Shown piece after piece: positions 1 through 64,000 of a DNA stretch of 64,000 bases (its first letter is position 1; the number at the start of each line of letters is the position of its first letter). The notes under the pieces were generated by a model, which saw only the letters and a list, made by a program, of their open reading frames with translations, had not been told where the DNA came from and did no database searches. The position numbers and the translations under genes were made by a program. Source of the DNA: Candidatus Mediterraneibacter excrementigallinarum (GTDB lineage: Bacteria > Bacillota > Clostridia > Lachnospirales > Lachnospiraceae); assembly GCA_019120075.1 (NCBI GenBank), contig DWVT01000127.1:16084-80083 (forward strand), given 5' to 3'.

Positions 1-254
1 CCGAACAGCGCCACAGCCGTCATGGCAACGCTGACGGCTGTCACCATTCCTGCTCCCATCTTTTTCGTCAGGCGGTCGCTCTGAAGACTGGAGATGACCG
101 TCCCCACGGAAATAATCATGGAGATGATCCCCGCATAGGAAACCGGCACCGACATTTCCCGGTACATGGACGGCCAGGCAGAGCCGAGCAGTGCGTCCGG
201 AAGGCCCAGACTGATAAAGGAAACATATATAATTGCCAAAAGTATCTGTACCAT
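1..254 (-). CDS. MFS transporter, N-terminal part (cut by window edge)
   Basis: Only the first 84 codons are inside the window; the gene runs off the left edge. The translation opens with a hydrophobic segment (MVQILLAIIYVSFISLGLPD), then LLGSAWPSMYREM, a second hydrophobic stretch and SDRLTKKMG. This is the usual MFS pattern of TM1, a loop, TM2 and a D-R-(x)-G/K loop between TM2 and TM3. The start ATG has AGGAGG 8-9 bases upstream at 262-268. It reads in the same direction as the rhamnosidase operon but has its own candidate promoter, so whether it belongs to that system is open. The substrate cannot be told from this fragment. Confidence 0.8.
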   Translation of the reverse strand, partial: MVQILLAIIYVSFISLGLPDALLGSAWPSMYREMSVPVSYAGIISMIISVGTVISSLQSDRLTKKMGAGMVTAVSVAMTAVALF

Positions 255-294
255 TTTGATTTCCTCCTGTGTAACTGTAATTAAGCCACAGGAT

Positions 295-323
295 ATTCTA
301 CTCTATAAAAATTGCCATGTCCA
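295..323 (-). promoter_or_regulatory. Candidate sigma-A promoter of the MFS gene
   Basis: On the minus strand TGGACA (318-323) and TAGAAT (295-300) are separated by exactly 17 bases and lie about 40 bases upstream of the MFS start. This is a pattern match only. Confidence 0.45.
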
Positions 324-362
324 GTTAAATCAATTTAAAACGAAAACCCAGACAAGCAGTTT

Positions 363-1943
363 TTATGTATTAACCTCCGCCGGTCTTGCCGGAATCCCTG
401 CGCTGTTGTACAGGTTCACCAGGTACCATCCAGTCTGAGCCAATCGTACCTGTGTCGGAACAGAAGATCGTATCTCTGCTCCTGTCACGATAACCTGATT
501 TCCCCTCGCCGCGGCTTTCATCTTTTCCATTTTCAGTTCCTGTCCGTTCTGGAATATCTGCAGACCGCCCAGAGTTTCTTTTCCCACCGCCTGGCCGTAG
601 GGGACATTCTCTGTCAGATACAGTCCGTCCCCGGCATTGTCGAATGTAAGGACGACCTTACCTTCTTCCACCTGAATTTCCTTTAACGAAGGGGCTTCGC
701 ACAGCACATTTCCGTCTCCGTACACTTTATTTTCCGCCAGAAGGGCAAGGCGGTGTCCCACCGGCTGTTTCTTCTTGGGATGGATATCGAACTGCATTCC
801 CACATCCGTGATCACTGCCATCCCTGTATCCGGGACTGTCTCCGCCGCATGCTGCTGCGCTTTCCGTATCTCCACATAGTTTTTTCCGCAGCAGTCCATC
901 CACTGCTCCAACGGAGCGATCTGCACAAACAGGAATAGAAGTTCTTCCTTCCAGAGTGCTCTCCAGCTCCGGATCATGGCAGGAAAGAGAGTCTTATATA
1001 CTTCCGGATGGCAGTCCCCGTCCGTCTCCCCCTGATACCAGATCACACCCCGTATTCCATAGGGAGCGACCTGTTTCAGCATGGACTCATAAAGTCCGCA
1101 GGGTCTCCGCTCATATTTTGGTCCCATCACGGGCTGGAACTCCGCAGGATCCGACTCCGAAGCATCTGCTCCCAACTCTTCCATTTTTTTCTGAAACTCC
1201 TCCGGTGTGCATCCGAACATCATCAGATCACCAACGGGATCTGCCAACTGATCTGTCCGCCAGTTCATCGGGTTGTTTCTGAAGTTTCTTTCATATTCCT
1301 GGAGATCAAGATTTCTTAGTGACTTCTCATACTCATCCAGATAAATCTGCCCGCCGCCTTCCCGGACCATATCTTCCGGCATCCATGCGCAGGCAGGAGT
1401 ACCTCCCCAGTTGCATCCCACGATTCCCACAGGAATATTGTACTTTCTTTGGAGGTCCTTTGCGAAATAATATGCGACAGCAGAGAACCGCTCAAGCTGA
1501 TCCGGCTCCGCCTTCCTCCAGAATCCGTATTGACTGAGGAAATCCGCCTCGTCGATCTGCCCCGCATAGGAAACTTCCGGATAGTCAAAAAACCGGATGT
1601 TATCGTTTTGGCAGATTTTTTTCTCCTCCGCCATATCCGCATCATATCTCATATGAAATTCCATGTTGGACTGTCCTCCCGCCAGCCACACTTCGCCCAC
1701 CTGAATGTCTCCGAGTATGATCTTATCTGAACCGGAAACGATCGTCATCTCTTCCCGAAACGATGTTTCGAAAGGTCCGCAGAGAACCTTCCACTTTCCC
1801 TCGCTGTCAGCAGCCGTATCCGAAGTCTTCCCCTGCAAGGAGACGGATACCGATGCGCCGGGATCGGCGGTTCCCCAGACCGGGATTTCTTTGTCCCGCT
1901 GAAGTGTCATATGATCCTGAAATAACAATGCTGTCTTTAACAT
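363..1943 (-). CDS. Sialate O-acetylesterase-type (SASA/SGNH) carbohydrate esterase
   Basis: A 526-residue protein with no signal peptide, so cytosolic. Near residues 88-95 it carries GGQSNMEF, the nucleophile block of the SASA family (Ser92). An N-terminal beta domain with WKV..G/F precedes the catalytic fold. GVIWYQGETD matches the second conserved block, and an Asp-x-His pair (DIHP) near residue 390 would supply the catalytic His. Family members remove O-acetyl groups from sialic acids, xylan or pectin-type sugars. In this operon, removal of acetyl groups from rhamnose- or galacturonate-containing plant oligosaccharides is more likely than sialate chemistry, because no sialic acid genes are seen. 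The start has GGAGG upstream. The gene lies 18 bases after the decayed esterase and is the last gene of the operon. Confidence 0.85.
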   Translation of the reverse strand: MLKTALLFQDHMTLQRDKEIPVWGTADPGASVSVSLQGKTSDTAADSEGKWKVLCGPFETSFREEMTIVSGSDKIILGDIQVGEVWLAGGQSNMEFHMRYDADMAEEKKICQNDNIRFFDYPEVSYAGQIDEADFLSQYGFWRKAEPDQLERFSAVAYYFAKDLQRKYNIPVGIVGCNWGGTPACAWMPEDMVREGGGQIYLDEYEKSLRNLDLQEYERNFRNNPMNWRTDQLADPVGDLMMFGCTPEEFQKKMEELGADASESDPAEFQPVMGPKYERRPCGLYESMLKQVAPYGIRGVIWYQGETDGDCHPEVYKTLFPAMIRSWRALWKEELLFLFVQIAPLEQWMDCCGKNYVEIRKAQQHAAETVPDTGMAVITDVGMQFDIHPKKKQPVGHRLALLAENKVYGDGNVLCEAPSLKEIQVEEGKVVLTFDNAGDGLYLTENVPYGQAVGKETLGGLQIFQNGQELKMEKMKAAARGNQVIVTGAEIRSSVPTQVRLAQTGWYLVNLYNSAGIPARPAEVNT

Positions 1944-1961
1944 GGGCTTCCTCCTCTGTCA

Positions 1962-2856
1962 TCATCTGTTCTTCGGGATGCTTTTCAGTTTGTCCGAGAT
2001 TTCCTGCAGTTTATCTGTTGTAAAATTCATAAATCCGAGGATATCTTTCAGGAGCATGGTGTTTACCATATCCGGAATTTCTTCCACGTGCATGTGCTCC
2101 ATCATAGGCTGGAAATAAGGCAGTAACAGATCCTTCACTTCTTTGTCCTTCAGCAGATATCCCATTGTACAGTCCGGATTATAAAACGGATCGCGGTTTC
2201 CGTTTATCCTCGCCTTACATTTCGGTTCTGTCATCTCCTGGTTTCCAAAATCGCCGAGAACATCTTTCAGCCATTCCAGGCTGTCCTCTACCCAGTGCGG
2301 GACACGGCTGCAACAGTCAAATCCCGCCGCAACAGAAGTATCGCCGGTTGTAAATCCGTGAGGCGCGTAAGCATAGATATGGCTCTCGAATGAGATATCG
2401 TACTTTGTCAGAGCCTCCATCATTTTTATCGTATTCTTCACCGGTACCGTGGAATCGTTCCTGCTGGCAAACAGAAAACAGGGACAGGTATTGTCATCCA
2501 CCGCCTCAGCGGCATCCGGTGCCGACGGCAGGTATGTGGATACCGTCTCCTTATCTATTACGGGATAGCCAAGTATTGCAGCGTTGGGGCGGTTTTTCGA
2601 CATTACCGCGGCGCTTGCTGCAAGATGTCCGCCTGCCGAGAATCCGATGACCGCGATCTTGTCCGGGTACAGGCTCCATTTTTCCTCATTAGAACGGATC
2701 AGCCTCCCGATCGGAACACATGGTGTAACCGCCGCCTGGCAGGATCAGAACCGCGGGACGTCTGCTGATGTTTCTGAATTCTCCTCCTGCCGGCTGCAGA
2801 TATGCTGTCAGTGTCACGTTACGCTCTTCATTCAGGATCATGTTTTCTGTCTTCAT
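1962..2856 (-). pseudogene. Alpha/beta-hydrolase esterase pseudogene with an internal deletion; keeps the shared C-terminal tail
   Basis: Translation from ATG at 2856 gives MKTENMILNEERNVTLTAYL, then PAVLILPGGGYTMCSDREAD, and stops at TAA near 2691. In another frame from about 2700 the sequence resumes with IRSNEEKWSLYPDKIAV and the nucleophile motif GFSAGGHLAA, then runs to 1962. Compared with the intact paralogue at 34693-35658, about 55-60 residues between DREAE and the LIRE segment are missing and the frame is broken. A mainly in-place deletion explains this better than a single-base error. The last 77 residues (1962-2195; ...CTMGYLLKD...LQEISDKLKSI) are not part of the hydrolase fold. 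They match tails on two GH3 and two GH78 enzymes in this window. Intact relatives would act as carbohydrate acetyl esterases. Confidence 0.85.
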
Positions 2857-2994
2857 TTTTAGCCCTCTTTTCTTTATGTAGTCTGTTATATTATAACTCT
2901 TTTCTGTTCCTTCCTGTCACTTTTATCCTTTTCTTTTCTATTTTCTATATAAACTGTTCGAATGAAATACGAAAAATTTCCTGTCAGTATCTGT

Positions 2995-5742
2995 TCATAA
3001 AACATATTCTCTTTCCCAGATCCCGTTTCCCATTTCTTCTGTCTGCTCCCCGATCCTGAGGACCGCACTTGTGTTTGCCGGAATCTCGGCCTTTATCTTT
3101 ATGTTTCCGTTATCTTTCTTTTCCCATTTCACACGGATCCTGCCGTGGACACTGTCATAATATCCTTCTGCCGAGGTGACCGGACCGTCTGTCAGTGGAG
3201 CAATCTCAACCCTGCCATATCCCGGAGACTGACTTCGGATTCCCAGGATATTGCGGTACATCCAGTCTCCCACACAGCCGAACGCATAATGATTGAAAGA
3301 ACATCCGTCCCTGTTTCCATCCTCATCAATGGCGTTCCATGACTCCCACATGGTCGTAGCACCCCGGTCTACTTCATAGAGCCAGGACGGGCATTTGTCC
3401 TGAAAGAGCAGCTTCCACGCCTCCTCTTTCTCCCCGTTCTCCGTCAGCACATCCATGATATGTGGGACAGACATGAACCCACAGTCCATACATCCGTCAT
3501 TTTCCCGGATCTTTTCAAGAAGCCGCTTCATAATCTGCCCCCGGTGATTTTCTGATACCATATCCATCCTGAGAGTCAGGATATAGAGCCCCTGCAGGTC
3601 TCCTTCCAGCGTCCCGTCCGGTTTCAGATAAGTCCGCTCGAACGCCTGCCGTATTCTTTTCGCCAGCTTCCGGCACTCTTCCGCCTTTTCTTCGTCTCCC
3701 AGTATCTCTGCAATCCTGCCCAGCTTATCTGTGGTATCCGCATAGATTGCCGTTGCCACCTTGTGTCCCGTCAGGAAAGAGGATGCAGGGCCGTCCGCGA
3801 ACCCCTGCTCATTTTTCACGCTGGGGACCAGCCAGTCTCCAAAATGAAACCCTGTATTTAAAAGATAATGCTGATCCTCCAGTTCCTCCCCCTCAAGCTT
3901 CGCCGCCTCCGGACTCATCTGGTTCTCCGCTTCGTTTCTCAGGAAGGCATGCCACTTTTTCATCGCGTCATAATTTTCTTCCAGCACGGAACGGTCGCCG
4001 TAAATCTGGTACAGCTGCCACGGAAGTTCTACGATCACATCTCCCCACCCGGTCGACGCGCCGCCGATCTGCTGTATGTAATTTCTGATCAGAGGCACTG
4101 TGTTCTGTATCCCGCCGTTTTCCATCTGTTCCGCGCGCACAGACTTCAGCCATTCTTCATAGAATGACAGAAGATCCTGATTAAAGCAGGATGTCCTGCC
4201 GTAAATATATACATCCCCGGTCCAGCCCGCCTTCTCTCTGGTAGGGCAGTCTGTAGGGATCCCGACCAGATTGGAACGCTGGCTCCACATGATATTTTGC
4301 TGAAGTCTGTTCAGTCGTCTGTCAGAGCAGGAAAATTCTCCGGACTTATCATTGTCACTTCCTATGACAATGCCCGTAAACTGTTCCGCTTTCCAGTCCA
4401 TGTCCGGATCGGAAGTAATACGGACATATCGAAATCCATGATAGGTCATGGCAGGCTCAAAACTTTCATCACCTTTCCCGTTCAGGACATAGATATCTTT
4501 CTGCTTTTGCTCCCCGTCCGAGAAAGGATAGATAAAGTTCTCTGCTTTGTCCAGTTCCTCTGTATGCTCAAAGATAATCTCCTGTCCCCGTGTACCGTTG
4601 ATCCCTGTCACCCTGATATGCCCGGCAAAATTCTGTCCAAAATCAAGGATCTTTTCTCCTCTGCCGTTTATAAACAGTCTTTTCGGCTTTAATTCCATCA
4701 GACTGCGGATGGGAGCATCCGTCTGTGCCTTCAGCACCGACAAATCCTCTTCTGTCTTATGGACCGGTTTCCATCCTTTCGTGTCCATCTCCGACGTTGC
4801 AAATCCGGAAATCTCATATCGCCCGTCAACAGTCTGGCCGTTATACAGATCCGCTCTCCGGATCGGTCCCTCATAACTGAACAGGAATTCTTCATCTGTA
4901 CAGAGGCAATACTTTTCCCCGTCTTTCATTATCACATCAATTTCCATAAGAAGCCCCGGATTATCTCCGTATTCGCACCCGCATCCTGATGCGATCTTCC
5001 CTTTATACCATCCGTCCGCAATCACGGCCAATACAGCGTTCCCGCCCTTTTTAAGGAACTCTGTCACGTCATACACCTGATATTTCAGGATCTTGTCATA
5101 CGTCGTAAACTCCGGCTCCAATTCGGCATCTGACGCTTTTCTTCCGTTAATATATAACTCATAGATCCCATGAGCCGTAATGTACGCCCTCGCTTTCTGA
5201 GGGGTATCCTCAAGCATAAATTTCCTGTACATCATAACTGCCGGATAATAAGGCTGGCTTGGCTGAGCTTTCAGATAAGCGTCCGTGTCGAAAAACTCCG
5301 CCTGCTGCCTGGTAAATAATTTCTGCAGAAAAGCATTCCACTTTTTCCTGCACTCTTCAAGCGGATCAAAATCCAGTCCGGGAAGTTTATCCGGTTCCAC
5401 AAAACATGCCTTCCATTCCGAGGGATCCAGGATCACAGTCTCAAATATATTTTCTTCTGATACAAGTTTTTCTCCTGTGGTGAGTCCTGTCTCCACCTTC
5501 CAGGTGTAGTTCTCCCGGCTGGCGAGCGGTCTTCCGGCATACCGGACCCCGAAAGACTGTCTGCTCTGCACTTTCCCGCTGTCCCAGCAGATGCCCTTTT
5601 TGTCTCTTACGGTGATCCGGTACCACTCCTGATATACATTATCCAGTTCCGAACGGATCTGCCAGGAGAATCTCGGCTTTTTTGTATCTATATTGATGGG
5701 ATTGATCTTATTTTCACATTTCGGGTACGTGATCTGTGACAT
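2995..5742 (-). CDS. Alpha-L-rhamnosidase, GH78 (DCPTREK-type)
   Basis: A 915-residue GH78 enzyme that cleaves terminal alpha-L-rhamnose. Domain order is N-terminal beta-sandwich domains (1-370, with KPRFSWQIRS and DFGQNFAGH), the (alpha/alpha)6 catalytic barrel (about 470-830), and a C-terminal beta-sandwich. The catalytic loop reads D498-CPT-R-E503-K-AGWTG-D510. This spacing fits the Bacillus RhaB type, whose acid cluster is known as Asp567/Glu572/Asp579, whereas the other three GH78 proteins here have the one-residue-longer CPQR(D/N)ERLGW loop. No signal peptide is present. The start is chosen for GAAGGAGG upstream. It lies 52 bases after the next GH78 gene and is probably cotranscribed with it. 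The C-terminus has no shared tail. Confidence 0.93.
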   Translation of the reverse strand: MSQITYPKCENKINPINIDTKKPRFSWQIRSELDNVYQEWYRITVRDKKGICWDSGKVQSRQSFGVRYAGRPLASRENYTWKVETGLTTGEKLVSEENIFETVILDPSEWKACFVEPDKLPGLDFDPLEECRKKWNAFLQKLFTRQQAEFFDTDAYLKAQPSQPYYPAVMMYRKFMLEDTPQKARAYITAHGIYELYINGRKASDAELEPEFTTYDKILKYQVYDVTEFLKKGGNAVLAVIADGWYKGKIASGCGCEYGDNPGLLMEIDVIMKDGEKYCLCTDEEFLFSYEGPIRRADLYNGQTVDGRYEISGFATSEMDTKGWKPVHKTEEDLSVLKAQTDAPIRSLMELKPKRLFINGRGEKILDFGQNFAGHIRVTGINGTRGQEIIFEHTEELDKAENFIYPFSDGEQKQKDIYVLNGKGDESFEPAMTYHGFRYVRITSDPDMDWKAEQFTGIVIGSDNDKSGEFSCSDRRLNRLQQNIMWSQRSNLVGIPTDCPTREKAGWTGDVYIYGRTSCFNQDLLSFYEEWLKSVRAEQMENGGIQNTVPLIRNYIQQIGGASTGWGDVIVELPWQLYQIYGDRSVLEENYDAMKKWHAFLRNEAENQMSPEAAKLEGEELEDQHYLLNTGFHFGDWLVPSVKNEQGFADGPASSFLTGHKVATAIYADTTDKLGRIAEILGDEEKAEECRKLAKRIRQAFERTYLKPDGTLEGDLQGLYILTLRMDMVSENHRGQIMKRLLEKIRENDGCMDCGFMSVPHIMDVLTENGEKEEAWKLLFQDKCPSWLYEVDRGATTMWESWNAIDEDGNRDGCSFNHYAFGCVGDWMYRNILGIRSQSPGYGRVEIAPLTDGPVTSAEGYYDSVHGRIRVKWEKKDNGNIKIKAEIPANTSAVLRIGEQTEEMGNGIWEREYVL

Positions 5743-5794
5743 GATGTTCCTCCTTCTTGTTCATATGGGCTGACCATCTTATAATTTCATTATT

Positions 5795-8521
5795 TCAATT
5801 TTCCTGTCTGTTCAAAGCCGCCACAACTGCCTCATACATCGGTCTCGCCTCCGGTGCGGCCCCCAGCATCTCGGAAAGGGTCATCTGTTTTGCAAACTGG
5901 ATCATAGGATTATCCAGCGTTCCCGGGACCATCTGGTTGAACATCTGTACTGCGAGAGGCTGCTGAAGGATCTCGCCGAATGTACTGTCCATGCTGAACC
6001 GTTCTGCTTTCAGACTTGTTGCAGTGTCATACTCATATTCATAGACTCCGGAGCCGGTCTCGATCTCTCCTTCCTTTTCCGGAAGGACGATAACCGCGGT
6101 TGTATTTGCCGGTATTTCCACATGGATCTGTATCTTTCCGTCTTTGCAGCTGTATCTGCTGACGATCTTTCCGTAGGGTGATTCCAGTTCTGCCCCTGCT
6201 CCCTCGATCCCTTTTACGAACATCGGCCTGATCAGGATCTTCTTATATCCCGGCTCAAGCTGATTGATTCCTGCGATCTTCCGGTACATCCAGTCTCCGA
6301 TGGAACCATATGCATAGTGATTCAGGGAATTCATGCCCGATTCGTCAAAAGTGCCGTCCGGCCTGATTGAATTCCATCTCTCCCATATTGTTGTCGCCCC
6401 CATATTTACCGCATAAAGCCAGGACGGATAATCCTCCCTCATAAAGAGTGTTGATGCCATATCGTGAGCACCGTTTTCCGAGAGCGCATGACAGATATAC
6501 GGGGTTCCCACAAATCCTGTCGCCAGATGATTCTTATGGTTTTCAATGTTTGTAAGCAGCGTTTTCAGTATCCTTCCGCGGTCTTTCTCCCTTGCCAGAT
6601 TAAAGTACAGGGAAAGTATACATCCTGTCTGCGTCTCGCTGACAATCCTTCCCGTCTCTGTATAATATTCTTTCCGGAATGCCGCCAGTGTTTTCTCATA
6701 CAGATGTGCATACTTCTCCGCTTCGTCTTCAAATCCGAGCACTTCTGCGGTCTGCTTTACCAGATCTGTCACATAGAGATAATAGGCATTGGCGATCATA
6801 TATTTATCCGTAGCCCCGGTACGGTCCGCGCTTTCCTCCTTGTCAAGGGCAAGCCAGTCGCCGTACTGGAAACCGCTCATCCAGAGACCGTTCTCTTCAC
6901 AGTGGTTTGTGATATAATCCACCCACTCATGCATGCATTTCCAGTTTTCTTCCAGAATCCGTTTATCTCCGTAAGTCTGATACACTACCCACGGAATGAT
7001 GACCGCAGCGTCGCTCCATGCGGAAGAGCTGTACTGTTCCAGGATATCGGGAACCACATGAGGGACCCCCTGTTCCAGTGAAGAATCCGCAGAAACATCC
7101 CGCATCCATTTCGTAAAGAACAGCGCCGTATTTCTCAGATAAGATGCAGTCCAGGAAAATACCTGCGCGTCTCCCATCCATCCGAGACGCTCGTCCCTCT
7201 GCGGGCAGTCTGTCGGAATATCAAGAAAGTTGTCTCTCATTCCCCAGGAAATATTACTCTGCAGCTGATTTACCTTCTTGTTAGAGCAGGAGAAAGTACC
7301 GGTCTGCTCCATATCCGAGTGCATGACGCAGGCAGTGAACATCTCCGGCTTCATCTCTTCAATCCCATCCACCTTGATATAACGGAATCCATGAAATGTG
7401 AAATGAGGAAGAAATGTCTGTTCTTCTCCATTACAGATGTATGTGTCTTCTGACTTTGCGGAGCGGAGTGTCTCCGGATAGAAGTTGCCGTCTTTGTCCA
7501 GTGTCTCTGCATGGTGTATTACGATTTTCTGGCCCTTTTCCCCCCTGATCTTCACTTCCACCAGCCCGGTCAGGTTCTGTCCGAAATCAACAAGACGCTC
7601 CCCTTTTGGAGTCACGATCAGTTCTTTTGCCGGAATCCGCTCCGTAATCCGCACCGGCTCATTTTCCTGGGCAGTGAGAACGGATTTATCAAACTCCATG
7701 ACAGAGACATTTCCTGTCCGATAATCTGTCGTTACTGTGTCGATCGTCTCTCCCATATAGATTTCGCTGTAACGGATCTCCCCGGTACGGACACCCCAGT
7801 CTCTGTCCGTAGCGATGACTTCTCTTGTCCTGTCTTCATATGTGATATGCAGTTCTGCAAACACGCCAACCCTGTCGCCATACCGGTCAGGCTTCAGGTC
7901 AAAGCCGAAAATTCCCTTATACCATCCGTTCCCCGCCGTGATCTCAATCCGGTTGTCCTGGCGGATCTGGGAAGTAATATCATACTCCTGATACTGGAGC
8001 CTTTTATGATAGCTGGTCCATCCCGGCGTCATCCGGTCCGCTCCGATTCGCTCTCCGTTCAGAGACATCTCATACACACCCAGCGCAGTGGCATATACAA
8101 CAGCCTTTTTTACCGGCTTCTCTGTATAGAACTCTCTGTAAAACACCGGGCAGGAAGTCTCTTCCGCCGGGAAGTCATGAGTGATCATCCGGGCATGAAA
8201 TGTCCGGGGGTCAAAAATCCCGGTCTCAAAGGAAGTCTCCGCGCTGTCTGCCCTTCCATAGTTATCCCATACCGTTGCCTTTACCCGGTAAAGGGTTTCA
8301 TCTTTCAGAGGCATTCCTTCATACGGGATCAGGACAGAATCACTGCTCTCCCTCATTCCCGTGTCCCAGACGCAGTTCTCTCCGTCCATGACCCGGATCC
8401 GGCAGATCGTCTGCATTACATTTTTCTCATCCGACCGTATTTTCCATGAAAATCTCGGTTGTCTAACAGACAGTCCGAACGGTGATTTCCTGTATTCTGT
8501 TCTGAGATCATATATTTTCAT
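5795..8521 (-). CDS. Alpha-L-rhamnosidase, GH78, with the shared C-terminal tail
   Basis: A 908-residue GH78 protein. Catalytic loop residues are D438 CPQR D443 E444 RLGWMG D451, and the family motif NHYAYGSIGDWMYR is present near residue 750. The open frame extends 30 codons further upstream to 8611, but ATG at 8521 has GGAGGAATGC directly upstream and begins MKIYDLRTEY like its homologues, so that start is preferred. Residues 842-908 (FSMDSTFGEILQQPLAVQMF...VVAALNRQEN) lie beyond the normal GH78 C-terminal beta domain. They match tails on GH3 enzymes and an esterase in this window. The protein is cytosolic, since no signal peptide is seen. It is encoded between the GPH symporter (90-base gap) and another GH78. 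Confidence 0.93.
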   Translation of the reverse strand: MKIYDLRTEYRKSPFGLSVRQPRFSWKIRSDEKNVMQTICRIRVMDGENCVWDTGMRESSDSVLIPYEGMPLKDETLYRVKATVWDNYGRADSAETSFETGIFDPRTFHARMITHDFPAEETSCPVFYREFYTEKPVKKAVVYATALGVYEMSLNGERIGADRMTPGWTSYHKRLQYQEYDITSQIRQDNRIEITAGNGWYKGIFGFDLKPDRYGDRVGVFAELHITYEDRTREVIATDRDWGVRTGEIRYSEIYMGETIDTVTTDYRTGNVSVMEFDKSVLTAQENEPVRITERIPAKELIVTPKGERLVDFGQNLTGLVEVKIRGEKGQKIVIHHAETLDKDGNFYPETLRSAKSEDTYICNGEEQTFLPHFTFHGFRYIKVDGIEEMKPEMFTACVMHSDMEQTGTFSCSNKKVNQLQSNISWGMRDNFLDIPTDCPQRDERLGWMGDAQVFSWTASYLRNTALFFTKWMRDVSADSSLEQGVPHVVPDILEQYSSSAWSDAAVIIPWVVYQTYGDKRILEENWKCMHEWVDYITNHCEENGLWMSGFQYGDWLALDKEESADRTGATDKYMIANAYYLYVTDLVKQTAEVLGFEDEAEKYAHLYEKTLAAFRKEYYTETGRIVSETQTGCILSLYFNLAREKDRGRILKTLLTNIENHKNHLATGFVGTPYICHALSENGAHDMASTLFMREDYPSWLYAVNMGATTIWERWNSIRPDGTFDESGMNSLNHYAYGSIGDWMYRKIAGINQLEPGYKKILIRPMFVKGIEGAGAELESPYGKIVSRYSCKDGKIQIHVEIPANTTAVIVLPEKEGEIETGSGVYEYEYDTATSLKAERFSMDSTFGEILQQPLAVQMFNQMVPGTLDNPMIQFAKQMTLSEMLGAAPEARPMYEAVVAALNRQEN

Positions 8522-8611
8522 ATTGCATTCCTCCTTGCGTTTTCCTGATTCAGATACAGCGGACCGCAGACTTCCCTGCGCTCCGCTGTATTTTCTTCTG
8601 GGGCGTTTCAT

Positions 8612-10015
8612 TTAGTTTTTAGATTTTTTCTTTTCCAGCTCTGCCTGAATCTCCGGAAGTTTCTTTTCCAGATCAAATTTCATGGCAACAATGAACATGA
8701 TCACAAACATCGCCAGCGGAGCATAGATGTTAAATGTAAAGATTGCCTGTTTCACCGCCGGAGTAAGTACCGTCGCCGTTGCGTCATACGCCGCGATCGC
8801 CAGGCACCATCCGATCATGGACGCTCCTACCCCGTTTCCTACTTTTGAGCCGAAGCTGGCAGCCGCCTGAGAAGAACCGACCATTCGTTTTCCAAACTTG
8901 AATTCATTATAGTCGATAGACATCGCCGTTACAGTTCCGAGGAGGCACATCATCGGAATATTCGCAAATGTGGAGAAGCATCCCAGAACCGCGTTGTAAA
9001 CAAAGTTATATGGATTGATGATCCTCAGGACATTTCCGACGATACCGATCACAAAGGAAACCCGAAGTGATTTTGTAACGCCCAAAGTCTTGATCAGGAT
9101 CGGTGTCACAGCAAATCCTATCACAGTCGGAATCAGGCCTACACCGCCCAGGATTCCAACCAGGTTATCGTTTCCGTAGATCCATTTGCAGTAATATGTT
9201 CCTGACGAGTTTGACAGTCCGTAGAATATATTTGAGCATACTGCAAGGATCAGAGCCATAACCCAGTATTTATTGTGGAAGAGACATTTCAGTGTCTCAC
9301 CAAATGGAAGGCTCTCTTCTTCCTCCGCTGCAGGAGCCTCTGCCTCCTGTCCTTCAACCGCGACATACTCTTTGCTTGTCTTATAGGTTACGAACAGAAG
9401 AATTGCAGAAACTACAGCGAGTCCGGCACTGAACATAACCCATGCCTTCTGATCCCCGCCCAGCATATTTGTGATAGGGATGATCATGACTGCGATGATC
9501 ATTCCGGACACATAACCGGCCGCTGCACGCCATGTTCCCATCTTCGCGCGTTCTTCCTGGCTGTTTGTGCGGACGACCATGATCGCCTGATAAGGCACAC
9601 AGATGATCGTATAGATCACTGCTGTAAACAGGAAGTTTGTAATGAACATATATGCAATCTGAAGCGGCGAACTCACATTCGCGGGAACCGTGAACATCAG
9701 TACCATCACGACTGCCATGGGGATGATCATCCGGAAGATCCAGGGTCTGTACTTTTCTTTTCCCGGTTTCGTGTGGTCAACAACATATCCCATGATGATA
9801 TCCGTAAAAGCATCCAGTATCTTGACGATCAGAAGCGCTGTGGCAATCGCTCCAGCCGCAACTCCTACTTTGTCTGTATAAAAATATGTAAGCTGTCCGA
9901 CCAGCCCGCTGATCGCGTTCAGGGAAAACTGCCCTGCCGCATCTCCCAGGTAATCCGGCATCCGCATTACTTTCTGGATTCCCATCTTATCTTTTCCAAG
10001 TGGTTTCTTTGCCAT
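8612..10015 (-). CDS. GPH-family sugar:cation symporter (MFS_2)
   Basis: A 467-residue integral membrane protein with about 12 hydrophobic segments. It has the glycoside-pentoside-hexuronide family signatures near the N-terminus: LTYFYTDKVG, then ILDAFTDIIMGYVVDHTKPGKEKYRPWI. Members import melibiose, xylosides, glucuronides and oligosaccharides with Na+ or H+. Its place between GH3 (27-base gap upstream) and two GH78 genes suggests import of a rhamnosylated glycoside that the cytosolic enzymes then split. The C-terminal tail is charged (EKKLPEIQAELEKKKSKN). The start has GGAAGAGAGGG upstream. Confidence 0.92.
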   Translation of the reverse strand: MAKKPLGKDKMGIQKVMRMPDYLGDAAGQFSLNAISGLVGQLTYFYTDKVGVAAGAIATALLIVKILDAFTDIIMGYVVDHTKPGKEKYRPWIFRMIIPMAVVMVLMFTVPANVSSPLQIAYMFITNFLFTAVIYTIICVPYQAIMVVRTNSQEERAKMGTWRAAAGYVSGMIIAVMIIPITNMLGGDQKAWVMFSAGLAVVSAILLFVTYKTSKEYVAVEGQEAEAPAAEEEESLPFGETLKCLFHNKYWVMALILAVCSNIFYGLSNSSGTYYCKWIYGNDNLVGILGGVGLIPTVIGFAVTPILIKTLGVTKSLRVSFVIGIVGNVLRIINPYNFVYNAVLGCFSTFANIPMMCLLGTVTAMSIDYNEFKFGKRMVGSSQAAASFGSKVGNGVGASMIGWCLAIAAYDATATVLTPAVKQAIFTFNIYAPLAMFVIMFIVAMKFDLEKKLPEIQAELEKKKSKN

Positions 10016-10042
10016 TTTAATTCCCTCTCTTCCTTTCTTATC

Positions 10043-12337
10043 CTACTGTGCGTTCAGCGCATCTACTAACTGCTGCAGCATCTCCCGTGTCACCCCGGGC
10101 ACAAAACTTAAAAGCTGCCTGAGCGGCATATCCTCCATCATCGCCGCCATCATCTCACTGCTGACTGCTGCAGAGGGATCTTCCGCCTGTTTTTCCTGCT
10201 GCTTCTGCATTTCCACCGCATCCGTGTTCTGCGCCATACCGCCCATGAACGAGCCCATCACCGCCTGTGCCTTCGGATCTCTCAACAGCGGTCCGAGACA
10301 CGTGTTGAGTGTATATACTGTCGGGATGACTTTTGTTCCCTGTACCTGCACCGGTGCGCTCAGGACCATCTCCCGGGCGTTCTTTCCGATCATCACCTGA
10401 TATTCTCCTCTGTCCACATACCAGTCATGGATTTCTTCATTCCAGTATGCAAAGGCTCTCTGATCCAGTGTGAAAGATACTTCTTTTTCTTCTCCCGGTT
10501 CCAGCGCGATCTTATCGAATCCCCTCAGCTCCACCGCCGGACGGATCGTTTCACCTGCGGCGGGTGAGACATAGAGCTGTACTGCTTCTTTGCCTTTTCT
10601 GGCGCCTGTATTCTTCACTTTCACCGTCACTGTCAGAGTATCCTGATCTGTCATCTGCTCTCTGTCGAGCTTCAGATCACTGTATGTAAACCTGGTATAG
10701 GAGAGTCCATACCCAAAGGGGAACAGCACTTCTCTGCCCACAGAGGTATAATACCGGTATCCGACGAACACGCCTTCCTGATATACCGCATGATCGCCGC
10801 CTTTTCCATAGGTCAGATAACAGGGTGTATCCTCCAGTCTTGCCGGGAATGTCTCCGGCAGACGTCCGCTGGGGTTTTTCCTTCCATACAGAATGTCTGC
10901 CACTGCTCTTCCCACTGCCTGGCCGCCCAGATATGCTTCAATGATTCCCTTTACTTTATCTTTCCAGGGCATCAGTACCGGTGAGCCGTTATGCAGGACG
11001 ACAACCACATTTTCCTGTACTTCTGCGATCTTCTCGATCAGCCTGTTCTGACATTCCGGCATATTCAGGTGCTTCCTGTCATACCCTTCGGATTCGAAGC
11101 TGTCCGGAAGCCCGGCGAAGATCACAGCAACATCCGCTTCTTCCGCAGTCTTCACCGCCTCAGCCACCAGACTCTCATCACTCCGGTCTTCCGCGTCGTC
11201 ATACCCCTTCGCATAGGTTACTTCTGCAATTCCTTTTACCGCTTCCAGGGCAGATTCTACTTTCCAACTGTTGATGTGGGAACTCCCTCCTCCCTGGTAC
11301 CGGGGCGCCTCCGCATATTTCCCGATAAATGCCACTTTCTTCTCCCCCGAAAGCGGAAGGATATCTTCTTCATTCTTCAACAGTACGATACATTCTTCTT
11401 CAATAGAGGCTGCCGTCTCATGGTCTTGTTCCAGATCCAGCTTTGCCGTCTTATCCCGGTTTTCAGAGTAGAGGAAAATGATATCTATGATCCTCTCACA
11501 CGCCGTATCCACCACACTTTCATCCAGCGTGCCATCCTTTACCGCCTCAACGATCAGGGCATCGTTCATTCCGCCGCTCGAAGGCATTTCCAGATCCAAA
11601 CCTGCCTTGAGACCTTCTACACGGTCGTTGACCGCCCCCCAGTCGGACATCACATAACCGTCAAATCCCCATTCCCCTCTCAGGATATCTGTAAGATATT
11701 TTTTTGACTCACCTACATAGTCCCCGTTGATCCGATTGTAGGAATTCATGACAGTCCACGGTTTTCCTTTCTTCACCGCGCCTTCAAAAGCTGCCAGATA
11801 GATTTCCCTGAGTGTTCTCTCATCGACGTCTGAAGAGCTGGTCATCCTGCGTTTTTCCTGATTATTCGCCAGAAAATGCTTTACGCTTGTCCCAACATTT
11901 CTGCTCTGCACACCCTGGATCATGGCCGCCGCCAGTTCCGATGCTACGAAGGGATCTTCGGAATAATACTCGAAGTTCCTGCCGCAGAGGGGCGAACGTT
12001 TAATGTTTATGGCCGGGCCAAGGATGGTGCTGACGCCCATTGCCTGACACTCCTGTCCAATGGTCTCCCCCAGCTTTCTCAAGACATCCCGGTCAAAGCT
12101 GGACGCAGTCGCGCATCCAGCAGGAAAGCAGACCGCCTTTTCACTCTCGTTGATCCCGAGATGATCTGCGGCTTCCGCCTGCTTTCTCAGCCCGTGAGGT
12201 CCGTCAGTCACCATGACAGACGGGATACCCAGCCTTTCCACACCTTTCAGGTGCCAGAAATCTGCCCCGGAGCACATGCCTGCTTTTTCCTCCAGTGTCA
12301 TCTGTGCCACCAGATCTCTAATCTTCTCTCTTGTCAT
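10043..12337 (-). CDS. Beta-glycosidase, GH3, with the shared C-terminal tail
   Basis: A 764-residue GH3 enzyme with a TIM-barrel domain (1-310), an alpha/beta-sandwich (about 330-540) and a fibronectin III-like domain (560-660). The nucleophile is D232 in VMSDWGA. KHF (153-155) and GRNFEYYSEDP (119-129) are further substrate-site motifs. No secretion signal is present. Residues 670-764 (YTLNTCLGPLLRDPKAQAVM ... MPLRQLLSFVPGVTREMLQQ) form an extra helical tail shared with four other enzymes here. GGAGG precedes the ATG. It is the first gene of the operon GH3-GPH-GH78-GH78-(esterase)-SASA. Specificity (glucoside, xyloside or arabinoside) is not decidable from sequence; beta-glucosidase is the default. 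It is a close paralogue of the GH3 at 61328. Confidence 0.93.
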   Translation of the reverse strand: MTREKIRDLVAQMTLEEKAGMCSGADFWHLKGVERLGIPSVMVTDGPHGLRKQAEAADHLGINESEKAVCFPAGCATASSFDRDVLRKLGETIGQECQAMGVSTILGPAINIKRSPLCGRNFEYYSEDPFVASELAAAMIQGVQSRNVGTSVKHFLANNQEKRRMTSSSDVDERTLREIYLAAFEGAVKKGKPWTVMNSYNRINGDYVGESKKYLTDILRGEWGFDGYVMSDWGAVNDRVEGLKAGLDLEMPSSGGMNDALIVEAVKDGTLDESVVDTACERIIDIIFLYSENRDKTAKLDLEQDHETAASIEEECIVLLKNEEDILPLSGEKKVAFIGKYAEAPRYQGGGSSHINSWKVESALEAVKGIAEVTYAKGYDDAEDRSDESLVAEAVKTAEEADVAVIFAGLPDSFESEGYDRKHLNMPECQNRLIEKIAEVQENVVVVLHNGSPVLMPWKDKVKGIIEAYLGGQAVGRAVADILYGRKNPSGRLPETFPARLEDTPCYLTYGKGGDHAVYQEGVFVGYRYYTSVGREVLFPFGYGLSYTRFTYSDLKLDREQMTDQDTLTVTVKVKNTGARKGKEAVQLYVSPAAGETIRPAVELRGFDKIALEPGEEKEVSFTLDQRAFAYWNEEIHDWYVDRGEYQVMIGKNAREMVLSAPVQVQGTKVIPTVYTLNTCLGPLLRDPKAQAVMGSFMGGMAQNTDAVEMQKQQEKQAEDPSAAVSSEMMAAMMEDMPLRQLLSFVPGVTREMLQQLVDALNAQ

Positions 12338-12431
12338 TACTGTTCCTCCTTTAACTGACCTTATTCTATGACAGAATCAAGATTCAGTATTTTATATTTG
12401 TCCTGTATTTTATAAAATTGTTTTCTTTTTC

Positions 12432-12614
12432 TTGACGAATTCTTTACATCTTATAAAAAAGCTGCTTAAGTACACTGACAAATCTGTCAGCATCATAAGC
12501 AGCTATCTTTGCTTCTCCAGTCAGAATCATTTTCAGAGTGTATTTAAAAAACAGTACGGAATCACACCGCTGCGGTACCGGAAGGATCCTTCCCTGGCAG
12601 AACATTCCGCATGA
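12432..12614 (+). pseudogene. Remnant of an AraC-family regulator (C-terminal HTH only)
   Basis: In frame from about 12417 the plus strand encodes LIKKLLKYTDKSVSIISSYL, then CFSSQNHFQSVFKKQYGITP and LRYRK, ending at TGA 12612. This is the second helix-turn-helix and C-terminus of an AraC protein. No start, ribosome site, first HTH or sensor domain is present. The gene would have been divergent from the GH3 at 10043-12337, the same arrangement as the intact AraC/GH3 pairs at 42.9 kb and 61.1 kb. I infer that a deletion removed most of the regulator together with the shared promoter. A terminator serving the opposite strand now sits within the remnant. Confidence 0.8.
12453..12504 (-). terminator. 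Rho-independent terminator of the IlvD/Edd-type gene
   Basis: Arms AGCTGCTTA (12460-12468) and TAAGCAGCT (12496-12504) enclose a second stem, CTGACA/TGTCAG (12475-12490). On the minus strand the hairpin is followed by TTTTTTAT. It lies about 125 bases past the stop of the dehydratase gene and inside the AraC remnant. Confidence 0.8.
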
Positions 12615-12629
12615 TAAAATGCACATGTT

Positions 12630-14351
12630 TCATTCCATATATCCGCCCTTCATTGGGGAAACTGCAGTTTCTGCAAACAATTTCAGCACGCCGTGGGTAT
12701 AGCGGCTCTTCCTGGGTTTCCATGCCTTTCTTCTCTCGGAGAGGATCCGCTCTATCTCTTCTTCTGTTCTCCTCTCTCCATTTACTCCCACGATACGAAG
12801 GATCCTCCGGGGAATGCTGACCTCGATCAGGTCGTCCTCCTCCACAAGCGCGATAGGTCCTCCTTCTGCCGCCTCCGGAGAAATGTGTCCGATTGCAGGA
12901 CCTTTGGACGCTCCGGAAAAACGTCCGTCTGTCAAAAGTGCGATACTCGCCCCCAGCTCTGCGTCCGAAGCGATGGCCTCCGTCGTGTAAAACATCTCCG
13001 GCATGCCGCTCCCTTTTGGTCCCTCATACCGGATGATCACTGCATCACCGGGACGGATCTCATGTGTCAGCACTGCATGGATCGCATCCTCCTCACAGTC
13101 AAAGGGCCTTGCCCGGAGGATTGCCTCAAACATCTCCTTCGGTACTACTGTATGCTTTACCACAGCTCCGTCAGGCGCCAGGTTGCCTTTCAGGATGGCG
13201 ATACTTCCGTCGGTCCCAAACGGTCTGTCAAAGGGCCGGATCACATCTTCTCTCTTTAATTTCCACTGATCCAGATATTCCTGACATTTATCGTAATATC
13301 CGTTTTTCTTCAGCTCCTCCAGATTCTCTCCCAGTGTCTTTCCGGTCACTGTCATCACATCAAGATGGAGCATGTCTCTGATTTCCTCCATGATCCTGGG
13401 AACGCCTCCCGCATAATAGAAAAACTGTGCCGGCCATTCTCCTGCGGGACGGATATTCAGAAGATAATGTGCTCCCCTGTGCAGACGGTCAAATGTATCC
13501 GCGTCAAGGTCGAAACCAAATTCCCTGGCGATCGCAGGAATATGGAGCAGGGAGTTGGTGGATCCGGAGATCGCGGCATGGACCATGATGGCGTTTTCAA
13601 AAGATTCCATAGTCACGATCTTCCTGGGCGTCAGATCGTTCTCCGCCAGCCATACCGCCTGTTTTCCCGCACGCCTTGCCGCATCCTTAAGATCCGGGCT
13701 TGTGGCAGGCATAAGCGCAGTGCCGGGGAGCATCAGACCAAGCGCCTCCGCCATGATCTGCATGGTGGAAGCTGTCCCCATAAAGGAACATGCCCCGCAG
13801 GACGGACAGGCATTGTGTTTATAGAAATCCATCTGTTCCTTTGTGATCTCTCCCCGCTCGTACATGGCGCTGTATTTTCCGATCTGTTCCAGCGTCAGAA
13901 GATCCGGTCCCGCATCCATGACACCTCCGGTCACCACTACAGACGGAATATTGATCCTTCCGACAGCCATCAGATGTGCGGGCATGCTCTTGTCACAACT
14001 TGCGATAAATACACCTCCGTCAAAAGGAGTGGCGTTTGCATGGATCTCGATCATATTTGCCATCATATCCCTGGAAGGAAGGGAATAGTTGATACCGTCG
14101 TGCCCCTGTGCCTCGCCGTCACAGATATCTGTGCAGAAATATCTGGCTCCGTGTCCGCCTGCCTCGGCGACGCCTTTTCTTGCTTCTTCCACAAGTTCCA
14201 GCAGATGTCCGCTCCCCGGATGACTGTCTCCGAAGGAGCTTTCGATAATGATCTGTGGTTTTGACAGATCCTCCGGTTTCCAGCCTGTCCCAAGGCGCAG
14301 CGGATCCAGTTCCGGCGCAATCTCTCTCAGTTTCTGACTCCTCAGTTCCAT
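12630..14351 (-). CDS. IlvD/Edd-family dehydratase (sugar-acid or dihydroxy-acid dehydratase)
   Basis: A 573-residue iron-sulfur dehydratase. Visible motifs are ASCDKSMP (C119), ACPSCGACS (C182, C185, C188) and the C-terminal substrate block DGRFSGASKGPAIGH. The Pro-Cys-Asn cysteine of [2Fe-2S] members is absent (HPGSGH at 44-49). An ICDGEAQGHDG segment (C77) resembles 6-phosphogluconate dehydratase, so a [4Fe-4S] enzyme is the better guess. No other ilv genes are nearby. A divergent FadR-type regulator and KDG-metabolising genes 11 kb away favour a sugar-acid substrate yielding a 2-keto-3-deoxy acid, but IlvD itself cannot be excluded. The start is supported by AAAGGAGA. The gene is monocistronic, with a terminator downstream and a leader hairpin upstream. 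Confidence 0.85.
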   Translation of the reverse strand: MELRSQKLREIAPELDPLRLGTGWKPEDLSKPQIIIESSFGDSHPGSGHLLELVEEARKGVAEAGGHGARYFCTDICDGEAQGHDGINYSLPSRDMMANMIEIHANATPFDGGVFIASCDKSMPAHLMAVGRINIPSVVVTGGVMDAGPDLLTLEQIGKYSAMYERGEITKEQMDFYKHNACPSCGACSFMGTASTMQIMAEALGLMLPGTALMPATSPDLKDAARRAGKQAVWLAENDLTPRKIVTMESFENAIMVHAAISGSTNSLLHIPAIAREFGFDLDADTFDRLHRGAHYLLNIRPAGEWPAQFFYYAGGVPRIMEEIRDMLHLDVMTVTGKTLGENLEELKKNGYYDKCQEYLDQWKLKREDVIRPFDRPFGTDGSIAILKGNLAPDGAVVKHTVVPKEMFEAILRARPFDCEEDAIHAVLTHEIRPGDAVIIRYEGPKGSGMPEMFYTTEAIASDAELGASIALLTDGRFSGASKGPAIGHISPEAAEGGPIALVEEDDLIEVSIPRRILRIVGVNGERRTEEEIERILSERRKAWKPRKSRYTHGVLKLFAETAVSPMKGGYME

Positions 14352-14370
14352 AATACGTTCTCCTTTCCGT

Positions 14371-14407
14371 GCAGAACAGATATACTGATAACCCTCTGCT
14401 GTTCTGC
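14371..14407 (-). promoter_or_regulatory. Inverted repeat in the dehydratase leader
   Basis: GCAGAACAG (14371-14379) and CTGTTCTGC (14399-14407) form perfect 9-base arms with a 19-base loop, between the dehydratase start and its operator region. It may be an mRNA leader hairpin or a protein site; no T-run follows it, so it is not a terminator. Confidence 0.5.
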
Positions 14408-14437
14408 GTCAAAACATCATATCATTTACCTGAAAAT

Positions 14438-14454
14438 AAATCATCTGATGATTT
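14438..14454. promoter_or_regulatory. Palindromic operator copy 1 (divergent dehydratase/FadR-type promoter region)
   Basis: AAATCATCTGATGATTT has perfect 8-base arms around one central base. It lies at the predicted -35/spacer region of the minus-strand dehydratase promoter (TATGAT near 14415-14425). An identical copy is 64 bases away. Binding by the adjacent FadR-type protein is inferred. The 316-base intergenic space 14352-14667 holds this operator pair, the leader hairpin and AT-rich promoter sequence; I see no gene in it. Confidence 0.7.
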
Positions 14455-14501
14455 TGTCCATTTTTCAGATTAAATTTGTATATTATGTCAAATTTGTAAA
14501 T

Positions 14502-14518
14502 AAATCATCTGATGATTT
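14502..14518. promoter_or_regulatory. Palindromic operator copy 2 (before the FadR-type gene)
   Basis: The same 17-base palindrome as copy 1, inside a 22-base identical block. It sits five bases upstream of TATACT (14524-14529), a likely -10 of the plus-strand regulator gene. Binding here would block transcription, consistent with autoregulation. The 64-base spacing is about six helical turns. Confidence 0.7.
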
Positions 14519-14667
14519 TATTCTATACTATTTACACAAAAAATCAATCAGTAATTATAGACAATATACCATCCGGTTTTTTATTCATATTTATGGTTTG
14601 ACTTTGGATTTTCTATATACTATCCTTTAGATAACAGTTATTATTTTGAATAAAGGCAGGAAATCAT

Positions 14668-15345
14668 ATGATGAATTCGGAGGAAAAGAGTCTGCCGGAA
14701 AAACTGGCCGACGATATTGTAGACTATATACTGAGAGAGAAACTGCAGCCGGGAGACCGTCTGCCAAACGAGAGCATACTCGCCGAAACACTGGGTGCGG
14801 GGCGCAGTTCCCTGAGAGAAGCAGTGAAACTTCTGGCGTCCCGGAATATCGTAACAGTACGCCAGGGCTCCGGAACCTATATTTCTTCCACACCGGGGAT
14901 GGTGGAAGATCCCCTGGGCTTCACTTTTATTGAGGACAAAAAGAAGCTTGCTGAGGACCTGCTTGAGATCCGCTTTCTCCTGGAGCCTTCCATTGCGGCA
15001 AAAGCGGCTGAGAATGCGTCTGCTGATGACGCGGAGCATATCCTCGATCTGTGCGCAGAAGCAGAGCGTCTGCTGGAAGAAGGGAGCGATCACACCGCAA
15101 AGGATATCGAATTCCATACAGCCATTGGTATGAGCAGCAAAAATATGGTCGTTCCCCGTCTGATCCCCATCATCAATTCTTCTATTCCTCTGTTTATCGA
15201 TCTCACAGAGAACGTATTGAGCCGGGAGACCATAGATACCCACAGAGAGATTGCAGATGCCATTCTTTCCCACGATCCGGTCCGGGCTCATGACGCCATG
15301 TATCTTCACCTTGTCTACAACCGCAGACGGATCCATTCTGTATAA
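14668..15345 (+). CDS. GntR-family regulator, FadR/FCD subfamily
   Basis: A 225-residue protein. Residues 8-75 form the GntR winged helix (LADDIVDYIL, RLPNESILAETLGAGRSSLR, VRQGSGTYI). Residues 95-215 form the all-helical FCD ligand domain, with the metal-type residues seen in FadR-like sensors: DIEFH near 145, THREI near 190 and YLHL near 212. Such proteins sense organic or sugar acids. It is divergent from the dehydratase, with two identical palindromes between the genes, so control of that gene and of itself is inferred. Two ATGs lie in tandem (14668, 14671); AGGAAA upstream fits either. Confidence 0.9.
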   Translation: MMNSEEKSLPEKLADDIVDYILREKLQPGDRLPNESILAETLGAGRSSLREAVKLLASRNIVTVRQGSGTYISSTPGMVEDPLGFTFIEDKKKLAEDLLEIRFLLEPSIAAKAAENASADDAEHILDLCAEAERLLEEGSDHTAKDIEFHTAIGMSSKNMVVPRLIPIINSSIPLFIDLTENVLSRETIDTHREIADAILSHDPVRAHDAMYLHLVYNRRRIHSV

Positions 15346-15352
15346 AAGAAGG

Positions 15353-15381
15353 CGCTGCCCCATCAGGGGCTTCAGCGTTTT
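15353..15381. terminator. Bidirectional hairpin between the FadR-type gene and the convergent ATPase gene
   Basis: CGCTG-CCCC (15353-15361) pairs with GGGG and CAGCG (15366-15377), with a three-base bulge. TTTT follows on the plus strand and an A-rich flank gives T on the minus strand. The right arm overlaps the stop codon of the convergent gene. Confidence 0.6.
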
Positions 15382-16418
15382 ACATGCCGGATCATCCCCA
15401 GCACCGATTCATTCGCATTGATCACAGTCAGCGTGATATCCGGATGCTGATTCTGAAAGACGCGAAATACTTCATCTGCAAACCCCTGCCCCATGAAATC
15501 AATACCGCTGAAATCAAAGATGATCTCCCGGAATTCGTCCAGACGCCGGAGAATCCGTCTTGCCTGAGATCTGGCTACCGGATCGCCCAGCGGACACATC
15601 TCTTTCATTGGGATCATCGTTTTTACAAAACCTTCTTCCAGCGGAGCAAATGCGTGGAAAATCTCCTTTGAAGTCCTTTTCGATTCATTTTCCAGTTTCA
15701 TCACAGCCATCGTTCCTATCCTCTCCATCTTCGTGTAATAAGAAATCAAATGAGACTGCACAAACCGGTCTCTGTCATCACACCGGTAAGAATAGACCGT
15801 ATTCTCAGACCAGACGGCAAACTCTGAAAGCATTTTCGATACAAAAAAAATCCCTTCTCCTGAATGTCTTTCCGGATCCGTAGTCATCCTTCCTTTATAC
15901 AGTTCCATGGCAGCCTGCTCAGAATTCAGTGATATTCCTGCCTGTTTTTTGAAATAATCCTGTATATTATGAAATATCCCCACACCATTATCCACAATTG
16001 AAATTTCCGTATACAGGGCATCTTTCTGTATTCCGAACCGGATCCGATCCCCATCTGAATGGTCAATCGCATTATTCATGATTTCCGTAAATGAATAGTA
16101 CCAGATATCCTGTACATTGCCGGGCAGCTCATCCAGTGACGGACTGATATACTTCCAGTACAGGTCATCTTCTTCCAACATACCGGAATTTTCCAAATCC
16201 CACTGCTCTGTCACTGTCGTAAGAAAAAGACCTGTCTTCCTTTCCGCGTCTTCCGTAACTGTCCCCTTATCCAGGCAGTCCTTAATATATCTTCGCACGG
16301 ATGTCTCTGATATTCCAAAATTCTCAGCAGTCTTTTTTATAAAATCCGCATCATCACATCGTATCTTGTCCAGCATATATTTGCGGATTGCTTTTCTCTT
16401 CGCCTCAGTAAACGACAT
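15372..16418 (-). CDS. HTH + GHKL ATPase + DUF4325 (STAS-like) regulatory protein
   Basis: A 348-residue protein of three parts. Residues 5-60 are a helix-turn-helix (NFGISETSVRRYIKDCLDKG). Residues 100-205 are a GHKL/HATPase domain with the N box EIMNNAIDHS (112-121), DNGVGIF (143-149) and a G2-like SGEGIFF (186-192). Residues about 275-345 are a DUF4325 domain resembling a STAS fold (FREIIFDFSGIDFMGQGFAD). Anti-sigma kinases such as SpoIIAB carry the ATPase and act on separate STAS proteins; here both lie on one chain with a DNA-binding domain. No His-phosphorylation box is seen, so it is not a classical sensor kinase. GTG nine bases upstream is in frame, but ATG with AAGGTG is preferred. 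Its target is unknown. Confidence 0.8.
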   Translation of the reverse strand: MSFTEAKRKAIRKYMLDKIRCDDADFIKKTAENFGISETSVRRYIKDCLDKGTVTEDAERKTGLFLTTVTEQWDLENSGMLEEDDLYWKYISPSLDELPGNVQDIWYYSFTEIMNNAIDHSDGDRIRFGIQKDALYTEISIVDNGVGIFHNIQDYFKKQAGISLNSEQAAMELYKGRMTTDPERHSGEGIFFVSKMLSEFAVWSENTVYSYRCDDRDRFVQSHLISYYTKMERIGTMAVMKLENESKRTSKEIFHAFAPLEEGFVKTMIPMKEMCPLGDPVARSQARRILRRLDEFREIIFDFSGIDFMGQGFADEVFRVFQNQHPDITLTVINANESVLGMIRHVKR

Positions 16419-16509
16419 CCTTTTCACCTTATCATTTCATATTTGAACTATAAATTCTGTTTTTACAACTATATCACACTATTATCATACATACAACAGG
16501 GAAACAGAT

Positions 16510-16551
16510 AAAAAGAGCGCCGCATGAGAAAATAAATTCTTCATACGACGC
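16510..16551 (-). terminator. Terminator after enolase
   Basis: The arms at 16517-16527 and 16541-16551 pair over 11 positions including two G-U pairs. On the minus strand they are followed by TCTTTTTATC. The hairpin lies just past the enolase stop codon. Confidence 0.75.
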
Positions 16552-16558
16552 CTTCCTT

Positions 16559-17893
<1,335 letters not shown>

Positions 17894-17939
17894 TCAGGTA
17901 TTACGGAACAAAGGAGTTCACATGATTCATTCACATATA

Positions 17940-18017
17940 GTTAGTTTTAACTAACCATATGTATCATACCAGAATGCAGGATTATATTCAACTCTTTTAT
18001 TGAGATTGATTATCATT
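17940..18017 (-). promoter_or_regulatory. Enolase promoter with a composite operator
   Basis: On the minus strand, TTGAAT (17986-17991) and TATGAT (17963-17968) are 17 bases apart. A 16-base inverted repeat GTTAGTTAAAACTAAC (17940-17955) covers the expected start point. Upstream of -35, AATGATAA-N3-ATCTCAATAA (17997-18017) matches a 7-1-7 Fur-type box at about 12 of 14 positions. The promoter of the DUF2325 gene has both elements in the same places. Metal-responsive control is inferred. Confidence 0.7.
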
Positions 18018-18129
18018 TGTTTAGTATTTCACGAAGGTTTTCCTGTCTTCCCGTTATCCTTTCCCGGACGTCGCTCTTTTATACCTGAAAACAGCGGCAG
18101 AATCTTTTCCCCTCTCCGATTAAGCCGTC

Positions 18130-18765
18130 TCAGTTCTTTTTCCCGTTCTTTCTTTTCCTGTTCGTATTTTTTCTGCCCGTGCTTTTCTTTCCAGCCGTTT
18201 TTTTCTTTCTCACACTGTATCCGAACGTCCCCAGCTTTTTTCCAAGCCCCAGATACTCGCCGTGAGAATATGCCAGAAGTCCTGTCCGGTTCAGTTCAAA
18301 TTTTCCTTTCTCATCCAGATAAGAATCATCCACCCGGACTGCCGTAACCTCAGCAAGAAACATATGATGACTGCCCAGTTTCTCAGTCCTGATCACCCGG
18401 CATTCGATATTGACCGGAGATTCTTTTATACAGGGGGCATATTTCAGAGACTGGGCGGGCTCTGCGGTCAGGGAGCACTCCTTCCACTTATCCACATCCC
18501 GCCCCGAGCGCACGCCGCAAAAATCCGCGGCCCATGCCAGTTTTTCTGTTGTAAGGTTGATGACAAATTCTCTGCTCTCTTCGATCATATGATAAGAGTA
18601 CCGCTCCGGGCGGACCGAGATATATGCCATGGGAGGATTCGTGCATACCGTTCCTGTCCATGCAATGGTCAGTATATTTGTATTTCCGCTTTTATCCGCA
18701 GTGCTGACCATGACAGCCGGCAGCGGATAGATCATATTTCCCGGTTTCCAGACCTGTTTGCTCAT
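18130..18765 (-). CDS. Flavin reductase-like FMN-binding protein
   Basis: A 211-residue protein of the flavoredoxin/flavin reductase-like split-barrel family. Seen are PLPAVMVST (6-25), TIAWTGTVCTNPPMAYISVR (FMN-phosphate region, about 33-53), FVINLTTEKLAWAADFCGV, and an internal HHMFLAEV strand. Relatives bind FMN and pass electrons in anaerobic redox reactions. The last 25 residues are an unusual Lys/Arg-rich tail (KKKTAGKKSTGRKNTNRKRK). The gene starts 35 bases after the pyrophosphatase gene, probably in one transcript. Its physiological electron partner is not evident. Confidence 0.85.
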   Translation of the reverse strand: MSKQVWKPGNMIYPLPAVMVSTADKSGNTNILTIAWTGTVCTNPPMAYISVRPERYSYHMIEESREFVINLTTEKLAWAADFCGVRSGRDVDKWKECSLTAEPAQSLKYAPCIKESPVNIECRVIRTEKLGSHHMFLAEVTAVRVDDSYLDEKGKFELNRTGLLAYSHGEYLGLGKKLGTFGYSVRKKKTAGKKSTGRKNTNRKRKNGKKN

Positions 18766-18800
18766 CTTCTCTTCCTCTCCGTTTCTCTGTTATCCGCTTC

Positions 18801-20450
18801 TTACTGCTGAAGCGCTCCCACCAGAGTGGGAACCAGCTGTTTTTTCCTAGAAACCACGCCTTTGAGCATGATCTCACCCGTCTCCTCCGGCAGGTCATAC
18901 GCACTTAAAATCTTCTCTCGCGCTTCCGGTCCGCAGCAGAGCAGTTCCGAAGACTCCGTAATAATATTGGTCAGCATGAAAAAGATCATATTCAGTCCAT
19001 GGCTGTTCCGAGCCTTTTCCAGATGCGGCTCTACGATCTTCTTCAGTTCCTTGAGTTCCTCCGCGCTCATAGAATTGACCTGTCCCACACCGAATACAGT
19101 ATCGTTCACTGTAAACTGTTTAAAATCAAGGAAACAGATTTCTTCCGCACTCTTTCCTTTCAGATTGCTTCCCGCATTAAACATCTCCTGCGCAAGAGAT
19201 TCAATCTCGATCCCCGCAATCTCAGCCAGCGTATGAGCCGCCTTTTCATCCACCGGAGTACATGTGGGAGAACGGAACATAAGGGTATCCGAGATGATCG
19301 CGGAGCAGAGGAGTCCCGCATTGACCGGATCAATCTCTTCTCCCGCCTCCTGATACATCTGCCATACGATCGTTGCCGTGCAGCCCACCGGCTGATTCCG
19401 GAAAAATACAGGCCCCATGGTCTCAATGCTGCTCAGCCTGTGGTGGTCAATGATTTCCAGCACATCCGCTTCCTCCACGCCGTCCACAGCCTGGCTCTTT
19501 TCATTATGATCCACAAGGATCACTTCTTTTTTCTTCACATTGAGAAGGCGGCGCCTGGAGATCAGTCCCAGGAACTTTCCCTTATTGTCTACAATAGGGA
19601 AATCACGGAATCTCTTTCTTGCCATGACTTCTTTTACATCGTCCACATAATCCTTCATCTTAAATGTGACCAGATTTCCCTTTGTCATGAAATATTTCAC
19701 AGGAATGCTCTGATTGATATGCTGCGCCGCCGTAAATGTATCATGGGGCGTGCGGATGATCACGATCTGCTTTTCCGACGCCTCACGTATGATCTCATCG
19801 GAGACCGGCGCATTCTGGCACACCACCATACAGCTCACATCTCTGTCAACGGCACAGCGCTGTGCATCCTTCCTGTCCCCCATGATCACCAGATCGTCCC
19901 GATCTATAAAATCTGACATCAGAATCCGGCTTGAAGCCGCGATCACAACCTTTCCTTTCAGAAGATAGCTGTGTTCATTCCCGGTCAGCACCTCTCCCTC
20001 CACTGCTCTGGCTATATTGCGGTACTGCGTCCTCGCCTTTGACAGGATCATGCTGTCGTATACTTCCATATAAGTCTTCGCGATATCACCGATCGTGATC
20101 ACGCCTTCCAGCTTTCCGTCCCTGGTCACCGGGAGAGTGTGTATATTGGATTCCTTCATTTTTTCCCATGCCGTGCGAATGGAAATGCTGCTTCTAAGCC
20201 CCTCCACTTCCTTGAGTTCCACATCCTTGATCTGTTCCCTCAGATCCGTCAGCAGACTTGGTGTTTTTACATGAAAATGTTCCAGGACATACTGCGTCTC
20301 TTCATTGAGCTGTCCCGCCCTGCGCGGCTCATGAGTTCTTCCTGTCAGCTTTGTCTTCAGTGCCGCATATGCAATCGCAGAACAGATGGAATCCGTATCC
20401 GGATTTTTATGTCCCACCACGTATACTTTTCTTTCTTTTTCCCTGCTCAT
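18801..20450 (-). CDS. ppaC: Manganese-dependent inorganic pyrophosphatase with CBS and DRTGG domains
   Basis: A 549-residue family II pyrophosphatase (DHH superfamily). The catalytic DHH part is split: VVGHKNPDTDSICSAIAYA at the N-terminus, then IIDHHRLSS and the DHHA2 region with SRKKQLVP at the C-terminus. The insert between them (about 70-310) contains two CBS repeats (TLPVTRDGKLEGVITIGDIA, FPIVDNKGKFLGLISRRRLL) flanking a DRTGG domain. CBS-type enzymes hydrolyse pyrophosphate under control of adenine nucleotides. The frame extends five codons to a TTG, but ATG 20450 with GGAG upstream is preferred. Confidence 0.93.
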   Translation of the reverse strand: MSREKERKVYVVGHKNPDTDSICSAIAYAALKTKLTGRTHEPRRAGQLNEETQYVLEHFHVKTPSLLTDLREQIKDVELKEVEGLRSSISIRTAWEKMKESNIHTLPVTRDGKLEGVITIGDIAKTYMEVYDSMILSKARTQYRNIARAVEGEVLTGNEHSYLLKGKVVIAASSRILMSDFIDRDDLVIMGDRKDAQRCAVDRDVSCMVVCQNAPVSDEIIREASEKQIVIIRTPHDTFTAAQHINQSIPVKYFMTKGNLVTFKMKDYVDDVKEVMARKRFRDFPIVDNKGKFLGLISRRRLLNVKKKEVILVDHNEKSQAVDGVEEADVLEIIDHHRLSSIETMGPVFFRNQPVGCTATIVWQMYQEAGEEIDPVNAGLLCSAIISDTLMFRSPTCTPVDEKAAHTLAEIAGIEIESLAQEMFNAGSNLKGKSAEEICFLDFKQFTVNDTVFGVGQVNSMSAEELKELKKIVEPHLEKARNSHGLNMIFFMLTNIITESSELLCCGPEAREKILSAYDLPEETGEIMLKGVVSRKKQLVPTLVGALQQ

Positions 20451-20686
20451 ATATTCAGTCTCCAATCTATACTGTCTCGTTTTCTACCCAATAGGTTGCC
20501 ATTTTTTTGCTTTTTCGTCAACCCAAATTTCATTTTCCCGATCCGCTTTCCCCATCCCCTCCCATGATCCTCCGGTTTTTAAGGCTTTTTTCTGTCTGGG
20601 ATTGTCTTCAACTGTTGTTTTTTTCTCGGACTTTATGATATACTGTTCATGTTGAACAAAAAGAATTTAAATCGAGGTGCTGCACA

Positions 20687-21430
20687 ATGAGCGAAGAAAT
20701 GAGAGAAGAATTACAGACAAATGAAACCGCTGAGGCGGTTGAAAACACATCCGCTGAAAACGAAACTGCGGAAACTGTATCCGGCGAGACAATGGCGGAT
20801 TACGAAGAGCATTTTGACGACGCCAACCCCTGGAACAGGGTTCAGGAATATATGGAGAAAAAAACTGTCCTTCCTGTTAAAGTCGAAGGCGTGGTAAACG
20901 GCGGAGTCATCGCTATGGTAGAGGGATTAAGAGGATTTGTTCCTGCTTCCAAGCTCTCCCTCTCCTACATCGAAGATCTTGAAACTTACCTTCTCAAAGA
21001 TATTGAGGTACAGGTTATCGACGTGGATCAGGCAAACAACCGTCTTGTGCTCTCCGCGCGCGAGATCCTCAAGGAGAAAGAAAGGAGAGCACGCGAAGAG
21101 CAGATTGCAAACCTGAAAGTCGGAACAGTAATGAAAGGTACTGTTGAAACACTCCAGAATTACGGCGCATTCGTAAAGATGGAGAACGGACTTTCCGGAC
21201 TGGTACACGTATCACAGATTTCACAGAAGCGTGTAAAACTTCCGTCTGACGTTCTGAACGTAGGAGACGAAGTCAATGTGAAGGTCATCGGCATCAAAGA
21301 CGGCAAGGTCAGCCTGAGCATGAAAGCCCTGGAAGAGACAAAGGATGAACCCGAGGAGAAGGTTGTGATCCCGAAGAGCGAGAATATCGGGACGAACCTC
21401 GGAGATCTCTTCAAGAACCTGAAACTGTAA
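20687..21430 (+). CDS. S1 RNA-binding domain protein (two S1 repeats)
   Basis: A 247-residue protein. An acidic N-terminal 50 residues is followed by two S1 domains at about 60-125 (VKVEGVVNGGVIAMVEGLRG, FVPASKLS) and 145-215 (GTVMKGTVETLQNYGAFVKM, GLVHVSQIS). An ASARE-like helix, LKEKERRAREEQIANL, joins them. It resembles a short form of ribosomal protein S1 found in Firmicutes and probably binds mRNA or ribosomes. GAGGTG lies upstream of the ATG. TTGTTT and TATACT 18 bases apart near 20615-20645 may be its promoter. It is transcribed alone and ends at a strong terminator. Confidence 0.9.
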   Translation: MSEEMREELQTNETAEAVENTSAENETAETVSGETMADYEEHFDDANPWNRVQEYMEKKTVLPVKVEGVVNGGVIAMVEGLRGFVPASKLSLSYIEDLETYLLKDIEVQVIDVDQANNRLVLSAREILKEKERRAREEQIANLKVGTVMKGTVETLQNYGAFVKMENGLSGLVHVSQISQKRVKLPSDVLNVGDEVNVKVIGIKDGKVSLSMKALEETKDEPEEKVVIPKSENIGTNLGDLFKNLKL

Positions 21431-21594
21431 TTTCCCGGGACGGGATGTTACAGGTACGCCGGAAGTATATATTGCTTTCAGGCCCGCTCCCGCTTGGAGA
21501 AGCAACGCAGCGGATACGCAGGGGCGTGAGGGATGCGCCTGAGGCGCTGTTCCCGGAAAATAGAAAGTGGAAGCGCAGAATTTGTACAAAAACA

Positions 21595-21640
21595 GGGGAA
21601 CGCTATTGTCATAAACCATTAGCGTTCCCCTTTCTACTTT
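21595..21640. terminator. Bidirectional terminator between the S1 and DUF2325 genes
   Basis: GGGGAACGCTA (21595-21605) and TAGCGTTCCCC (21620-21630) form a perfect 11-base stem, with TTTCTACTTT after it on the plus strand and TGTTTTTG after it on the minus strand. The 164 bases before it (21431-21594) are GC-rich with no gene that I can support. Confidence 0.85.
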
Positions 21641-21655
21641 AAATCCGTAGAAATA

Positions 21656-21937
21656 TCAGGCAGTTGCTCCCGCCAGTATTTCTTCCAGCGCATTCTTACT
21701 GCTGGTATGACACCGGATCACATCTGCATTGCATCTGCCCGCCTCCTCTACCGCACAGCGAACCATCTTATGAGAAACCGTATTGGTAAAGAGTACGATC
21801 AGATCCGGACTTCCGATCTGCTTACTCAGATTCGCCGACATCTGGGTAAATACCTTTGCCTTGCATTTATACTGTTTACAGATTTTCTTATACTGACATA
21901 CCATCCTGTCATGACCGCCTATGATAACAACACTCAT
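21656..21937 (-). CDS. DUF2325 small protein
   Basis: A 93-residue protein beginning MSVVIIGGHDRM, with an IGGH loop, an alternating beta/alpha pattern (LIVLFTNTVSHKM) and four cysteines. This fits DUF2325, a small Rossmann-like family. Its molecular role is not established. Its promoter carries a GTTAG/CTAAC inverted repeat at the start point and an upstream Fur-like element, both shared with enolase, so a link to iron or other metal status is inferred. GGGAGG precedes the ATG. Confidence 0.8.
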   Translation of the reverse strand: MSVVIIGGHDRMVCQYKKICKQYKCKAKVFTQMSANLSKQIGSPDLIVLFTNTVSHKMVRCAVEEAGRCNADVIRCHTSSKNALEEILAGATA

Positions 21938-21979
21938 ATCAGACCTCCCGAATATTTTATCTGTTATATCGATTCTTTG

Positions 21980-22061
21980 GTTAGTTGTTTCTAACTTATG
22001 AATATATGATACATTAATTGAGAACGGATATCAATATTATTTATTGAGATATTTTATCATT
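21980..22061 (-). promoter_or_regulatory. DUF2325 promoter with the same composite operator as enolase
   Basis: Minus strand: TTGATA (22029-22034), 17-base spacer, TATCAT (22006-22011). GTTAGAAACAACTAAC (21980-21995) lies ten bases past the -10. AATGATAA-N3-ATCTCAATAA occupies 22041-22061, six bases upstream of -35. Eighteen of 21 bases of the upstream element agree with the enolase copy. Confidence 0.7.
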
Positions 22062-22151
22062 CAGTCACCGGAAGTGGCAAGAGACATATTCCAGGACCGC
22101 AGAGAGCCCCGGGATTCCGGATCTTTTCCGGCTTCGACTTTTCGCCGTTGC

Positions 22152-22178
22152 AAAAAGGATCCTTCGCAGAAGGATCCT
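22152..22178 (-). terminator. Terminator of the DUF3737 transcript
   Basis: AGGATCCTTC (22156-22165) and GAAGGATCCT (22169-22178) form a perfect 10-base stem with a 3-base loop. TTTTTG follows on the minus strand. It lies about 45 bases beyond the stop codon at 22222. Confidence 0.85.
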
Positions 22179-22221
22179 CCATACAATGTTTCTTTACTGT
22201 TTTTGTTTGCCTGAAAAGGCC

Positions 22222-23088
22222 TCAGGCACAGCTGCATACCTTTTTCTGTACGTTTTCTCCGATCAGGATCTGTCCTTTTGCCTCCTTGTCATCCATGATG
22301 ATCTCGTCTACGGCAGGCACACGGATCCATCCCGAGCGCGGATTCTTGATACTGAGAACCGGAGTTGTTACCTCCCCCTCAACTTCAGATTTCTCAAAGC
22401 AGAGGTCCGTGTCGATCATCTCACAGTTGATCAGCTTCAGATTCCTGCAATAGCAGAATGGCTGAGTCCCGATAATCTTACAGTTGATCAGTGTCAGACC
22501 GTCTGAATACCATGCAAGATACTCCCCTTTCACAACGCTGTCCCTTACCGTAATATTCTTTCCGTGCCAGAAAGCATCCTTTGTATCAAATTTACAGTTT
22601 TCAAAAACCGCATCCCTGATATACTGGAAGGAATATTTTCCCTTGAACTCCACATCTGAGAAGCGAAGATTTTCTGATCTCATCATAAAATATTCGCTTT
22701 CTGCCTTCGTATTTTTCATCTCGATATTTCTTACGGACCAGCCGAATTCCGGAGAAAGGATATCGCAGTTGTCCACCACCACAGCGCTGCACTCCCGAAG
22801 TGCCTTGATTCCATGCATCTTTGTACCGGTGATCCGGATATTATCAGAATACCACAGCGCTGCACGGCACAGTTCCGTCATCTCCGAATCTGAGATCACA
22901 AGTCCGTGATCATGCCAGAAGGGATAACGCAGATTACAGAATGTATTTTCCACAACAATGTTACTGCTTTCTTTCAGGGCACTTTCACCGTCCGCCGGTC
23001 CGTCAAACGCACATCCTTTCAGGTGTACCCCCCTGCTTCCATAAAGTGCTCTTTCTTCATCAAATGTCTGACCTTCGATCATTTTCAT
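22222..23088 (-). CDS. DUF3737 protein, predicted right-handed beta-helix
   Basis: A 288-residue protein matching DUF3737. It is built of repeats of about 18-22 residues of the form (I/V)xxSxxxxx(A/L)(W/R)YSxx(I/L)xI, for example CRAALWYSDNIRITGTKMHG and EYLAWYSDGLTLINCKI. This is the ladder expected of a pectate-lyase-like beta-helix. No catalytic motif of a known lyase is evident and no signal peptide is seen. It is cotranscribed with the 78-residue protein upstream (17-base gap) and lies opposite a LysR gene, an arrangement suggesting LysR control. GAAGGAGG precedes the ATG. Function unknown. Confidence 0.85.
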   Translation of the reverse strand: MKMIEGQTFDEERALYGSRGVHLKGCAFDGPADGESALKESSNIVVENTFCNLRYPFWHDHGLVISDSEMTELCRAALWYSDNIRITGTKMHGIKALRECSAVVVDNCDILSPEFGWSVRNIEMKNTKAESEYFMMRSENLRFSDVEFKGKYSFQYIRDAVFENCKFDTKDAFWHGKNITVRDSVVKGEYLAWYSDGLTLINCKIIGTQPFCYCRNLKLINCEMIDTDLCFEKSEVEGEVTTPVLSIKNPRSGWIRVPAVDEIIMDDKEAKGQILIGENVQKKVCSCA

Positions 23089-23105
23089 TATAAATTCCTC
23101 CTTCT

Positions 23106-23342
23106 TTATACAGCAATATTTTTACGGCTGATCTGATAAACAAGATAATCCAGACAGTCGATCTTTTTTTCTTCTGCATGGACCCGTTCCAGAAGCTTTT
23201 TTCTGTGCTTTTCCAGGAGACGCAGCTGTCCGTTCACATCACTCTCATCACGGCATTTCATAAAATCTCTGATCACTTCCGGATCACATCCTGCGTCTCT
23301 CAGATTACAGATCAATGCCTCTTTCTTTTCACCTTCATGCAT
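23106..23342 (-). CDS. Small coiled-coil protein resembling the effector half of MerR regulators
   Basis: A 78-residue protein starting MHEGEKKEALICNLRDAGCD. The order LRDAGC-PEVIRDFM, then a long charged helix (LRLLEKHRKKLLERVHAEEK) and LDYLVYQI resembles the dimerisation helix region of MerR proteins, but the DNA-binding domain is absent. An upstream in-frame ATG at 23411 would give 101 residues; ATG 23342 with AAGGATG is better supported. It is the first gene of the DUF3737 transcript. Function unknown. Confidence 0.75.
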   Translation of the reverse strand: MHEGEKKEALICNLRDAGCDPEVIRDFMKCRDESDVNGQLRLLEKHRKKLLERVHAEEKKIDCLDYLVYQISRKNIAV

Positions 23343-23526
23343 TATTACACATCCTTTTCCACTCAGCATTATAGCTCGCTGCACCTTCGACATCAAATGC
23401 CTGCAGCACATACTCAGCTATACCTTCCGGTAATACCAGATTTTCCGGAACTGTCCTCTCATTTATCCCTCTCTCTGATCACACTTTAGCACCGTTTGGA
23501 AAGAATAGCAATTATTTATATTTTAT

Positions 23527-23567
23527 CAATTACCATAATTGAAAACTATACTTATTCATGTTACAAT
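23527..23567 (+). promoter_or_regulatory. LysR promoter with an overlapping inverted repeat
   Basis: TTGAAA (23539-23544) and TACAAT (23562-23567) are 17 bases apart. CAATTA-CCA-TAATTG (23527-23541) is a perfect inverted repeat overlapping the -35, a typical place for LysR autoregulation. The intergenic space 23343-23601 otherwise holds only AT-rich sequence. Confidence 0.6.
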
Positions 23568-23601
23568 GAGACTGTCAAACTAACTGAAAAGGAGGGGCAT
23601 C

Positions 23602-24513
23602 ATGGAACTTCGTGTTCTTCAATACTTTCTTGCGGTGGCCAGAGAGCAGAGCATTTCCAGAGCGGCGGAATCCCTTCACCTCTCTCAGCCCACTCTGTCC
23701 ACACAGCTCAAACACCTGGAGGAGGAACTGGGGAAAACACTGATGATACGGGGAACCAAAGGTTCCCGGAAGATCGTACTGACCGAGGAAGGGATGATCC
23801 TCCGGAAACGCGCGGAAGAAATCCTTGATCTGGTAAGAAAAACAGAAAATGAGATCACTCTTTCTGATGACTCGGTTGTCGGAGATGTGTATATAGGTGC
23901 AGGCGAAACAGATATGATCCGTCTTGTGGCAAGGACAGCACAGACCATGAACGAAGAATATCCTGATATCCATTATCATATTTCCAGCGGAAATACCGCT
24001 TTCGTCATGGAACAGCTGGATAAGGGACTCATAGATTTCGGAATCCTCTATGATTCTGTTGATCTGTCCAAGTATGACTCTGTAAAGATACCGGAATCTG
24101 ACGTCTGGGGCGTACTCATGCGCAGGGACGCACCTCTTGCCAGCAAGGAGGTGATAACGCCCGAGGATCTGTGGGACAAGCCTCTGATACTCTCCCAACA
24201 GGAAAATCAGAAAAGCGAACTGGCAGTATGGATGCGCCATGATCTCTCAAAACTAAACGTTGTCGCCACATACAATCTGATCTTTAATGGTTCTCTGTTC
24301 GTGGACGAAGGGATGGGCTATGCCGTCTGCTTTGACAAACTGATCAATGTATCAGGTGATTCCACGCTCTGCTTTCGCCCCCTGAGCCCTGAACTGAAGG
24401 CTGCCCCCTATCTTGTATGGAAAAAATATCAGATCTTCTCAAAAGCATCTGAAAAATTTATGGAATATTTCCTGAAATACCTGAAGAAAGAAACAGACTC
24501 CCGCCCGGCATGA
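23602..24513 (+). CDS. LysR-family transcriptional regulator
   Basis: A 303-residue protein. Residues 1-60 are the LysR HTH (ELRVLQYFLAVAREQSISRA, LHLSQPTLSTQLKHLEEELG). Residues about 90-295 are the periplasmic-binding-like effector domain (GDVYIGAGETDMIRLVARTA; PLILSQQEN). AGGAGG lies seven bases before the ATG. It is divergent from the small protein/DUF3737 pair and most likely regulates it. Its stop codon lies inside the loop of its own terminator. Ligand unknown. Confidence 0.93.
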   Translation: MELRVLQYFLAVAREQSISRAAESLHLSQPTLSTQLKHLEEELGKTLMIRGTKGSRKIVLTEEGMILRKRAEEILDLVRKTENEITLSDDSVVGDVYIGAGETDMIRLVARTAQTMNEEYPDIHYHISSGNTAFVMEQLDKGLIDFGILYDSVDLSKYDSVKIPESDVWGVLMRRDAPLASKEVITPEDLWDKPLILSQQENQKSELAVWMRHDLSKLNVVATYNLIFNGSLFVDEGMGYAVCFDKLINVSGDSTLCFRPLSPELKAAPYLVWKKYQIFSKASEKFMEYFLKYLKKETDSRPA

Positions 24514-24540
24514 TCTGCCCTGCGGGAGTCTGTTTCTTTT
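24491..24540 (+). terminator. LysR terminator overlapping its stop codon
   Basis: AAACAGACTCCCGC (24491-24504) and GCGGGAGTCTGTTT (24522-24535) pair over 14 bases, followed by CTTTTT. The loop contains the TGA stop (24511-24513). Confidence 0.85.
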
Positions 24541-24617
24541 TCTGTTTTACTCTGTGTTTTCTTTTTATTTCAAATATTTTGCTGATCTGAAGTACTATAT
24601 ACTTTGTCACGCTCTTC

Positions 24618-25379
24618 TCAGGGACATACTTTTTTTTCTATCTGTGCTTTTGTCGTCAGAATAAATTCTGCAAGTTTCTCTATTCTTTCATCATCCATCC
24701 GGCTCACCGGAGCAGATATACTGAACGCATATCGCACCCGCCCCGTATAATCCCTGAGATCTACCGCAATACAGCGCACTCCGCTCTCATTTTCCTCATT
24801 ATCCAGAGCATATCCCCGCTTTCTTACCTCATCAAGTTCCCTGCAGAACGCCCCATAATCCGTTATCGTATGGGATGTCAGCGGAGTAATACTGCTGCTT
24901 TTCCAGATTGCCTCCACTTCTCTCCTCTCCAGATCAGCAGCAATCGCTTTTCCCACCCCGGAACAGTACAGCGGGACTCTGCTTCCGATCCTTGAAACCA
25001 TCTGGATCCCGTTTCTCGGGCACTCTACTTTGTCGATATATATAGCCTCCGTCCCTTCTCTTTCAACAAAGTGCACCGTCTCCTGCGCCTGTTCCATAAG
25101 TGTTCTGAGATATGGGCGGACCACGTTCACGATATCAATATTCCCCATGATCCTGCTCGCCATATCCACAATCTTCAGGGATGGTTCGTATTTTCCGTTT
25201 GTCTCATTCTGTCTCGCATACCCCATATAAATAAGGGAATTCAGCACCCTGTGCGTTGTGCTTTTATTCAGATTTAATTCACCGCTGATTTCCATCAGGC
25301 CTGCTCCCCCGCTCTTCACCAGAAACTCCAGCGCTCCAAAGAGCCGGTCTGCAACCTGGATCGGATTTTTCTCTTCCAT
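24618..25379 (-). CDS. IclR-family regulator of the KDG pathway
   Basis: A 253-residue protein. Residues 8-70 form the IclR winged helix (VADRLFGALEFLVKSGGAGL, LNLNKSTTHRVLNSLIYMGY). Residues 85-250 form the effector domain (YIDKVECPRNGIQMVSRIGS, LYCSGVGKAIAA, GYALDNEENESGVRCIA). Sugar-acid and 2-keto-3-deoxygluconate sensors belong to this family. It is divergent from kdgA-kdgK, and two copies of a GTTTCATA/TATGAAAC palindrome lie between the starts. Upstream in-frame ATGs exist, but ATG 25379 is preceded by GGAGGAAAC. Repressor function on kdgA-kdgK and itself is inferred. Confidence 0.9.
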   Translation of the reverse strand: MEEKNPIQVADRLFGALEFLVKSGGAGLMEISGELNLNKSTTHRVLNSLIYMGYARQNETNGKYEPSLKIVDMASRIMGNIDIVNVVRPYLRTLMEQAQETVHFVEREGTEAIYIDKVECPRNGIQMVSRIGSRVPLYCSGVGKAIAADLERREVEAIWKSSSITPLTSHTITDYGAFCRELDEVRKRGYALDNEENESGVRCIAVDLRDYTGRVRYAFSISAPVSRMDDERIEKLAEFILTTKAQIEKKVCP

Positions 25380-25411
25380 AAAAACAGTTTCCTCCATAGT
25401 GCAAATCAAAA

Positions 25412-25428
25412 GTTTCATATTATGAAAC
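25412..25428. promoter_or_regulatory. IclR-type operator, copy 1
   Basis: GTTTCATATTATGAAAC is a perfect palindrome around one base, 33 bases upstream of the IclR start codon. Binding by the neighbouring IclR protein is inferred. Confidence 0.7.
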
Positions 25429-25510
25429 GTATATTATCACAAACAGATCCGTGAATCAACCCCCGGATAAAAAGCCAAAAATCATACGAAAAAATAAAAA
25501 AAATATAATA

Positions 25511-25538
25511 TTGACTTTTCTTTTTTCAGTAGTATACT
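25511..25538 (+). promoter_or_regulatory. kdgA promoter
   Basis: TTGACT (25511-25516) and TATACT (25533-25538) with a 16-base spacer, about 65 bases upstream of the kdgA start. The operator copies lie downstream of the -10, so a bound repressor would stop initiation or escape. Confidence 0.7.
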
Positions 25539-25552
25539 GATAGTCAAACAGG

Positions 25553-25586
25553 TCATATTATAAAACTCAATTTCATATTATGAAAC
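25553..25586. promoter_or_regulatory. IclR-type operator copy 2 plus a degenerate half copy
   Basis: TTTCATATTATGAAAC (25571-25586) repeats copy 1. TCATATTATAAAAC (25553-25566) just before it is a weaker version. Both lie between the kdgA -10 and its ribosome site AAGGAG. Confidence 0.7.
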
Positions 25587-25603
25587 TTCAAGGAGATGTA
25601 AAA

Positions 25604-26245
25604 ATGAACGAAGTATTAAAACAGATTGAAGAGATCGGTATTGTTCCCGTCGTTGTTCTTAACGATGCAAAAGATGCAGAACCTCTTGCACAGGCACTGT
25701 GCGACGGCGGACTGCCCTGCGCGGAGGTGACCTTCCGCACAGATGCGGCTGAGGAGTCTATCCGCATCATGACAGAGAAGTTCCCGGATATGCTGGTAGG
25801 CGCAGGAACTGTTCTTACAACAGAGCAGGTAGATCGCGCGGTGGCCGCAGGCGCAAAATTCATCGTAAGCCCCGGTCTCAATCCAAAGGTCGTTAAATAC
25901 TGTGTTGAAAAAGGAATCCTCATCACACCGGGATGCGCAAACCCAAGCGATGTTGAACAGGCAATAGAGAACGGACTTGAGGTTGTAAAGTTCTTCCCGG
26001 CTGAGCAGGCAGGCGGACTTGCGTATATCAAGGCCATCGCCGCTCCTTATGTGGGAATGAAATTCATGCCTACAGGCGGGATCAACCCGAAGAATGTCAG
26101 AGATTATCTCGCATATGACAGAATCCTCGCATGCGGCGGAAGCTGGATGGTAAAGGGTGATCTTGTAAAGGCCGGAGAGTTTGACAAGATAAGAGCCCTT
26201 GTCAGAGAAGCTGTAGAAATTGTAAAGGAAAGCAGAGGTAAATAA
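25604..26245 (+). CDS. kdgA: KDPG/KHG aldolase
   Basis: A 213-residue class I aldolase (Eda family) splitting 2-keto-3-deoxy-6-phosphogluconate into pyruvate and glyceraldehyde-3-phosphate. The Schiff-base lysine is K129 in EVVKFFPAE. E41 in CAEVTFRT and the phosphate loop PTGGINPKN are present, as is GAGTVLTTEQ. ATG 25604 has AAGGAG ten bases upstream; the in-frame ATG at 25580 lies inside the operator and is rejected. It is cotranscribed with kdgK two bases downstream. Confidence 0.95.
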   Translation: MNEVLKQIEEIGIVPVVVLNDAKDAEPLAQALCDGGLPCAEVTFRTDAAEESIRIMTEKFPDMLVGAGTVLTTEQVDRAVAAGAKFIVSPGLNPKVVKYCVEKGILITPGCANPSDVEQAIENGLEVVKFFPAEQAGGLAYIKAIAAPYVGMKFMPTGGINPKNVRDYLAYDRILACGGSWMVKGDLVKAGEFDKIRALVREAVEIVKESRGK

Positions 26246-26247
26246 GA

Positions 26248-27273
26248 ATGGCAAAAAAAGTAGTTACATTTGGCGAGATCATGCTGCGTCTCGCACCGGA
26301 AGGATATTATCGTTTTGTACAGGCTGATACATTCGGCGCAACCTACGGAGGCGGCGAGGCAAACGTAGCAGTATCACTTGCAAACTACGGATTCGACGCG
26401 AAATTTGTTACAAAGCTCCCGAAACACGAGATCGGACAGGCTGCTGTCAACTCTCTGAGAAAATACGGTGTAGACACCTCTTATATCACACGCGGCGGCG
26501 ACAGGGTCGGAATCTATTTTCTGGAAAAAGGGGCTTCTCAGCGTCCTTCCAAAGTGATCTATGACCGCGCAGGCTCCTCCATCGCAACGGCTTCCAGAGA
26601 GGATTTCAACTGGAAAGAGATTTTTGACGGTGTGGAATGGTTCCATTTCACAGGAATAACACCTGCGCTGGGGGATGAGGTTGCCGCAATCTGCCTGGAT
26701 GCATGCAAGGCCGCAAAAGAAGCCGGGATCACAGTATCCTGCGACCTGAACTACCGCAACAAACTGTGGTCAAAAGAAAAAGCCGGTCAGGTAATGGGCG
26801 AACTCTGTAAATATGTTGATGTCTGCATTGCAAATGAAGAGGACGCCGCTGACGTTTTCGGCATCAAGGCTGCAGATACAGATGTAACAAAGGGAGAGGT
26901 AAACCACGAAGGATACAAAGATGTTGCAAAACAGCTGGCAGACCGCTTTGGCTTCTCCAAGGTGGCGATCACACTCCGCGAGTCCATCTCCGCGAACGAC
27001 AACAAATGGTCAGCCATGTTGTATGACGGAAACGATTTCTTCTTCAGCAAAAAATATACAATGCACATCGTAGACCGCGTAGGCGGCGGCGACAGTTTCG
27101 GCGGCGGTCTGATCTGCGCCTGCTTAAACGGATATGATTCCCAGAATACGATCGAGTTTGCTGTTGCGGCTTCCTGCCTGAAACACTCGATTGAGGGAGA
27201 TTTCAACATGGTATCCATGGACGAGGTCTTAAAGCTCGCAGGCGGCGACGCTTCCGGACGCGTCCAGAGATAA
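26248..27273 (+). CDS. kdgK: 2-Keto-3-deoxygluconate kinase (PfkB family)
   Basis: A 341-residue ribokinase-fold sugar kinase that makes KDPG from KDG and ATP. Features are the N-terminal VTFGEIMLRLAPEG, the substrate GGGEANVAVSLA block (34-45), and the anion-hole motif DRVGGGDSFGGG with catalytic D282. It starts two bases after the kdgA stop, so translation is probably coupled. The substrate assignment rests on the pairing with KDPG aldolase and the IclR operators. Confidence 0.92.
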   Translation: MAKKVVTFGEIMLRLAPEGYYRFVQADTFGATYGGGEANVAVSLANYGFDAKFVTKLPKHEIGQAAVNSLRKYGVDTSYITRGGDRVGIYFLEKGASQRPSKVIYDRAGSSIATASREDFNWKEIFDGVEWFHFTGITPALGDEVAAICLDACKAAKEAGITVSCDLNYRNKLWSKEKAGQVMGELCKYVDVCIANEEDAADVFGIKAADTDVTKGEVNHEGYKDVAKQLADRFGFSKVAITLRESISANDNKWSAMLYDGNDFFFSKKYTMHIVDRVGGGDSFGGGLICACLNGYDSQNTIEFAVAASCLKHSIEGDFNMVSMDEVLKLAGGDASGRVQR

Positions 27274-27319
27274 TCAACTCAGATGACGTAAAACACATAT
27301 AGATCCAAGCCTTAAAAAA

Positions 27320-27348
27320 GGGGATGCTTTCTGCCATGTAGCATCCCC
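27320..27348. other. Hairpin between the two PfkB genes
   Basis: GGGGATGCT (27320-27328) and AGCATCCCC (27340-27348) form a perfect 9-base stem. The flanking run is six A on its left and no T-run on its right, so it looks like a terminator only for the strand that carries no gene here. On the plus strand it may be a stabilising or processing stem. Confidence 0.5.
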
Positions 27349-27388
27349 ACAACTGTATCTTGAAATATTTATTAAGGAGGTATATCTT

Positions 27389-28411
27389 ATGAGCAAATCC
27401 TTTGATCTTCTTTCACTGGGCGAAGTCCTTCTCCGTCTCTCTCCCCCCGGAAATGAACGTCTTGTCAGAGGAGGGACCCTTCAGGAACAGGTTGGCGGCG
27501 CAGAGCTGAACGTAGTCTCCGGCGTCTCTCTTCTCGGACTTCGCACCGGGATCATATCAAAGCTTCCCGCTAACGATATCGGTACATATGCAAAAAACCA
27601 GATCCGATTCTGCGGTGTAAGCGACGACTATCTTGTCTATGATTCTTCCGTGGACGCCCGACTCGGCATCTACTATTACGAAAATGGCGCCTATCCAAGG
27701 AAACCGGGCGTTGTTTATGACAGACGGCATTCCAGCATCAACACCATCTCTCCAGACGATTTTGATGACGCTCTCTTTACTTCTGTAAGATGCTTCCATA
27801 CAAGCGGAATTACTCTTGCTCTGAGTCCCCAGTGCCGCAGGACCGGCATGGAAATGATCCGGAGATTCAAAGAAGGCGGCGCCCTCATTTCATTTGATGT
27901 AAATTTCCGCGGCAACCTGTGGACGGGAGACGAAGCGAGAGAATGCATCGAGCAGATCCTGCCGTATGTGGATATCTTCTTCTGTTCCGAGGAAACCGCC
28001 CGGCTTACATTCCTCAAAAAAGGCGACGCAAAGAGTATCATGAAGAGCTTTACAAGGGACTATCCCATCTCCATCGTGGCGTCAACTCAGCGAATCGTAC
28101 ACAGCCCGAAGATCCACACCTTCGGTTCTGTTATCTATGACGCCCGCAACGATCATTTCTATGAAGAGGAACCATACCGGAATATCGAAGTCGTGGACAG
28201 GATCGGAAGTGGAGACGCATATGTATCCGGCGTGCTCTTCGGGCTGCTCTCCGATCCGGATAACTGTCAGAGAGCACTGGAGATCGGCAATGCCACCAGC
28301 GCGGTGAAAAACACGATCCCGGGTGATCTTCCTTCCTCCGGGCTTCGGGAAATAGAAAATGTGATCCGTTCCCACAAAAGTACGGGGCCTCAGCCCGAGA
28401 TGGCACGATGA
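27389..28411 (+). CDS. Second PfkB-family sugar kinase (KDG kinase paralogue)
   Basis: A 340-residue paralogue of the preceding kinase, sharing the order LGEVLLRLSPPG, VGGAELNVVSGVS, GIYYYENGA, VVYDRRHSS, and DRIGSGDAYVSG with catalytic D276. The glycine triplet GGGE of the first kinase is VGGAE here and the C-terminus is longer. KDG kinase or a related deoxyketosugar kinase is likely; a different sugar acid is possible. AAGGAGG precedes the ATG. It lies 115 bases from kdgK and is followed by uxaC. Confidence 0.85.
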   Translation: MSKSFDLLSLGEVLLRLSPPGNERLVRGGTLQEQVGGAELNVVSGVSLLGLRTGIISKLPANDIGTYAKNQIRFCGVSDDYLVYDSSVDARLGIYYYENGAYPRKPGVVYDRRHSSINTISPDDFDDALFTSVRCFHTSGITLALSPQCRRTGMEMIRRFKEGGALISFDVNFRGNLWTGDEARECIEQILPYVDIFFCSEETARLTFLKKGDAKSIMKSFTRDYPISIVASTQRIVHSPKIHTFGSVIYDARNDHFYEEEPYRNIEVVDRIGSGDAYVSGVLFGLLSDPDNCQRALEIGNATSAVKNTIPGDLPSSGLREIENVIRSHKSTGPQPEMAR

Positions 28412-28454
28412 TCTATCCATTTTCAAAAAGGCGGCGCTTATTTGAGGTAATTCC

Positions 28455-28476
28455 GTCATTTTCCGGAATTTGCTTT
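28455..28476 (+). other. Hairpin between the second kinase and uxaC
   Basis: AATTCCG and CGGAATT pair around an 8-base loop and are followed by TTGCTTTTG. This could be a weak terminator or a processing stem. TTGATC and AATACT 17 bases apart downstream are a candidate uxaC promoter. Confidence 0.4.
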
Positions 28477-28529
28477 TGATCAAAAATAATATATAAAGAA
28501 TACTCTCATTATTGAGAAGGAGGTACACA

Positions 28530-29933
28530 ATGAAACAATTTATCCATGAAGATTTCCTTCTGAACTCCGAAACAGGACGTCAGCTTTATCATGAAGCCGC
28601 GGAAAATCTTCCTATTCTGGATTTTCACAATCATCTGAACCCAAAAGAGATCCTGGAGGACAAGCATTTCTCCACGATCACGGAAGCATGGCTGGGCGGC
28701 GATCATTATAAATGGCGCGCCATGCGGGCTCACGGAATACCTGAAGAGCTTGTCACAGGCTCCGGTGATCCCCATGACAAATTCAACGCATGGGCTGAAA
28801 CTGTACAGAATGCATTTGGAAACCCGCTATACCACTGGACTCATCTGGAGCTGGCGCGGTATTTCCATATCTACGATACGCTTTCTCCCTCCACTTCCGA
28901 TAAGATCTGGGCAGAGTGCAATCGCCAGCTCGCTGATCCGGACTTCTCGGCCCGGGGCCTGCTGAAAAAACAAAACGTGTGTATTCTCTGTACTACCGAT
29001 GATCCTATGGACGATCTTGCCGCACATCGCAGTTTAAAAGAACTCGGAATCGGCTTTGGGGTCTATCCTACATTTCGTCCGGAGAAAGCGATGGCGATCG
29101 ACAAACCGGATTTTACAGACTACATCAACAATGCTGCTGATAAATACGGAAAGTCCATCACCGCGCTCTCTGACCTACTCGATCTTCTGAAGGAACGTCT
29201 GGACTACTTCTGCTCCTGCGGATGCCGTATCACGGACCACAGCCTGGAAGGTGATTTCTACCGTCCTGCTACATATGAGGAGGCAGACGCTATCTTTAAG
29301 AAACGCATGAAAGGCATAATGCCGTCAAATGAAGAAGGGGCACAGTACCGGGCATACATCCTGACAGAACTCGGAAAAGAATACTGCAGGCGGGATCTTG
29401 TCATGCAGCTTCATATCGGAGCGATCCGGAACAATTCCACACGCCTGTTTGAGAAGCTGGGACCGGATACCGGACTTGACAGCCTCAACGATTTCTGCTT
29501 CGCACCACAGATTGCTTCCCTTCTCGACGCAATGGACAGGACCGACGAACTGCCGAAGACAGTCCTTTACTATCTCAATCCAAAAGATGCGGATATGCTC
29601 GCTGCAATGGCAGGAAACTTCCAGAGCAACTCAAAAGGATACCGGGGAAAAGTACAGCTCGGAAGCGCATGGTGGTTCTGCGATCACAAGTATGGCATGG
29701 AACAGCAGCTGGAGACACTTGCTCACACCGGTCTACTCTCCACATTTATCGGAATGCTGACAGATTCCCGCAGTTTCCTCTCCTTCCCGAGACACGAATA
29801 CTTCCGCCGCATTCTCTGTGAGTATGTGGGAAGAAAGGTCGACAGCGGTGAGTATCCTAAAGATATGGATTACTTAAAACAGATGATCTCAGGGATCTGC
29901 TATTACAATGCAGAGAAGTTCCTGAACTTCTGA
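28530..29933 (+). CDS. uxaC: Glucuronate/galacturonate isomerase
   Basis: A 467-residue UxaC of normal length. It converts D-glucuronate to D-fructuronate and D-galacturonate to D-tagaturonate. The amidohydrolase-type HNHLNPKEI motif is near residue 35 (LDFHNHLNP). Other family blocks are DDPMDDL, TFRPEKA, MQLHIGAIRNNSTRLF, and WWFCDHKYGM near the C-terminus. ATG 28530 follows GAAGGAGG; an in-frame start six codons earlier is not supported. The following oxidoreductase and dehydratase genes (uxuA/uxuB or uxaA/uxaB) are not in this window, so the pathway is completed elsewhere. Confidence 0.96.
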   Translation: MKQFIHEDFLLNSETGRQLYHEAAENLPILDFHNHLNPKEILEDKHFSTITEAWLGGDHYKWRAMRAHGIPEELVTGSGDPHDKFNAWAETVQNAFGNPLYHWTHLELARYFHIYDTLSPSTSDKIWAECNRQLADPDFSARGLLKKQNVCILCTTDDPMDDLAAHRSLKELGIGFGVYPTFRPEKAMAIDKPDFTDYINNAADKYGKSITALSDLLDLLKERLDYFCSCGCRITDHSLEGDFYRPATYEEADAIFKKRMKGIMPSNEEGAQYRAYILTELGKEYCRRDLVMQLHIGAIRNNSTRLFEKLGPDTGLDSLNDFCFAPQIASLLDAMDRTDELPKTVLYYLNPKDADMLAAMAGNFQSNSKGYRGKVQLGSAWWFCDHKYGMEQQLETLAHTGLLSTFIGMLTDSRSFLSFPRHEYFRRILCEYVGRKVDSGEYPKDMDYLKQMISGICYYNAEKFLNF

Positions 29934-29946
29934 TTATAAATAATTT

Positions 29947-29990
29947 AACAGAATGGCCCCGTTCTGATCCGCGGTCATTCTGTTTTTCAT
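29947..29990 (+). terminator. Terminator of uxaC
   Basis: AACAGAATG (29947-29955) pairs with CATTCTGTT (29976-29984), followed by TTTCATTTTT. Confidence 0.8.
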
Positions 29991-30092
29991 TTTTGCTCCT
30001 TTTTCTTCCTTTTATCCCGAAAACGTTGTTTTTTCCAGAATCCGAAAGTATAATGATCTTTATATGAGGAAATACGGAAAGAGGAATCAGAC

Positions 30093-31238
30093 ATGCATTA
30101 TACATTCCCACATTATTATAAAAGATTCAGCTGCACGGGCGGATCCTGTCCAGATACCTGCTGTGCGGGATGGCAGATCCAGATTGATCCCGCCTCTCTG
30201 AAGAGATACAGAAAAACCAAGGGGCTCATCGGCAGCCGTCTGAAAAATGAAATCAACTGGAAAGACCGGTGTTTCAGACAGTACGGCGGCAGATGTGCCT
30301 TTTTGAATGACGACGGACTCTGCGATCTCTATCTGGAAGGAGGCGGGGAAAAAGCATTCTGCCGGACATGCCGCACCTATCCCCGGCATATCGAGGAGTT
30401 TGAGGGGCTGCGTGAAATATCACTTTCTCTCTCCTGCCCTGCCGCTGCAGCGCTCATTCTTGGAAGCAGCGAACCTGTCCGTTTCATCGAAACGGATGTT
30501 TCCTCAAAGGAAGAGACCTATCCGGACTTTGACTTTTTTCTTTTTACCAAACTGACCGACGCCAGAAGCCTGGCCTTTAAGATCCTCCAGGACCGCAGCC
30601 ATCCGTTTCAGACAAGAGCGGCCATTGTCCTTGCTCTTGCCCATGACCTCCAGGAACGGATCGACCGTAACGCCCTTTATGCCGCGGACGAACTTCTGGA
30701 ACGTTATGCGTCACCCTCTGTGTGGTCCTGGTTTGAAAAAAAGCTTGACCAGATCCATGTCGGCGGAAAATATCCCGTAAACACCGCGCAGACCCGCGGA
30801 AATCTTTTTGTGATCCTGAACCAGCTTGAGGTCCTGAGGCCTGAATGGAAAGACCGGCTCCGCCACGCCCGGACGACGCTCTCCGCCGCCTCGCCCTTTT
30901 CTGACAAACAGAAGAAGGATTTCCGGAAACTTTTTTCCGATATCACAGCCGAACAGCTCATGGTCTATTTTGTCTTCACCTATTTCTGCGGAGCAGTCTA
31001 CAGTGGAAACGCCTATGGAAAGATGAAATTCGCCTTTACATGCACACTCCTGATCCGGGAGCTGGTCAGAGCAGAGTGGATCAGGAAATCAGGGAATATA
31101 TCCTATAAAGATGTCATCTCCATTGCACAGAAGTTTTCCAGAGAGATAGAGCATTCAGATTATAACAAATTTCGGATGGAAAAGATGCTGGATGATGAAG
31201 AGAGATTTGGATTGGAAAAGATGTTTGCGACATTGTGA
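30093..31238 (+). CDS. fliB: FliB-type lysine-N-methylase, cysteine-rich
   Basis: A 381-residue protein starting HYTFPHYYKRFSCTGGSCPD, with TCCAGW and a later CAFLNDDGLCDLY...FCRTCRTYPR. This conserved cysteine cluster is typical of the flagellin lysine-N-methylase (FliB) family and probably binds an iron-sulfur centre. In Salmonella FliB methylates flagellin lysines. No flagellin or motility gene is in this window, and the family is common in non-motile Lachnospiraceae, so the substrate is open. GAGGAATCAGAC precedes the ATG. It stands alone and ends at a large palindrome. Confidence 0.85.
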   Translation: MHYTFPHYYKRFSCTGGSCPDTCCAGWQIQIDPASLKRYRKTKGLIGSRLKNEINWKDRCFRQYGGRCAFLNDDGLCDLYLEGGGEKAFCRTCRTYPRHIEEFEGLREISLSLSCPAAAALILGSSEPVRFIETDVSSKEETYPDFDFFLFTKLTDARSLAFKILQDRSHPFQTRAAIVLALAHDLQERIDRNALYAADELLERYASPSVWSWFEKKLDQIHVGGKYPVNTAQTRGNLFVILNQLEVLRPEWKDRLRHARTTLSAASPFSDKQKKDFRKLFSDITAEQLMVYFVFTYFCGAVYSGNAYGKMKFAFTCTLLIRELVRAEWIRKSGNISYKDVISIAQKFSREIEHSDYNKFRMEKMLDDEERFGLEKMFATL

Positions 31239-31240
31239 AG

Positions 31241-31292
31241 TTTTTAACGGGTGCCGTGTACTTCGTACGAAGTACACGGCACCCGTTAAAAA
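31241..31292. terminator. 52-base perfect palindrome acting as a bidirectional terminator
   Basis: The sequence is its own reverse complement over all 52 bases (centre 31266/31267), beginning TTTTTAACGGGTGCCGTG and ending with the mirror image in A5. It fills nearly the whole 58-base gap between the convergent stop codons of fliB (31238) and cfa (31297). Each strand ends in a T-run, so it should stop both transcripts. Confidence 0.9.
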
Positions 31293-31296
31293 AATA

Positions 31297-32460
31297 TCAA
31301 TACCACCTTACCATCGGCAGATCATTATTTATCCCTTTTGTCATCAGAATCTGATGCAGATCGATGATCCCGTTATGGAATGTAGCTGCGCATGCGGCGA
31401 GATAGAGATCCCACATACGGATGAACCTTTCATCGAACATCTTCCGCACTTCATCCAGATGCTCCAGGTAATTCTTCCTCCAGCATCTGAGCGTCCGGTT
31501 GTAGTGTAACCGCAGATTCTCCACATCCATTGTATGGAAATCGAACTCCGACATCTCTGTCAGCATCTCTCTCAGGCTAGGGATCATCCCGCCCGGGAAA
31601 ATATATTTCTTGATCCATGCATCGCCAGGATGCTCTTTCAGAGCGCTGATAAAGTGGAGCAGGAAAAGCCCGCCTTTCTTCATCACCTTGTTTGCACACT
31701 CCAGGAAGAGTTTATAATTCTCACGTCCAACATGCTCTACCATTCCCACGCTGACTACACGGTCAAACTGCTCTCCCATCTTCGGCAGGTCTCGGTAATC
31801 CATCAGTTCCACTTTCACGTAATCTTCAAGGCCCTCCTCTTTGATTCTCTTCTGGCACTCTTTATACTGCTCTTCACTCAGCGTGATGCCTGTGCCGTGG
31901 ACCTTATATTTCTTTGCAGCCTCGATCAGAAGGAAGCCCCAGCCGCATCCGATATCCAGAAGGCTCATTCCCTCTTTCAGATACAGCTTCTGAAGAATGT
32001 AATCAACCTTGTTCACCTGCGCCTGATACAGCGTATCATCTTCATGCTTGAAATATCCGCAGGAGTAGCTCATTGTCTCATCAAGCCAGAGCTTGTAGAA
32101 GTCATTTCCAATGTCATAGTGGCTCCGGACCTCTTTCTGCTGGTTTTTCTTGGAGGAAGAAGTAAAGATCAGCTTCTTCAGCGCATTCTGATCAGTGGAA
32201 AATTTCCCCATCTGTCCCAGGAAATGATCCAGCGCCTCATAAAGATCTCCCTCGATCTCCAGATCACCATCCATATAAGCCTCTCCAAGAGCGATGGACG
32301 TACTGGTAAGAAGCGAGCTCACCGGGATGGATTTGTTGAACTTCACGGTAAAGGTAGGTTCTCCCTCTCCGATCTTATACTCCTTTCCGTCCAGCTTCAC
32401 GAGAAAGGGCTGTTCGTCAAATTTCTTTAAAAATGAAATCAATCCTTGTTCTACTATCAT
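31297..32460 (-). CDS. cfa: Cyclopropane-fatty-acyl-phospholipid synthase
   Basis: A 387-residue SAM-dependent enzyme that adds a methylene bridge to unsaturated membrane acyl chains. Present are the N-terminal lipid-binding domain, VRSHYDIGNDFYKLWLDETM, SYSCGYF, the SAM loop LLDIGCGWGFLL (about 170-181), GITLSEEQY, MDYRDLP and the C-terminal WRKNYLEHLDEV. The length is typical. It is monocistronic and convergent with fliB. Confidence 0.95.
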   Translation of the reverse strand: MIVEQGLISFLKKFDEQPFLVKLDGKEYKIGEGEPTFTVKFNKSIPVSSLLTSTSIALGEAYMDGDLEIEGDLYEALDHFLGQMGKFSTDQNALKKLIFTSSSKKNQQKEVRSHYDIGNDFYKLWLDETMSYSCGYFKHEDDTLYQAQVNKVDYILQKLYLKEGMSLLDIGCGWGFLLIEAAKKYKVHGTGITLSEEQYKECQKRIKEEGLEDYVKVELMDYRDLPKMGEQFDRVVSVGMVEHVGRENYKLFLECANKVMKKGGLFLLHFISALKEHPGDAWIKKYIFPGGMIPSLREMLTEMSEFDFHTMDVENLRLHYNRTLRCWRKNYLEHLDEVRKMFDERFIRMWDLYLAACAATFHNGIIDLHQILMTKGINNDLPMVRWY

Positions 32461-32503
32461 TTTTTCACCATTCCTTTCTTATTGCAGGCACAATCAGTCA
32501 GGA

Positions 32504-32542
32504 TTCCCGGTCACAGGCACGTCACTTTTCTGTGACCGGGAA
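32504..32542. other. Inverted repeat upstream of cfa
   Basis: TTCCCGGTCACAG (32504-32516) and CTGTGACCGGGAA (32530-32542) are perfect 13-base arms around 13 bases. No T-run follows on either strand. It lies between the carboxypeptidase stop and the cfa start and may be an operator, a processing stem or a weak terminator. Confidence 0.55.
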
Positions 32543-32661
32543 AGCGGCAGCCTGTATCATTCAAGTATTGACAATAAAACACCGGAGGATACCGGTCCGC
32601 GTTTCATTACGCCTTCCGCTATCCCCCGGATAGTAATTATATCTCTTTTTCTGTATATAAG

Positions 32662-33645
32662 TCAAACCCCAGTATCGCTTCTGCCCCATTCCTTTCTGAG
32701 CTGCCCGTACAGGTTCAGTGCGTCGAGGACATGATAAGGCTCTGTCTGGTGATTCCCATTCGCTTTTGCTGTCACGATAATATAGTCCCTGTTGTCGACA
32801 TGGGCAAGAGAGGCAAGGCAAAGTCCCGACTGATCGGTAAATCCGGTCTTTCCTCCCCTCACTTCCCCTCCCGGTACCTTCCAGTCCTCTCTGAGACGGA
32901 ACATACTGCTCTGAAAAGTCAGACCTTCCGGATGCTCTTCGGTAGGTGATGCGGTATATTTCTCCGTGCAGAAAATGGTACGGAAAGTCCTGTCCTTAAG
33001 AGCATACCTGAGGAGAGCTGCCATATCTTCCACTGTCGTGTAATGCTCCTCATCATGAAGTCCGGTCACATTAGCGAAATGAGTGTTCTCCATTCCCAAT
33101 TCACTGGCTTTTTCATTCATCAGCTCCACAAAAGCTCCCTCTGAACCTGCGGTATGCCTTGCTATCTGTACCGAGCATTCCCCGCCGGATGGCAGGATGA
33201 TCCCATAGAGAAGATCCTCCGCAGTAACCGTCTCCCCGGGGAGGAATCCTGCCATGGACGCACCCTCTTCATAGAGCGGCGGAAAGATTTCCTTCTCCAG
33301 AGTAACCTCCTCGGACAGGTCTTCGATCAGTTCGATTCCGATCAGACAGGTCATCATCTTTGTCAGAGACGCCGGATAAATCCTCTCCTCTTCCTGAAAT
33401 CCGGTGATCGCCTTCCCATCGCTCAGTCGCACAACGATCCCGGCCTCACTGTAGATCCCGCTCAGGTCAGGATCCATATTAACCGTCTCAATCACCACCG
33501 GTTTCCTTTCGATTTCCGTTCCTGCTGAGCTGCCTGCTTTCTCTTCTGTATGTTCTCCTGCTCCCCCGCTCCTGATCATCAAAAACAGCGCCCCTGCTAT
33601 GACAAGGAGCGCCAGCATTGCCACTGCAATAGTCCGTTTCATCAT
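32662..33645 (-). CDS. D-alanyl-D-alanine carboxypeptidase (S11 family)
   Basis: A 327-residue serine peptidase of the low-molecular-weight penicillin-binding type, which trims peptidoglycan stem peptides outside the membrane. An N-terminal membrane anchor (TIAVAMLALLVIAGALFLMI) is followed by a low-complexity linker. Active-site motifs are S93-L-T-K96, SGG in place of the usual SGN near residue 155, and KTG in GGKTGFTDQSG. The frame extends 24 codons upstream, but ATG 33645/33642 with GAGGAG is preferred. Peptidase S11 is more likely than a beta-lactamase because of the SLTK/KTG spacing and the VRLSDGKAITG segment. Confidence 0.9.
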   Translation of the reverse strand: MMKRTIAVAMLALLVIAGALFLMIRSGGAGEHTEEKAGSSAGTEIERKPVVIETVNMDPDLSGIYSEAGIVVRLSDGKAITGFQEEERIYPASLTKMMTCLIGIELIEDLSEEVTLEKEIFPPLYEEGASMAGFLPGETVTAEDLLYGIILPSGGECSVQIARHTAGSEGAFVELMNEKASELGMENTHFANVTGLHDEEHYTTVEDMAALLRYALKDRTFRTIFCTEKYTASPTEEHPEGLTFQSSMFRLREDWKVPGGEVRGGKTGFTDQSGLCLASLAHVDNRDYIIVTAKANGNHQTEPYHVLDALNLYGQLRKEWGRSDTGV

Positions 33646-33672
33646 ATCTCCTCTTCTGTATTGTCTTACATT

Positions 33673-33693
33673 TGTAATACTTTTTATATTACA
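33673..33693. promoter_or_regulatory. Inverted repeat at the carboxypeptidase promoter region
   Basis: TGTAATA (33673-33679) and TATTACA (33687-33693) flank 7 bases, about 30 bases upstream of the carboxypeptidase start. TGTA/TACA half sites recall BlaI/MecI-type operators, but no such regulator is in the window. Confidence 0.45.
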
Positions 33694-33731
33694 GATGCAA
33701 GAACTGTTTGTCAACACTTTTCTCTCATGCC

Positions 33732-33749
33732 GTGGTATAATATGACCAC
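33732..33749 (+). promoter_or_regulatory. Extended -10 promoter inside a small inverted repeat
   Basis: TGGTATAAT (TG-N-TATAAT, -10 at 33736-33741) is flanked by GTGGT and ACCAC (33732-33749). It lies about 85 bases upstream of the membrane protein gene. Confidence 0.5.
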
Positions 33750-33824
33750 TTAGGAAGTCAGTTTACGAGCCTAGTGTCCATGGTACAATGGTCACGCAAT
33801 ATATTAAAAATAAAGAGGCATATT

Positions 33825-34628
33825 ATGAAAATATGGATATCAGAAAATCTGAAAAAGAAAAATCTCTACGCGGCAAGAGTCCTTCTGCCTGTCCTGGGCA
33901 GTCTCCTGCTCGTTATCTGCCTGATCACCGGGAGCATTTTTCTCGGCGCCTATCTAGATCTTCCCATGGAAATACTGTCTTTCGCAGTATGCATCTCTGC
34001 AACAGTTCTCCTGATCTGGACCGCGGTGGGAACCGGAAGACGTTCTCTGAGAGATTCCCTCGTCTTCTGCCAGGACCGAAACGGCGATATTTATATTTCA
34101 GACGTCCGGAAATATTCCGCCTTCCGCAGAGGGATCCTCGGATTTGTCTCCATGGCTTTCAAGACACAGAAAGTCCTGAACAACATGCTGTCGCCGGGAG
34201 GCGTTCTGGAAAAATATCTCTCTCAGGAAAGATCACTTCAAGGTCTGGAGCCCCGTATCCTGTCAGTGGAAAAGATTAAAGAAAACCGGATGACCTACTC
34301 CATGATCTGCCATGTGGAACTGCCCGGGAACCGTCTGAGCCGACAGACTTATGTCTTTTCAAAAGGCTATGACAATGAAAAAGAACTCCTGCACGAACTG
34401 GAGCTGCTCACTGCGAGCTCCGTACATGCAGAAGTCCATGAAAACCGGAATCCGGCTTATATCATACTCAGCACCGTCGTGCTGATCCTGTTTGTCATCC
34501 TGTGCGTATGCAGCCATCCGGCCATCGCTCTTCTCCCCGCAGGGATCTATTTTCCCTGTCTGGGAGCCGCTTTTCTCACGGTCTTCTTCCTGGTCTGGTT
34601 TGCCGTACGGCAGCACCGCGGAGAGTAG
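33825..34628 (+). CDS. Membrane protein of unknown function (2+2 TM)
   Basis: A 267-residue protein with two N-terminal membrane segments (VLLPVLGSLLLVICLITGSI; ILSFAVCISATVLLIWTAV), a soluble middle of about 120 residues (YISDVRKYSAFRRGILGF ... HELELLTASSVHAEV), and two C-terminal segments (IILSTVVLILFVILCVC; IYFPCLGAAFLTVFFLVWFA). I do not recognise the family. ATG 33825 follows AAAGAGG; an upstream in-frame start at 33774 is not supported. A 35-base imperfect copy of its 3' end lies just downstream. Confidence 0.75.
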   Translation: MKIWISENLKKKNLYAARVLLPVLGSLLLVICLITGSIFLGAYLDLPMEILSFAVCISATVLLIWTAVGTGRRSLRDSLVFCQDRNGDIYISDVRKYSAFRRGILGFVSMAFKTQKVLNNMLSPGGVLEKYLSQERSLQGLEPRILSVEKIKENRMTYSMICHVELPGNRLSRQTYVFSKGYDNEKELLHELELLTASSVHAEVHENRNPAYIILSTVVLILFVILCVCSHPAIALLPAGIYFPCLGAAFLTVFFLVWFAVRQHRGE

Positions 34629-34675
34629 GCGTAACAATAATCTGGTTTGAAGTGCGGCAGCACTGCGGGGAGTGA
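34594..34675 (+). repeat. Imperfect direct repeat at the 3' end of the membrane protein gene
   Basis: 34594-34628 and 34641-34675 match at 28 of 35 positions (both begin TCTGGTTTG and contain CGGCAGCAC). The second copy lies after the stop codon, so it looks like a local duplication that is now drifting. Confidence 0.6.
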
Positions 34676-34692
34676 CAGCAGATTTCCGGGTT

Positions 34693-35658
34693 CTACAGCT
34701 CTCCCTTTTCCAGCATCTCCTCAAAAGGTGTCTTCTCAGGCAGATCAAGGGCAAACCGTTTCTCAAGCCATGCTGATACAAGCGGGATCCATTTTGCCGC
34801 GTCCGGATAGATCTGAGACTGTGACACTGCCGACGCCTGGGTGGATACACTCAGACCGTGAGGCCCCTGCTCGAAGATATGCATCTCGAAAGGAACCTTG
34901 TGGTCCGCCAGCGCGTGTGCCATGCGGATGCTGTGCTGTACCGGCACCAGAGAGTCCTCGGAAGTCGCCCACAGATAAGTCGGCGGCGTCTGGTCCGTCA
35001 CAAGCCTTGCCGGGCTCACACTTCTGAGTGTCTCCTCATCCGGTTCTGCCTCTCCCAGGAACGCCGTATTGGATCCCTTAAAGAAATCTGCATCCATGGG
35101 GTTGCCAAATACAGAATCACGCATAAAGATATAATCGCTGAGCGTATACCCCAGGATCAGGGCTGCCGGCCGGATCATCTCTTTGTCCGCGCCCAGATAC
35201 TCTGTCACAAGCGGCTTGTCCCAGTATACGCCGTACATTGCCGTATTGTGTGCTCCGGCGGAGAATCCGCAGACTGCCACCCGGTCCATATCCACTGCCC
35301 ACTCATCACTGTGTTCACGGATCAGAAGCATAGCCATTCCAATCTCCCTCACCGGAGCAGGATGCTTTGTCACCGGATTTGGCTTAATGGATTTTCCGAA
35401 CACATCCAGGAACTCATCCCTTCCCTGGGTATAGGTGGAATACCGGAGGACAAACGCATGATAACCCATGGCGGCAAACTGCATTGCCACCGGCTCTGCC
35501 TCCCGGTCAGAGCAGTTGAAATATCCGCCTCCGGGGCAGATCAGCACTGCCGGGCGCTTTCCCTGTCCGTGCATCTCTCCTTTTTCATTGATCACATATG
35601 TGGTCAGCGTCACGTCTTCCCTGTCTTCATACAAACGAAATACTTCTGTAAACATCAT
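34693..35658 (-). CDS. Alpha/beta-hydrolase carbohydrate esterase (acetyl esterase type)
   Basis: A 321-residue esterase. Oxyanion region CPGGGYFNCSDREAEPVA (41-58), nucleophile elbow GFSAGAH (S133), acid in the EDSLVP segment and His in GPHGLSV near residue 290. It resembles the axe/BD-FAE-like acetyl esterases that act on decorated plant oligosaccharides. No signal peptide. It is the last gene of the six-gene GH3/GH78 operon; its ATG overlaps the TGA of the MBL gene (ATGA). It is the intact paralogue of the pseudogene at 1962-2856 but lacks that protein's C-terminal tail. Confidence 0.88.
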   Translation of the reverse strand: MMFTEVFRLYEDREDVTLTTYVINEKGEMHGQGKRPAVLICPGGGYFNCSDREAEPVAMQFAAMGYHAFVLRYSTYTQGRDEFLDVFGKSIKPNPVTKHPAPVREIGMAMLLIREHSDEWAVDMDRVAVCGFSAGAHNTAMYGVYWDKPLVTEYLGADKEMIRPAALILGYTLSDYIFMRDSVFGNPMDADFFKGSNTAFLGEAEPDEETLRSVSPARLVTDQTPPTYLWATSEDSLVPVQHSIRMAHALADHKVPFEMHIFEQGPHGLSVSTQASAVSQSQIYPDAAKWIPLVSAWLEKRFALDLPEKTPFEEMLEKGEL

Positions 35659-36521
35659 TGATCCCTCTGCTTTCTCTTATCTTTCCCGATCACAACGGAA
35701 GCGAAACCGGGCTTGAACATGTCATCCAGGGTCATCCCGTCCAGAGCGCATACCCGTGGTTCAAACTCCATCCCGAAGAACGACTGGAACGGCTGTCCTC
35801 TGTCATAGTCCGCCTCCCGGGCAGCCCGGATATATCGGGGCAGTTCCTCTCTTCGGATCATCTGCGGATTATGGCCTCCAAGATATCCGTCGCAGTTCAG
35901 ATCATACATCTTCTGCACCGCCGCCATATATGTATCCAGATCCGTAGTCTCGTCGGAAAACAGCCATACGAAAAATCCGGTGGCATCTCCGATAAAGAGA
36001 AGGTTTTTCTCCTCATACAGAAGGGAAATCCCGCCCTGGGTGTGTCCCGGCGTTTCATAAACCTTCAATGTTGCTCCGCCAAGATCGAAGGTATCCCCCT
36101 CCTTCACCGGGACAAGGTTTCCGCATCCTCTTGAAAGGAATTCTTCCTCGTCAAATCCTTCCGGGAGTCCGTTAAACTCCTTCCCGGTCTCATAATCAAT
36201 GCTGTGCTTTGCCCGCTCTATGCTGTCCTTTCTCATCTCCCTGGAAGTGTGGCGCCTGCACAGGTCCATGTCCTTCTCCCCGATATAGCAGGGTTCCTCA
36301 AACAGTCCGTTTCCGCAGGTATGATCCAGATGGCCGTGAGTGTCAAAGATCAGAAGAGGCTTGTCCGTGATCTCACGGACCGCTCCCTTCAGATCTCCGT
36401 ACCCGTATCCAGTGTCGATCAGGGCAGCTTTTTCTGTCCCCTCCACCAGATAGCAGAACACTCCTTCCGGGCTTCCGATCCGGTAATAGCCGTCCATCTT
36501 CTCAGTCTTATAATATGCCAT
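35655..36521 (-). CDS. MBL-fold metallohydrolase, paralogue B
   Basis: A 288-residue metallo-beta-lactamase-fold protein with the zinc motif DTHGHLDHTCGN (about 60-71), a third His in TPGHTQGG, GDATG as bridging Asp, and YLGGHNPQ near the C-terminus. This places it in the glyoxalase II-like part of the superfamily. An in-frame GTG lies four codons upstream, but ATG 36521 after AAGGTGG is preferred. It is a paralogue of the MBL gene two genes upstream (both read ...ALIDTGYGYG/..LLDTGYGAG and TDKP). It lies between pgmB (15-base gap) and the esterase (4-base overlap). The substrate is unknown; a lactone, thioester or carbohydrate ester is conceivable. Confidence 0.85.
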   Translation of the reverse strand: MAYYKTEKMDGYYRIGSPEGVFCYLVEGTEKAALIDTGYGYGDLKGAVREITDKPLLIFDTHGHLDHTCGNGLFEEPCYIGEKDMDLCRRHTSREMRKDSIERAKHSIDYETGKEFNGLPEGFDEEEFLSRGCGNLVPVKEGDTFDLGGATLKVYETPGHTQGGISLLYEEKNLLFIGDATGFFVWLFSDETTDLDTYMAAVQKMYDLNCDGYLGGHNPQMIRREELPRYIRAAREADYDRGQPFQSFFGMEFEPRVCALDGMTLDDMFKPGFASVVIGKDKRKQRDQ

Positions 36522-36536
36522 GTTTTTTCCCACCTT

Positions 36537-37172
36537 CTATTCTGCCAGTTTCAAAAGCTCTGAGAAAGTCTGGATCTTCACATCCGCCTTGTCATACCCG
36601 AATGCGTCCCCGATGCCGACTGCGGTCATTCCCGCTGCCTTTGCTGCATCGATCCCGGCATAGGCGTCCTCCACTACAATGCAGTTGTCCGGCTTCTCGC
36701 CCAGGAACTCTCCTGCCTTGGAGAACACCTCCGGATCCGGCTTGGAATGAGTGATGTTGTTTCCGTCAGAGATGGCATCAAAAGCGTCCAGCAGCTCCAC
36801 CTTTTCCAGAATGAACTTCGCATTCTTGCTGGATGAGCCTATGGCGAGCTTACATCCTCTCTCATGGAGTTCTTTCAGTGTATTTCTGACTTCATCCGTC
36901 ACATCCGCAGGTGTCATGGTGGAGAGGAGTTTCCTGTAAGTATTGTTCTTCTCCTCCATCAGTTCCGCTTTTCTCTCAGCAGAAAGAGGCTCTCCTTCAT
37001 AGCGCTCCAGGATGATCTCAAGGCTCTCCGCACGGCTTACTCCCCGGAGACGGTTGTTGATCTTCTCATCAAAATAGATTCCCATCCCGTCCGCCATCTT
37101 CTTCCACGCCTGATAGTGGAATTTGTCCGTAAATACGATCACACCGTCGAGGTCAAAAATAAATGCTTTCAT
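36537..37172 (-). CDS. pgmB: Beta-phosphoglucomutase (HAD family)
   Basis: A 211-residue HAD mutase converting beta-glucose-1-phosphate to glucose-6-phosphate. Motif I is FDLDGVIVFTD, the cap has the diagnostic LRGVSRAESLEIIL, motif II is GSSSKN, motif III SKPDPEVF and motif IV VVEDAYAGIDAA. ATG 37172 lies eight bases from GGAG; the ATG two codons earlier is too close to it. The presence of PgmB implies an inverting phosphorolysis of an alpha-glucoside or a phosphorylase-like step, yet no GH65 or GH94 gene is in the window. Confidence 0.9.
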   Translation of the reverse strand: MKAFIFDLDGVIVFTDKFHYQAWKKMADGMGIYFDEKINNRLRGVSRAESLEIILERYEGEPLSAERKAELMEEKNNTYRKLLSTMTPADVTDEVRNTLKELHERGCKLAIGSSSKNAKFILEKVELLDAFDAISDGNNITHSKPDPEVFSKAGEFLGEKPDNCIVVEDAYAGIDAAKAAGMTAVGIGDAFGYDKADVKIQTFSELLKLAE

Positions 37173-37174
37173 GT

Positions 37175-38032
37175 TCATTCTCCTTTTCCATAAACTTTCA
37201 TGACTTCTGCTTTTTTGATAAAGATGCTTGCCTTTTTATATCTCACACGGCACAGTTCCGGCGCCTTCGGATCCATCTCCACAAACGGATGGTTCAGCTT
37301 GTCTTCGATCACGGCAGTTCCGCCAAACACCGCGTCCACCAGTCCGATATAATCGTCGATATAGCTTTTCGCGATAGGGAATCCATTGTGGTTGGGCAGA
37401 AGCCAGTCGTACTCTGTCCCCAGTTCCTTCATCCTCTGGGAATTGCTCCTTAAATTATCCAGGCGTTCCCGAACATCGTAGGGTGCCTCCGGATTGTTGG
37501 AATTATCAAACATCATGACCTGGGCCGACTCCAGATCGTCTCCGCAGAAGAACATCCTCTCCTTCCTGTCGAGGAAAAACAGGCTGCTGTTGCAGTGGGC
37601 GGGTTTTGCTTCGATCACTTCGATCTCCCGGTCTCCCAGATCGATCCGGTCTCCGTCTTTCAGCCAGATTTTCTTATAATCCGGATGAGGCAGCTTTTTG
37701 AGATCAAAGGGCACTGCCCCCGGCGCTTCCACGGAGGGAGCGTCAATCAGCGCACCTTCGCTCATATAAGCCTCCTCAAACTCTCCGTTTCCCGCCGCAT
37801 GGTCCGGGTGATAATGAGTGTTTGCCACGATAATCGGTTTATCTGTCAGCTTCTCCACAAAAGCCCGCAGATTGCCTGCACCGTAGCCTGTATCCAGGAG
37901 GAGTGCCTTCTCTTTTCCTTCCAGCAGATACATGTTTTCACTGCCGTTCATAAAATTAATGAACCAGGTGCCCTCTTTTGCCTCCCATGCCGTATAATTT
38001 CCAAAGATCATCTCCAGTGATGGCTCTTCCAT
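37175..38032 (-). CDS. MBL-fold metallohydrolase, paralogue A
   Basis: A 285-residue metallo-beta-lactamase-fold protein. Zinc motif THYHPDHAAGN (about 72-82), third His in KPAHCNSS, FCGDDLESAQ for the bridging Asp, and LPNHNGFP as the last His. It shares about the same frame with paralogue B but has a WFINF-MNGSENMYLLEG N-terminus and a different C-terminal half. It is located between GH78 (45-base gap) and pgmB (2-base gap), so it is almost certainly cotranscribed. Function unknown; a role in handling an aglycone or a sugar lactone is a guess. Confidence 0.85.
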   Translation of the reverse strand: MEEPSLEMIFGNYTAWEAKEGTWFINFMNGSENMYLLEGKEKALLLDTGYGAGNLRAFVEKLTDKPIIVANTHYHPDHAAGNGEFEEAYMSEGALIDAPSVEAPGAVPFDLKKLPHPDYKKIWLKDGDRIDLGDREIEVIEAKPAHCNSSLFFLDRKERMFFCGDDLESAQVMMFDNSNNPEAPYDVRERLDNLRSNSQRMKELGTEYDWLLPNHNGFPIAKSYIDDYIGLVDAVFGGTAVIEDKLNHPFVEMDPKAPELCRVRYKKASIFIKKAEVMKVYGKGE

Positions 38033-38077
38033 ATCTGATCGTTCCTTTCATTTTCTTTCTGATCCGCTCCGGGCGAA

Positions 38078-40861
38078 TCAGATCACTGCCAGTTTCTCCA
38101 GTTCCTCCACTGCTTTCTTAAGCTGTTCCGGGTCAAAGGGAAGGAATCCCAGGTGTGACACCACTTCCAGCGTCTCAAATCCGAATTCCGGATCCCCTGC
38201 CTTCGCCATTCCTGCAAGGGGCGGCGCATATTTCGCAAGGATCCCGAGTGCCCTCCCATCCTGCCCGATCCGGCAGAGCGTGGTGTTCCAGCTGTAGGGA
38301 TGGATATAATCCCTGGTCGGCATATATTCAAAGTCATAGGATCCTGCTTTCAGCGTCTGAACGCCTTTCTCATAGTCCGGCAGTTCCACTTCCGCCGTAC
38401 ATCCGAATGGGATCTCCACATGCACCTTCAGTTTTCCATCCTTACAGATCTCAAAATTGCAGACATATTTTCCGCTGACGGAATCGTAGCTGCACTCGAT
38501 CTTCGGAAGACGGATATCCGGATGGGGCGCGATCACAGCCTTTTTAAATCCCGGTTCCGCCGGACGGATGCCCGCTGCATAGTCGTACACGAACTCCATG
38601 ACAGAGCCGTAGGAATAGTGATTCAGCGAATTCATGCCTGTCGGACTGATGGTTCCGTCCGGAAGGACGGAGTTCCATCTCTCCCAGATAGTTGTGGCCC
38701 CCAGATTGACACTGTACAGCCAGCTTGGGAATCCCTCCCGGAGCAGAAGGTCGTAAGCCAGTTCATAGAGGCCGGCCTCCGCCAGGACGGTGCACAGAAG
38801 CGGAGCCCCAACAAAGCCACATTTGATCTGGTTCCCGTCCTTTTTCAGCCGTTCCCGGAACTCGCTGACAGTGCGCTCCCGGTCAATATAGATTCCGAAC
38901 TTCAGTGCAATGACATAGGAAGCCTGAGTACTCATGGCCAACCTTCCATTCGGCGTAAAGTACTCCCGGAGGATCGCGTCCCGGATCCTTTCCTCAAGGT
39001 CTGCATAGCGGACGGCATCCTCTGTTTTTCCCAGTTTCTGTGCCGCCTCTTTTACGATCTTCACGGACTGACAGTAATACATGGACGCGATATATGTATC
39101 GTCCGTGCTCCCCTTAAAGCTCTCCTGAGTCGGCCCGTCCAGAGCAAGCCAGTCTCCAAAGTGGAATCCGAAATCGAACAGATAATGTCTCTCTCCCCGC
39201 TCTCCGTCTTTCCGGTCAATATAGTCCACCCAGTCTTTCATCATGGGATAGCAGTATTCCAGTTCTTCCAGACTTCCGTAATATCTGTAGAGCGTATACG
39301 GCAGGAAAGTACCGATGTCTCCCCAGACGCTTCCCGCATCGTCCTTGTGTCCGATGTTGGGCACATAGTTGGGGATGGCGCCGTCCAGGAACTTCTGCTC
39401 ATCTCTTAAGTCCTTGACAAACTTGTGGAAGAACGCCCGTGTATCCATGTGATAGCTTGCCGTAGGAGAGAACACCTGCGCATCCCCGGTCCAGCCCAGC
39501 CGCTCGTTTCTCTGCGGGCAGTCCGTGGGCATATCAAGAAAGTTTGATTTCATCCCCCATACCGTATTCTCATAGAGACGGTTGATCTTCTCATCAGATG
39601 TATGGATATATCCGGTGCGCTGAAGGTCTGAATAAAGGACCTTTCCCGTAAAGTCTTCCTTCCTCAGTTCTCCCTCCCATCCGGTCACCTTCACATAGCG
39701 GAAACCGTAGAAGGTAAAGTGGGGATGCACGGTTTCCGGGGTACCGTCAGACACATAGACAAGCTGAGATTCTGCCTCACGGTAGTTCCCGTTGTAGAAA
39801 TTACCGTTCTGGAGAATTTCGCCAAAGTTCAGCGTCACTTTCGTGCCTCTCGGGAGCTGTGACCGGAACTCCATAAATCCGGCAAAGTTCTGTCCCATAT
39901 CAAGCACAGTCTCTCCGGCAGGCGTATGGATGATCTCTTTTACATCCACTTCTTCCTTCACGATCACCGGAAGGCTCAGACGATCCATGAGATGGGATTT
40001 CACCAGGTTCTTTGTTCCCGGATCTTTCTCCGGATCTGCCAGCACTTCCACATCTTTCCAGGGATTCTCTTTCCCGTCCCAGAGGAGACGGTTTAAGATC
40101 TCTCCGAAATAGATTCCCGACTCTTCAATATCCGAGCCCCGATACTGCCATGTTCCATCGGTGCAGATACACTCCTCTGTGCCGTCCTTATATTCCAGAT
40201 AAAGCTCTCCGATAGCCGCCATGCGGTCTCCGTAATTCTCCGACTGCCCTTCCAGTCCGAAGGTTCCCATATACCAGCCCTTACCCAGGAGGAATTCCAG
40301 AGTGTTTTCTCCTTCTTTCACATCTGCAGGAAATGTAAACGTCTGGATATTCGTCTCATAATTGTTGATATAAGGCGCCAGATACTCTTCTCCCAGTTTC
40401 TTTCCGTTTAAATACGCCTCAAACACGCCCACTCCGGTGGCATAAAGCCTTGCCCGCTTCACCGGACGCTCCGCCCGGAAGGATTTTCTCAGGACAGGAT
40501 GGAACCGGTCCTCCTTTGCCGGAGAGATCCACTGGGCTTTCCACTCCTCATCCATCTTCCCGGTCTCAAAATATCCGGTCCCGACAGCGGAATCTCCCTT
40601 GTCGCCTGTGACATGAACACGGTACCAATAGCTGGTCCTCGGCTTTAATTCTATATCAATGACCGTACCCGTCCGGTCCAGATCCTCTCCTTTCTTTTCC
40701 CAGAGGATTTCAGAAAAATCTTCCGAGGAGCTGACCTGGATCTTTGCGTCGGTCTGCTCCCGGCTCTCTGTCTCCTCCACTTTCCAGGAGCAGATCACTT
40801 TGTCCAGGGTATATCCCACCGGACCTGTGACGCCATTGATCTTTAACTGTGTTATCTTCAT
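38078..40861 (-). CDS. Alpha-L-rhamnosidase, GH78, with a divergent copy of the shared tail
   Basis: A 927-residue GH78 enzyme. Catalytic loop D447 CPQR N452 E453 RLGWTG D460, with Asn where two other GH78 proteins here have Asp. NHYSYGSVMEFVYDYAAGI and an N-terminal WKVEETESR sandwich are also seen. Residues 851-927 (YSWNTTLCRIGQDGRALGIL ... FDPEQLKKAVEELEKLAV) extend beyond the usual C-terminus and align with the extra tails on two GH3, one GH78 and an esterase pseudogene. GGAAGAAG precedes the ATG. Second gene of its operon, 106 bases after the NagZ-like GH3. Confidence 0.93.
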   Translation of the reverse strand: MKITQLKINGVTGPVGYTLDKVICSWKVEETESREQTDAKIQVSSSEDFSEILWEKKGEDLDRTGTVIDIELKPRTSYWYRVHVTGDKGDSAVGTGYFETGKMDEEWKAQWISPAKEDRFHPVLRKSFRAERPVKRARLYATGVGVFEAYLNGKKLGEEYLAPYINNYETNIQTFTFPADVKEGENTLEFLLGKGWYMGTFGLEGQSENYGDRMAAIGELYLEYKDGTEECICTDGTWQYRGSDIEESGIYFGEILNRLLWDGKENPWKDVEVLADPEKDPGTKNLVKSHLMDRLSLPVIVKEEVDVKEIIHTPAGETVLDMGQNFAGFMEFRSQLPRGTKVTLNFGEILQNGNFYNGNYREAESQLVYVSDGTPETVHPHFTFYGFRYVKVTGWEGELRKEDFTGKVLYSDLQRTGYIHTSDEKINRLYENTVWGMKSNFLDMPTDCPQRNERLGWTGDAQVFSPTASYHMDTRAFFHKFVKDLRDEQKFLDGAIPNYVPNIGHKDDAGSVWGDIGTFLPYTLYRYYGSLEELEYCYPMMKDWVDYIDRKDGERGERHYLFDFGFHFGDWLALDGPTQESFKGSTDDTYIASMYYCQSVKIVKEAAQKLGKTEDAVRYADLEERIRDAILREYFTPNGRLAMSTQASYVIALKFGIYIDRERTVSEFRERLKKDGNQIKCGFVGAPLLCTVLAEAGLYELAYDLLLREGFPSWLYSVNLGATTIWERWNSVLPDGTISPTGMNSLNHYSYGSVMEFVYDYAAGIRPAEPGFKKAVIAPHPDIRLPKIECSYDSVSGKYVCNFEICKDGKLKVHVEIPFGCTAEVELPDYEKGVQTLKAGSYDFEYMPTRDYIHPYSWNTTLCRIGQDGRALGILAKYAPPLAGMAKAGDPEFGFETLEVVSHLGFLPFDPEQLKKAVEELEKLAVI

Positions 40862-40967
40862 CTGCTTCTTCCTTTCTCATTTCCGTGCATTCTGAAATTT
40901 CCCCTGCTGCGCCGGCTCCACTTCCGACATGTGGATTTCCCCGGCATCTGGCAGAGTCTTACGCGTT

Positions 40968-42656
40968 CTACAACGCCAGGTCAATCTTTCCGCAGAAAGG
41001 ATCGATGGGAGATTTTCCCTTAAACTCGCTTCTTCCAAGCAGTTTGTCGATCACTGCTCCGATCACATATTCCGAATTACAGTATCCGTTCACAAACGTT
41101 TTGACCATCGGTGCGTCCAGAAGATGATAGGGATTTCCTACGCTGACAAACAGGGCCGGAACTTCATGTACCATCCAGGGCATGTTGTTCCCGAGTCCGA
41201 ACATGGTGTGCCAGTTCAACCGGGATACGGTCTTGTTGGACGCGGTCTCAATGTTCGCCACATAGAATACCAGATCGTATTTGCTCTTGAAGTTTGTCAC
41301 AGAATCTTCCATGACCTCAAAGCCTTCATTATGATATACCGTCACTTCAAATCCTTCTTTTTCCAGACGTTCTTTAAAGGATGCGAGCACCCGCTCGTTG
41401 GACGGGAAATCGCCCATGAGTTCCAGGAGGATTCTTCTGTGTTTCTCCGGGCTGATGGGTAGAAGGCTCTGTGTATCCTTCACCAGAGTCACCCCCTGGT
41501 CTGCGCACTCCTTTGCCCAGATATCATACTTCTCGCAGTTCAGGATCTCAAGGGCGGAGGCATCCGGCACCAGAGTTCCCTCTTTCTGTTTCTCCGGGAG
41601 ATGGAGCGCCGCCTTGGTGGCAAGGATTCGTTTTACCGCCTCCTCAAGACGTTCCTCGGAAAGGATTCCTTTCTCGTACCCTTCTGTCATGAACCGGAAA
41701 TCCTCCTCCATATTCCGGTTGAAGAGGAACATGTCGCATCCGTTCTCAATGCTCAGAGGTACTGCCGTTGCCCTGTCCATGGCGCTGCAGAAGCCTACCA
41801 TAGGAGTTGCGTCTGTAGTGATCAGACCATTGAATCCCAATTTCTCACGGAGCAGACGGGTCAGAAGGTTTTTGGAAAGGGTGGCCGGAATGATCCGTTC
41901 GCATTTCTTTCCGTCATACTTCTCCTCATACGCAGGCATGGCAATATGCGCCGCCATGACTGTCAGCGTGCCTGCCGCTATCATCTCCTCGTAGATTTTT
42001 CCATATGTAGCGTCCCACTCCTCGCAGGATAAAGAATTCACGCTGGTCAGCAGGTGCTGATCCCTCTCATCCACTCCGTCTCCCGGAAAATGTTTCACCG
42101 AGGTTGCCACGTCTTCCTCTTTTGCCGCCCGGATGTATGCCTTTCCCATATCGATCACAGTCTGAAGGTCATTTCCGAATGTGCGGACATTTGTGATCGG
42201 GTTGTGATAGTTCTGATCCAGATCCACAACCGGGGCAAAGGACCAGTTTACGCCGACCGCTGCCCCCTCGCTGCAGCTGACTTTTCCGAGCTGATATGCC
42301 TTCTCCGTATCGCCTGTGGCCGCTACCAGCATCTCCCGTCCGAAATACGTTCCCTCTACAGCGGAGCCGTTTCCGCCGTATTCCAGATTGGACGCAGTCA
42401 GAAGCGGGATCTTTGAGTTGTCCTGAAGAACCTTATGCGCCTGGCGCAGTTCCTCGCCAGGTCCCTCTCTGTAGAGCATGCCGCCGATATGACTGTTATT
42501 CACCAGATCTTTCAGTTCCTGCTCATCCTTCGTGAAAACAATGGGACAGAACAGCTGTCCGATCTTCTCCTCCTTTGTCATGGAAGCGTAAGAGTCCTCC
42601 ACCCATTTCACCTGTTCATCAGTTAAATAAAACGGATTTTCTTTATACTTGATCAT
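40968..42656 (-). CDS. NagZ-like GH3 glycosidase
   Basis: A 562-residue GH3 protein of the NagZ/exo-hexosaminidase branch. It has KHFPGDG (188-194) where NagZ normally has KHFPGHG, but keeps the Asp-x-His dyad (D199-Q-H201) that serves as acid/base in that branch. The nucleophile is D282 in GLITTDATP. A second alpha/beta domain follows from about 380. NagZ-branch enzymes act on N-acetylglucosaminides, and some are phosphorylases; for this variant the sugar is not certain. No signal peptide. It is the first gene of the operon that continues with GH78, MBL, pgmB, MBL and esterase, and is divergent from an AraC gene. Confidence 0.88.
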   Translation of the reverse strand: MIKYKENPFYLTDEQVKWVEDSYASMTKEEKIGQLFCPIVFTKDEQELKDLVNNSHIGGMLYREGPGEELRQAHKVLQDNSKIPLLTASNLEYGGNGSAVEGTYFGREMLVAATGDTEKAYQLGKVSCSEGAAVGVNWSFAPVVDLDQNYHNPITNVRTFGNDLQTVIDMGKAYIRAAKEEDVATSVKHFPGDGVDERDQHLLTSVNSLSCEEWDATYGKIYEEMIAAGTLTVMAAHIAMPAYEEKYDGKKCERIIPATLSKNLLTRLLREKLGFNGLITTDATPMVGFCSAMDRATAVPLSIENGCDMFLFNRNMEEDFRFMTEGYEKGILSEERLEEAVKRILATKAALHLPEKQKEGTLVPDASALEILNCEKYDIWAKECADQGVTLVKDTQSLLPISPEKHRRILLELMGDFPSNERVLASFKERLEKEGFEVTVYHNEGFEVMEDSVTNFKSKYDLVFYVANIETASNKTVSRLNWHTMFGLGNNMPWMVHEVPALFVSVGNPYHLLDAPMVKTFVNGYCNSEYVIGAVIDKLLGRSEFKGKSPIDPFCGKIDLAL

Positions 42657-42772
42657 ATTTTTTCCTCCTGGTCTTCATCCCCGTCCGCTGCCATGCCGGC
42701 AGGGTACGGGCTTTCTCTTACTGTTTATTTTATCGAAGTGATGTCAAATACTCCATGTACGTTTTTTTTCAC

Positions 42773-42797
42773 AATCCGACTTATTTTTATATCCGTC
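42773..42797 (-). promoter_or_regulatory. Shared upstream element before the NagZ-like GH3 operon
   Basis: AATCCGACTTATTTT (42773-42787) is identical to 47131-47145 upstream of the GPH gene. A second similar 7-mer, ATCCGTC, follows at 42791-42797. It lies about 120 bases upstream of GH3 in the AraC/GH3 divergent space (42657-42923) and is a candidate AraC site. Confidence 0.6.
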
Positions 42798-42923
42798 ATT
42801 TCCATGAACCCCTCGGACGCAATCTTGAATTACATCCTCTGTTTTGCTATACTTGTTACAATTTCCATACACACGGCAGCAGTATGGACCTGATGAAAAT
42901 ACGATAGAAATCCGAGGTGGAAT

Positions 42924-44078
42924 ATGGCATATTACATAACATACGGTGAATTTCAGAGACATATGAAGGAATACTATCTGCGGACCGGGAACCGGATGCA
43001 GTTCCCCGAGATGACCGATTATCTCTACCGGAAAGGGCTCCTTCTGGACACGCCTCCCCACAGGCTCCCAGCCTCAGAAATGTTCGGAACATTAGACAAT
43101 GATGAGTTTAACGAAGTGATAGATGATCTTGTGCTGACGGTGGATCCGGCGCTTAAGGCATCCTTCAGCGTCGGCGAAAACGCCATCATCCCGCATTCAA
43201 GGGACGTCTTTGTGATCCGTCATCCCCGCTACACGCGTCCCGCTCCCCATACCCACAACTACTTTGAGATCAACTATGTGGCGGACGGGACCTGCACTCT
43301 TGTGTTTGAGAAGACGACCCGTCAGCTCGGGAAAGGCGAGATCTGTATCATCGCCCCCTCCTCAGAGCACGACCTGGTCATAGATGACGATTCCACAGTC
43401 TTCTGCATCATGCTGAGGAAAAGTACTTTTGACATGACGTTTTTCTCTCTTCTGTCGAGAAAGGATCTCCTGTCTTACTTCTTCCGCACAACACTGCAGG
43501 ACGACGCCCACGCGAATTTCCTGCTGTTCTTTGCGGAGAATACGCAGTGGATCAACGAGATCGTCCACAATGCCATGGGGGAGAGTTATAAGAATGATCC
43601 TTACAGCAACTCCTGCTGTATCTCCTGGATCAACCTCCTCTTCTCCAATCTCCTGCGGAACTACAGTAAGACGCTTCAGTTCTACGATTACCAGATGGGG
43701 TCTGACTTTTCCCTTGTGCTCCAGTATATCCAGCACAATTATCAGAATCTGACCCTCTCTTCTCTGGCGGAACTGTTCCACTACAGCGAGCCGCACCTGT
43801 GCACACTGATCAAGCAGAATACCGGACATAATTTCACCGGCCTGGTAAAAAGGCTGCGCATGGCGGAGGCAGTGGACTATCTGACCAACACGAACCTGAA
43901 GATCAGCGAGATTGCAGAGCGGGTTGGCTACAACTCCGCCGACCATTTCTCCCGGGTATTTCGGAAGACATACAATATGTCTCCCCTGGAATACCGCAAA
44001 GAGCACAGCAATACAGAGGAGACTTTTATTCCTTTTGCGACGAACGAAGAGCTTAAGCCTGCTCCCGGATCGAACTAG
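42924..44078 (+). CDS. AraC-family regulator with N-terminal cupin
   Basis: A 384-residue regulator. Residues about 95-180 form a cupin sensor (RPAPHTHNYFEINYVADGTC, LGKGEICIIAPSSEHDL). Residues 280-375 carry the two AraC helix-turn-helix motifs (LSSLAELFHYSEPHLCTLIK; ISEIAERVGYNSADHFSRVF; TYNMSPLEYRK). GAGGTGG precedes the ATG. It is divergent from the NagZ-like GH3 operon, and its stop overlaps the convergent GH43 stop. It probably activates the neighbouring glycoside operons that carry the AATCCGAC element. Confidence 0.93.
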   Translation: MAYYITYGEFQRHMKEYYLRTGNRMQFPEMTDYLYRKGLLLDTPPHRLPASEMFGTLDNDEFNEVIDDLVLTVDPALKASFSVGENAIIPHSRDVFVIRHPRYTRPAPHTHNYFEINYVADGTCTLVFEKTTRQLGKGEICIIAPSSEHDLVIDDDSTVFCIMLRKSTFDMTFFSLLSRKDLLSYFFRTTLQDDAHANFLLFFAENTQWINEIVHNAMGESYKNDPYSNSCCISWINLLFSNLLRNYSKTLQFYDYQMGSDFSLVLQYIQHNYQNLTLSSLAELFHYSEPHLCTLIKQNTGHNFTGLVKRLRMAEAVDYLTNTNLKISEIAERVGYNSADHFSRVFRKTYNMSPLEYRKEHSNTEETFIPFATNEELKPAPGSN

Positions 44079-45556
44079 AACGCAAACTCTGCAAAATCGA
44101 GACGCCCTTCTTTCACACGGAAATACAGCGCATGGACTCCTTCTTTTACGGAAATGTCCATGCGTTTTTCTGTCCATTCGGGGCTGTCGCACTCCACACT
44201 TCCGGCGATACTTCCGTCCGGCGTGTCAATGACAAGTTGAAGGGCGCCTCTGCCCCGTACGGTCACGGCAATTTCTTTTTCCGTCCCTTTCAGTGCAAAA
44301 TACTTGAATCCTGCCACAGCGCCGTCTCTCATATTGTGGATGAACGGATAAAGTTCTTTCTCTTCCCCTTTCTTCTCTTCCTCTGTAATGTAGGGCATTT
44401 CCTCCGGAAGTTCAGGAAGAGCTTCCCCGGGTCCTCCCATAACAACCTGACCGACCTTTGAGCGGTCTCCTTCTGTCAGATGACATGCGATATAAGTCTT
44501 CCATTTTCCTTCCGCCGGAAGAGGTCCGGCATTCAGGCCGCAGCTCGTGATCTCAATCTGGGGGATCGTTCCATCAGAAAGGATCTCAACCTGATCCGCG
44601 CATCCCTGTCTCGAGAACGCTGTCCCATGAGTATGGCGGTGCCAGAAAATATAATATTTGTCTTCAATCTGTACCAGACCGCCGTGATTATTCCCTGTGT
44701 AATTGACAGGGAGCGTATTTCCTTTATATCCGAGATCCCCGTTGGAAACGATCACTCCTTTGTACTCAAACGGTCCTTCCGGAGACTCTGCCATACCGTA
44801 GCATAGTTCATTTCCCTGAAGACTGGAATACACAAAATAATAGTGTTCCCCAAAATGCCGTATGCTGGACGCCTCGAAGAACGGATGCGCTTCATATCCT
44901 GTCCCTTTTGCCGTATCACAGCCGTTCGCCACACAAACCGGCTCCGTGATAATGGTATGCATATCGTCGGCAAGCTTCACCATCATCGCCCCCGGAATGT
45001 CCAGATCCTCCATCCCCGGGAAACGGACCGGCGGGCAGAATCCGTAATACAGATAGTTTCCGTTCTCTTCACAAAGAATAGCCGGGTCAAACCATCTTCC
45101 GGTCCTCGGGATGGAGCCGTCCTCTCTCGTGACAAAATCAAGAAATTCATATTTTCCCGCCGGCGTATCACACACCGCCACAGAGATCACATTGACAAAA
45201 TCCAGCGCGTAGTAAAGATAGAATCTTCCGTCTGGTCCCTGCGCCACATCCGGGGCATAGAGACAGTGAAGATGCCCCTCTGTTCCCAACTCTCCCTCAA
45301 ACTCCGGAAGATCTTTATCATAGGCCGCACCGTTCAGCGGATCCTGATCCTTCCTGTAGATCACCCCCTCATATCTCCAGTCGCCCGGGTCATCCGCCGG
45401 AGCGCTCCAGCACACATAGTCCTCCTCACAGAAGGAAGTTCCATTCCTTCTGTCATGACTTCCGAAAATATACACTCTGTCTCCAAACACATGGGGTTCT
45501 CCGTCCGGAACTGTCTCCCAGAAAGGAAGATATGGATTGACTGCTGTTTTCTTCAT
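44075..45556 (-). CDS. GH43-type glycosidase with C-terminal CBM6-like domain
   Basis: A 493-residue enzyme. The five-bladed propeller covers about 1-340 (NPYLPFWETVPDGEPHVFGD; YAPDVAQGPDGRFYLYYALD; WFDPAILCEENGNYLYYG; HPFFEASSIRHFGEHYYFVY). A beta-sandwich of about 120 residues follows (VAGFKYFALKGTEKEIAVTV ... GVHALYFRVKEG), as in CBM6-like modules. Family members are arabinofuranosidases, xylosidases or galactosidases. No signal peptide. It is encoded 97 bases after the GPH symporter, with which it is likely cotranscribed. Its TAG stop overlaps the TAG of the convergent AraC gene. Confidence 0.88.
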   Translation of the reverse strand: MKKTAVNPYLPFWETVPDGEPHVFGDRVYIFGSHDRRNGTSFCEEDYVCWSAPADDPGDWRYEGVIYRKDQDPLNGAAYDKDLPEFEGELGTEGHLHCLYAPDVAQGPDGRFYLYYALDFVNVISVAVCDTPAGKYEFLDFVTREDGSIPRTGRWFDPAILCEENGNYLYYGFCPPVRFPGMEDLDIPGAMMVKLADDMHTIITEPVCVANGCDTAKGTGYEAHPFFEASSIRHFGEHYYFVYSSLQGNELCYGMAESPEGPFEYKGVIVSNGDLGYKGNTLPVNYTGNNHGGLVQIEDKYYIFWHRHTHGTAFSRQGCADQVEILSDGTIPQIEITSCGLNAGPLPAEGKWKTYIACHLTEGDRSKVGQVVMGGPGEALPELPEEMPYITEEEKKGEEKELYPFIHNMRDGAVAGFKYFALKGTEKEIAVTVRGRGALQLVIDTPDGSIAGSVECDSPEWTEKRMDISVKEGVHALYFRVKEGRLDFAEFAF

Positions 45557-45653
45557 TTTCTATCTCCTCATATATACGAAAGGCTCCCGGTCTTATACCT
45601 GCCGGAAGCCTTCCTTTAGAATCACTGTTTAATTATCATCAGGAGGAATAAAC

Positions 45654-47039
45654 CTACTCATTTGCCTCCATATTTGCCTTCATCTCTTCAATTTCTTTGT
45701 AGTGTTTCTCTACCGGGTTGAAGAGTACTGCAATGATCAGGATAACGCCTGTCACGCAGGGAGCGCCGAACTTCAGGAAGTTCAGTGCGAACATTGCGGA
45801 ATCCGGCTGCTCGCCGATAGCATTTGCAACGTATCCGGATACTGCAAGCACTGCAAGGATACCTGAACTTGTGAATGTATTACCACATTTCTGAGCAAAT
45901 CCCTTGATGGAAGCGATCACTCCATTTGCGGATATGCCCTCCTTAAGCTGTACATAATCGATTGCATCGTTTACAAGTACGTTGACCAGTGCGTTCTGCA
46001 TTGCTGAGAAGCAGGTTGACAGGAATGTCACAACACACAGGAATACAAAGTTTGATCTGCCGAAGAAGAACAGGATCAGATAACATACGATTGATGCAGT
46101 CTGTGACACAATCAGAGATTTCTGTCCGGTTTTAAATACCTTCAGCACGATCGGCATCAGGACGACCATGGAAACCGTAGCTCCAATTGATATAACTGCC
46201 ATATAAACAGGAATCAGGTCCGGTCTCTCCCAATAATATGTCATATAGTATACAGATGTTGAGAACATCAGCCCGTATCCCATGGAAGCCATGATCCATG
46301 CAATAATATTCGGGAACAGCTCTTTGTGTTTCAGTACTTTTTTCAGATTCTTGAAAGACTCGCCTTTCTGTACCGGCTGAAGATATTTTTCCTTTGATGT
46401 TGCAAACAGTCCCCAGAAAGAAATGAATGCGAGCACACCACAGCAAAGCATCAGCGGAATATATCCGTTGCTGAATCCAAGCCCCTCAAAGAAACCTGTC
46501 AGGTTCGGTGTGAAAGTGTTTCCAATCAGGAACGCTACGGAGCAGACTCCTGCGCCCATCGTAATGATCATATTTCTTCTCTCATTGCTCTTTACACATG
46601 CCGGAAGAACTGCTACCTGAGGCATTGTATACATCGTAACTGTCATTCCGTATCCGATATATGTAACCAGTACCCAAACGAACTTACCTGTCATCGAGAA
46701 GTCCGGATTTACCCAGATCAGTACTGAAAACAGGGTCAGAAGGATCGGTGCTGCAATGAAATAAGGTCTGTAACGTCCCCATCTGGATTTTGTACGGTCT
46801 GCGATAACTCCCATCATCGGGTCATTACATGCATCCCAGAATGTTGCGATAAACATGATCAGAGAAGCGGACGCAGCCGGCAATCCGATCGTATCTGTCA
46901 TGTAGACAGAGAAGAAACTTGAGATCACCGCTGCGATGATCATCGCTCCTCCGTTGACAGATGTCGCGTGGAACCATTTAAAAGCTGTGCTTACATGTTC
47001 CTCTGAGCTCTTTGTGCTCACTGTCTTTTCATTTGCCAT
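45654..47039 (-). CDS. GPH-family sugar:cation symporter (second copy)
   Basis: A 461-residue membrane protein with about 12 hydrophobic helices and GPH motifs: SVYMTDTIGLPAASASLIMF, then ATFWDACNDPMMGVIADRTK and SRWGRYRPYF. It is distinct from the copy at 8.6 kb (MSKxx versus an N-terminal ANEKTVSTKSSEEHV tail). AAAGGAGAG precedes the ATG. First gene of the GPH-GH43 unit; the shared AATCCGACTTATTTT element lies about 100 bases upstream. Confidence 0.92.
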   Translation of the reverse strand: MANEKTVSTKSSEEHVSTAFKWFHATSVNGGAMIIAAVISSFFSVYMTDTIGLPAASASLIMFIATFWDACNDPMMGVIADRTKSRWGRYRPYFIAAPILLTLFSVLIWVNPDFSMTGKFVWVLVTYIGYGMTVTMYTMPQVAVLPACVKSNERRNMIITMGAGVCSVAFLIGNTFTPNLTGFFEGLGFSNGYIPLMLCCGVLAFISFWGLFATSKEKYLQPVQKGESFKNLKKVLKHKELFPNIIAWIMASMGYGLMFSTSVYYMTYYWERPDLIPVYMAVISIGATVSMVVLMPIVLKVFKTGQKSLIVSQTASIVCYLILFFFGRSNFVFLCVVTFLSTCFSAMQNALVNVLVNDAIDYVQLKEGISANGVIASIKGFAQKCGNTFTSSGILAVLAVSGYVANAIGEQPDSAMFALNFLKFGAPCVTGVILIIAVLFNPVEKHYKEIEEMKANMEANE

Positions 47040-47130
47040 TTTTCTCTCTCCTTTACTCGTTCTTTACGTTCTTTGAACTGTTATTAGTGTACTTTAGAAA
47101 AGGCAAGAGTTCCATGTTATTTATTTTCTG

Positions 47131-47249
47131 AAATCCGACTTATTTTAAGACGACATTTTTTCATACGATCTATTTTAAGGCGGAAACGACATATTTTCAT
47201 TTTCACTTGTTTATCCGTCAAATGTTTTTCATCTGATTCCGATATCCGA
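47131..47249 (-). promoter_or_regulatory. Upstream region of the GPH gene with repeated ATCCGAC elements
   Basis: AATCCGACTTATTTT (47131-47145), ATCCGTC (47212-47218) and ATCCGACATTTTTTC (47243-47257) lie in the 271 bases before the GPH gene (47040-47310). ACGACAT occurs twice more. The first is a 15-base exact match to the NagZ-like GH3 upstream region. A binding site for an AraC protein is inferred. Confidence 0.6.
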
Positions 47250-47310
47250 CATTTTTTCTCTGACATTCTCCAGCAATCGTCATAGTCTTATGCCTCTCTG
47301 TTCATCCTTC

Positions 47311-48190
47311 CTATTCCAGGATTTCCTTCACCTGCTCAACCGTGATACCACACTGTCTGGCGATTTCACTCTCGGAGACACCGCTTCTGGAAAGACGGAA
47401 AACCTGCTTTGCAAGCTGGATTCCTTCTGTACGTCCGCTCTCCTTTCCGGCTTTTAATCCACTCTCCATTCCCGCCGCTCTTCCTCTTTCGTCAGCCTCT
47501 TTCAATTCTTCTGCAAAAAGTTCATTTAACGCATCGCACATCTTCTTTTCCTCCTCCATCTGTTCCCAGTTTGCCCTTGTGATCAGGTCCATAACAGCCT
47601 CATAGTCCTTCCGCTTCCTGTTCTGTTCATATCTCATCATCAGTTCTCTTATCTCTCCTCCTGCCTTGAGATCTGTCCTCAGGTTCTGCATCCAGTAGCT
47701 TTCCTCCCGAGACAGTTCCGGAGTGATCAGAAGCTGTATGGGGATAGGGTCTCCCCCCCCCCAGATAATAAATCCCTTTTTCAGCCAGCTTTGTATGTAT
47801 CCCGCGGACCTCTTCCAGATGTCTGACCATCTCTCTGGGGAAATGACTGCATACAAATGTGATGGTCAGTTCTCTTGGATCAACCTCATTTATCCGATCC
47901 GTATTTGACTGATAAACACAGGCATACACATAGACCTTATAAAAATCATTGATCGTCAGATAATCCTCCGGAGATTTGTACTCGATAATGTTATATCTTC
48001 GGAAGATCCTGCCTATCGCCTTTCGTATGGTCAGTTCCTTTTTCTTCTTTAAAATCAGGATATCGATCTGCAGCGGTTTCCGGCTCAGCAGATATTCCTC
48101 CTGCATCTCCAGAAACTCCATTTCCTCCTGCAGGGTAATCCGGAGCGCCGCACTGAATCCCTGATGCCACTGTATTTTCTTTTTTTGCAT
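47311..48190 (-). pseudogene. Rpn/PD-(D/E)XK nuclease-family protein, frameshifted at a G10 run
   Basis: The N-terminal part (48190 to about 47753) reads MQKKKIQWHQGFSAALRITL..., with ILKKKKELTIRKAIGRIFRR and YNIIEYKSPEDYLTINDFYK, the Rpn/DUF4351-like nuclease pattern including EYK. The frame breaks at ten consecutive G (47753-47762 on the plus strand as C). In the second frame the protein continues DPIPIQLLITPELSREESYW and ends with a helix-turn-helix-like IARQCGITVEQVKEIL. Nine G in place of ten would join both parts into 292 residues. This is either a phase-variable gene caught off, or a base-calling error in a homopolymer. AGAAGGAG precedes the start. Confidence 0.85.
47753..47762 (-). 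repeat. Homopolymer G10 tract inside the Rpn-family gene
   Basis: Ten C on the plus strand, ten G in the coding strand, in the codons for LGGG. It is the longest G/C homopolymer I noticed in the window, and slippage by one base switches the reading frame. Confidence 0.95.
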
Positions 48191-48454
48191 AAATTCTCCT
48201 TCTAGTATAATACACTGCCTTTTTCTTTTGCAACTGTGTCCTTTTAATACTGCACTGGCATCCCTCCCTGCCTGTCTCTGTCTTTAAAACAACTCTGTAA
48301 CTGAAATCCGCTCTGAAAACGAGCCTGATAAATAAAAGAAAATATCCCGCGGAATGGATCCGGCTGAACACCGTCCGCCTTGAGATGGATTCATGATAAC
48401 ACAGATATCTATAAATAAACAAGAATATGCTTTTCCTTTTTTACTCGTAAGAAG
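48191..48454. other. Intergenic stretch before the Rpn-family gene
   Basis: 264 bases of AT-rich sequence without a supported gene. TATTATACT near 48207-48215 on the minus strand, with TTGCAA about 18 bases further upstream, may be the promoter of the Rpn-family gene. Confidence 0.5.
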
Positions 48455-48488
48455 AAAACCGGGCAGCGCATTGCTCTGCACTGCCCGG
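48455..48488 (-). terminator. Terminator of the DUF5060-family gene
   Basis: CCGGGCAG (48459-48466) and CTGCCCGG (48481-48488) form a perfect stem. On the minus strand it is followed by TTTTCTTCTT. It lies about 45 bases past the stop codon. Confidence 0.85.
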
Positions 48489-48530
48489 CATATCACATAA
48501 TGCAATTTACGATATATTCTTTCCGCTCTG

Positions 48531-50045
48531 TCAGTCCTCAGCCACAGCCAGAACCGCCATTTTTTCTTTTCCCGGCATGTCAAACCACACCGTGCCGGAA
48601 GCCCCGCTCATAAGAACGGATTTCTTCCTCTCCCTTGTATCGATCAGCTCGATCCTGTAGGTATGGTCTTTCGGAAGAAACATGCAGGATCTGGACGGCT
48701 GCTGTATGCCGTAATATTTGATAAAAGCTTTTTCTTCAATGTGCCCGCAATATGTACTGTCTTTCAGATCCAAAGCGTCTTTCTCCGCGTCTGTCAGGCT
48801 TGCGCGGAGTTTAAAAAACGGATTCTCCGCCATATTATTTTCCTGACCGTCCGCGTCAGATTCATACAGCATCCAGACCGGCTCATCCCAGGGCTCCAGC
48901 GCACCCGGCAGACTTTCCATCACTTCACGGAGGAACGCGATCCCTTCCGGGCTTTTCCCTTTCAGTTTTCCGCCTTTTGCCCACCAGAGCACATCATCCT
49001 CTGAGAGATACGTTTCCCCATGGGTCGCAAATGCCCCGTCGCAATATGCGCACCAGAACCGGTGTACCATTTCTTCCGCGGAAATATTTCCCCATGAAAG
49101 ATAGATATCCCCTTCATAACAGCACTCATCATAGATCAGTGGTTTTTTGTATTCTCTGATCCACTGTGGCGCTTTGTAGAACAGGATGTTCTGCATACTG
49201 AGATGAGTAATATTCTCTCTGCTGTTGTCGTATGGTTTCATACAGTAATGATTGCTGAGCAGATGACCGTAAGGATCCTCTTCTTTGATGATCTCCTCGA
49301 ATCTCGCCCAGTTCTCTTTTGTCTTCGCAAAGCAGAGGTCATATTCATTTGCCATGCTCCACCAGACAGAGGGCAATGCGGACAGTCTTCTGACCGCATA
49401 CCGGAGATAGATTTCATTCTCCTCTGCAGTCATAGACGCAAATCCCCATCTGTCGTAGGGATGGAACAGGATCAGATCCGATTCGATGCCCATATCAGCA
49501 AGCTCAAGGATTGCTTTTTCCAGTCTTTCCCAGAACCTGTAATTCGGACGATTTACATCCCATTTGCCGTCCCCGTCCTTTTCGAATGCAAAACAGGGCG
49601 GTTCATTCTGGTTAAACTCATAGGATTTCGGGAAAACGCAGTGGCGTACCTTATTAAACGGGGCATTCTTCAGCGACTCCATCGTCTCCCTGACAAGAGA
49701 GTCCTCCTGATGGATCAGCGCATAGATCGTTGTTCCAAACGGGATATAACGTGTTCCGTCCTCATAGACGAAATGCGTTTTCTCCGCGCGTACCAAACCG
49801 TGTCCTTCTCCCGGAACACATTCCTCGGATCCCTCTGCTGTGGCAGCGCCGCTCACCTTCCAGAAATATGTCCCGCATTTTTCCGGGAGGAAACGCACTT
49901 TGTAGACTCCGTTTCCGTCATAAAATCCTTTTACTTCTTTCTCTTGTCCGTCACAGGTGAAAACGGCATTTACCTGTGCAAGGGCTTCCGAGCCCTCCGG
50001 CAGCTGTCCGTTCAGCACCAGTTCAAATACTTCATACTGCTTCAT
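48531..50045 (-). CDS. DUF5060/DUF4038-type glycoside hydrolase (GH140-like clan GH-A)
   Basis: A 504-residue protein: an N-terminal DUF5060-like beta-sandwich (1-85), then a TIM barrel with TTIYALIHQ, FPKSYEFNQNEP, ILFHPYDRWGF, acid/base E234 in SMANEYD and nucleophile E307 in LIYDECCYEG, and a C-terminal DUF5605-like beta domain (RIELIDTRERK). Clan GH-A enzymes of this build include apiosidases and other pectin-active enzymes; the substrate here is not known. ATG 50045 follows GGGAGG; the GTG six codons before is rejected. It is separated from the GH3 gene upstream by 195 bases with their own operator-like repeats. Confidence 0.85.
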   Translation of the reverse strand: MKQYEVFELVLNGQLPEGSEALAQVNAVFTCDGQEKEVKGFYDGNGVYKVRFLPEKCGTYFWKVSGAATAEGSEECVPGEGHGLVRAEKTHFVYEDGTRYIPFGTTIYALIHQEDSLVRETMESLKNAPFNKVRHCVFPKSYEFNQNEPPCFAFEKDGDGKWDVNRPNYRFWERLEKAILELADMGIESDLILFHPYDRWGFASMTAEENEIYLRYAVRRLSALPSVWWSMANEYDLCFAKTKENWARFEEIIKEEDPYGHLLSNHYCMKPYDNSRENITHLSMQNILFYKAPQWIREYKKPLIYDECCYEGDIYLSWGNISAEEMVHRFWCAYCDGAFATHGETYLSEDDVLWWAKGGKLKGKSPEGIAFLREVMESLPGALEPWDEPVWMLYESDADGQENNMAENPFFKLRASLTDAEKDALDLKDSTYCGHIEEKAFIKYYGIQQPSRSCMFLPKDHTYRIELIDTRERKKSVLMSGASGTVWFDMPGKEKMAVLAVAED

Positions 50046-50138
50046 TTTTTTCCTCCCTTTCACGATGATCGTCCCGCTTCTTCTGCCTTGTCGCAGCAGC
50101 GTCCGCTGGTTTCTTTTCCTATCATAGCAACAGGACAG

Positions 50139-50190
50139 CTTAATTTCACGTTTGGAATTAAGTTTTTTTCACTTAATTTCAAACTTAATC
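50139..50190 (-). promoter_or_regulatory. Repeated CTTAATTTCA elements before the DUF5060-family gene
   Basis: CTTAATTTCA occurs at 50139-50148 and 50172-50181, 33 bases (about three turns) apart. An inverted GGAATTAAG lies between, and CTTAATCC follows. The first copy overlaps the -35 region of a candidate promoter whose -10 is TATGAT near 50120. Likely a regulator site; the regulator is unknown. Confidence 0.5.
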
Positions 50191-50240
50191 CTCTTGTTTT
50201 TTCTTTATTCCAGTCAGAATCCACCGGCTATAAAAGGTTT

Positions 50241-52400
50241 CTACAATACCGACTCCGCCATCAGTGTATCCCTGGAATTACCTCCCACATAAAACCGGAA
50301 CAGCCCGGGCTCCACAACATAGTTCATCTCCCGGTCATAATACCCCAGCTTCTCAAAGGGGATCTCGAAGACGACTTCTTTCTCCTCGCCGGGTTCCAGG
50401 CTCACTTTCGCAAAGTCTTTCAGTTCCTTCACAGGGCGCACTCTCTTTGCGACCACATCCTGAACATAGCATTGAACGATTTCATCCCCTGCTCTGTCCC
50501 CGGTATTTTTCACCTCTGCGGAAATCCGGAATGCTTTCTCCGTTTTCTCCACCTTCAGTCCGCTGTACTCATAGCTGGTATAGCTCAGGCCATATCCGAA
50601 GGGATAGACAGGCTCTAGAGGCGTATCCAGGTATTTGGAAGTGAACTTTGATCTTCCGCCGGGACGCCCTGTATTGATGTGAGCATAATACATCGGACAC
50701 TGTCCTGTGGTGTACGGGAAGGTGGTTGTCAGTTTCCCGCTGGGGTTGACCTCGCCATAAAGGATATCGAGGAGTGCATTTCCCGCTTCCACTCCCGGAT
50801 GCCATGCCTCCAGAATGGCAGATGCGGTTTCATTAAGCTGCGGGATGGCAAGAGGACGTCCGTTAAACAGGATCACAACTACCGGTTTTCCGAAGGTATG
50901 GAGACCTTTCAGCAGTTCCTCATCCTCCGGTTTCAACGTGATAGAAGCACGGCTTGCCGCCTCTCCGCTCTCGTCCTTTCTCTCACCGATGACTGCGATC
51001 AGTACGTCACTCTCGATCGCCATCTTCAGGATATTTTTCCCGTCTTTGCTGTATGTATAAGGGATTCCTCTTGCATCACAGGCGTCCGTCAGGCTGATAC
51101 AGTCGTCTCCGTTGGCGCCAATGGCCCATGCCCCGGTCATCTCGCCCCGATCTGACGCAAGTTCTCCTATGATCCCGATCTTTTTCTCTTTCGCAAGGGG
51201 CAGGACGCCGTCGTTTTTCAAAAGAACCATGGATTTCTGCGCAGCTTCTCTTCCAAGGGCTCGGTATTCCGGCTTACCCATGGTCTGTGATTCTCTCTGG
51301 CTGTCTGTCCTGTAAGGATCATCAAACAGCCCCAGTTCAAATTTGACCCGCAGGATGTTTGCGACCGCCTCGTCCAGCACGTCCATCGGGACTTCTCCGG
51401 ACTCCACCAGTTCTTTCATATTTTCGATATAAGAGTTGGAGGACATATCCATGTCCATGCCCGCAAGGATCGCCTGTTTTGCGGCGTCTCTTTTGTCCTC
51501 CGCGATCCCGTGGTCCACGCACTCTGCGATGGCGTTGGAATCGCTGACTGTCATTCCGTCAAATCCCCAGTCCTCACGGAGGATATCCCGGAGGAGTTTC
51601 CGGCTCACCGAACAGGGCACTCCGTTGATATCGTTGAAAGCAGGCATCACAGCACGGGCTCCCGCGTCAATACATGCTTTATATGCCGGAAGATACTCTT
51701 CGTACAGCCTCTGCTCCGACATGTCCACGCGGTTATAGTCCCTTCCCGCCTCTCCGGCTCCGTATGCGGCAAAATGCTTCACACAGGCAGCCATGGAATC
51801 TTTCCGGGACAGATCCTCTCCCTGAAATCCTTTTACCTTGGCAGCTCCATAAAGGCCGTTTAAAAGCGCGTCCTCTCCGGCGCCCTCGCTGACTCTTCCC
51901 CAGCGGGCGTCCTTTGCCGCGTCCACCATTGGCGCAAATGTCATGTGTACGCCTGCTGCCGTCGCCTCATCCGCTGCCATCCGTCCGGTCCGTTCCCACA
52001 GATCCGGTTCCCATGCGCAGCTCTCCGCAAGGGGGATCGGCGTCACGGTCTTAAACCCGTGGATCACATCATATCCGAAAAGGAGCGGAATCCCCAGTCT
52101 GGTCTCCTCCACTGCTATTTTCTGCAGACGGTTGACCGTCTCCGCGTCTCCAACGCCGTTGTAGGAACCGATCCTTCCGGCGCGGAGATCCTCCTCATGG
52201 AAATCCTGCTCCGCAGTCCCCATAAGGCGTCCGAACTCTTCCTGGCTGATCCGTCCGTCAAACATCATGTTCAACAGCTCCTCAAAGCTGACGACAAAGG
52301 CGCCTACAAGTGAGGGACCGCACTGCTGGAGCTGTCCCACCTTCTCCTCCAGTGTCATTTTCCCGAGAAGCTCTTTGATCCTTTCATCGTAATCTTTCAT
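50241..52400 (-). CDS. Beta-glucosidase-type GH3 (BglX-like)
   Basis: A 719-residue GH3 enzyme with all three domains. Motifs: GYDVIHGFKTVTPIPLAESC (109-128), ARWGRVSEGAGED, ACVKHFAAYGAGEAGRDYN, nucleophile D287 in GMTVSDSNAI, and a fibronectin III-like end (VKNTGDRAGDEIVQCYVQD). It resembles E. coli BglX in order, but no signal peptide is present, so it is cytosolic. There is no shared C-terminal tail. It follows GH2 with an 80-base gap that contains a terminator-like hairpin, so it may be partly uncoupled from the genes upstream. Confidence 0.92.
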   Translation of the reverse strand: MKDYDERIKELLGKMTLEEKVGQLQQCGPSLVGAFVVSFEELLNMMFDGRISQEEFGRLMGTAEQDFHEEDLRAGRIGSYNGVGDAETVNRLQKIAVEETRLGIPLLFGYDVIHGFKTVTPIPLAESCAWEPDLWERTGRMAADEATAAGVHMTFAPMVDAAKDARWGRVSEGAGEDALLNGLYGAAKVKGFQGEDLSRKDSMAACVKHFAAYGAGEAGRDYNRVDMSEQRLYEEYLPAYKACIDAGARAVMPAFNDINGVPCSVSRKLLRDILREDWGFDGMTVSDSNAIAECVDHGIAEDKRDAAKQAILAGMDMDMSSNSYIENMKELVESGEVPMDVLDEAVANILRVKFELGLFDDPYRTDSQRESQTMGKPEYRALGREAAQKSMVLLKNDGVLPLAKEKKIGIIGELASDRGEMTGAWAIGANGDDCISLTDACDARGIPYTYSKDGKNILKMAIESDVLIAVIGERKDESGEAASRASITLKPEDEELLKGLHTFGKPVVVILFNGRPLAIPQLNETASAILEAWHPGVEAGNALLDILYGEVNPSGKLTTTFPYTTGQCPMYYAHINTGRPGGRSKFTSKYLDTPLEPVYPFGYGLSYTSYEYSGLKVEKTEKAFRISAEVKNTGDRAGDEIVQCYVQDVVAKRVRPVKELKDFAKVSLEPGEEKEVVFEIPFEKLGYYDREMNYVVEPGLFRFYVGGNSRDTLMAESVL

Positions 52401-52418
52401 GCTCTTCCTCCTTCTGTT

Positions 52419-52468
52419 TTGAAAAAGGTCCGGAGAAACACTGCACAGAGCAGCCTTCCCGGACCTTT
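52419..52468 (-). terminator. Terminator or attenuator between GH2 and GH3
   Basis: AAAGGTCCGG (52424-52433) and CCGGACCTTT (52459-52468) pair, and on the minus strand the stem is followed by TTCAAAAC after a T-run. It sits between two co-directional genes and would lower read-through into GH3. Confidence 0.7.
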
Positions 52469-52480
52469 CCCGGATCTGTT

Positions 52481-54910
52481 TTAATAATTTACCGTCGCGC
52501 TTCTTCCGTCTTCGGCTCTGAACGTCACGGTTCCATGGCCGCCCTCTTTTGTTTTCCTGAGAATGAGCAGCGCCCGTCCGTGGAAGGTCTCTGTCACACC
52601 TTCGTTGAAGTTGTAGACAGGCTTCGGGTTACCGCTGCCGAATCCTGCTGCCGATGCGTCCCCGGTAACTTCTGCCGTGAGTTTCACATCGCTGTCAGTC
52701 AGGACACGTCCCTCTTTGTCTTTCAGGGCAATGTCTATATAAACCAGTTCCTTTCCTTTCGTATCCTCTGTCTGCGCCCACAGCTCTGCGTCAGCATCTG
52801 CGCTCTGGAGTTCCATCCGTCCCATCTCCTGTCCGCTCTCATAGGCAACTGCGGTCACGTTTCCCGGCTCGTACACAGTCTCAAACAGCGTGCGGTATCC
52901 CGCCTGGACTCCCGATGGCTTCCTGCCCTGTGAGACGCCGTTTACAAACAGTTCCACCTCATCGCCGGGAGCGTAGATCTCCACAACGACCGGTTTTCCT
53001 TCACAGCCTTTCCAGTTCCAGGTGGACACGCTGTCGCTGATCACCCACGGCGTCTTGATCAGGTTCTGTCCATAATGATTCGGATCCTGGACTGTGATAT
53101 ATGGCTCCTTTCTCAGGCCGAACACCACCTCTCTGAAATAAGACGCAGGTCTGCGGAACCCGGTGATGTCGATATCTCCGCTGTATGCCAGCTGGCAGGG
53201 GAACCCTGCGCCGAATCCGCCTTCTCCCCACTGGTATGCGGGCACGCCCACTCCGGCTTCGCCGATATAGTCCCATCCGGTCCAGGTAAAGTCGCCGATC
53301 ACATGAGCCAGCTTCTTCACCAGTTCCCAGTTTCTCGCGATCTCCGGCGGATACGTCTCGCTTCCGACGATCACACGGTTCGGATACTTCTCTCCGTCCA
53401 TCTCATATCTCGCCGTCATATAATTGTATCCGGCAATGTCAACAGAAGCGCAGGCCTTCTCCAGACGCTCGGAGATGGCGTCATGGACAACGATCTCATC
53501 CATATGATCATCCATCAGTGTCATGAAGTCATTGACATTTCCGTCCAGTTCGCCCTTCTCCACAAGGTCTGCGGAGACGTCTGCGACGATCTGGTCCACT
53601 TTGTCCCCCGCCGCGAATACGCCGTTGATGGAAGCAAGGGTAAAGCGGGTGTCATCCAGGCTCCGGATCTTTTCACAGATATCATGGCATGTCTTCGCGC
53701 CGTGGTCCGTGCCGATCTCGGGAATCTCATTTCCAACAGAATAGAGTACGACAGAAGGATGGTTATAATCCTTTCTCACCATGGCCGTGACGTCCTTCTC
53801 CCACCACTCCTGGAAATACAGACCGTAATCCAGGTCGGATTTACACCGGTTCCACATATCAAATGTCTCGTCCATCACATACATTCCGATCTCATCGCAG
53901 GCACGCAGCATGGCCGGAGCCATGGGATGATGGGACATACGGATTGCATTGAACCCCGCCTCTTTGAGTTTTCTCACCTGACGGTACTGGGCTTCCTCAA
54001 AGGTAGCCGCCCCCAGCAGCCCGCTGTCGTGATGAATGCAGGCGCCGCGAAGTTTCACGGACTCTCCGTTCACCCGGAGTCCCCGTCTGGCGTCGAGAGC
54101 GAGCGTGCGGATTCCGAACTTCTCTGTCTGGGAGTCTGCCTCTTCCCCGTCCACATACAGGACCGTCTCACAGGTATAAAGGACCGGGTTCTCCGCAGAC
54201 CAGAGTTTCGGATCTCCAACTACGATCCGCTGGGTCAGTGTTCTCTCTTCCTGATCAAAGAGGACTGCAGCACTTTCCTCTTCCGCCACGATCTGTCCGC
54301 TTTCGTCCCTGATGATATTTTTCAGTCTCATTGCTGTTGATCCGTGCTCCCGGTTTTTGATCTCCGTGTTTATCTTGAGAACAGCATAATCCTCATCCGC
54401 GGACTCGCATCGGATCTGCACCCCCTCCGGCACAAGATAGGACATCCCGGATTCCAGCAGATAAACATCCCGGTAGATACCGGTTCCGGAGTACCAGCGG
54501 CTGTTCGTCATATTGTTGTTCCTGACCTGGACGCGGATCTCATTGTCTGCCCCGTAACGCAGGAAATCATCCAGCTTCACAAAAAATGTGGTGTAGCCGA
54601 ACATATTCTTTGCCGCAAGCTGCTCGTTGACATAGACCTGGGCATTCATGTATACACCCTCAAACTCCAGCATCATGGTCTTTCCTTTTGCCTCTTCCGG
54701 CACATACAGATTTTTCACATAGGTATAGACCCCGCCGTTACGGAATCCTGTATTTCCCTTATTAGGGCTTTCCGGATCCGCTTTTTCCTCGATCATGGCG
54801 TCGTGGGGAAGGTTGATCTCCCGCGCGTTCTCCGGAACATTCCAGACCAGGGCAAAAGAGTCCTTATCTGCCCAGAATTTCCATCCTTCATTCCATTTCT
54901 GTCTCTTCAT
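52481..54910 (-). CDS. GH2 beta-glycosidase (beta-galactosidase type)
   Basis: An 809-residue GH2 enzyme. Jelly-roll domain with NLPHDAMIEE and VYMNAQVYVNEQ (35-110), then the immunoglobulin-like domain, then the TIM barrel with RGACIHHDSG, FNAIRMSHHP, acid/base E395 in VGNEIPE and nucleophile E518 in IVGSETYP. After about residue 610, beta domains like DUF4982 follow (WKGCEGKPVVVEIYAPGDEV). Substrate could be a beta-galactoside, glucuronide or mannoside. The frame extends 18 codons upstream, but ATG 54910 with GGAAGAG is preferred. It is in the same operon as GH43 and GH78 upstream. Confidence 0.9.
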   Translation of the reverse strand: MKRQKWNEGWKFWADKDSFALVWNVPENAREINLPHDAMIEEKADPESPNKGNTGFRNGGVYTYVKNLYVPEEAKGKTMMLEFEGVYMNAQVYVNEQLAAKNMFGYTTFFVKLDDFLRYGADNEIRVQVRNNNMTNSRWYSGTGIYRDVYLLESGMSYLVPEGVQIRCESADEDYAVLKINTEIKNREHGSTAMRLKNIIRDESGQIVAEEESAAVLFDQEERTLTQRIVVGDPKLWSAENPVLYTCETVLYVDGEEADSQTEKFGIRTLALDARRGLRVNGESVKLRGACIHHDSGLLGAATFEEAQYRQVRKLKEAGFNAIRMSHHPMAPAMLRACDEIGMYVMDETFDMWNRCKSDLDYGLYFQEWWEKDVTAMVRKDYNHPSVVLYSVGNEIPEIGTDHGAKTCHDICEKIRSLDDTRFTLASINGVFAAGDKVDQIVADVSADLVEKGELDGNVNDFMTLMDDHMDEIVVHDAISERLEKACASVDIAGYNYMTARYEMDGEKYPNRVIVGSETYPPEIARNWELVKKLAHVIGDFTWTGWDYIGEAGVGVPAYQWGEGGFGAGFPCQLAYSGDIDITGFRRPASYFREVVFGLRKEPYITVQDPNHYGQNLIKTPWVISDSVSTWNWKGCEGKPVVVEIYAPGDEVELFVNGVSQGRKPSGVQAGYRTLFETVYEPGNVTAVAYESGQEMGRMELQSADADAELWAQTEDTKGKELVYIDIALKDKEGRVLTDSDVKLTAEVTGDASAAGFGSGNPKPVYNFNEGVTETFHGRALLILRKTKEGGHGTVTFRAEDGRSATVNY

Positions 54911-54997
54911 TTTTCTCTTCCTTTCTATCTGTCTCGGATTATCTCCCGCTGTTTCTTTTTTCACTGCCGTCCCGGCTGCCGCTCCGGCTCTCCCGGA

Positions 54998-55882
54998 TCA
55001 GTTTTCCCGGATCAGTGAGACGACACCGTCCGTGATCTGAAGTTCCGTGATCACAGGGCGCTCTTTATATTTGTCGTTGGGGTAATGGAGCAGGAATTTC
55101 AGCTTCCCGTCCATGTCCCGGAACACCATGCCGTGCCCGCCGTTTTCCGGAAAGACCGGCTCCTCCTGCTGGATCCATGGTCCTTTCACGGAACCGCTCT
55201 CCGACCTTGCCGCGCCAACCGCGTATCCGGCGGTTCCCCAGCTCGACCAGAGCAGGTACAGTCCGTCCCCTTCCCGGAACACACAGGGCCCGTCCGTAAA
55301 GTAAACGTCTCCGTCGATTCCGAACTCTGCTTTCGCAAACGGTACCGGATGAGCCCATGGCGCCTCTCCTGCCGAGAAAAGCAGTTCCGGCTCTCCTGCC
55401 GCTTCCTTCAGATCCTCCGACAGTTTCAGGATACACATGTCCCCGTCCTTTGAGTCTTCGAAGGAATGGGAGAAGATCAGGTAAGGCGTCCCATTCTCCC
55501 AGTATAACGTTCCGTCAATGGACGACCATTCTTCCGGGGTCAGTCTCCCGCTGTACGGAGCAAAAGGTCCTTCCGGTTTATCTGACTTCAGCACATAGAT
55601 GCCTTTCTTTCCTTCTGAAGACCCGAATGTGGTGACCAGATAGAACGCATCATGAATCTGATAACATTCCGGTGCCCAGTAATTCTGGTCCGCAAAGAAT
55701 CCCTCCGGGCGTCGGAAGATCTCGATGGGACCTTCCCATTCTTTTCCGTCACTGCTGCGGTAGCAGTCAAATCCGTCCGCTTTCCCCCAGCAGGTCTCAC
55801 TCCGGGTACCATACAGATAATAGGCGCCGTCCACGATCAGAAGATATGGATCCCTTATATTCACTTCATCCGTTCTCATCAT
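54998..55882 (-). CDS. GH43-type glycosidase, single domain
   Basis: A 294-residue five-bladed propeller. Catalytic base Asp in NIRDPYLLIVDGAYYLYGT, pKa modulator in YWAPECYQ, SIDGTLYWENGTPYLIF, and acid Glu-type region TDGPCVFREGDGLYLLWSS. GAGGAGG lies before tandem ATGs (55882, 55879), either of which may start. It sits 9 bases after GH78 and 87 bases before GH2 and is probably cotranscribed. Arabinofuranosidase or galactosidase activity is likely; exact sugar unknown. Confidence 0.88.
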   Translation of the reverse strand: MMRTDEVNIRDPYLLIVDGAYYLYGTRSETCWGKADGFDCYRSSDGKEWEGPIEIFRRPEGFFADQNYWAPECYQIHDAFYLVTTFGSSEGKKGIYVLKSDKPEGPFAPYSGRLTPEEWSSIDGTLYWENGTPYLIFSHSFEDSKDGDMCILKLSEDLKEAAGEPELLFSAGEAPWAHPVPFAKAEFGIDGDVYFTDGPCVFREGDGLYLLWSSWGTAGYAVGAARSESGSVKGPWIQQEEPVFPENGGHGMVFRDMDGKLKFLLHYPNDKYKERPVITELQITDGVVSLIREN

Positions 55883-55891
55883 TCAGCCTCC

Positions 55892-58402
55892 TCACTCTGC
55901 ATTTCTCTCATAAGTATAAGTGCCTGCCGTCACATTGACCGGCTCTTCTCCTGGAAGAATGATCTGAGCAGACGCCCCGAAAGGCACTTTGATCTCGTAA
56001 TATATCTTTCCATCCCGGTATTCCCAGCTGCTCTCGTAAGTGCCGGCCGATGTGTCGATCCTTCCTCTCAGATATCCAAGCCGCCGGTCCGGGTGAGGAG
56101 CAATAACCGCCTCCCGGAATCCGAACATACCAGCCCGGATCCCGCATACGTCTGCAAACATCCATGCCTCGATGCTTCCGTATGTATAATGATTCAGGCT
56201 GTTCATCCCCTCCGGGTTGATGGTCCCGTCCGGAAGTACGGAATTCCATCTCTCCCATATAGTAGTTGCTCCCAGATTGACGCTGTAGAGCCATCCCGGA
56301 TAGTCTTCGTTTAAGAGCAGATCCACCGCCGTCTTATGGTGCCCGCTCTTTGTCAGCGCCTGACAGAGGATCGGCGTTCCCACGAATCCTGTGTTCAGGT
56401 GGCCTTTGTTGTCCCGGATCCGCTGTTCTAGGACGTCTCCCTCCTCTTTGATGTTCTCACTTAATCCGAACTGGATTGCCAGAGCGGAACCGGTCTGCGT
56501 CGTGCAGACACATAATCCCTTCTCATCAAAGTATTTCTCCCGGATGGCACTGAGGATCTCTCCGGCAAGAGTCCTGTACTCTTCTGCTTCCCCGTATCCC
56601 AGCGCTTCCGCGGCCTGCGCCACGATATCCGCGCACCGGTAATAGTAGGCGCTGGCGATATACAGCGGATCAGTTGCACCGAAGGGTGCCGGATCGTCGT
56701 GATCCAGCGCCAGCCAGTCCGCGAAATGGAATCCGCCCTTGATCAGATGAGGGCCTCCCTGTGCTTCTTCCTGTTTTCTCTGATAATCCACCCAGTCTTT
56801 CATCCCTGTATATGTCTCTGCCAGCAGAGTCTTATTTCCATAATGGAGATAGGTGTTCCAGGGGATGATCACCCCGGCATCCGCCCAGGGGCAGGATCCG
56901 TACTCGGACACCATCCCTTCCTTGAGCCTGGGCACCACATTGGGAACCGCGCCGCCAAGGATGCTCTGTTCCGCTCTCATATCCCACAGATATTTCCGGT
57001 AGAATGCCGGCATATACAGACTGTAGCAGGCTGTCTCAGAGATTGCCTGCGCATCTCCTGTCCATCCCAGCCTCTCATCTCTCTGCGGACAGTCTGTGGG
57101 GACGTCCAGCAGATTATCCTTCATTCCCCAAAGTGCATTGGAGAAGAGCCGGTCCACCTTTTTGTTCCCGGTCTCGAGCCATCCGATCTGATCAAAATCG
57201 CTGCGGAGATGATATGCCCTGAACATGTCCGCTGTCACTTCACAGGGACAGTCCACCTTCATGTACCGGAATCCGTAAAACGTAAAGTGGGGGCATACAT
57301 GCGCCTTTTTCCCATTGGAAATATAGGTAAACTCTGTCTTTGCGGTTCTCAGGTTGTCATGGTAGAACTCGCCCTTCTGGAGGATCTCGCCTGCAGTCAG
57401 AGTGATCTGTGTCCCTTCCGGGAAATCGCAGTCAAATTCCACCCACCCGGTCAGGTTCTGTCCGAAATCCAGGATCAGATCCCCTTTTGGCGTGTGGATC
57501 AGTTCTTTCACCGCAAAAACATCTTTCTTCCTGATCGGCAGTCCATACCGGTCGCAAAGCCTTCCGCAGCGCTCCGGCGCCTTCAGAATGACTCCTGCCT
57601 CCGCGTCCATGTCTTCCCTCCTGGCGTCATACTGCTCGCCGTCATAGATATTATTGAAAGTGACAGGAGAAGGACAGGTCTCCCAGGTATCGTCAGTGCA
57701 CACAACGCATTCCCTTTTCTCCTCTTTGTTCACATACAGCTCCGCGATGGCATAGAGACGGTCGCCGTAAAGGTTCGTGTATCCTCCGTCAAATCCCAGT
57801 CTTCCCTTGAACCAGCCCTCTCCCAGAAAGATGCTGATCTCATTTTCTCCCTGAAGGAGTAGATCTGTCACATCATAGGTCTGTGTCTGAAGATGGAAAT
57901 CATAGGAGTGATATCCCGGAGCCAGGAACTCGTCTCCCGCCTTCTTCCCGTTGATATAACATTCATATACGCCAAGGCCGCACATATAAAGTCTTGCCTC
58001 ACCGGGCTCTTCCACTGTAAATTTCTTTCTCAGGATCGCTGATGAAGTTTCATTTTCCGGTGAGATCCACTGTCCCATCCATTCTTCATCCATCTTTCCG
58101 GTCTCAAAACAGCTGGTCCCTTCCGCAGTCTCGCCATTATCCGCCTCAACAGTGACTTTCCATTCATACCGGGCTGCCGGCTTCAGTTTCACCTCCACCG
58201 GGACACGGAAGTCCAGGCTGTCCGCCTGAACGTCCTCCCCGCTGTCATAGATACATTTTTTATTCTCAAAGATCTCTATCCTTGCCCATTTCTGCCTTTT
58301 TGCGTCCCCTGCTTCCCCGACATTCCAGGACAGACTCAGAGGGATGACCTGAAAGCCCAGAGGCTGGACAAGATTATTTACGCGCATATTTGTTATCTTC
58401 AT
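55892..58402 (-). CDS. Alpha-L-rhamnosidase, GH78 (no tail)
   Basis: An 836-residue GH78 enzyme with catalytic loop D437 CPQR D442 E443 RLGWTG D450 and NHYTYGSIEAWMF near the end of the barrel. The N-terminal sandwich opens LSWNVGEAGDAKRQKWARIE. It lacks the shared C-terminal tail. It is the first gene of the operon GH78-GH43-GH2-GH3. A GAAATCCGAC element lies about 75 bases upstream. Confidence 0.93.
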   Translation of the reverse strand: MKITNMRVNNLVQPLGFQVIPLSLSWNVGEAGDAKRQKWARIEIFENKKCIYDSGEDVQADSLDFRVPVEVKLKPAARYEWKVTVEADNGETAEGTSCFETGKMDEEWMGQWISPENETSSAILRKKFTVEEPGEARLYMCGLGVYECYINGKKAGDEFLAPGYHSYDFHLQTQTYDVTDLLLQGENEISIFLGEGWFKGRLGFDGGYTNLYGDRLYAIAELYVNKEEKRECVVCTDDTWETCPSPVTFNNIYDGEQYDARREDMDAEAGVILKAPERCGRLCDRYGLPIRKKDVFAVKELIHTPKGDLILDFGQNLTGWVEFDCDFPEGTQITLTAGEILQKGEFYHDNLRTAKTEFTYISNGKKAHVCPHFTFYGFRYMKVDCPCEVTADMFRAYHLRSDFDQIGWLETGNKKVDRLFSNALWGMKDNLLDVPTDCPQRDERLGWTGDAQAISETACYSLYMPAFYRKYLWDMRAEQSILGGAVPNVVPRLKEGMVSEYGSCPWADAGVIIPWNTYLHYGNKTLLAETYTGMKDWVDYQRKQEEAQGGPHLIKGGFHFADWLALDHDDPAPFGATDPLYIASAYYYRCADIVAQAAEALGYGEAEEYRTLAGEILSAIREKYFDEKGLCVCTTQTGSALAIQFGLSENIKEEGDVLEQRIRDNKGHLNTGFVGTPILCQALTKSGHHKTAVDLLLNEDYPGWLYSVNLGATTIWERWNSVLPDGTINPEGMNSLNHYTYGSIEAWMFADVCGIRAGMFGFREAVIAPHPDRRLGYLRGRIDTSAGTYESSWEYRDGKIYYEIKVPFGASAQIILPGEEPVNVTAGTYTYERNAE

Positions 58403-58477
58403 GATATCCTCCTTCTTCTGTCTATGGATACTATTTTAAAAAAATATCCCGGAGAAGACCACGTGTTTTTTTCTCAG

Positions 58478-58500
58478 AAATCCGACATTTTCTAATCCGT
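58478..58500 (-). promoter_or_regulatory. ATCCGAC element before the GH78 operon
   Basis: GAAATCCGACATTTTCT includes 58480-58486, with a second ATCCGT at 58495-58500. The 10-base core GAAATCCGAC is identical to 47129-47138 upstream of the GPH gene. The remainder of 58403-58569 shows no gene. Confidence 0.5.
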
Positions 58501-58569
58501 GTGTCCCCTCCGGGTTATTCTTTTTATTCCTGCGAGCAACATGCCAGGCGGATATGCCGTCATGTCCGG

Positions 58570-60291
58570 TCACTCTTTCCCGGAGCCGGCTGTACGATTA
58601 CAGCAGATCAGTACTTCTTTCCCACGGAATGCAAAACCATACTTTCTGATTCGCTCCGCCGGAATCCCATTCTCCTCCAGTTCTGTCACGTACTCTTTCT
58701 CCTCGATCTGCTTCAAAGCATTTTCCGCTGTATCTTCCAGTGTTTTCTCCTTCCTTGGATTAAAAACCTTAAATTCCATAACCGCAGCATCCAGATCATC
58801 TCTATAAGGCATGAGCATTATATCATATCGCCCGAATCCGCTTTCTCTGTTCGAGGTCAGTCTGTATTTATCAGACAGTTCTACCATCATCCCCAGGACA
58901 AAGCCGTGATAAAACTTTTCCGGCTCCGCATGCTCCGGATCTCCGGCAGTATCAAAGAAACTGAAGGTTCCCCGCGCCACCCGGTTGATGAACACGTTCA
59001 TCGCTTCCACATCACCTTCAAGAAATGCGCATAAAAAGCCATTATAGCTGGAAGCTGCCGGCGCAAACCAGTTTCTCACCATTCGCCGGAACATGACCTG
59101 AACCTCAAAATCCGTCAGCTTCAGTGTATAAACCTGTTTCCAGTCTCCATATCCGGACTGGATGGTTTCTACTTTTTTTACCGCCAGGTATCCGCTTGCC
59201 AGGAGTAGGCTCCATATGGCGCTTTCATCCATATCAAGCTGGTCGTAGACAATCTGTTCGTCTATTTCCGACCGGACAGCGCCGCCTTCAAGAAGCATCT
59301 GGAATTCTTCCTTGACCTTTCCGTTTCCTTCACGGATCAGTTTCCCGACAAGACTGTTGCTGCTCGTATTTGCCCAGTAAGGCGCGGTCTTTCCTTCCTT
59401 CAGAAAATTAAGGATAGACCACGGATTATAAATATCCTCCGTGCTTCCAAATGTAAAGCCGTCATACCACTGCTTTACTTCATCTGCCCTGTCAGCCAGC
59501 CCGAATTCTCTCAGGGAAGCGGCAACCTCTTCTTCCGTAAAGCCGAACGAGGTTTCATATTTTTCCGTAGTCGTCGTCACTATACGAAGATTATTGAGAT
59601 CAGAAAAAACGGATTCTCTGCTCACTCTCGTGATTCCGGTCATCAGGGCACGCTCAAGATAAGGATTCGTCTTGAATGTATTATTAAGCAGGTTCCTGGT
59701 GAAATCAACAATCTCATCCCAGTATCTGTTGACATAAGCCTCCTGCATGGGCGTGTCATATTCATCCAAAAGGATGATTGTCTTCTTTCCAAAATAACGG
59801 CACAGATAATCCGAAAGGTTTCTGAGCGAAACCGCCGCCGTACTGTCATCCATATCAGCTTTCACAGAACGGTAATACTCTTTTTCCTTCTCATTCAGAA
59901 GTGTCCCTTCTGTCAGATATTCATATCTGTTATAAATTTCTTCTATAGTCCGGCAGAAATGCTCTCTTGCAGACAGATACGTACTGTCCTTTAGCCCTGC
60001 AAATGTCAGAAAAATGACGGGATAGCTCCCCTGTAGCGCGCGGAATCTGTCATCATCCCATATCTGCATACCTTCAAACAGATCCTTTCGTCCGGCGTAC
60101 TCTGTTGAAAAAAACTTTTCCGTCATACTCAGGTTCAGCGTTTTTCCAAAACGTCTTGGCCTGGTGATCAGCGTTACGATATCTCCCGAATCCCACCATT
60201 CCTTTATAAATCCTGTTTTATCCACATAAAAATAATCATTCATCCGGACTGTCTCGTAATCCTGATGCCCGATTGCTGCCGTTCTAGCCAT
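58570..60291 (-). CDS. AAA-ATPase-like / PD-(D/E)XK nuclease-superfamily protein
   Basis: A 573-residue protein. N-terminal AAA-ATPase-like domain (PF09820 type): YVDKTGFIKEWWDSGDIVTL, ITRPRRFGKTLNLSM as the P-loop analogue and IILLDEYDTPMQEAY as Walker B. The C-terminal part has a PD-(D/E)XK-like region (RYDIMLMPYRDDLDAAVMEF, KVFNPRKEK). Proteins of this type are abundant in gut Firmicutes and Bacteroidetes and have no settled function. The start follows AAAGGCGG. It is unrelated in function to the glycosidases around it, as far as can be seen. Confidence 0.85.
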   Translation of the reverse strand: MARTAAIGHQDYETVRMNDYFYVDKTGFIKEWWDSGDIVTLITRPRRFGKTLNLSMTEKFFSTEYAGRKDLFEGMQIWDDDRFRALQGSYPVIFLTFAGLKDSTYLSAREHFCRTIEEIYNRYEYLTEGTLLNEKEKEYYRSVKADMDDSTAAVSLRNLSDYLCRYFGKKTIILLDEYDTPMQEAYVNRYWDEIVDFTRNLLNNTFKTNPYLERALMTGITRVSRESVFSDLNNLRIVTTTTEKYETSFGFTEEEVAASLREFGLADRADEVKQWYDGFTFGSTEDIYNPWSILNFLKEGKTAPYWANTSSNSLVGKLIREGNGKVKEEFQMLLEGGAVRSEIDEQIVYDQLDMDESAIWSLLLASGYLAVKKVETIQSGYGDWKQVYTLKLTDFEVQVMFRRMVRNWFAPAASSYNGFLCAFLEGDVEAMNVFINRVARGTFSFFDTAGDPEHAEPEKFYHGFVLGMMVELSDKYRLTSNRESGFGRYDIMLMPYRDDLDAAVMEFKVFNPRKEKTLEDTAENALKQIEEKEYVTELEENGIPAERIRKYGFAFRGKEVLICCNRTAGSGKE

Positions 60292-60400
60292 ATTACAGCC
60301 GCCTTTCTTTCACGATAATCCTGTTCTTATCATAGACGATTTCCTTTATTTTCTCAATGCCAATTTGTTACTGGTAATTTCTAAAAAGGACTGAAAAGGC

Positions 60401-61147
60401 TCACCAGCTCTCCTGTTCTCTGTAGTATTTCCGATATCTTGCCGGCGTCGTCCCCATGCACTTCCGAAATATCCGGATGAAATAACTCTCCGTTGAAAAG
60501 TGCAGGTATTCGCTGATCTCCGATATTGTATACTCGGAGTAGATCAGCATATGTCTCGCCGCTTCCACTCTCTCCTTCTGAATATAGTCCACAAAAGACA
60601 TCCCGGTCTCCTTCTTAAAGGTTCTGGAGAGATGGCATGGACTGATTCCCGCCTTTTGCGCCGCGCTCTCCAATGTGATCTTCTCGTGCAGATGGATATG
60701 TATAAAATGGATCACATTCTCTGTTACAGTGCTGTAATGCTTTTTCCCTTTTTCCGCCACCGCACAGGTAAATTCTCTCACAGCCTTCTGATAGAGATGA
60801 TCGATCTCTCTGACCGAAGTACAGGCTTCTCCATTCTGGATATAGCTGTCGCTCATGGCATAGGCGGTCTCTTCCGGCAGTCCCCCGTCCATGGCAGACC
60901 GGGTAAACAGTGTGATCGCAGAGATAAACATATTTTTCGCATTGCGCAGTTCATCCTTTGACAGGATCCCCATTGTACCGTCCGGCGGGATCGCCATTAC
61001 CTGTTCTATCTCATCCACGCGTCCTTCCGAGATCACCCTGTGCCGCTCTTTCTCATGCGCGTAGGACATGTGGGGCTGCGTGTCCTCCCTGCGCCGGAAC
61101 AGCTGATACTCTCTCAGTATCTCCACAGCTTTGCTCTGATCGTCCAT
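60401..61147 (-). CDS. AraC-family regulator (no cupin)
   Basis: A 248-residue protein. About 140 residues of helical N-terminus (RREDTQPHMSYAHEKERHRV, NAKNMFISAITLFTRSAMDG) come before the AraC double HTH (LESAAQKAGISPCHLSRTFK; ISEISEYLHFSTESYFIRIF; CMGTTPARYRKYY). ATG 61147 follows GAAGGAGG; an in-frame start 28 codons earlier is rejected. It is divergent from the GH3 at 61328, with a 14-base direct repeat spaced 20 bases between them. It most likely activates that GH3. Confidence 0.92.
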   Translation of the reverse strand: MDDQSKAVEILREYQLFRRREDTQPHMSYAHEKERHRVISEGRVDEIEQVMAIPPDGTMGILSKDELRNAKNMFISAITLFTRSAMDGGLPEETAYAMSDSYIQNGEACTSVREIDHLYQKAVREFTCAVAEKGKKHYSTVTENVIHFIHIHLHEKITLESAAQKAGISPCHLSRTFKKETGMSFVDYIQKERVEAARHMLIYSEYTISEISEYLHFSTESYFIRIFRKCMGTTPARYRKYYREQESW

Positions 61148-61213
61148 CTTGTCCTCCTTCTCGATTTTGCTTCTCCTGTAAATCCTCTGTAATCTTCCGA
61201 ATAACTCTGACAA

Positions 61214-61247
61214 GATTTTACTATATTTCACATGATTTTGCTATATT
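61214..61247. promoter_or_regulatory. Direct repeat with 20-base period in the AraC/GH3 divergent space
   Basis: GATTTTACTATATT (61214-61227) and GATTTTGCTATATT (61234-61247) match at 13 of 14 positions, 20 bases apart, which places both on one helix face. Binding by the adjacent AraC protein is inferred. Confidence 0.65.
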
Positions 61248-61327
61248 AAATCTGCTTTCAGTGATAAAGTAATCTTCAGAAAGTTACAGTTCACACCATT
61301 TATCAGAACAGAAAGGAAGTTACAACA

Positions 61328-63592
61328 ATGGAACGTAATCTGAAAGAACTTGTAAGCCAGATGACACTGGAAGAGAAAGCCGGCATGTGCTCCGGCCTTG
61401 ACTTCTGGCACCTGAAATCCGTAGACCGCCTCGGCATTCCCAGCGTCATGGTCAGCGACGGCCCTCACGGACTGCGCAAACAGGATGACAAGGCAGATTA
61501 CCTCGGCATCAACGAGAGCATCAAGGCAGTCTGCTTTCCTCCCGCTGTTTTAAGCGCCTGCTCCTTTGACAGGGACCTGCTGAGGGAACTGGGCGACACT
61601 GTCGGGAAGGAAGCACAGGCAACCGATGTCTCCGTGGTACTTGGACCTGCCGTAAATATCAAGAGATCCCCTCTCTGCGGCCGGAATTTTGAATATTATT
61701 CCGAGGATCCCTATCTTGCCGGAGAATCTGCCGCCGCGTTCATCGACGGAGTCCAGTCTCATCATGTGGGTACATCCATCAAACATTTTGCAGCCAACAA
61801 CCAGGAACTGAACCGGATGAGCTGTTCTTCCGAAGTCGATGAGAGAACCCTCCGGGAGATCTATCTTCCCGCGTTTGAGACCGCTGTAAAGAAATCTCAG
61901 CCCTATACTGTCATGTGCTCCTACAACAAGATCAACGGCACCTATTCGTCCGAGAATCCCTGGCTGCTGACCGAAGTGCTCCGGGATGAATGGGGCTTTG
62001 AAGGTTATGTCATGTCAGACTGGGGCGCTGTCAATGAAAGAGTTCCCGGACTTAAAGCCGGACTCGACCTGGAGATGCCGACGTCCGGAGGACTGACCGA
62101 CAGGGAGATCGTGGCGGCTGTACAGGACGGTTCTCTTGACGAGTCTGTCCTTGACCAGGCAGTGGAGCGGATCCTCCGTATCACCTTCACCTGGCTGGAC
62201 AACAGAGAGGAACAGGACTTTACTCTTGAAGCGGACCACGAAACTGCCCGCAGGATTGCCGAGGAGTCCATGGTCCTTCTGAAAAATGAGAACGTTCTCC
62301 CGCTTACTCCTTCAGAGAACGTCGTGTTCATCGGCGGATTTGCGAAGAAGCCGCGTTATCAGGGAGGAGGAAGTTCCCACATCAACAGCTTCCGTGTCGA
62401 CAGTGCGATTGACGCAGTCAGGGACATCGCTGAAGTATCCTACGTAGAAGGATTCTCTTCCTCCAAAGACATCTATGATGAGAAACTGGCGGCAGAGGCT
62501 GTCGAAGCGGCAAAAAAAGCAGATAAGGCAGTCATCTTCGCAGGACTTCCCGACAGCTTTGAATCCGAGGGATATGACCGTTCCCACATGCGCCTCCCAG
62601 AATGTCAGGACCGTCTGATCCGTGAGATTGCGGAAGTCCAGCCGAATACCATCGTCGTCCTCCACAACGGCTCCCCGGTGGAGATGCCCTGGAAAGATGA
62701 TGTGAAAGGACTGCTTGAGGCATATCTCGGAGGACAGGCAGGGGGCTCTGCTGTTGTAAACATCCTCTACGGAAAGGTCAATCCATCCGGTAAGCTGGCC
62801 GAGACTCTGCCTCTCAAGCTCTCTGACAATCCATCCTACCTGAACTTCGCTGAGAGGGAAAAAGTAAATTACAGCGAGGGCGTTTTCGTGGGATACCGCT
62901 ATTACGACGCAAAGGAAATGGAAGTGGCATTCCCCTTCGGGCACGGCCTCTCCTATACCACATTCAAATACAGTAACCTGAAACTGGACCGCACAGAGAT
63001 GACAGATCAGGATACACTGACTGTTTCCGTCGATGTGACAAACACCGGCAGCCGCGCAGGAAAAGAAGTGGTACAGCTCTATGTCAGCGACCGGACCGGA
63101 TCTGTCAGAAGACCGCTGAAAGAACTGAAAGGCTACGAGAAAGTATCCCTTGAACCCGGCGAGACAAAGACGGTCACCATGACTCTGGACAAGAGAAGCT
63201 TTGCCTGGTACAGTACAGAACTCCACGACTGGTATGCCGCATCCGGAGAATATGAGATCCTCATCGGCGCATCCTCCCGGGATATACGCCTGACGGAAGA
63301 AATCCGTCTTGACAGTACCCAGAAGCTTCCTTTGAACCTTACTCTGAACACTCCCATGGGAGACCTGATCGCAGACGAACGTACAAGAGAATTCGGTCTT
63401 TTCCTTAAGCAGAAGATGGATGAATTCTTCGGAGCAACAGGATCAGACACCAAGCTCAGTGACGATGACTCTGACGAAGATCCGATGGCTGACGCAATGG
63501 CTGCTTCCATGCCGATCCGCAATGTAGTCTCCTTCGGTCTTATGGAAAAAGAAGAACTTTTCAGGAAACTGAAAGAGTTTAACGAAAAATAG
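61328..63592 (+). CDS. Beta-glycosidase, GH3, with the shared tail and an acidic linker
   Basis: A 754-residue GH3 enzyme and close paralogue of that at 10043-12337. It shares CSGLDFWHLK, SDGPHGLRKQ, GRNFEYYSEDP and nucleophile D231 in YVMSDWGA. It ends in a fibronectin III-like domain (VTNTGSRAGKEVVQLYVSD). Residues 667-754 form the shared tail in two parts: TLNTPMGDLIADERTREFG and MPIRNVVSFG...LFRKLKEFN. They are joined by a very acidic stretch (GSDTKLSDDDSDEDP). No signal peptide. GGAAG precedes the ATG. It is controlled, by inference, by the divergent AraC gene. Confidence 0.93.
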   Translation: MERNLKELVSQMTLEEKAGMCSGLDFWHLKSVDRLGIPSVMVSDGPHGLRKQDDKADYLGINESIKAVCFPPAVLSACSFDRDLLRELGDTVGKEAQATDVSVVLGPAVNIKRSPLCGRNFEYYSEDPYLAGESAAAFIDGVQSHHVGTSIKHFAANNQELNRMSCSSEVDERTLREIYLPAFETAVKKSQPYTVMCSYNKINGTYSSENPWLLTEVLRDEWGFEGYVMSDWGAVNERVPGLKAGLDLEMPTSGGLTDREIVAAVQDGSLDESVLDQAVERILRITFTWLDNREEQDFTLEADHETARRIAEESMVLLKNENVLPLTPSENVVFIGGFAKKPRYQGGGSSHINSFRVDSAIDAVRDIAEVSYVEGFSSSKDIYDEKLAAEAVEAAKKADKAVIFAGLPDSFESEGYDRSHMRLPECQDRLIREIAEVQPNTIVVLHNGSPVEMPWKDDVKGLLEAYLGGQAGGSAVVNILYGKVNPSGKLAETLPLKLSDNPSYLNFAEREKVNYSEGVFVGYRYYDAKEMEVAFPFGHGLSYTTFKYSNLKLDRTEMTDQDTLTVSVDVTNTGSRAGKEVVQLYVSDRTGSVRRPLKELKGYEKVSLEPGETKTVTMTLDKRSFAWYSTELHDWYAASGEYEILIGASSRDIRLTEEIRLDSTQKLPLNLTLNTPMGDLIADERTREFGLFLKQKMDEFFGATGSDTKLSDDDSDEDPMADAMAASMPIRNVVSFGLMEKEELFRKLKEFNEK

Positions 63593-63598
63593 AAAACA

Positions 63599-63625
63599 CC
63601 GGAAGTGCCCAAAGGCACATTCCGG
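63599..63625 (+). other. Hairpin just past the GH3 stop codon
   Basis: CCGGAA and TTCCGG pair, with an inner TGCC/GGCA stem and a small bulge. No T-run follows. Confidence 0.45.
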
Positions 63626-63689
63626 GATTGTAAGCGGTCGCCAGGGTCTCGGGCACGCCCGGACTTTGGCTCGTCGCCGTTGCAAATAA

Positions 63690-63740
63690 AAAAGATCCGA
63701 CAAAGTGCTTACCTTTCCACAGCACCCTGTCGGATCTTTT
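63690..63740. terminator. Bidirectional terminator between GH3 and the 56-residue gene
   Basis: AAAAGATCCGACA (63690-63702) pairs with TGTCGGATCTTTT (63728-63740), and an inner GTGCT/AGCAC stem extends it after a two-base gap. T-runs lie on both ends. Confidence 0.85.
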
Positions 63741-63793
63741 CTCTTTGGTCTTCTTTATTTTCTTTTCTCATCTTTCCGTGTACCCCTCGATGC

Positions 63794-63964
63794 TTATTTC
63801 ATTGAACGGTACAGCAGATACGGGGAAACATTTCCATTCATCATAAGAAGCCCTGCATTGATCGTTTCTGCATTTTCTGCAAAATATTTTCTGATTCTTT
63901 CCATAAGTGAAGCTTTTTCTTCTCTTCCTGCATATCTGTTCTGACTTACTGCCATTGTACTCAT
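63794..63964 (-). CDS. Small protein of 56 residues, unknown
   Basis: ATG 63964 with AAAGGAGAG upstream begins MSTMAVSQNRYAGREEKASL and ends NVSPYLLYRSMK. The middle carries MERIRKYFAENAETI and a hydrophobic GLLMMNG patch. I do not recognise the family. It is too short to show homology, but has an ideal ribosome site and a terminator downstream. It could be a small regulatory or toxin-like protein; this is open. Upstream sequence to the window edge is not enough to define its promoter. Confidence 0.6.
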   Translation of the reverse strand: MSTMAVSQNRYAGREEKASLMERIRKYFAENAETINAGLLMMNGNVSPYLLYRSMK

Positions 63965-64000
63965 ATATCATCTCTCCTTTATTGAATCTCTTTGTTTTCT

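Follow-up and report, generated by a model that had tools for sequence, protein, structure and literature searches.

Which described systems come closest to the domain reported here? The nearest is the C-terminal domain (CTD) of gut GH2 β-glucuronidases (GUS). Models place it at the mouth of the active site, docking models of Rh2GUS bring it to ~3 Å from the aglycone, and Rh2GUS minus its CTD shows an eightfold lower activity on MPAG, according to the accessible portion of PMC9377255. For Rh3 GUS (7KGZ), the available passages of PMC8748916 report that the CTD matters for triclosan glucuronide and that mutating the CTD reduces activity, reportedly with no change in structure; in the GUS crystals they describe, the CTD is mobile and unresolved. 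The same passages state that Rh2 GUS, though CTD-bearing, is poor on triclosan glucuronide, and that the abundance of FMN-binding GUS in fecal samples was uncorrelated with triclosan release. CTD-class GUS are said to prefer small metabolites, and on naringenin glucuronide CTD enzymes rank below Loop 1, NTL and mini-Loop 1 enzymes (available text of PMC12036448). A second point of comparison is offered by two GH3 enzymes of known structure, the β-glucosidase 7ms2 of C. thermocellum and the sesaminol-triglucoside enzyme PSTG1 (8j9f/9lql), both of which resemble the tails described below in their C-terminal sequence. PSTG, which we presume to be PSTG1 itself or an enzyme close to it, forms a tetramer, and the accessible part of its report ascribes substrate resistance partly to the branched glycon, the word aglycone being absent there (PMC3622683). 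Our literature search turned up neither a paper devoted to 7ms2 or 8j9f nor a description of their C-terminus as a domain common to other enzyme families.

The window analysed here comprises 64,000 nucleotides from Candidatus Mediterraneibacter excrementigallinarum, a member of the Lachnospiraceae. An earlier note on this DNA had claimed that three unrelated enzymes of one operon share a C-terminal tail, and the positions it gave are close to those that we re-derived, all on the minus strand. The first enzyme, a GH3 (10043-12337), ends in a 91-aa tail of a long-linker form (10043-10318) that matches the 7ms2 C-terminus in sequence. An MFS_2 sugar transporter (8612-10015, minus strand) separates it from a GH78 α-L-rhamnosidase (5795-8611) with a short, 68-aa tail (5795-6001). 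The adjoining GH78 (2995-5742, minus strand) is tailless: its last part is the C-terminal sandwich, and the protein ends at the very point where a tail would start. The third tail (1962-2186) sits on a broken lp_1002-like α/β hydrolase, whose part open from an ATG spans 1962-2603; the break lies upstream, and the frame that holds the G-x-S-x-G motif and the tail is open for ~260 codons. On these three proteins, the domain thus measures 68–91 residues. Elsewhere in the window, tails terminate a second GH78 (38078-38299 of ORF 38078-40861, minus strand) and a second GH3 (63335-63592 of ORF 61328-63592, plus strand).

Compared pairwise, the three operon tails are weakly above chance (1000 shuffles each): GH3 and esterase gave z 4.4 (p 0.002), GH3 and GH78 z 3.5 (p 0.007), and GH78 and esterase z 1.6 (p 0.089). 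A profile of the three retrieved a GH2 enzyme of the same genome (E 2.3e-4), whose tail aligns with z 8.0 to both the GH3 and the GH78 tail (to the esterase tail, z 1.0, p 0.18). The three operon tails are tied into one group because this fourth tail links them. Together, the profile searches and the GH2 link confirm, at the level of sequence, that the GH3, the GH78 and the broken esterase carry one homologous C-terminal domain, and the motif order that the earlier note had read across these unrelated folds is correct. So is its placement of the tail beyond the known domains, as the Fn3-like domain stops at residue 653 of 764 in the GH3 and Bac_rhamnosid_C at residue 855 of 938 in the GH78. 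Neither of these curated accessory domains, nor any other, covers the tail; only the full-length GH3 model NF041610 of NCBIfam (exo-alpha-(1->6)-L-arabinopyranosidase) reaches residue 761, with 807.6 bits against a cut-off of 1300. Searches of Pfam and NCBIfam returned no model for the tail domain. A match to nothing but a known generic domain would have spoken against the tail, yet no generic curated domain was matched, and we reject chance likeness or a generic domain on the strength of the profile searches over genomes and the curated-domain scans.

AlphaFold2 models of the GH78 tail (pLDDT 93.4) and the esterase tail (pLDDT 83.8) predict one five-helix fold, in which the helices follow one another in the same order. 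The top PDB matches in Foldseek were 7ms2, for both tails (TMq 0.57 for the GH78 tail, 0.70 for the esterase tail), and PSTG1 (9lql/8j9f). The matched part of these chains is probably their C-terminus, where the sequence match lies. For these two tails we thereby reject unrelated packing, which the earlier note had raised as grounds for doubt. We treat as noise a further Foldseek match of the GH78 tail, to the methyltransferase 2qyo (probability 0.06). With 745 and 750 of 755 residues modelled in its chains, 7ms2 can be regarded as having an ordered tail.

How does the tail relate to the GUS CTD? Profile A3, run against PDB sequences, matched the ends of GH2 chains deposited as β-glucuronidase or β-galactosidase: 7kgz, which is Rh3 GUS (E 2.1e-22), 6mvh (2.6e-12), 8ges/8get (7e-12), 6mvg (4e-9) and 6mvf (9e-4). 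We take 6mvh, 6mvg and 6mvf to be FMN-binding GUS. To judge from these matches, the CTD of gut β-glucuronidases ends in the tail domain. In these chains, the tail-matching sequence occupies the same terminal position, within the last ~80 residues, and the GH2 setting also agrees, with the GH2 of the source genome tailed and 30 of 101 phylum tails on GH2. In contrast, the published CTD is larger (~150 residues), and GUS are the only proteins for which the available passages describe it; GH3, GH78, esterases, P450s and free proteins are not among them. The Rh2GUS truncation removes more than the tail domain.

Among same-family genomes, the window's own included, tails were found in 26 of 100 with a 5-row profile (E<=0.01) and in 87 of 298 with a 37-row profile (E<=0.001). 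This search, together with the listing of fused enzymes, had been proposed in the earlier note, and it yielded GH3, GH2, esterases and GH78 as partners. In the window's phylum we counted 101 distinct tails; GH3 carries 45 of them, GH2 30, esterases 9 and GH78 7, and 10 have no assigned partner (labels reflect similarity to a few reference proteins, spot-checked with Pfam). A first viral scan for the tail gave no match. In 53 of the 87 tailed genomes (E<=0.001) a single copy was detected, although distant copies may be missed at this threshold. The source genome, by comparison, bears the domain on at least eight proteins (three GH3, three GH78, a GH2 and an esterase). A tree of 96 of the 101 tails (without L038, L049, L071, L182 and L184) requires 6 changes of catalytic family versus 43.9 after shuffling; by this measure, the tails group by catalytic family and are not swapped between families. 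The profile matches of L049 and L071 are probably spurious, and L038, an 83-aa, seemingly free tail frame whose start lacks a gene, looks like a relic.

In sphingomonads, the domain is mostly a free, secreted-looking protein, and it is fused to P450s and carboxylesterases as well. Free forms must work in trans. A GH2, GH3, GH78 or GH97 gene lies within 6 kb at 20 of 61 free-form loci, and all 28 GH-like ORFs there lack a fused tail; at the other 41 loci, a search with few reference proteins found none of these families. In a control of 29 of the 61 loci, from 29 genomes and with relatedness ignored, GH3 adjoins the free form at 8 loci versus 0.53 expected. One common GH3-TetR-tail arrangement is seen at six of these eight. 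Four loci (L093, L095, L100 and L108) display the order GH78-GH3-TetR-free tail, and common neighbours of the free form include SDR, TetR, TonB, MR_MLE, ThuA and PQQ genes. At L113, a 474-aa ORF overlies a TetR gene, and its start is probably wrong.

What might such a tail do? The reading we favour, at a little less than an even chance, is that the domain is a portable gate, or grip, that handles hydrophobic aglycones; it would act in cis and, in certain lineages, in trans. A mobile, compact, Met-rich five-helix domain, DUF1858-like in fold and devoid of the cysteine pair, would have been added, mostly C-terminally, to several hydrolase families, some members of which have small-molecule conjugates as known substrates. 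In the GH3, GH78 and esterase proteins, its proposed place is next to the active site, where, as a mobile element, it would gate or grip the hydrophobic aglycone of glycosides and esters from plants or the host, and it may help the enzyme deal with the non-sugar half of its substrate. In sphingomonads, this task would fall to the free form, which would serve enzymes encoded nearby in trans. The reading draws on the homology across partners, the predicted fold and the published loss of activity on drug-type glucuronides when the GUS CTD is removed (Rh2) or mutated (Rh3). Against it count the breadth of the Rh2GUS truncation, the poor handling of triclosan glucuronide by Rh2 GUS, the missing correlation in fecal samples, the low rank of CTD enzymes on naringenin glucuronide, the account of substrate resistance in the PSTG paper and the 41 free-form loci that showed none of the four GH families. 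Action in cis is supported by the grouping of tails by partner and by the single tail in most tailed genomes; action in trans, by GH genes near a third of the free-form loci whose ORFs lack a fused tail. Carbohydrate-binding modules are portable accessory domains on many glycoside hydrolases. If the favoured reading is right, the tail would resemble them in portability and differ in its proposed target, the aglycone, and in counting esterases and P450s among its partners; tail scans gave no match to any carbohydrate-binding module family. More doubtful, we tentatively propose an "aglycone-binding module", the non-sugar counterpart of those modules, on GH2, GH3, GH78, two esterase families and P450s and, in sphingomonads, as a free secreted protein.

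Alternatively, the tail could be a structural module: packed against its own catalytic domain, or between the subunits of a homo-oligomer, it would serve stability or assembly and have no direct substrate role. The clustering by catalytic family, the ordered tail of 7ms2 and the tetrameric state of PSTG (PMC3622683, in its available part) argue for this. We nevertheless consider it rather unlikely: according to the available text of PMC8748916, the GUS CTD is mobile in crystals, yet its alteration cuts activity; free, secreted-looking forms exist; and the source genome has tails on only 3 of its 10 GH3 genes and 3 of its 12 GH78 matches.

The earlier note had suggested a docking or co-assembly tag, wherein tails bind one another or a common partner and so join GH3, GH78, esterase and GH2. 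The operon's GH3 and GH78 are indeed both tailed, the same holds in two related clusters, L181 and L187 (the former with a tailed GH2 nearby), and the four-gene order in sphingomonads would also fit. As a general rule, however, the tag finds no support. It is weakened by the single copy in most tailed genomes and by the grouping of tails with enzyme family; moreover, the adjacent GH78 (2995-5742) lacks a tail, and no neighbour family tested was present at more than 22 of the 61 free-form loci. Overall, we judge docking improbable.

The similarity to DUF1858 (PF08984) raises yet another prospect. The tails resemble it in overall helix arrangement (TMq 0.53–0.60 to 2k5e/2k53, at a Foldseek E of only 0.97–3.6) and share its T-x-G-E-L-L...P start, and in hhalign, tail profiles A3, A4, A6 and A7 scored above 60 of 60 column shuffles (A5 was equalled by 22 of 60) against 28 DUF1858 rows (30 loci, 29 pattern matches, L198 dropped as wrong) whose selection pattern itself demands CxxC. 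Plain membership is rejected: scans of 23, 3 and 35 tails gave no DUF1858 match in Pfam, and CxxC occurs in 0 of 101 phylum tails and 0 of 66 genome-scan tails. The tail also differs in being C-terminal on hydrolases. A redox, metal or cofactor domain of DUF1858/ScdA_N-like ancestry, or else an FMN (flavin) module, is very improbable despite this profile and fold likeness, a noise-level Foldseek match to YtfE (5fnn, probability 0.08) and FMN binding by the tailed Rh3 GUS, as CxxC is missing and, in the available text of PMC8748916, FMN is visible in 7KGZ, ~30 Å from the active site, in a crystal that leaves the CTD unresolved, for which reason we set the FMN module aside.

A domain known as an unresolved gate of GH2 glucuronidases that affects drug reactivation is part of a wider, unnamed family, whose other members are found on GH3, GH78, esterases and P450s and as free proteins. 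This directs attention to the GH3 crystals, where the tail appears resolved, and the compact 68-residue GH78 form is suited to isolated study. The favoured reading also suggests, in testable form, how bacteria of gut and soil might select drug, flavonoid and lignan conjugates. Methionine content counts in its favour: methionine makes up 8.1% of tails versus 2.1% of enzyme bodies and exceeds the share of the body in 87 of 90 tails (of the 101, ten without partner and one with a short body were excluded), an enrichment that packing alone could explain.

We find that the GH3, GH78 and broken esterase genes of this operon, all on the minus strand, end in homologous tails (10043-10318, 5795-6001 and 1962-2186, respectively). 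Compared pairwise, the three are only weakly alike (z 3.5, 4.4 and 1.6 in shuffle tests). A three-row profile, however, matched the tail of a GH2 encoded outside this operon in the same genome (E 2.3e-4), a tail that reaches z 8 against both the GH3 and the GH78 tail, but only z 1.0 against that of the esterase. Because a chain of relatives thus links them, their homology is firm, and the common C-terminal domain claimed in the earlier note is borne out by profile and shuffle tests. Repeated profile rounds brought the number of tailed proteins in the genome to eight: three GH3, three GH78, one GH2 and the esterase. The tail is optional on GH3 and GH78, being carried by 3 of 10 GH3 genes (11 PF00933 matches, two sharing one frame) and 3 of 12 GH78 (PF17389) matches; the adjoining GH78 (2995-5742) terminates where a tail would begin. 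The ten GH3 genes and twelve GH78 matches lie within 3.5 Mb, on contigs C220, C67, C47, C71 and others, and such richness, counted in this one genome, suggests a plant-glycoside degrader.

What kind of domain is this? AlphaFold2 models of the GH78 and esterase tails (pLDDT 93.4 and 83.8) each consist of five helices plus a short bridge, arranged in identical order. Searched against the PDB with Foldseek, the two models gave no match at E <0.001; the top match of both was the GH3 structure 7ms2 (TMq 0.57 and 0.70; 745-750 of 755 residues modelled), with further matches to PSTG1 (9lql/8j9f), to 2k5e and 2k53 (both DUF1858) and, at noise level, to YtfE 5fnn (probability 0.08) and 2qyo (0.06). Judging from sequence, the models probably align with the C-termini of 7ms2 and PSTG1. 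Against 28 DUF1858 proteins, four of our successive tail profiles (A3, A4, A6 and A7) scored better than 60 of 60 column shuffles, over short alignments (22-24 columns in three, 59 in the fourth), while A5 failed, 22 of 60 shuffles being equally good. The modelled fold thus appears DUF1858-like, but the tails lack the CxxC of DUF1858 and have no Pfam match to it, and we therefore do not file them as members.

Neither Pfam nor NCBIfam holds a model of the tail domain, the one exception being NF041610, which models GH3 over its full length. Among PDB sequences, the profile matches the C-termini of the GH2 chains 7kgz (Rh3 β-glucuronidase), 6mvh, 8ges, 8get, 6mvg and 6mvf, and of the GH3 proteins 7ms2 and 8j9f. 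FMN-binding β-glucuronidases (GUS) were reportedly described by Pellock 2019. The C-terminal domain (CTD) of GUS is reported to be important for triclosan glucuronide in Rh3, is not resolved in structures to date, and is also borne by Rh2, which is poor on this substrate (PMC8748916). A stop at residue 644 reportedly caused an eightfold loss on mycophenolate glucuronide, with the CTD modelled as a gate (PMC9377255), and CTD-class GUS are said to favour small metabolites, although on naringenin glucuronide they came behind three other classes (PMC12036448). Going by name, 8j9f/9lql is probably the PSTG whose substrate is given as sesaminol triglucoside (PMC3622683). In open-licence PMC texts and listings, no paper connects the GUS CTD with the forms on GH3, GH78, esterases and P450s or with free-standing ones, though papers behind subscription may do so.

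With the window's own genome included in every count, the tail occurs in 26/100 same-family (five-row profile A2, E<=0.01), 20/148 class (A3, E<=0.001) and 7/249 phylum genomes (A4, E<=0.01), and in 87/298 same-family genomes of 90% or more completeness with the 37-row A7 (E<=0.001). The 101 distinct tails collected from the window's phylum are joined to GH3 (45), GH2 (30), lp_1002-like esterases (9) and GH78 (7), ten having no assigned partner, and all end within 22 residues of the protein C-terminus except L071, a doubtful match. Four partnerless tails, in the window's class, are clean small genes (L067, L069, L070 and L074). In a same-family genome (L186:917-1594, minus strand) another partnerless tail ends a protein with a long Lys/Ala/Thr-rich repeat stretch, and the enzyme-less frame L038:1988-2239 (minus strand), flanked by eye by tsaB-like, tsaE-like and aspartokinase-like genes, is probably a decayed GH2.

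Beyond the phylum, tblastn with a free form (E up to 1) returned 24 plasmid records (Sphingobium 14, Novosphingobium 5, Sphingomonas 1 and four marginal Rhizobium matches). A genome scan yielded 61 loci, chiefly of sphingomonads, plus a handful from Nitrospirillum, Asticcacaulis, Aestuariicella and Burkholderiales. Six sphingomonad free tails matched 23 tails of the window's class in a profile comparison (probability 98.2%, E 4e-14). Of 66 tail ORFs, 59 are shorter than 300 aa, most with a signal-peptide-like start by eye; four cytochrome P450s (two Pfam-confirmed) and two carboxylesterases (one Pfam-confirmed) bear the tail C-terminally. The sole N-terminal placement is a weak copy (E 0.02-0.04, A7), apparently behind a signal peptide, in two ThuA-like proteins (L115:6272-7828, minus strand; L128:3684-4838). 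In Burkholderiales MAGs (L146-L150, around 6001; L148 321-512), the free tail, read from its likely start (MAFSIESTVGDLL...), would lack a signal peptide; an AMP-binding enzyme gene adjoins it in L146, with related ORFs in 6/61 loci by clustering.

What might the tail do? In a tree of 96 tails and 85 columns (49/93 inner forks open), tails group by partner enzyme, with 6 changes against a minimum of 4 and a shuffled mean of 43.9 (0/200 shuffles as low), and 53 of 87 tailed genomes show a single tail. Methionine makes up 8.1% of tails versus 2.1% of enzyme bodies (tail higher in 87/90), and the tails contain less Trp, Tyr, His and Cys than the bodies do, a composition that suits a pliable hydrophobic surface. 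Because of the partner grouping, the single-tail genomes and the published GUS work, we favour a role for each tail in the enzyme that carries it; together with composition, these lead us to infer a putative gate or grip for the aglycone of the substrate. Docking, whereby tailed enzymes would be brought together as the earlier note proposed, may hold instead: free forms exist, and tails co-occur in the window's operon and in related GH3-GH78 clusters of two other same-family genomes, L181 (1887-17632; a short tailed GH2 ORF lies upstream) and L187 (3365-11644), both enzymes being tailed. Partner grouping and single-tail genomes, however, count for the own-enzyme role.

Outside the phylum, GH2, GH3, GH78 or GH97 genes lie within 6 kb of the tail in 20/61 loci and in the other 41 none does; common neighbours are SDR, TetR, TonB, MR_MLE, ThuA and PQQ genes. 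None of 28 GH-like ORFs near these tails, some of them fragments, carries a fused tail. GH3 neighbours the tail in 8/29 loci versus 0.53 expected (29 genomes; 183 GH3 matches in ~142 Mb), a ratio that overstates independence, as these loci are related. Four loci (L093, L095, L100 and L108) share the order GH78-GH3-TetR-free tail, their GH78 and GH3 being the pair that has fused tails in the window. Sphingomonad free-tail genes are also close to an ORF that by eye resembles GH2 and to a gene annotated as GH97 (L088:4962-6164; L085:3437-5446). Novosphingobium sp. Chol11, presumably a bile-salt degrader, has four free-tail loci in one genome (L092, L094, L103 and L114); if true, bile-salt degradation would fit an aglycone role.
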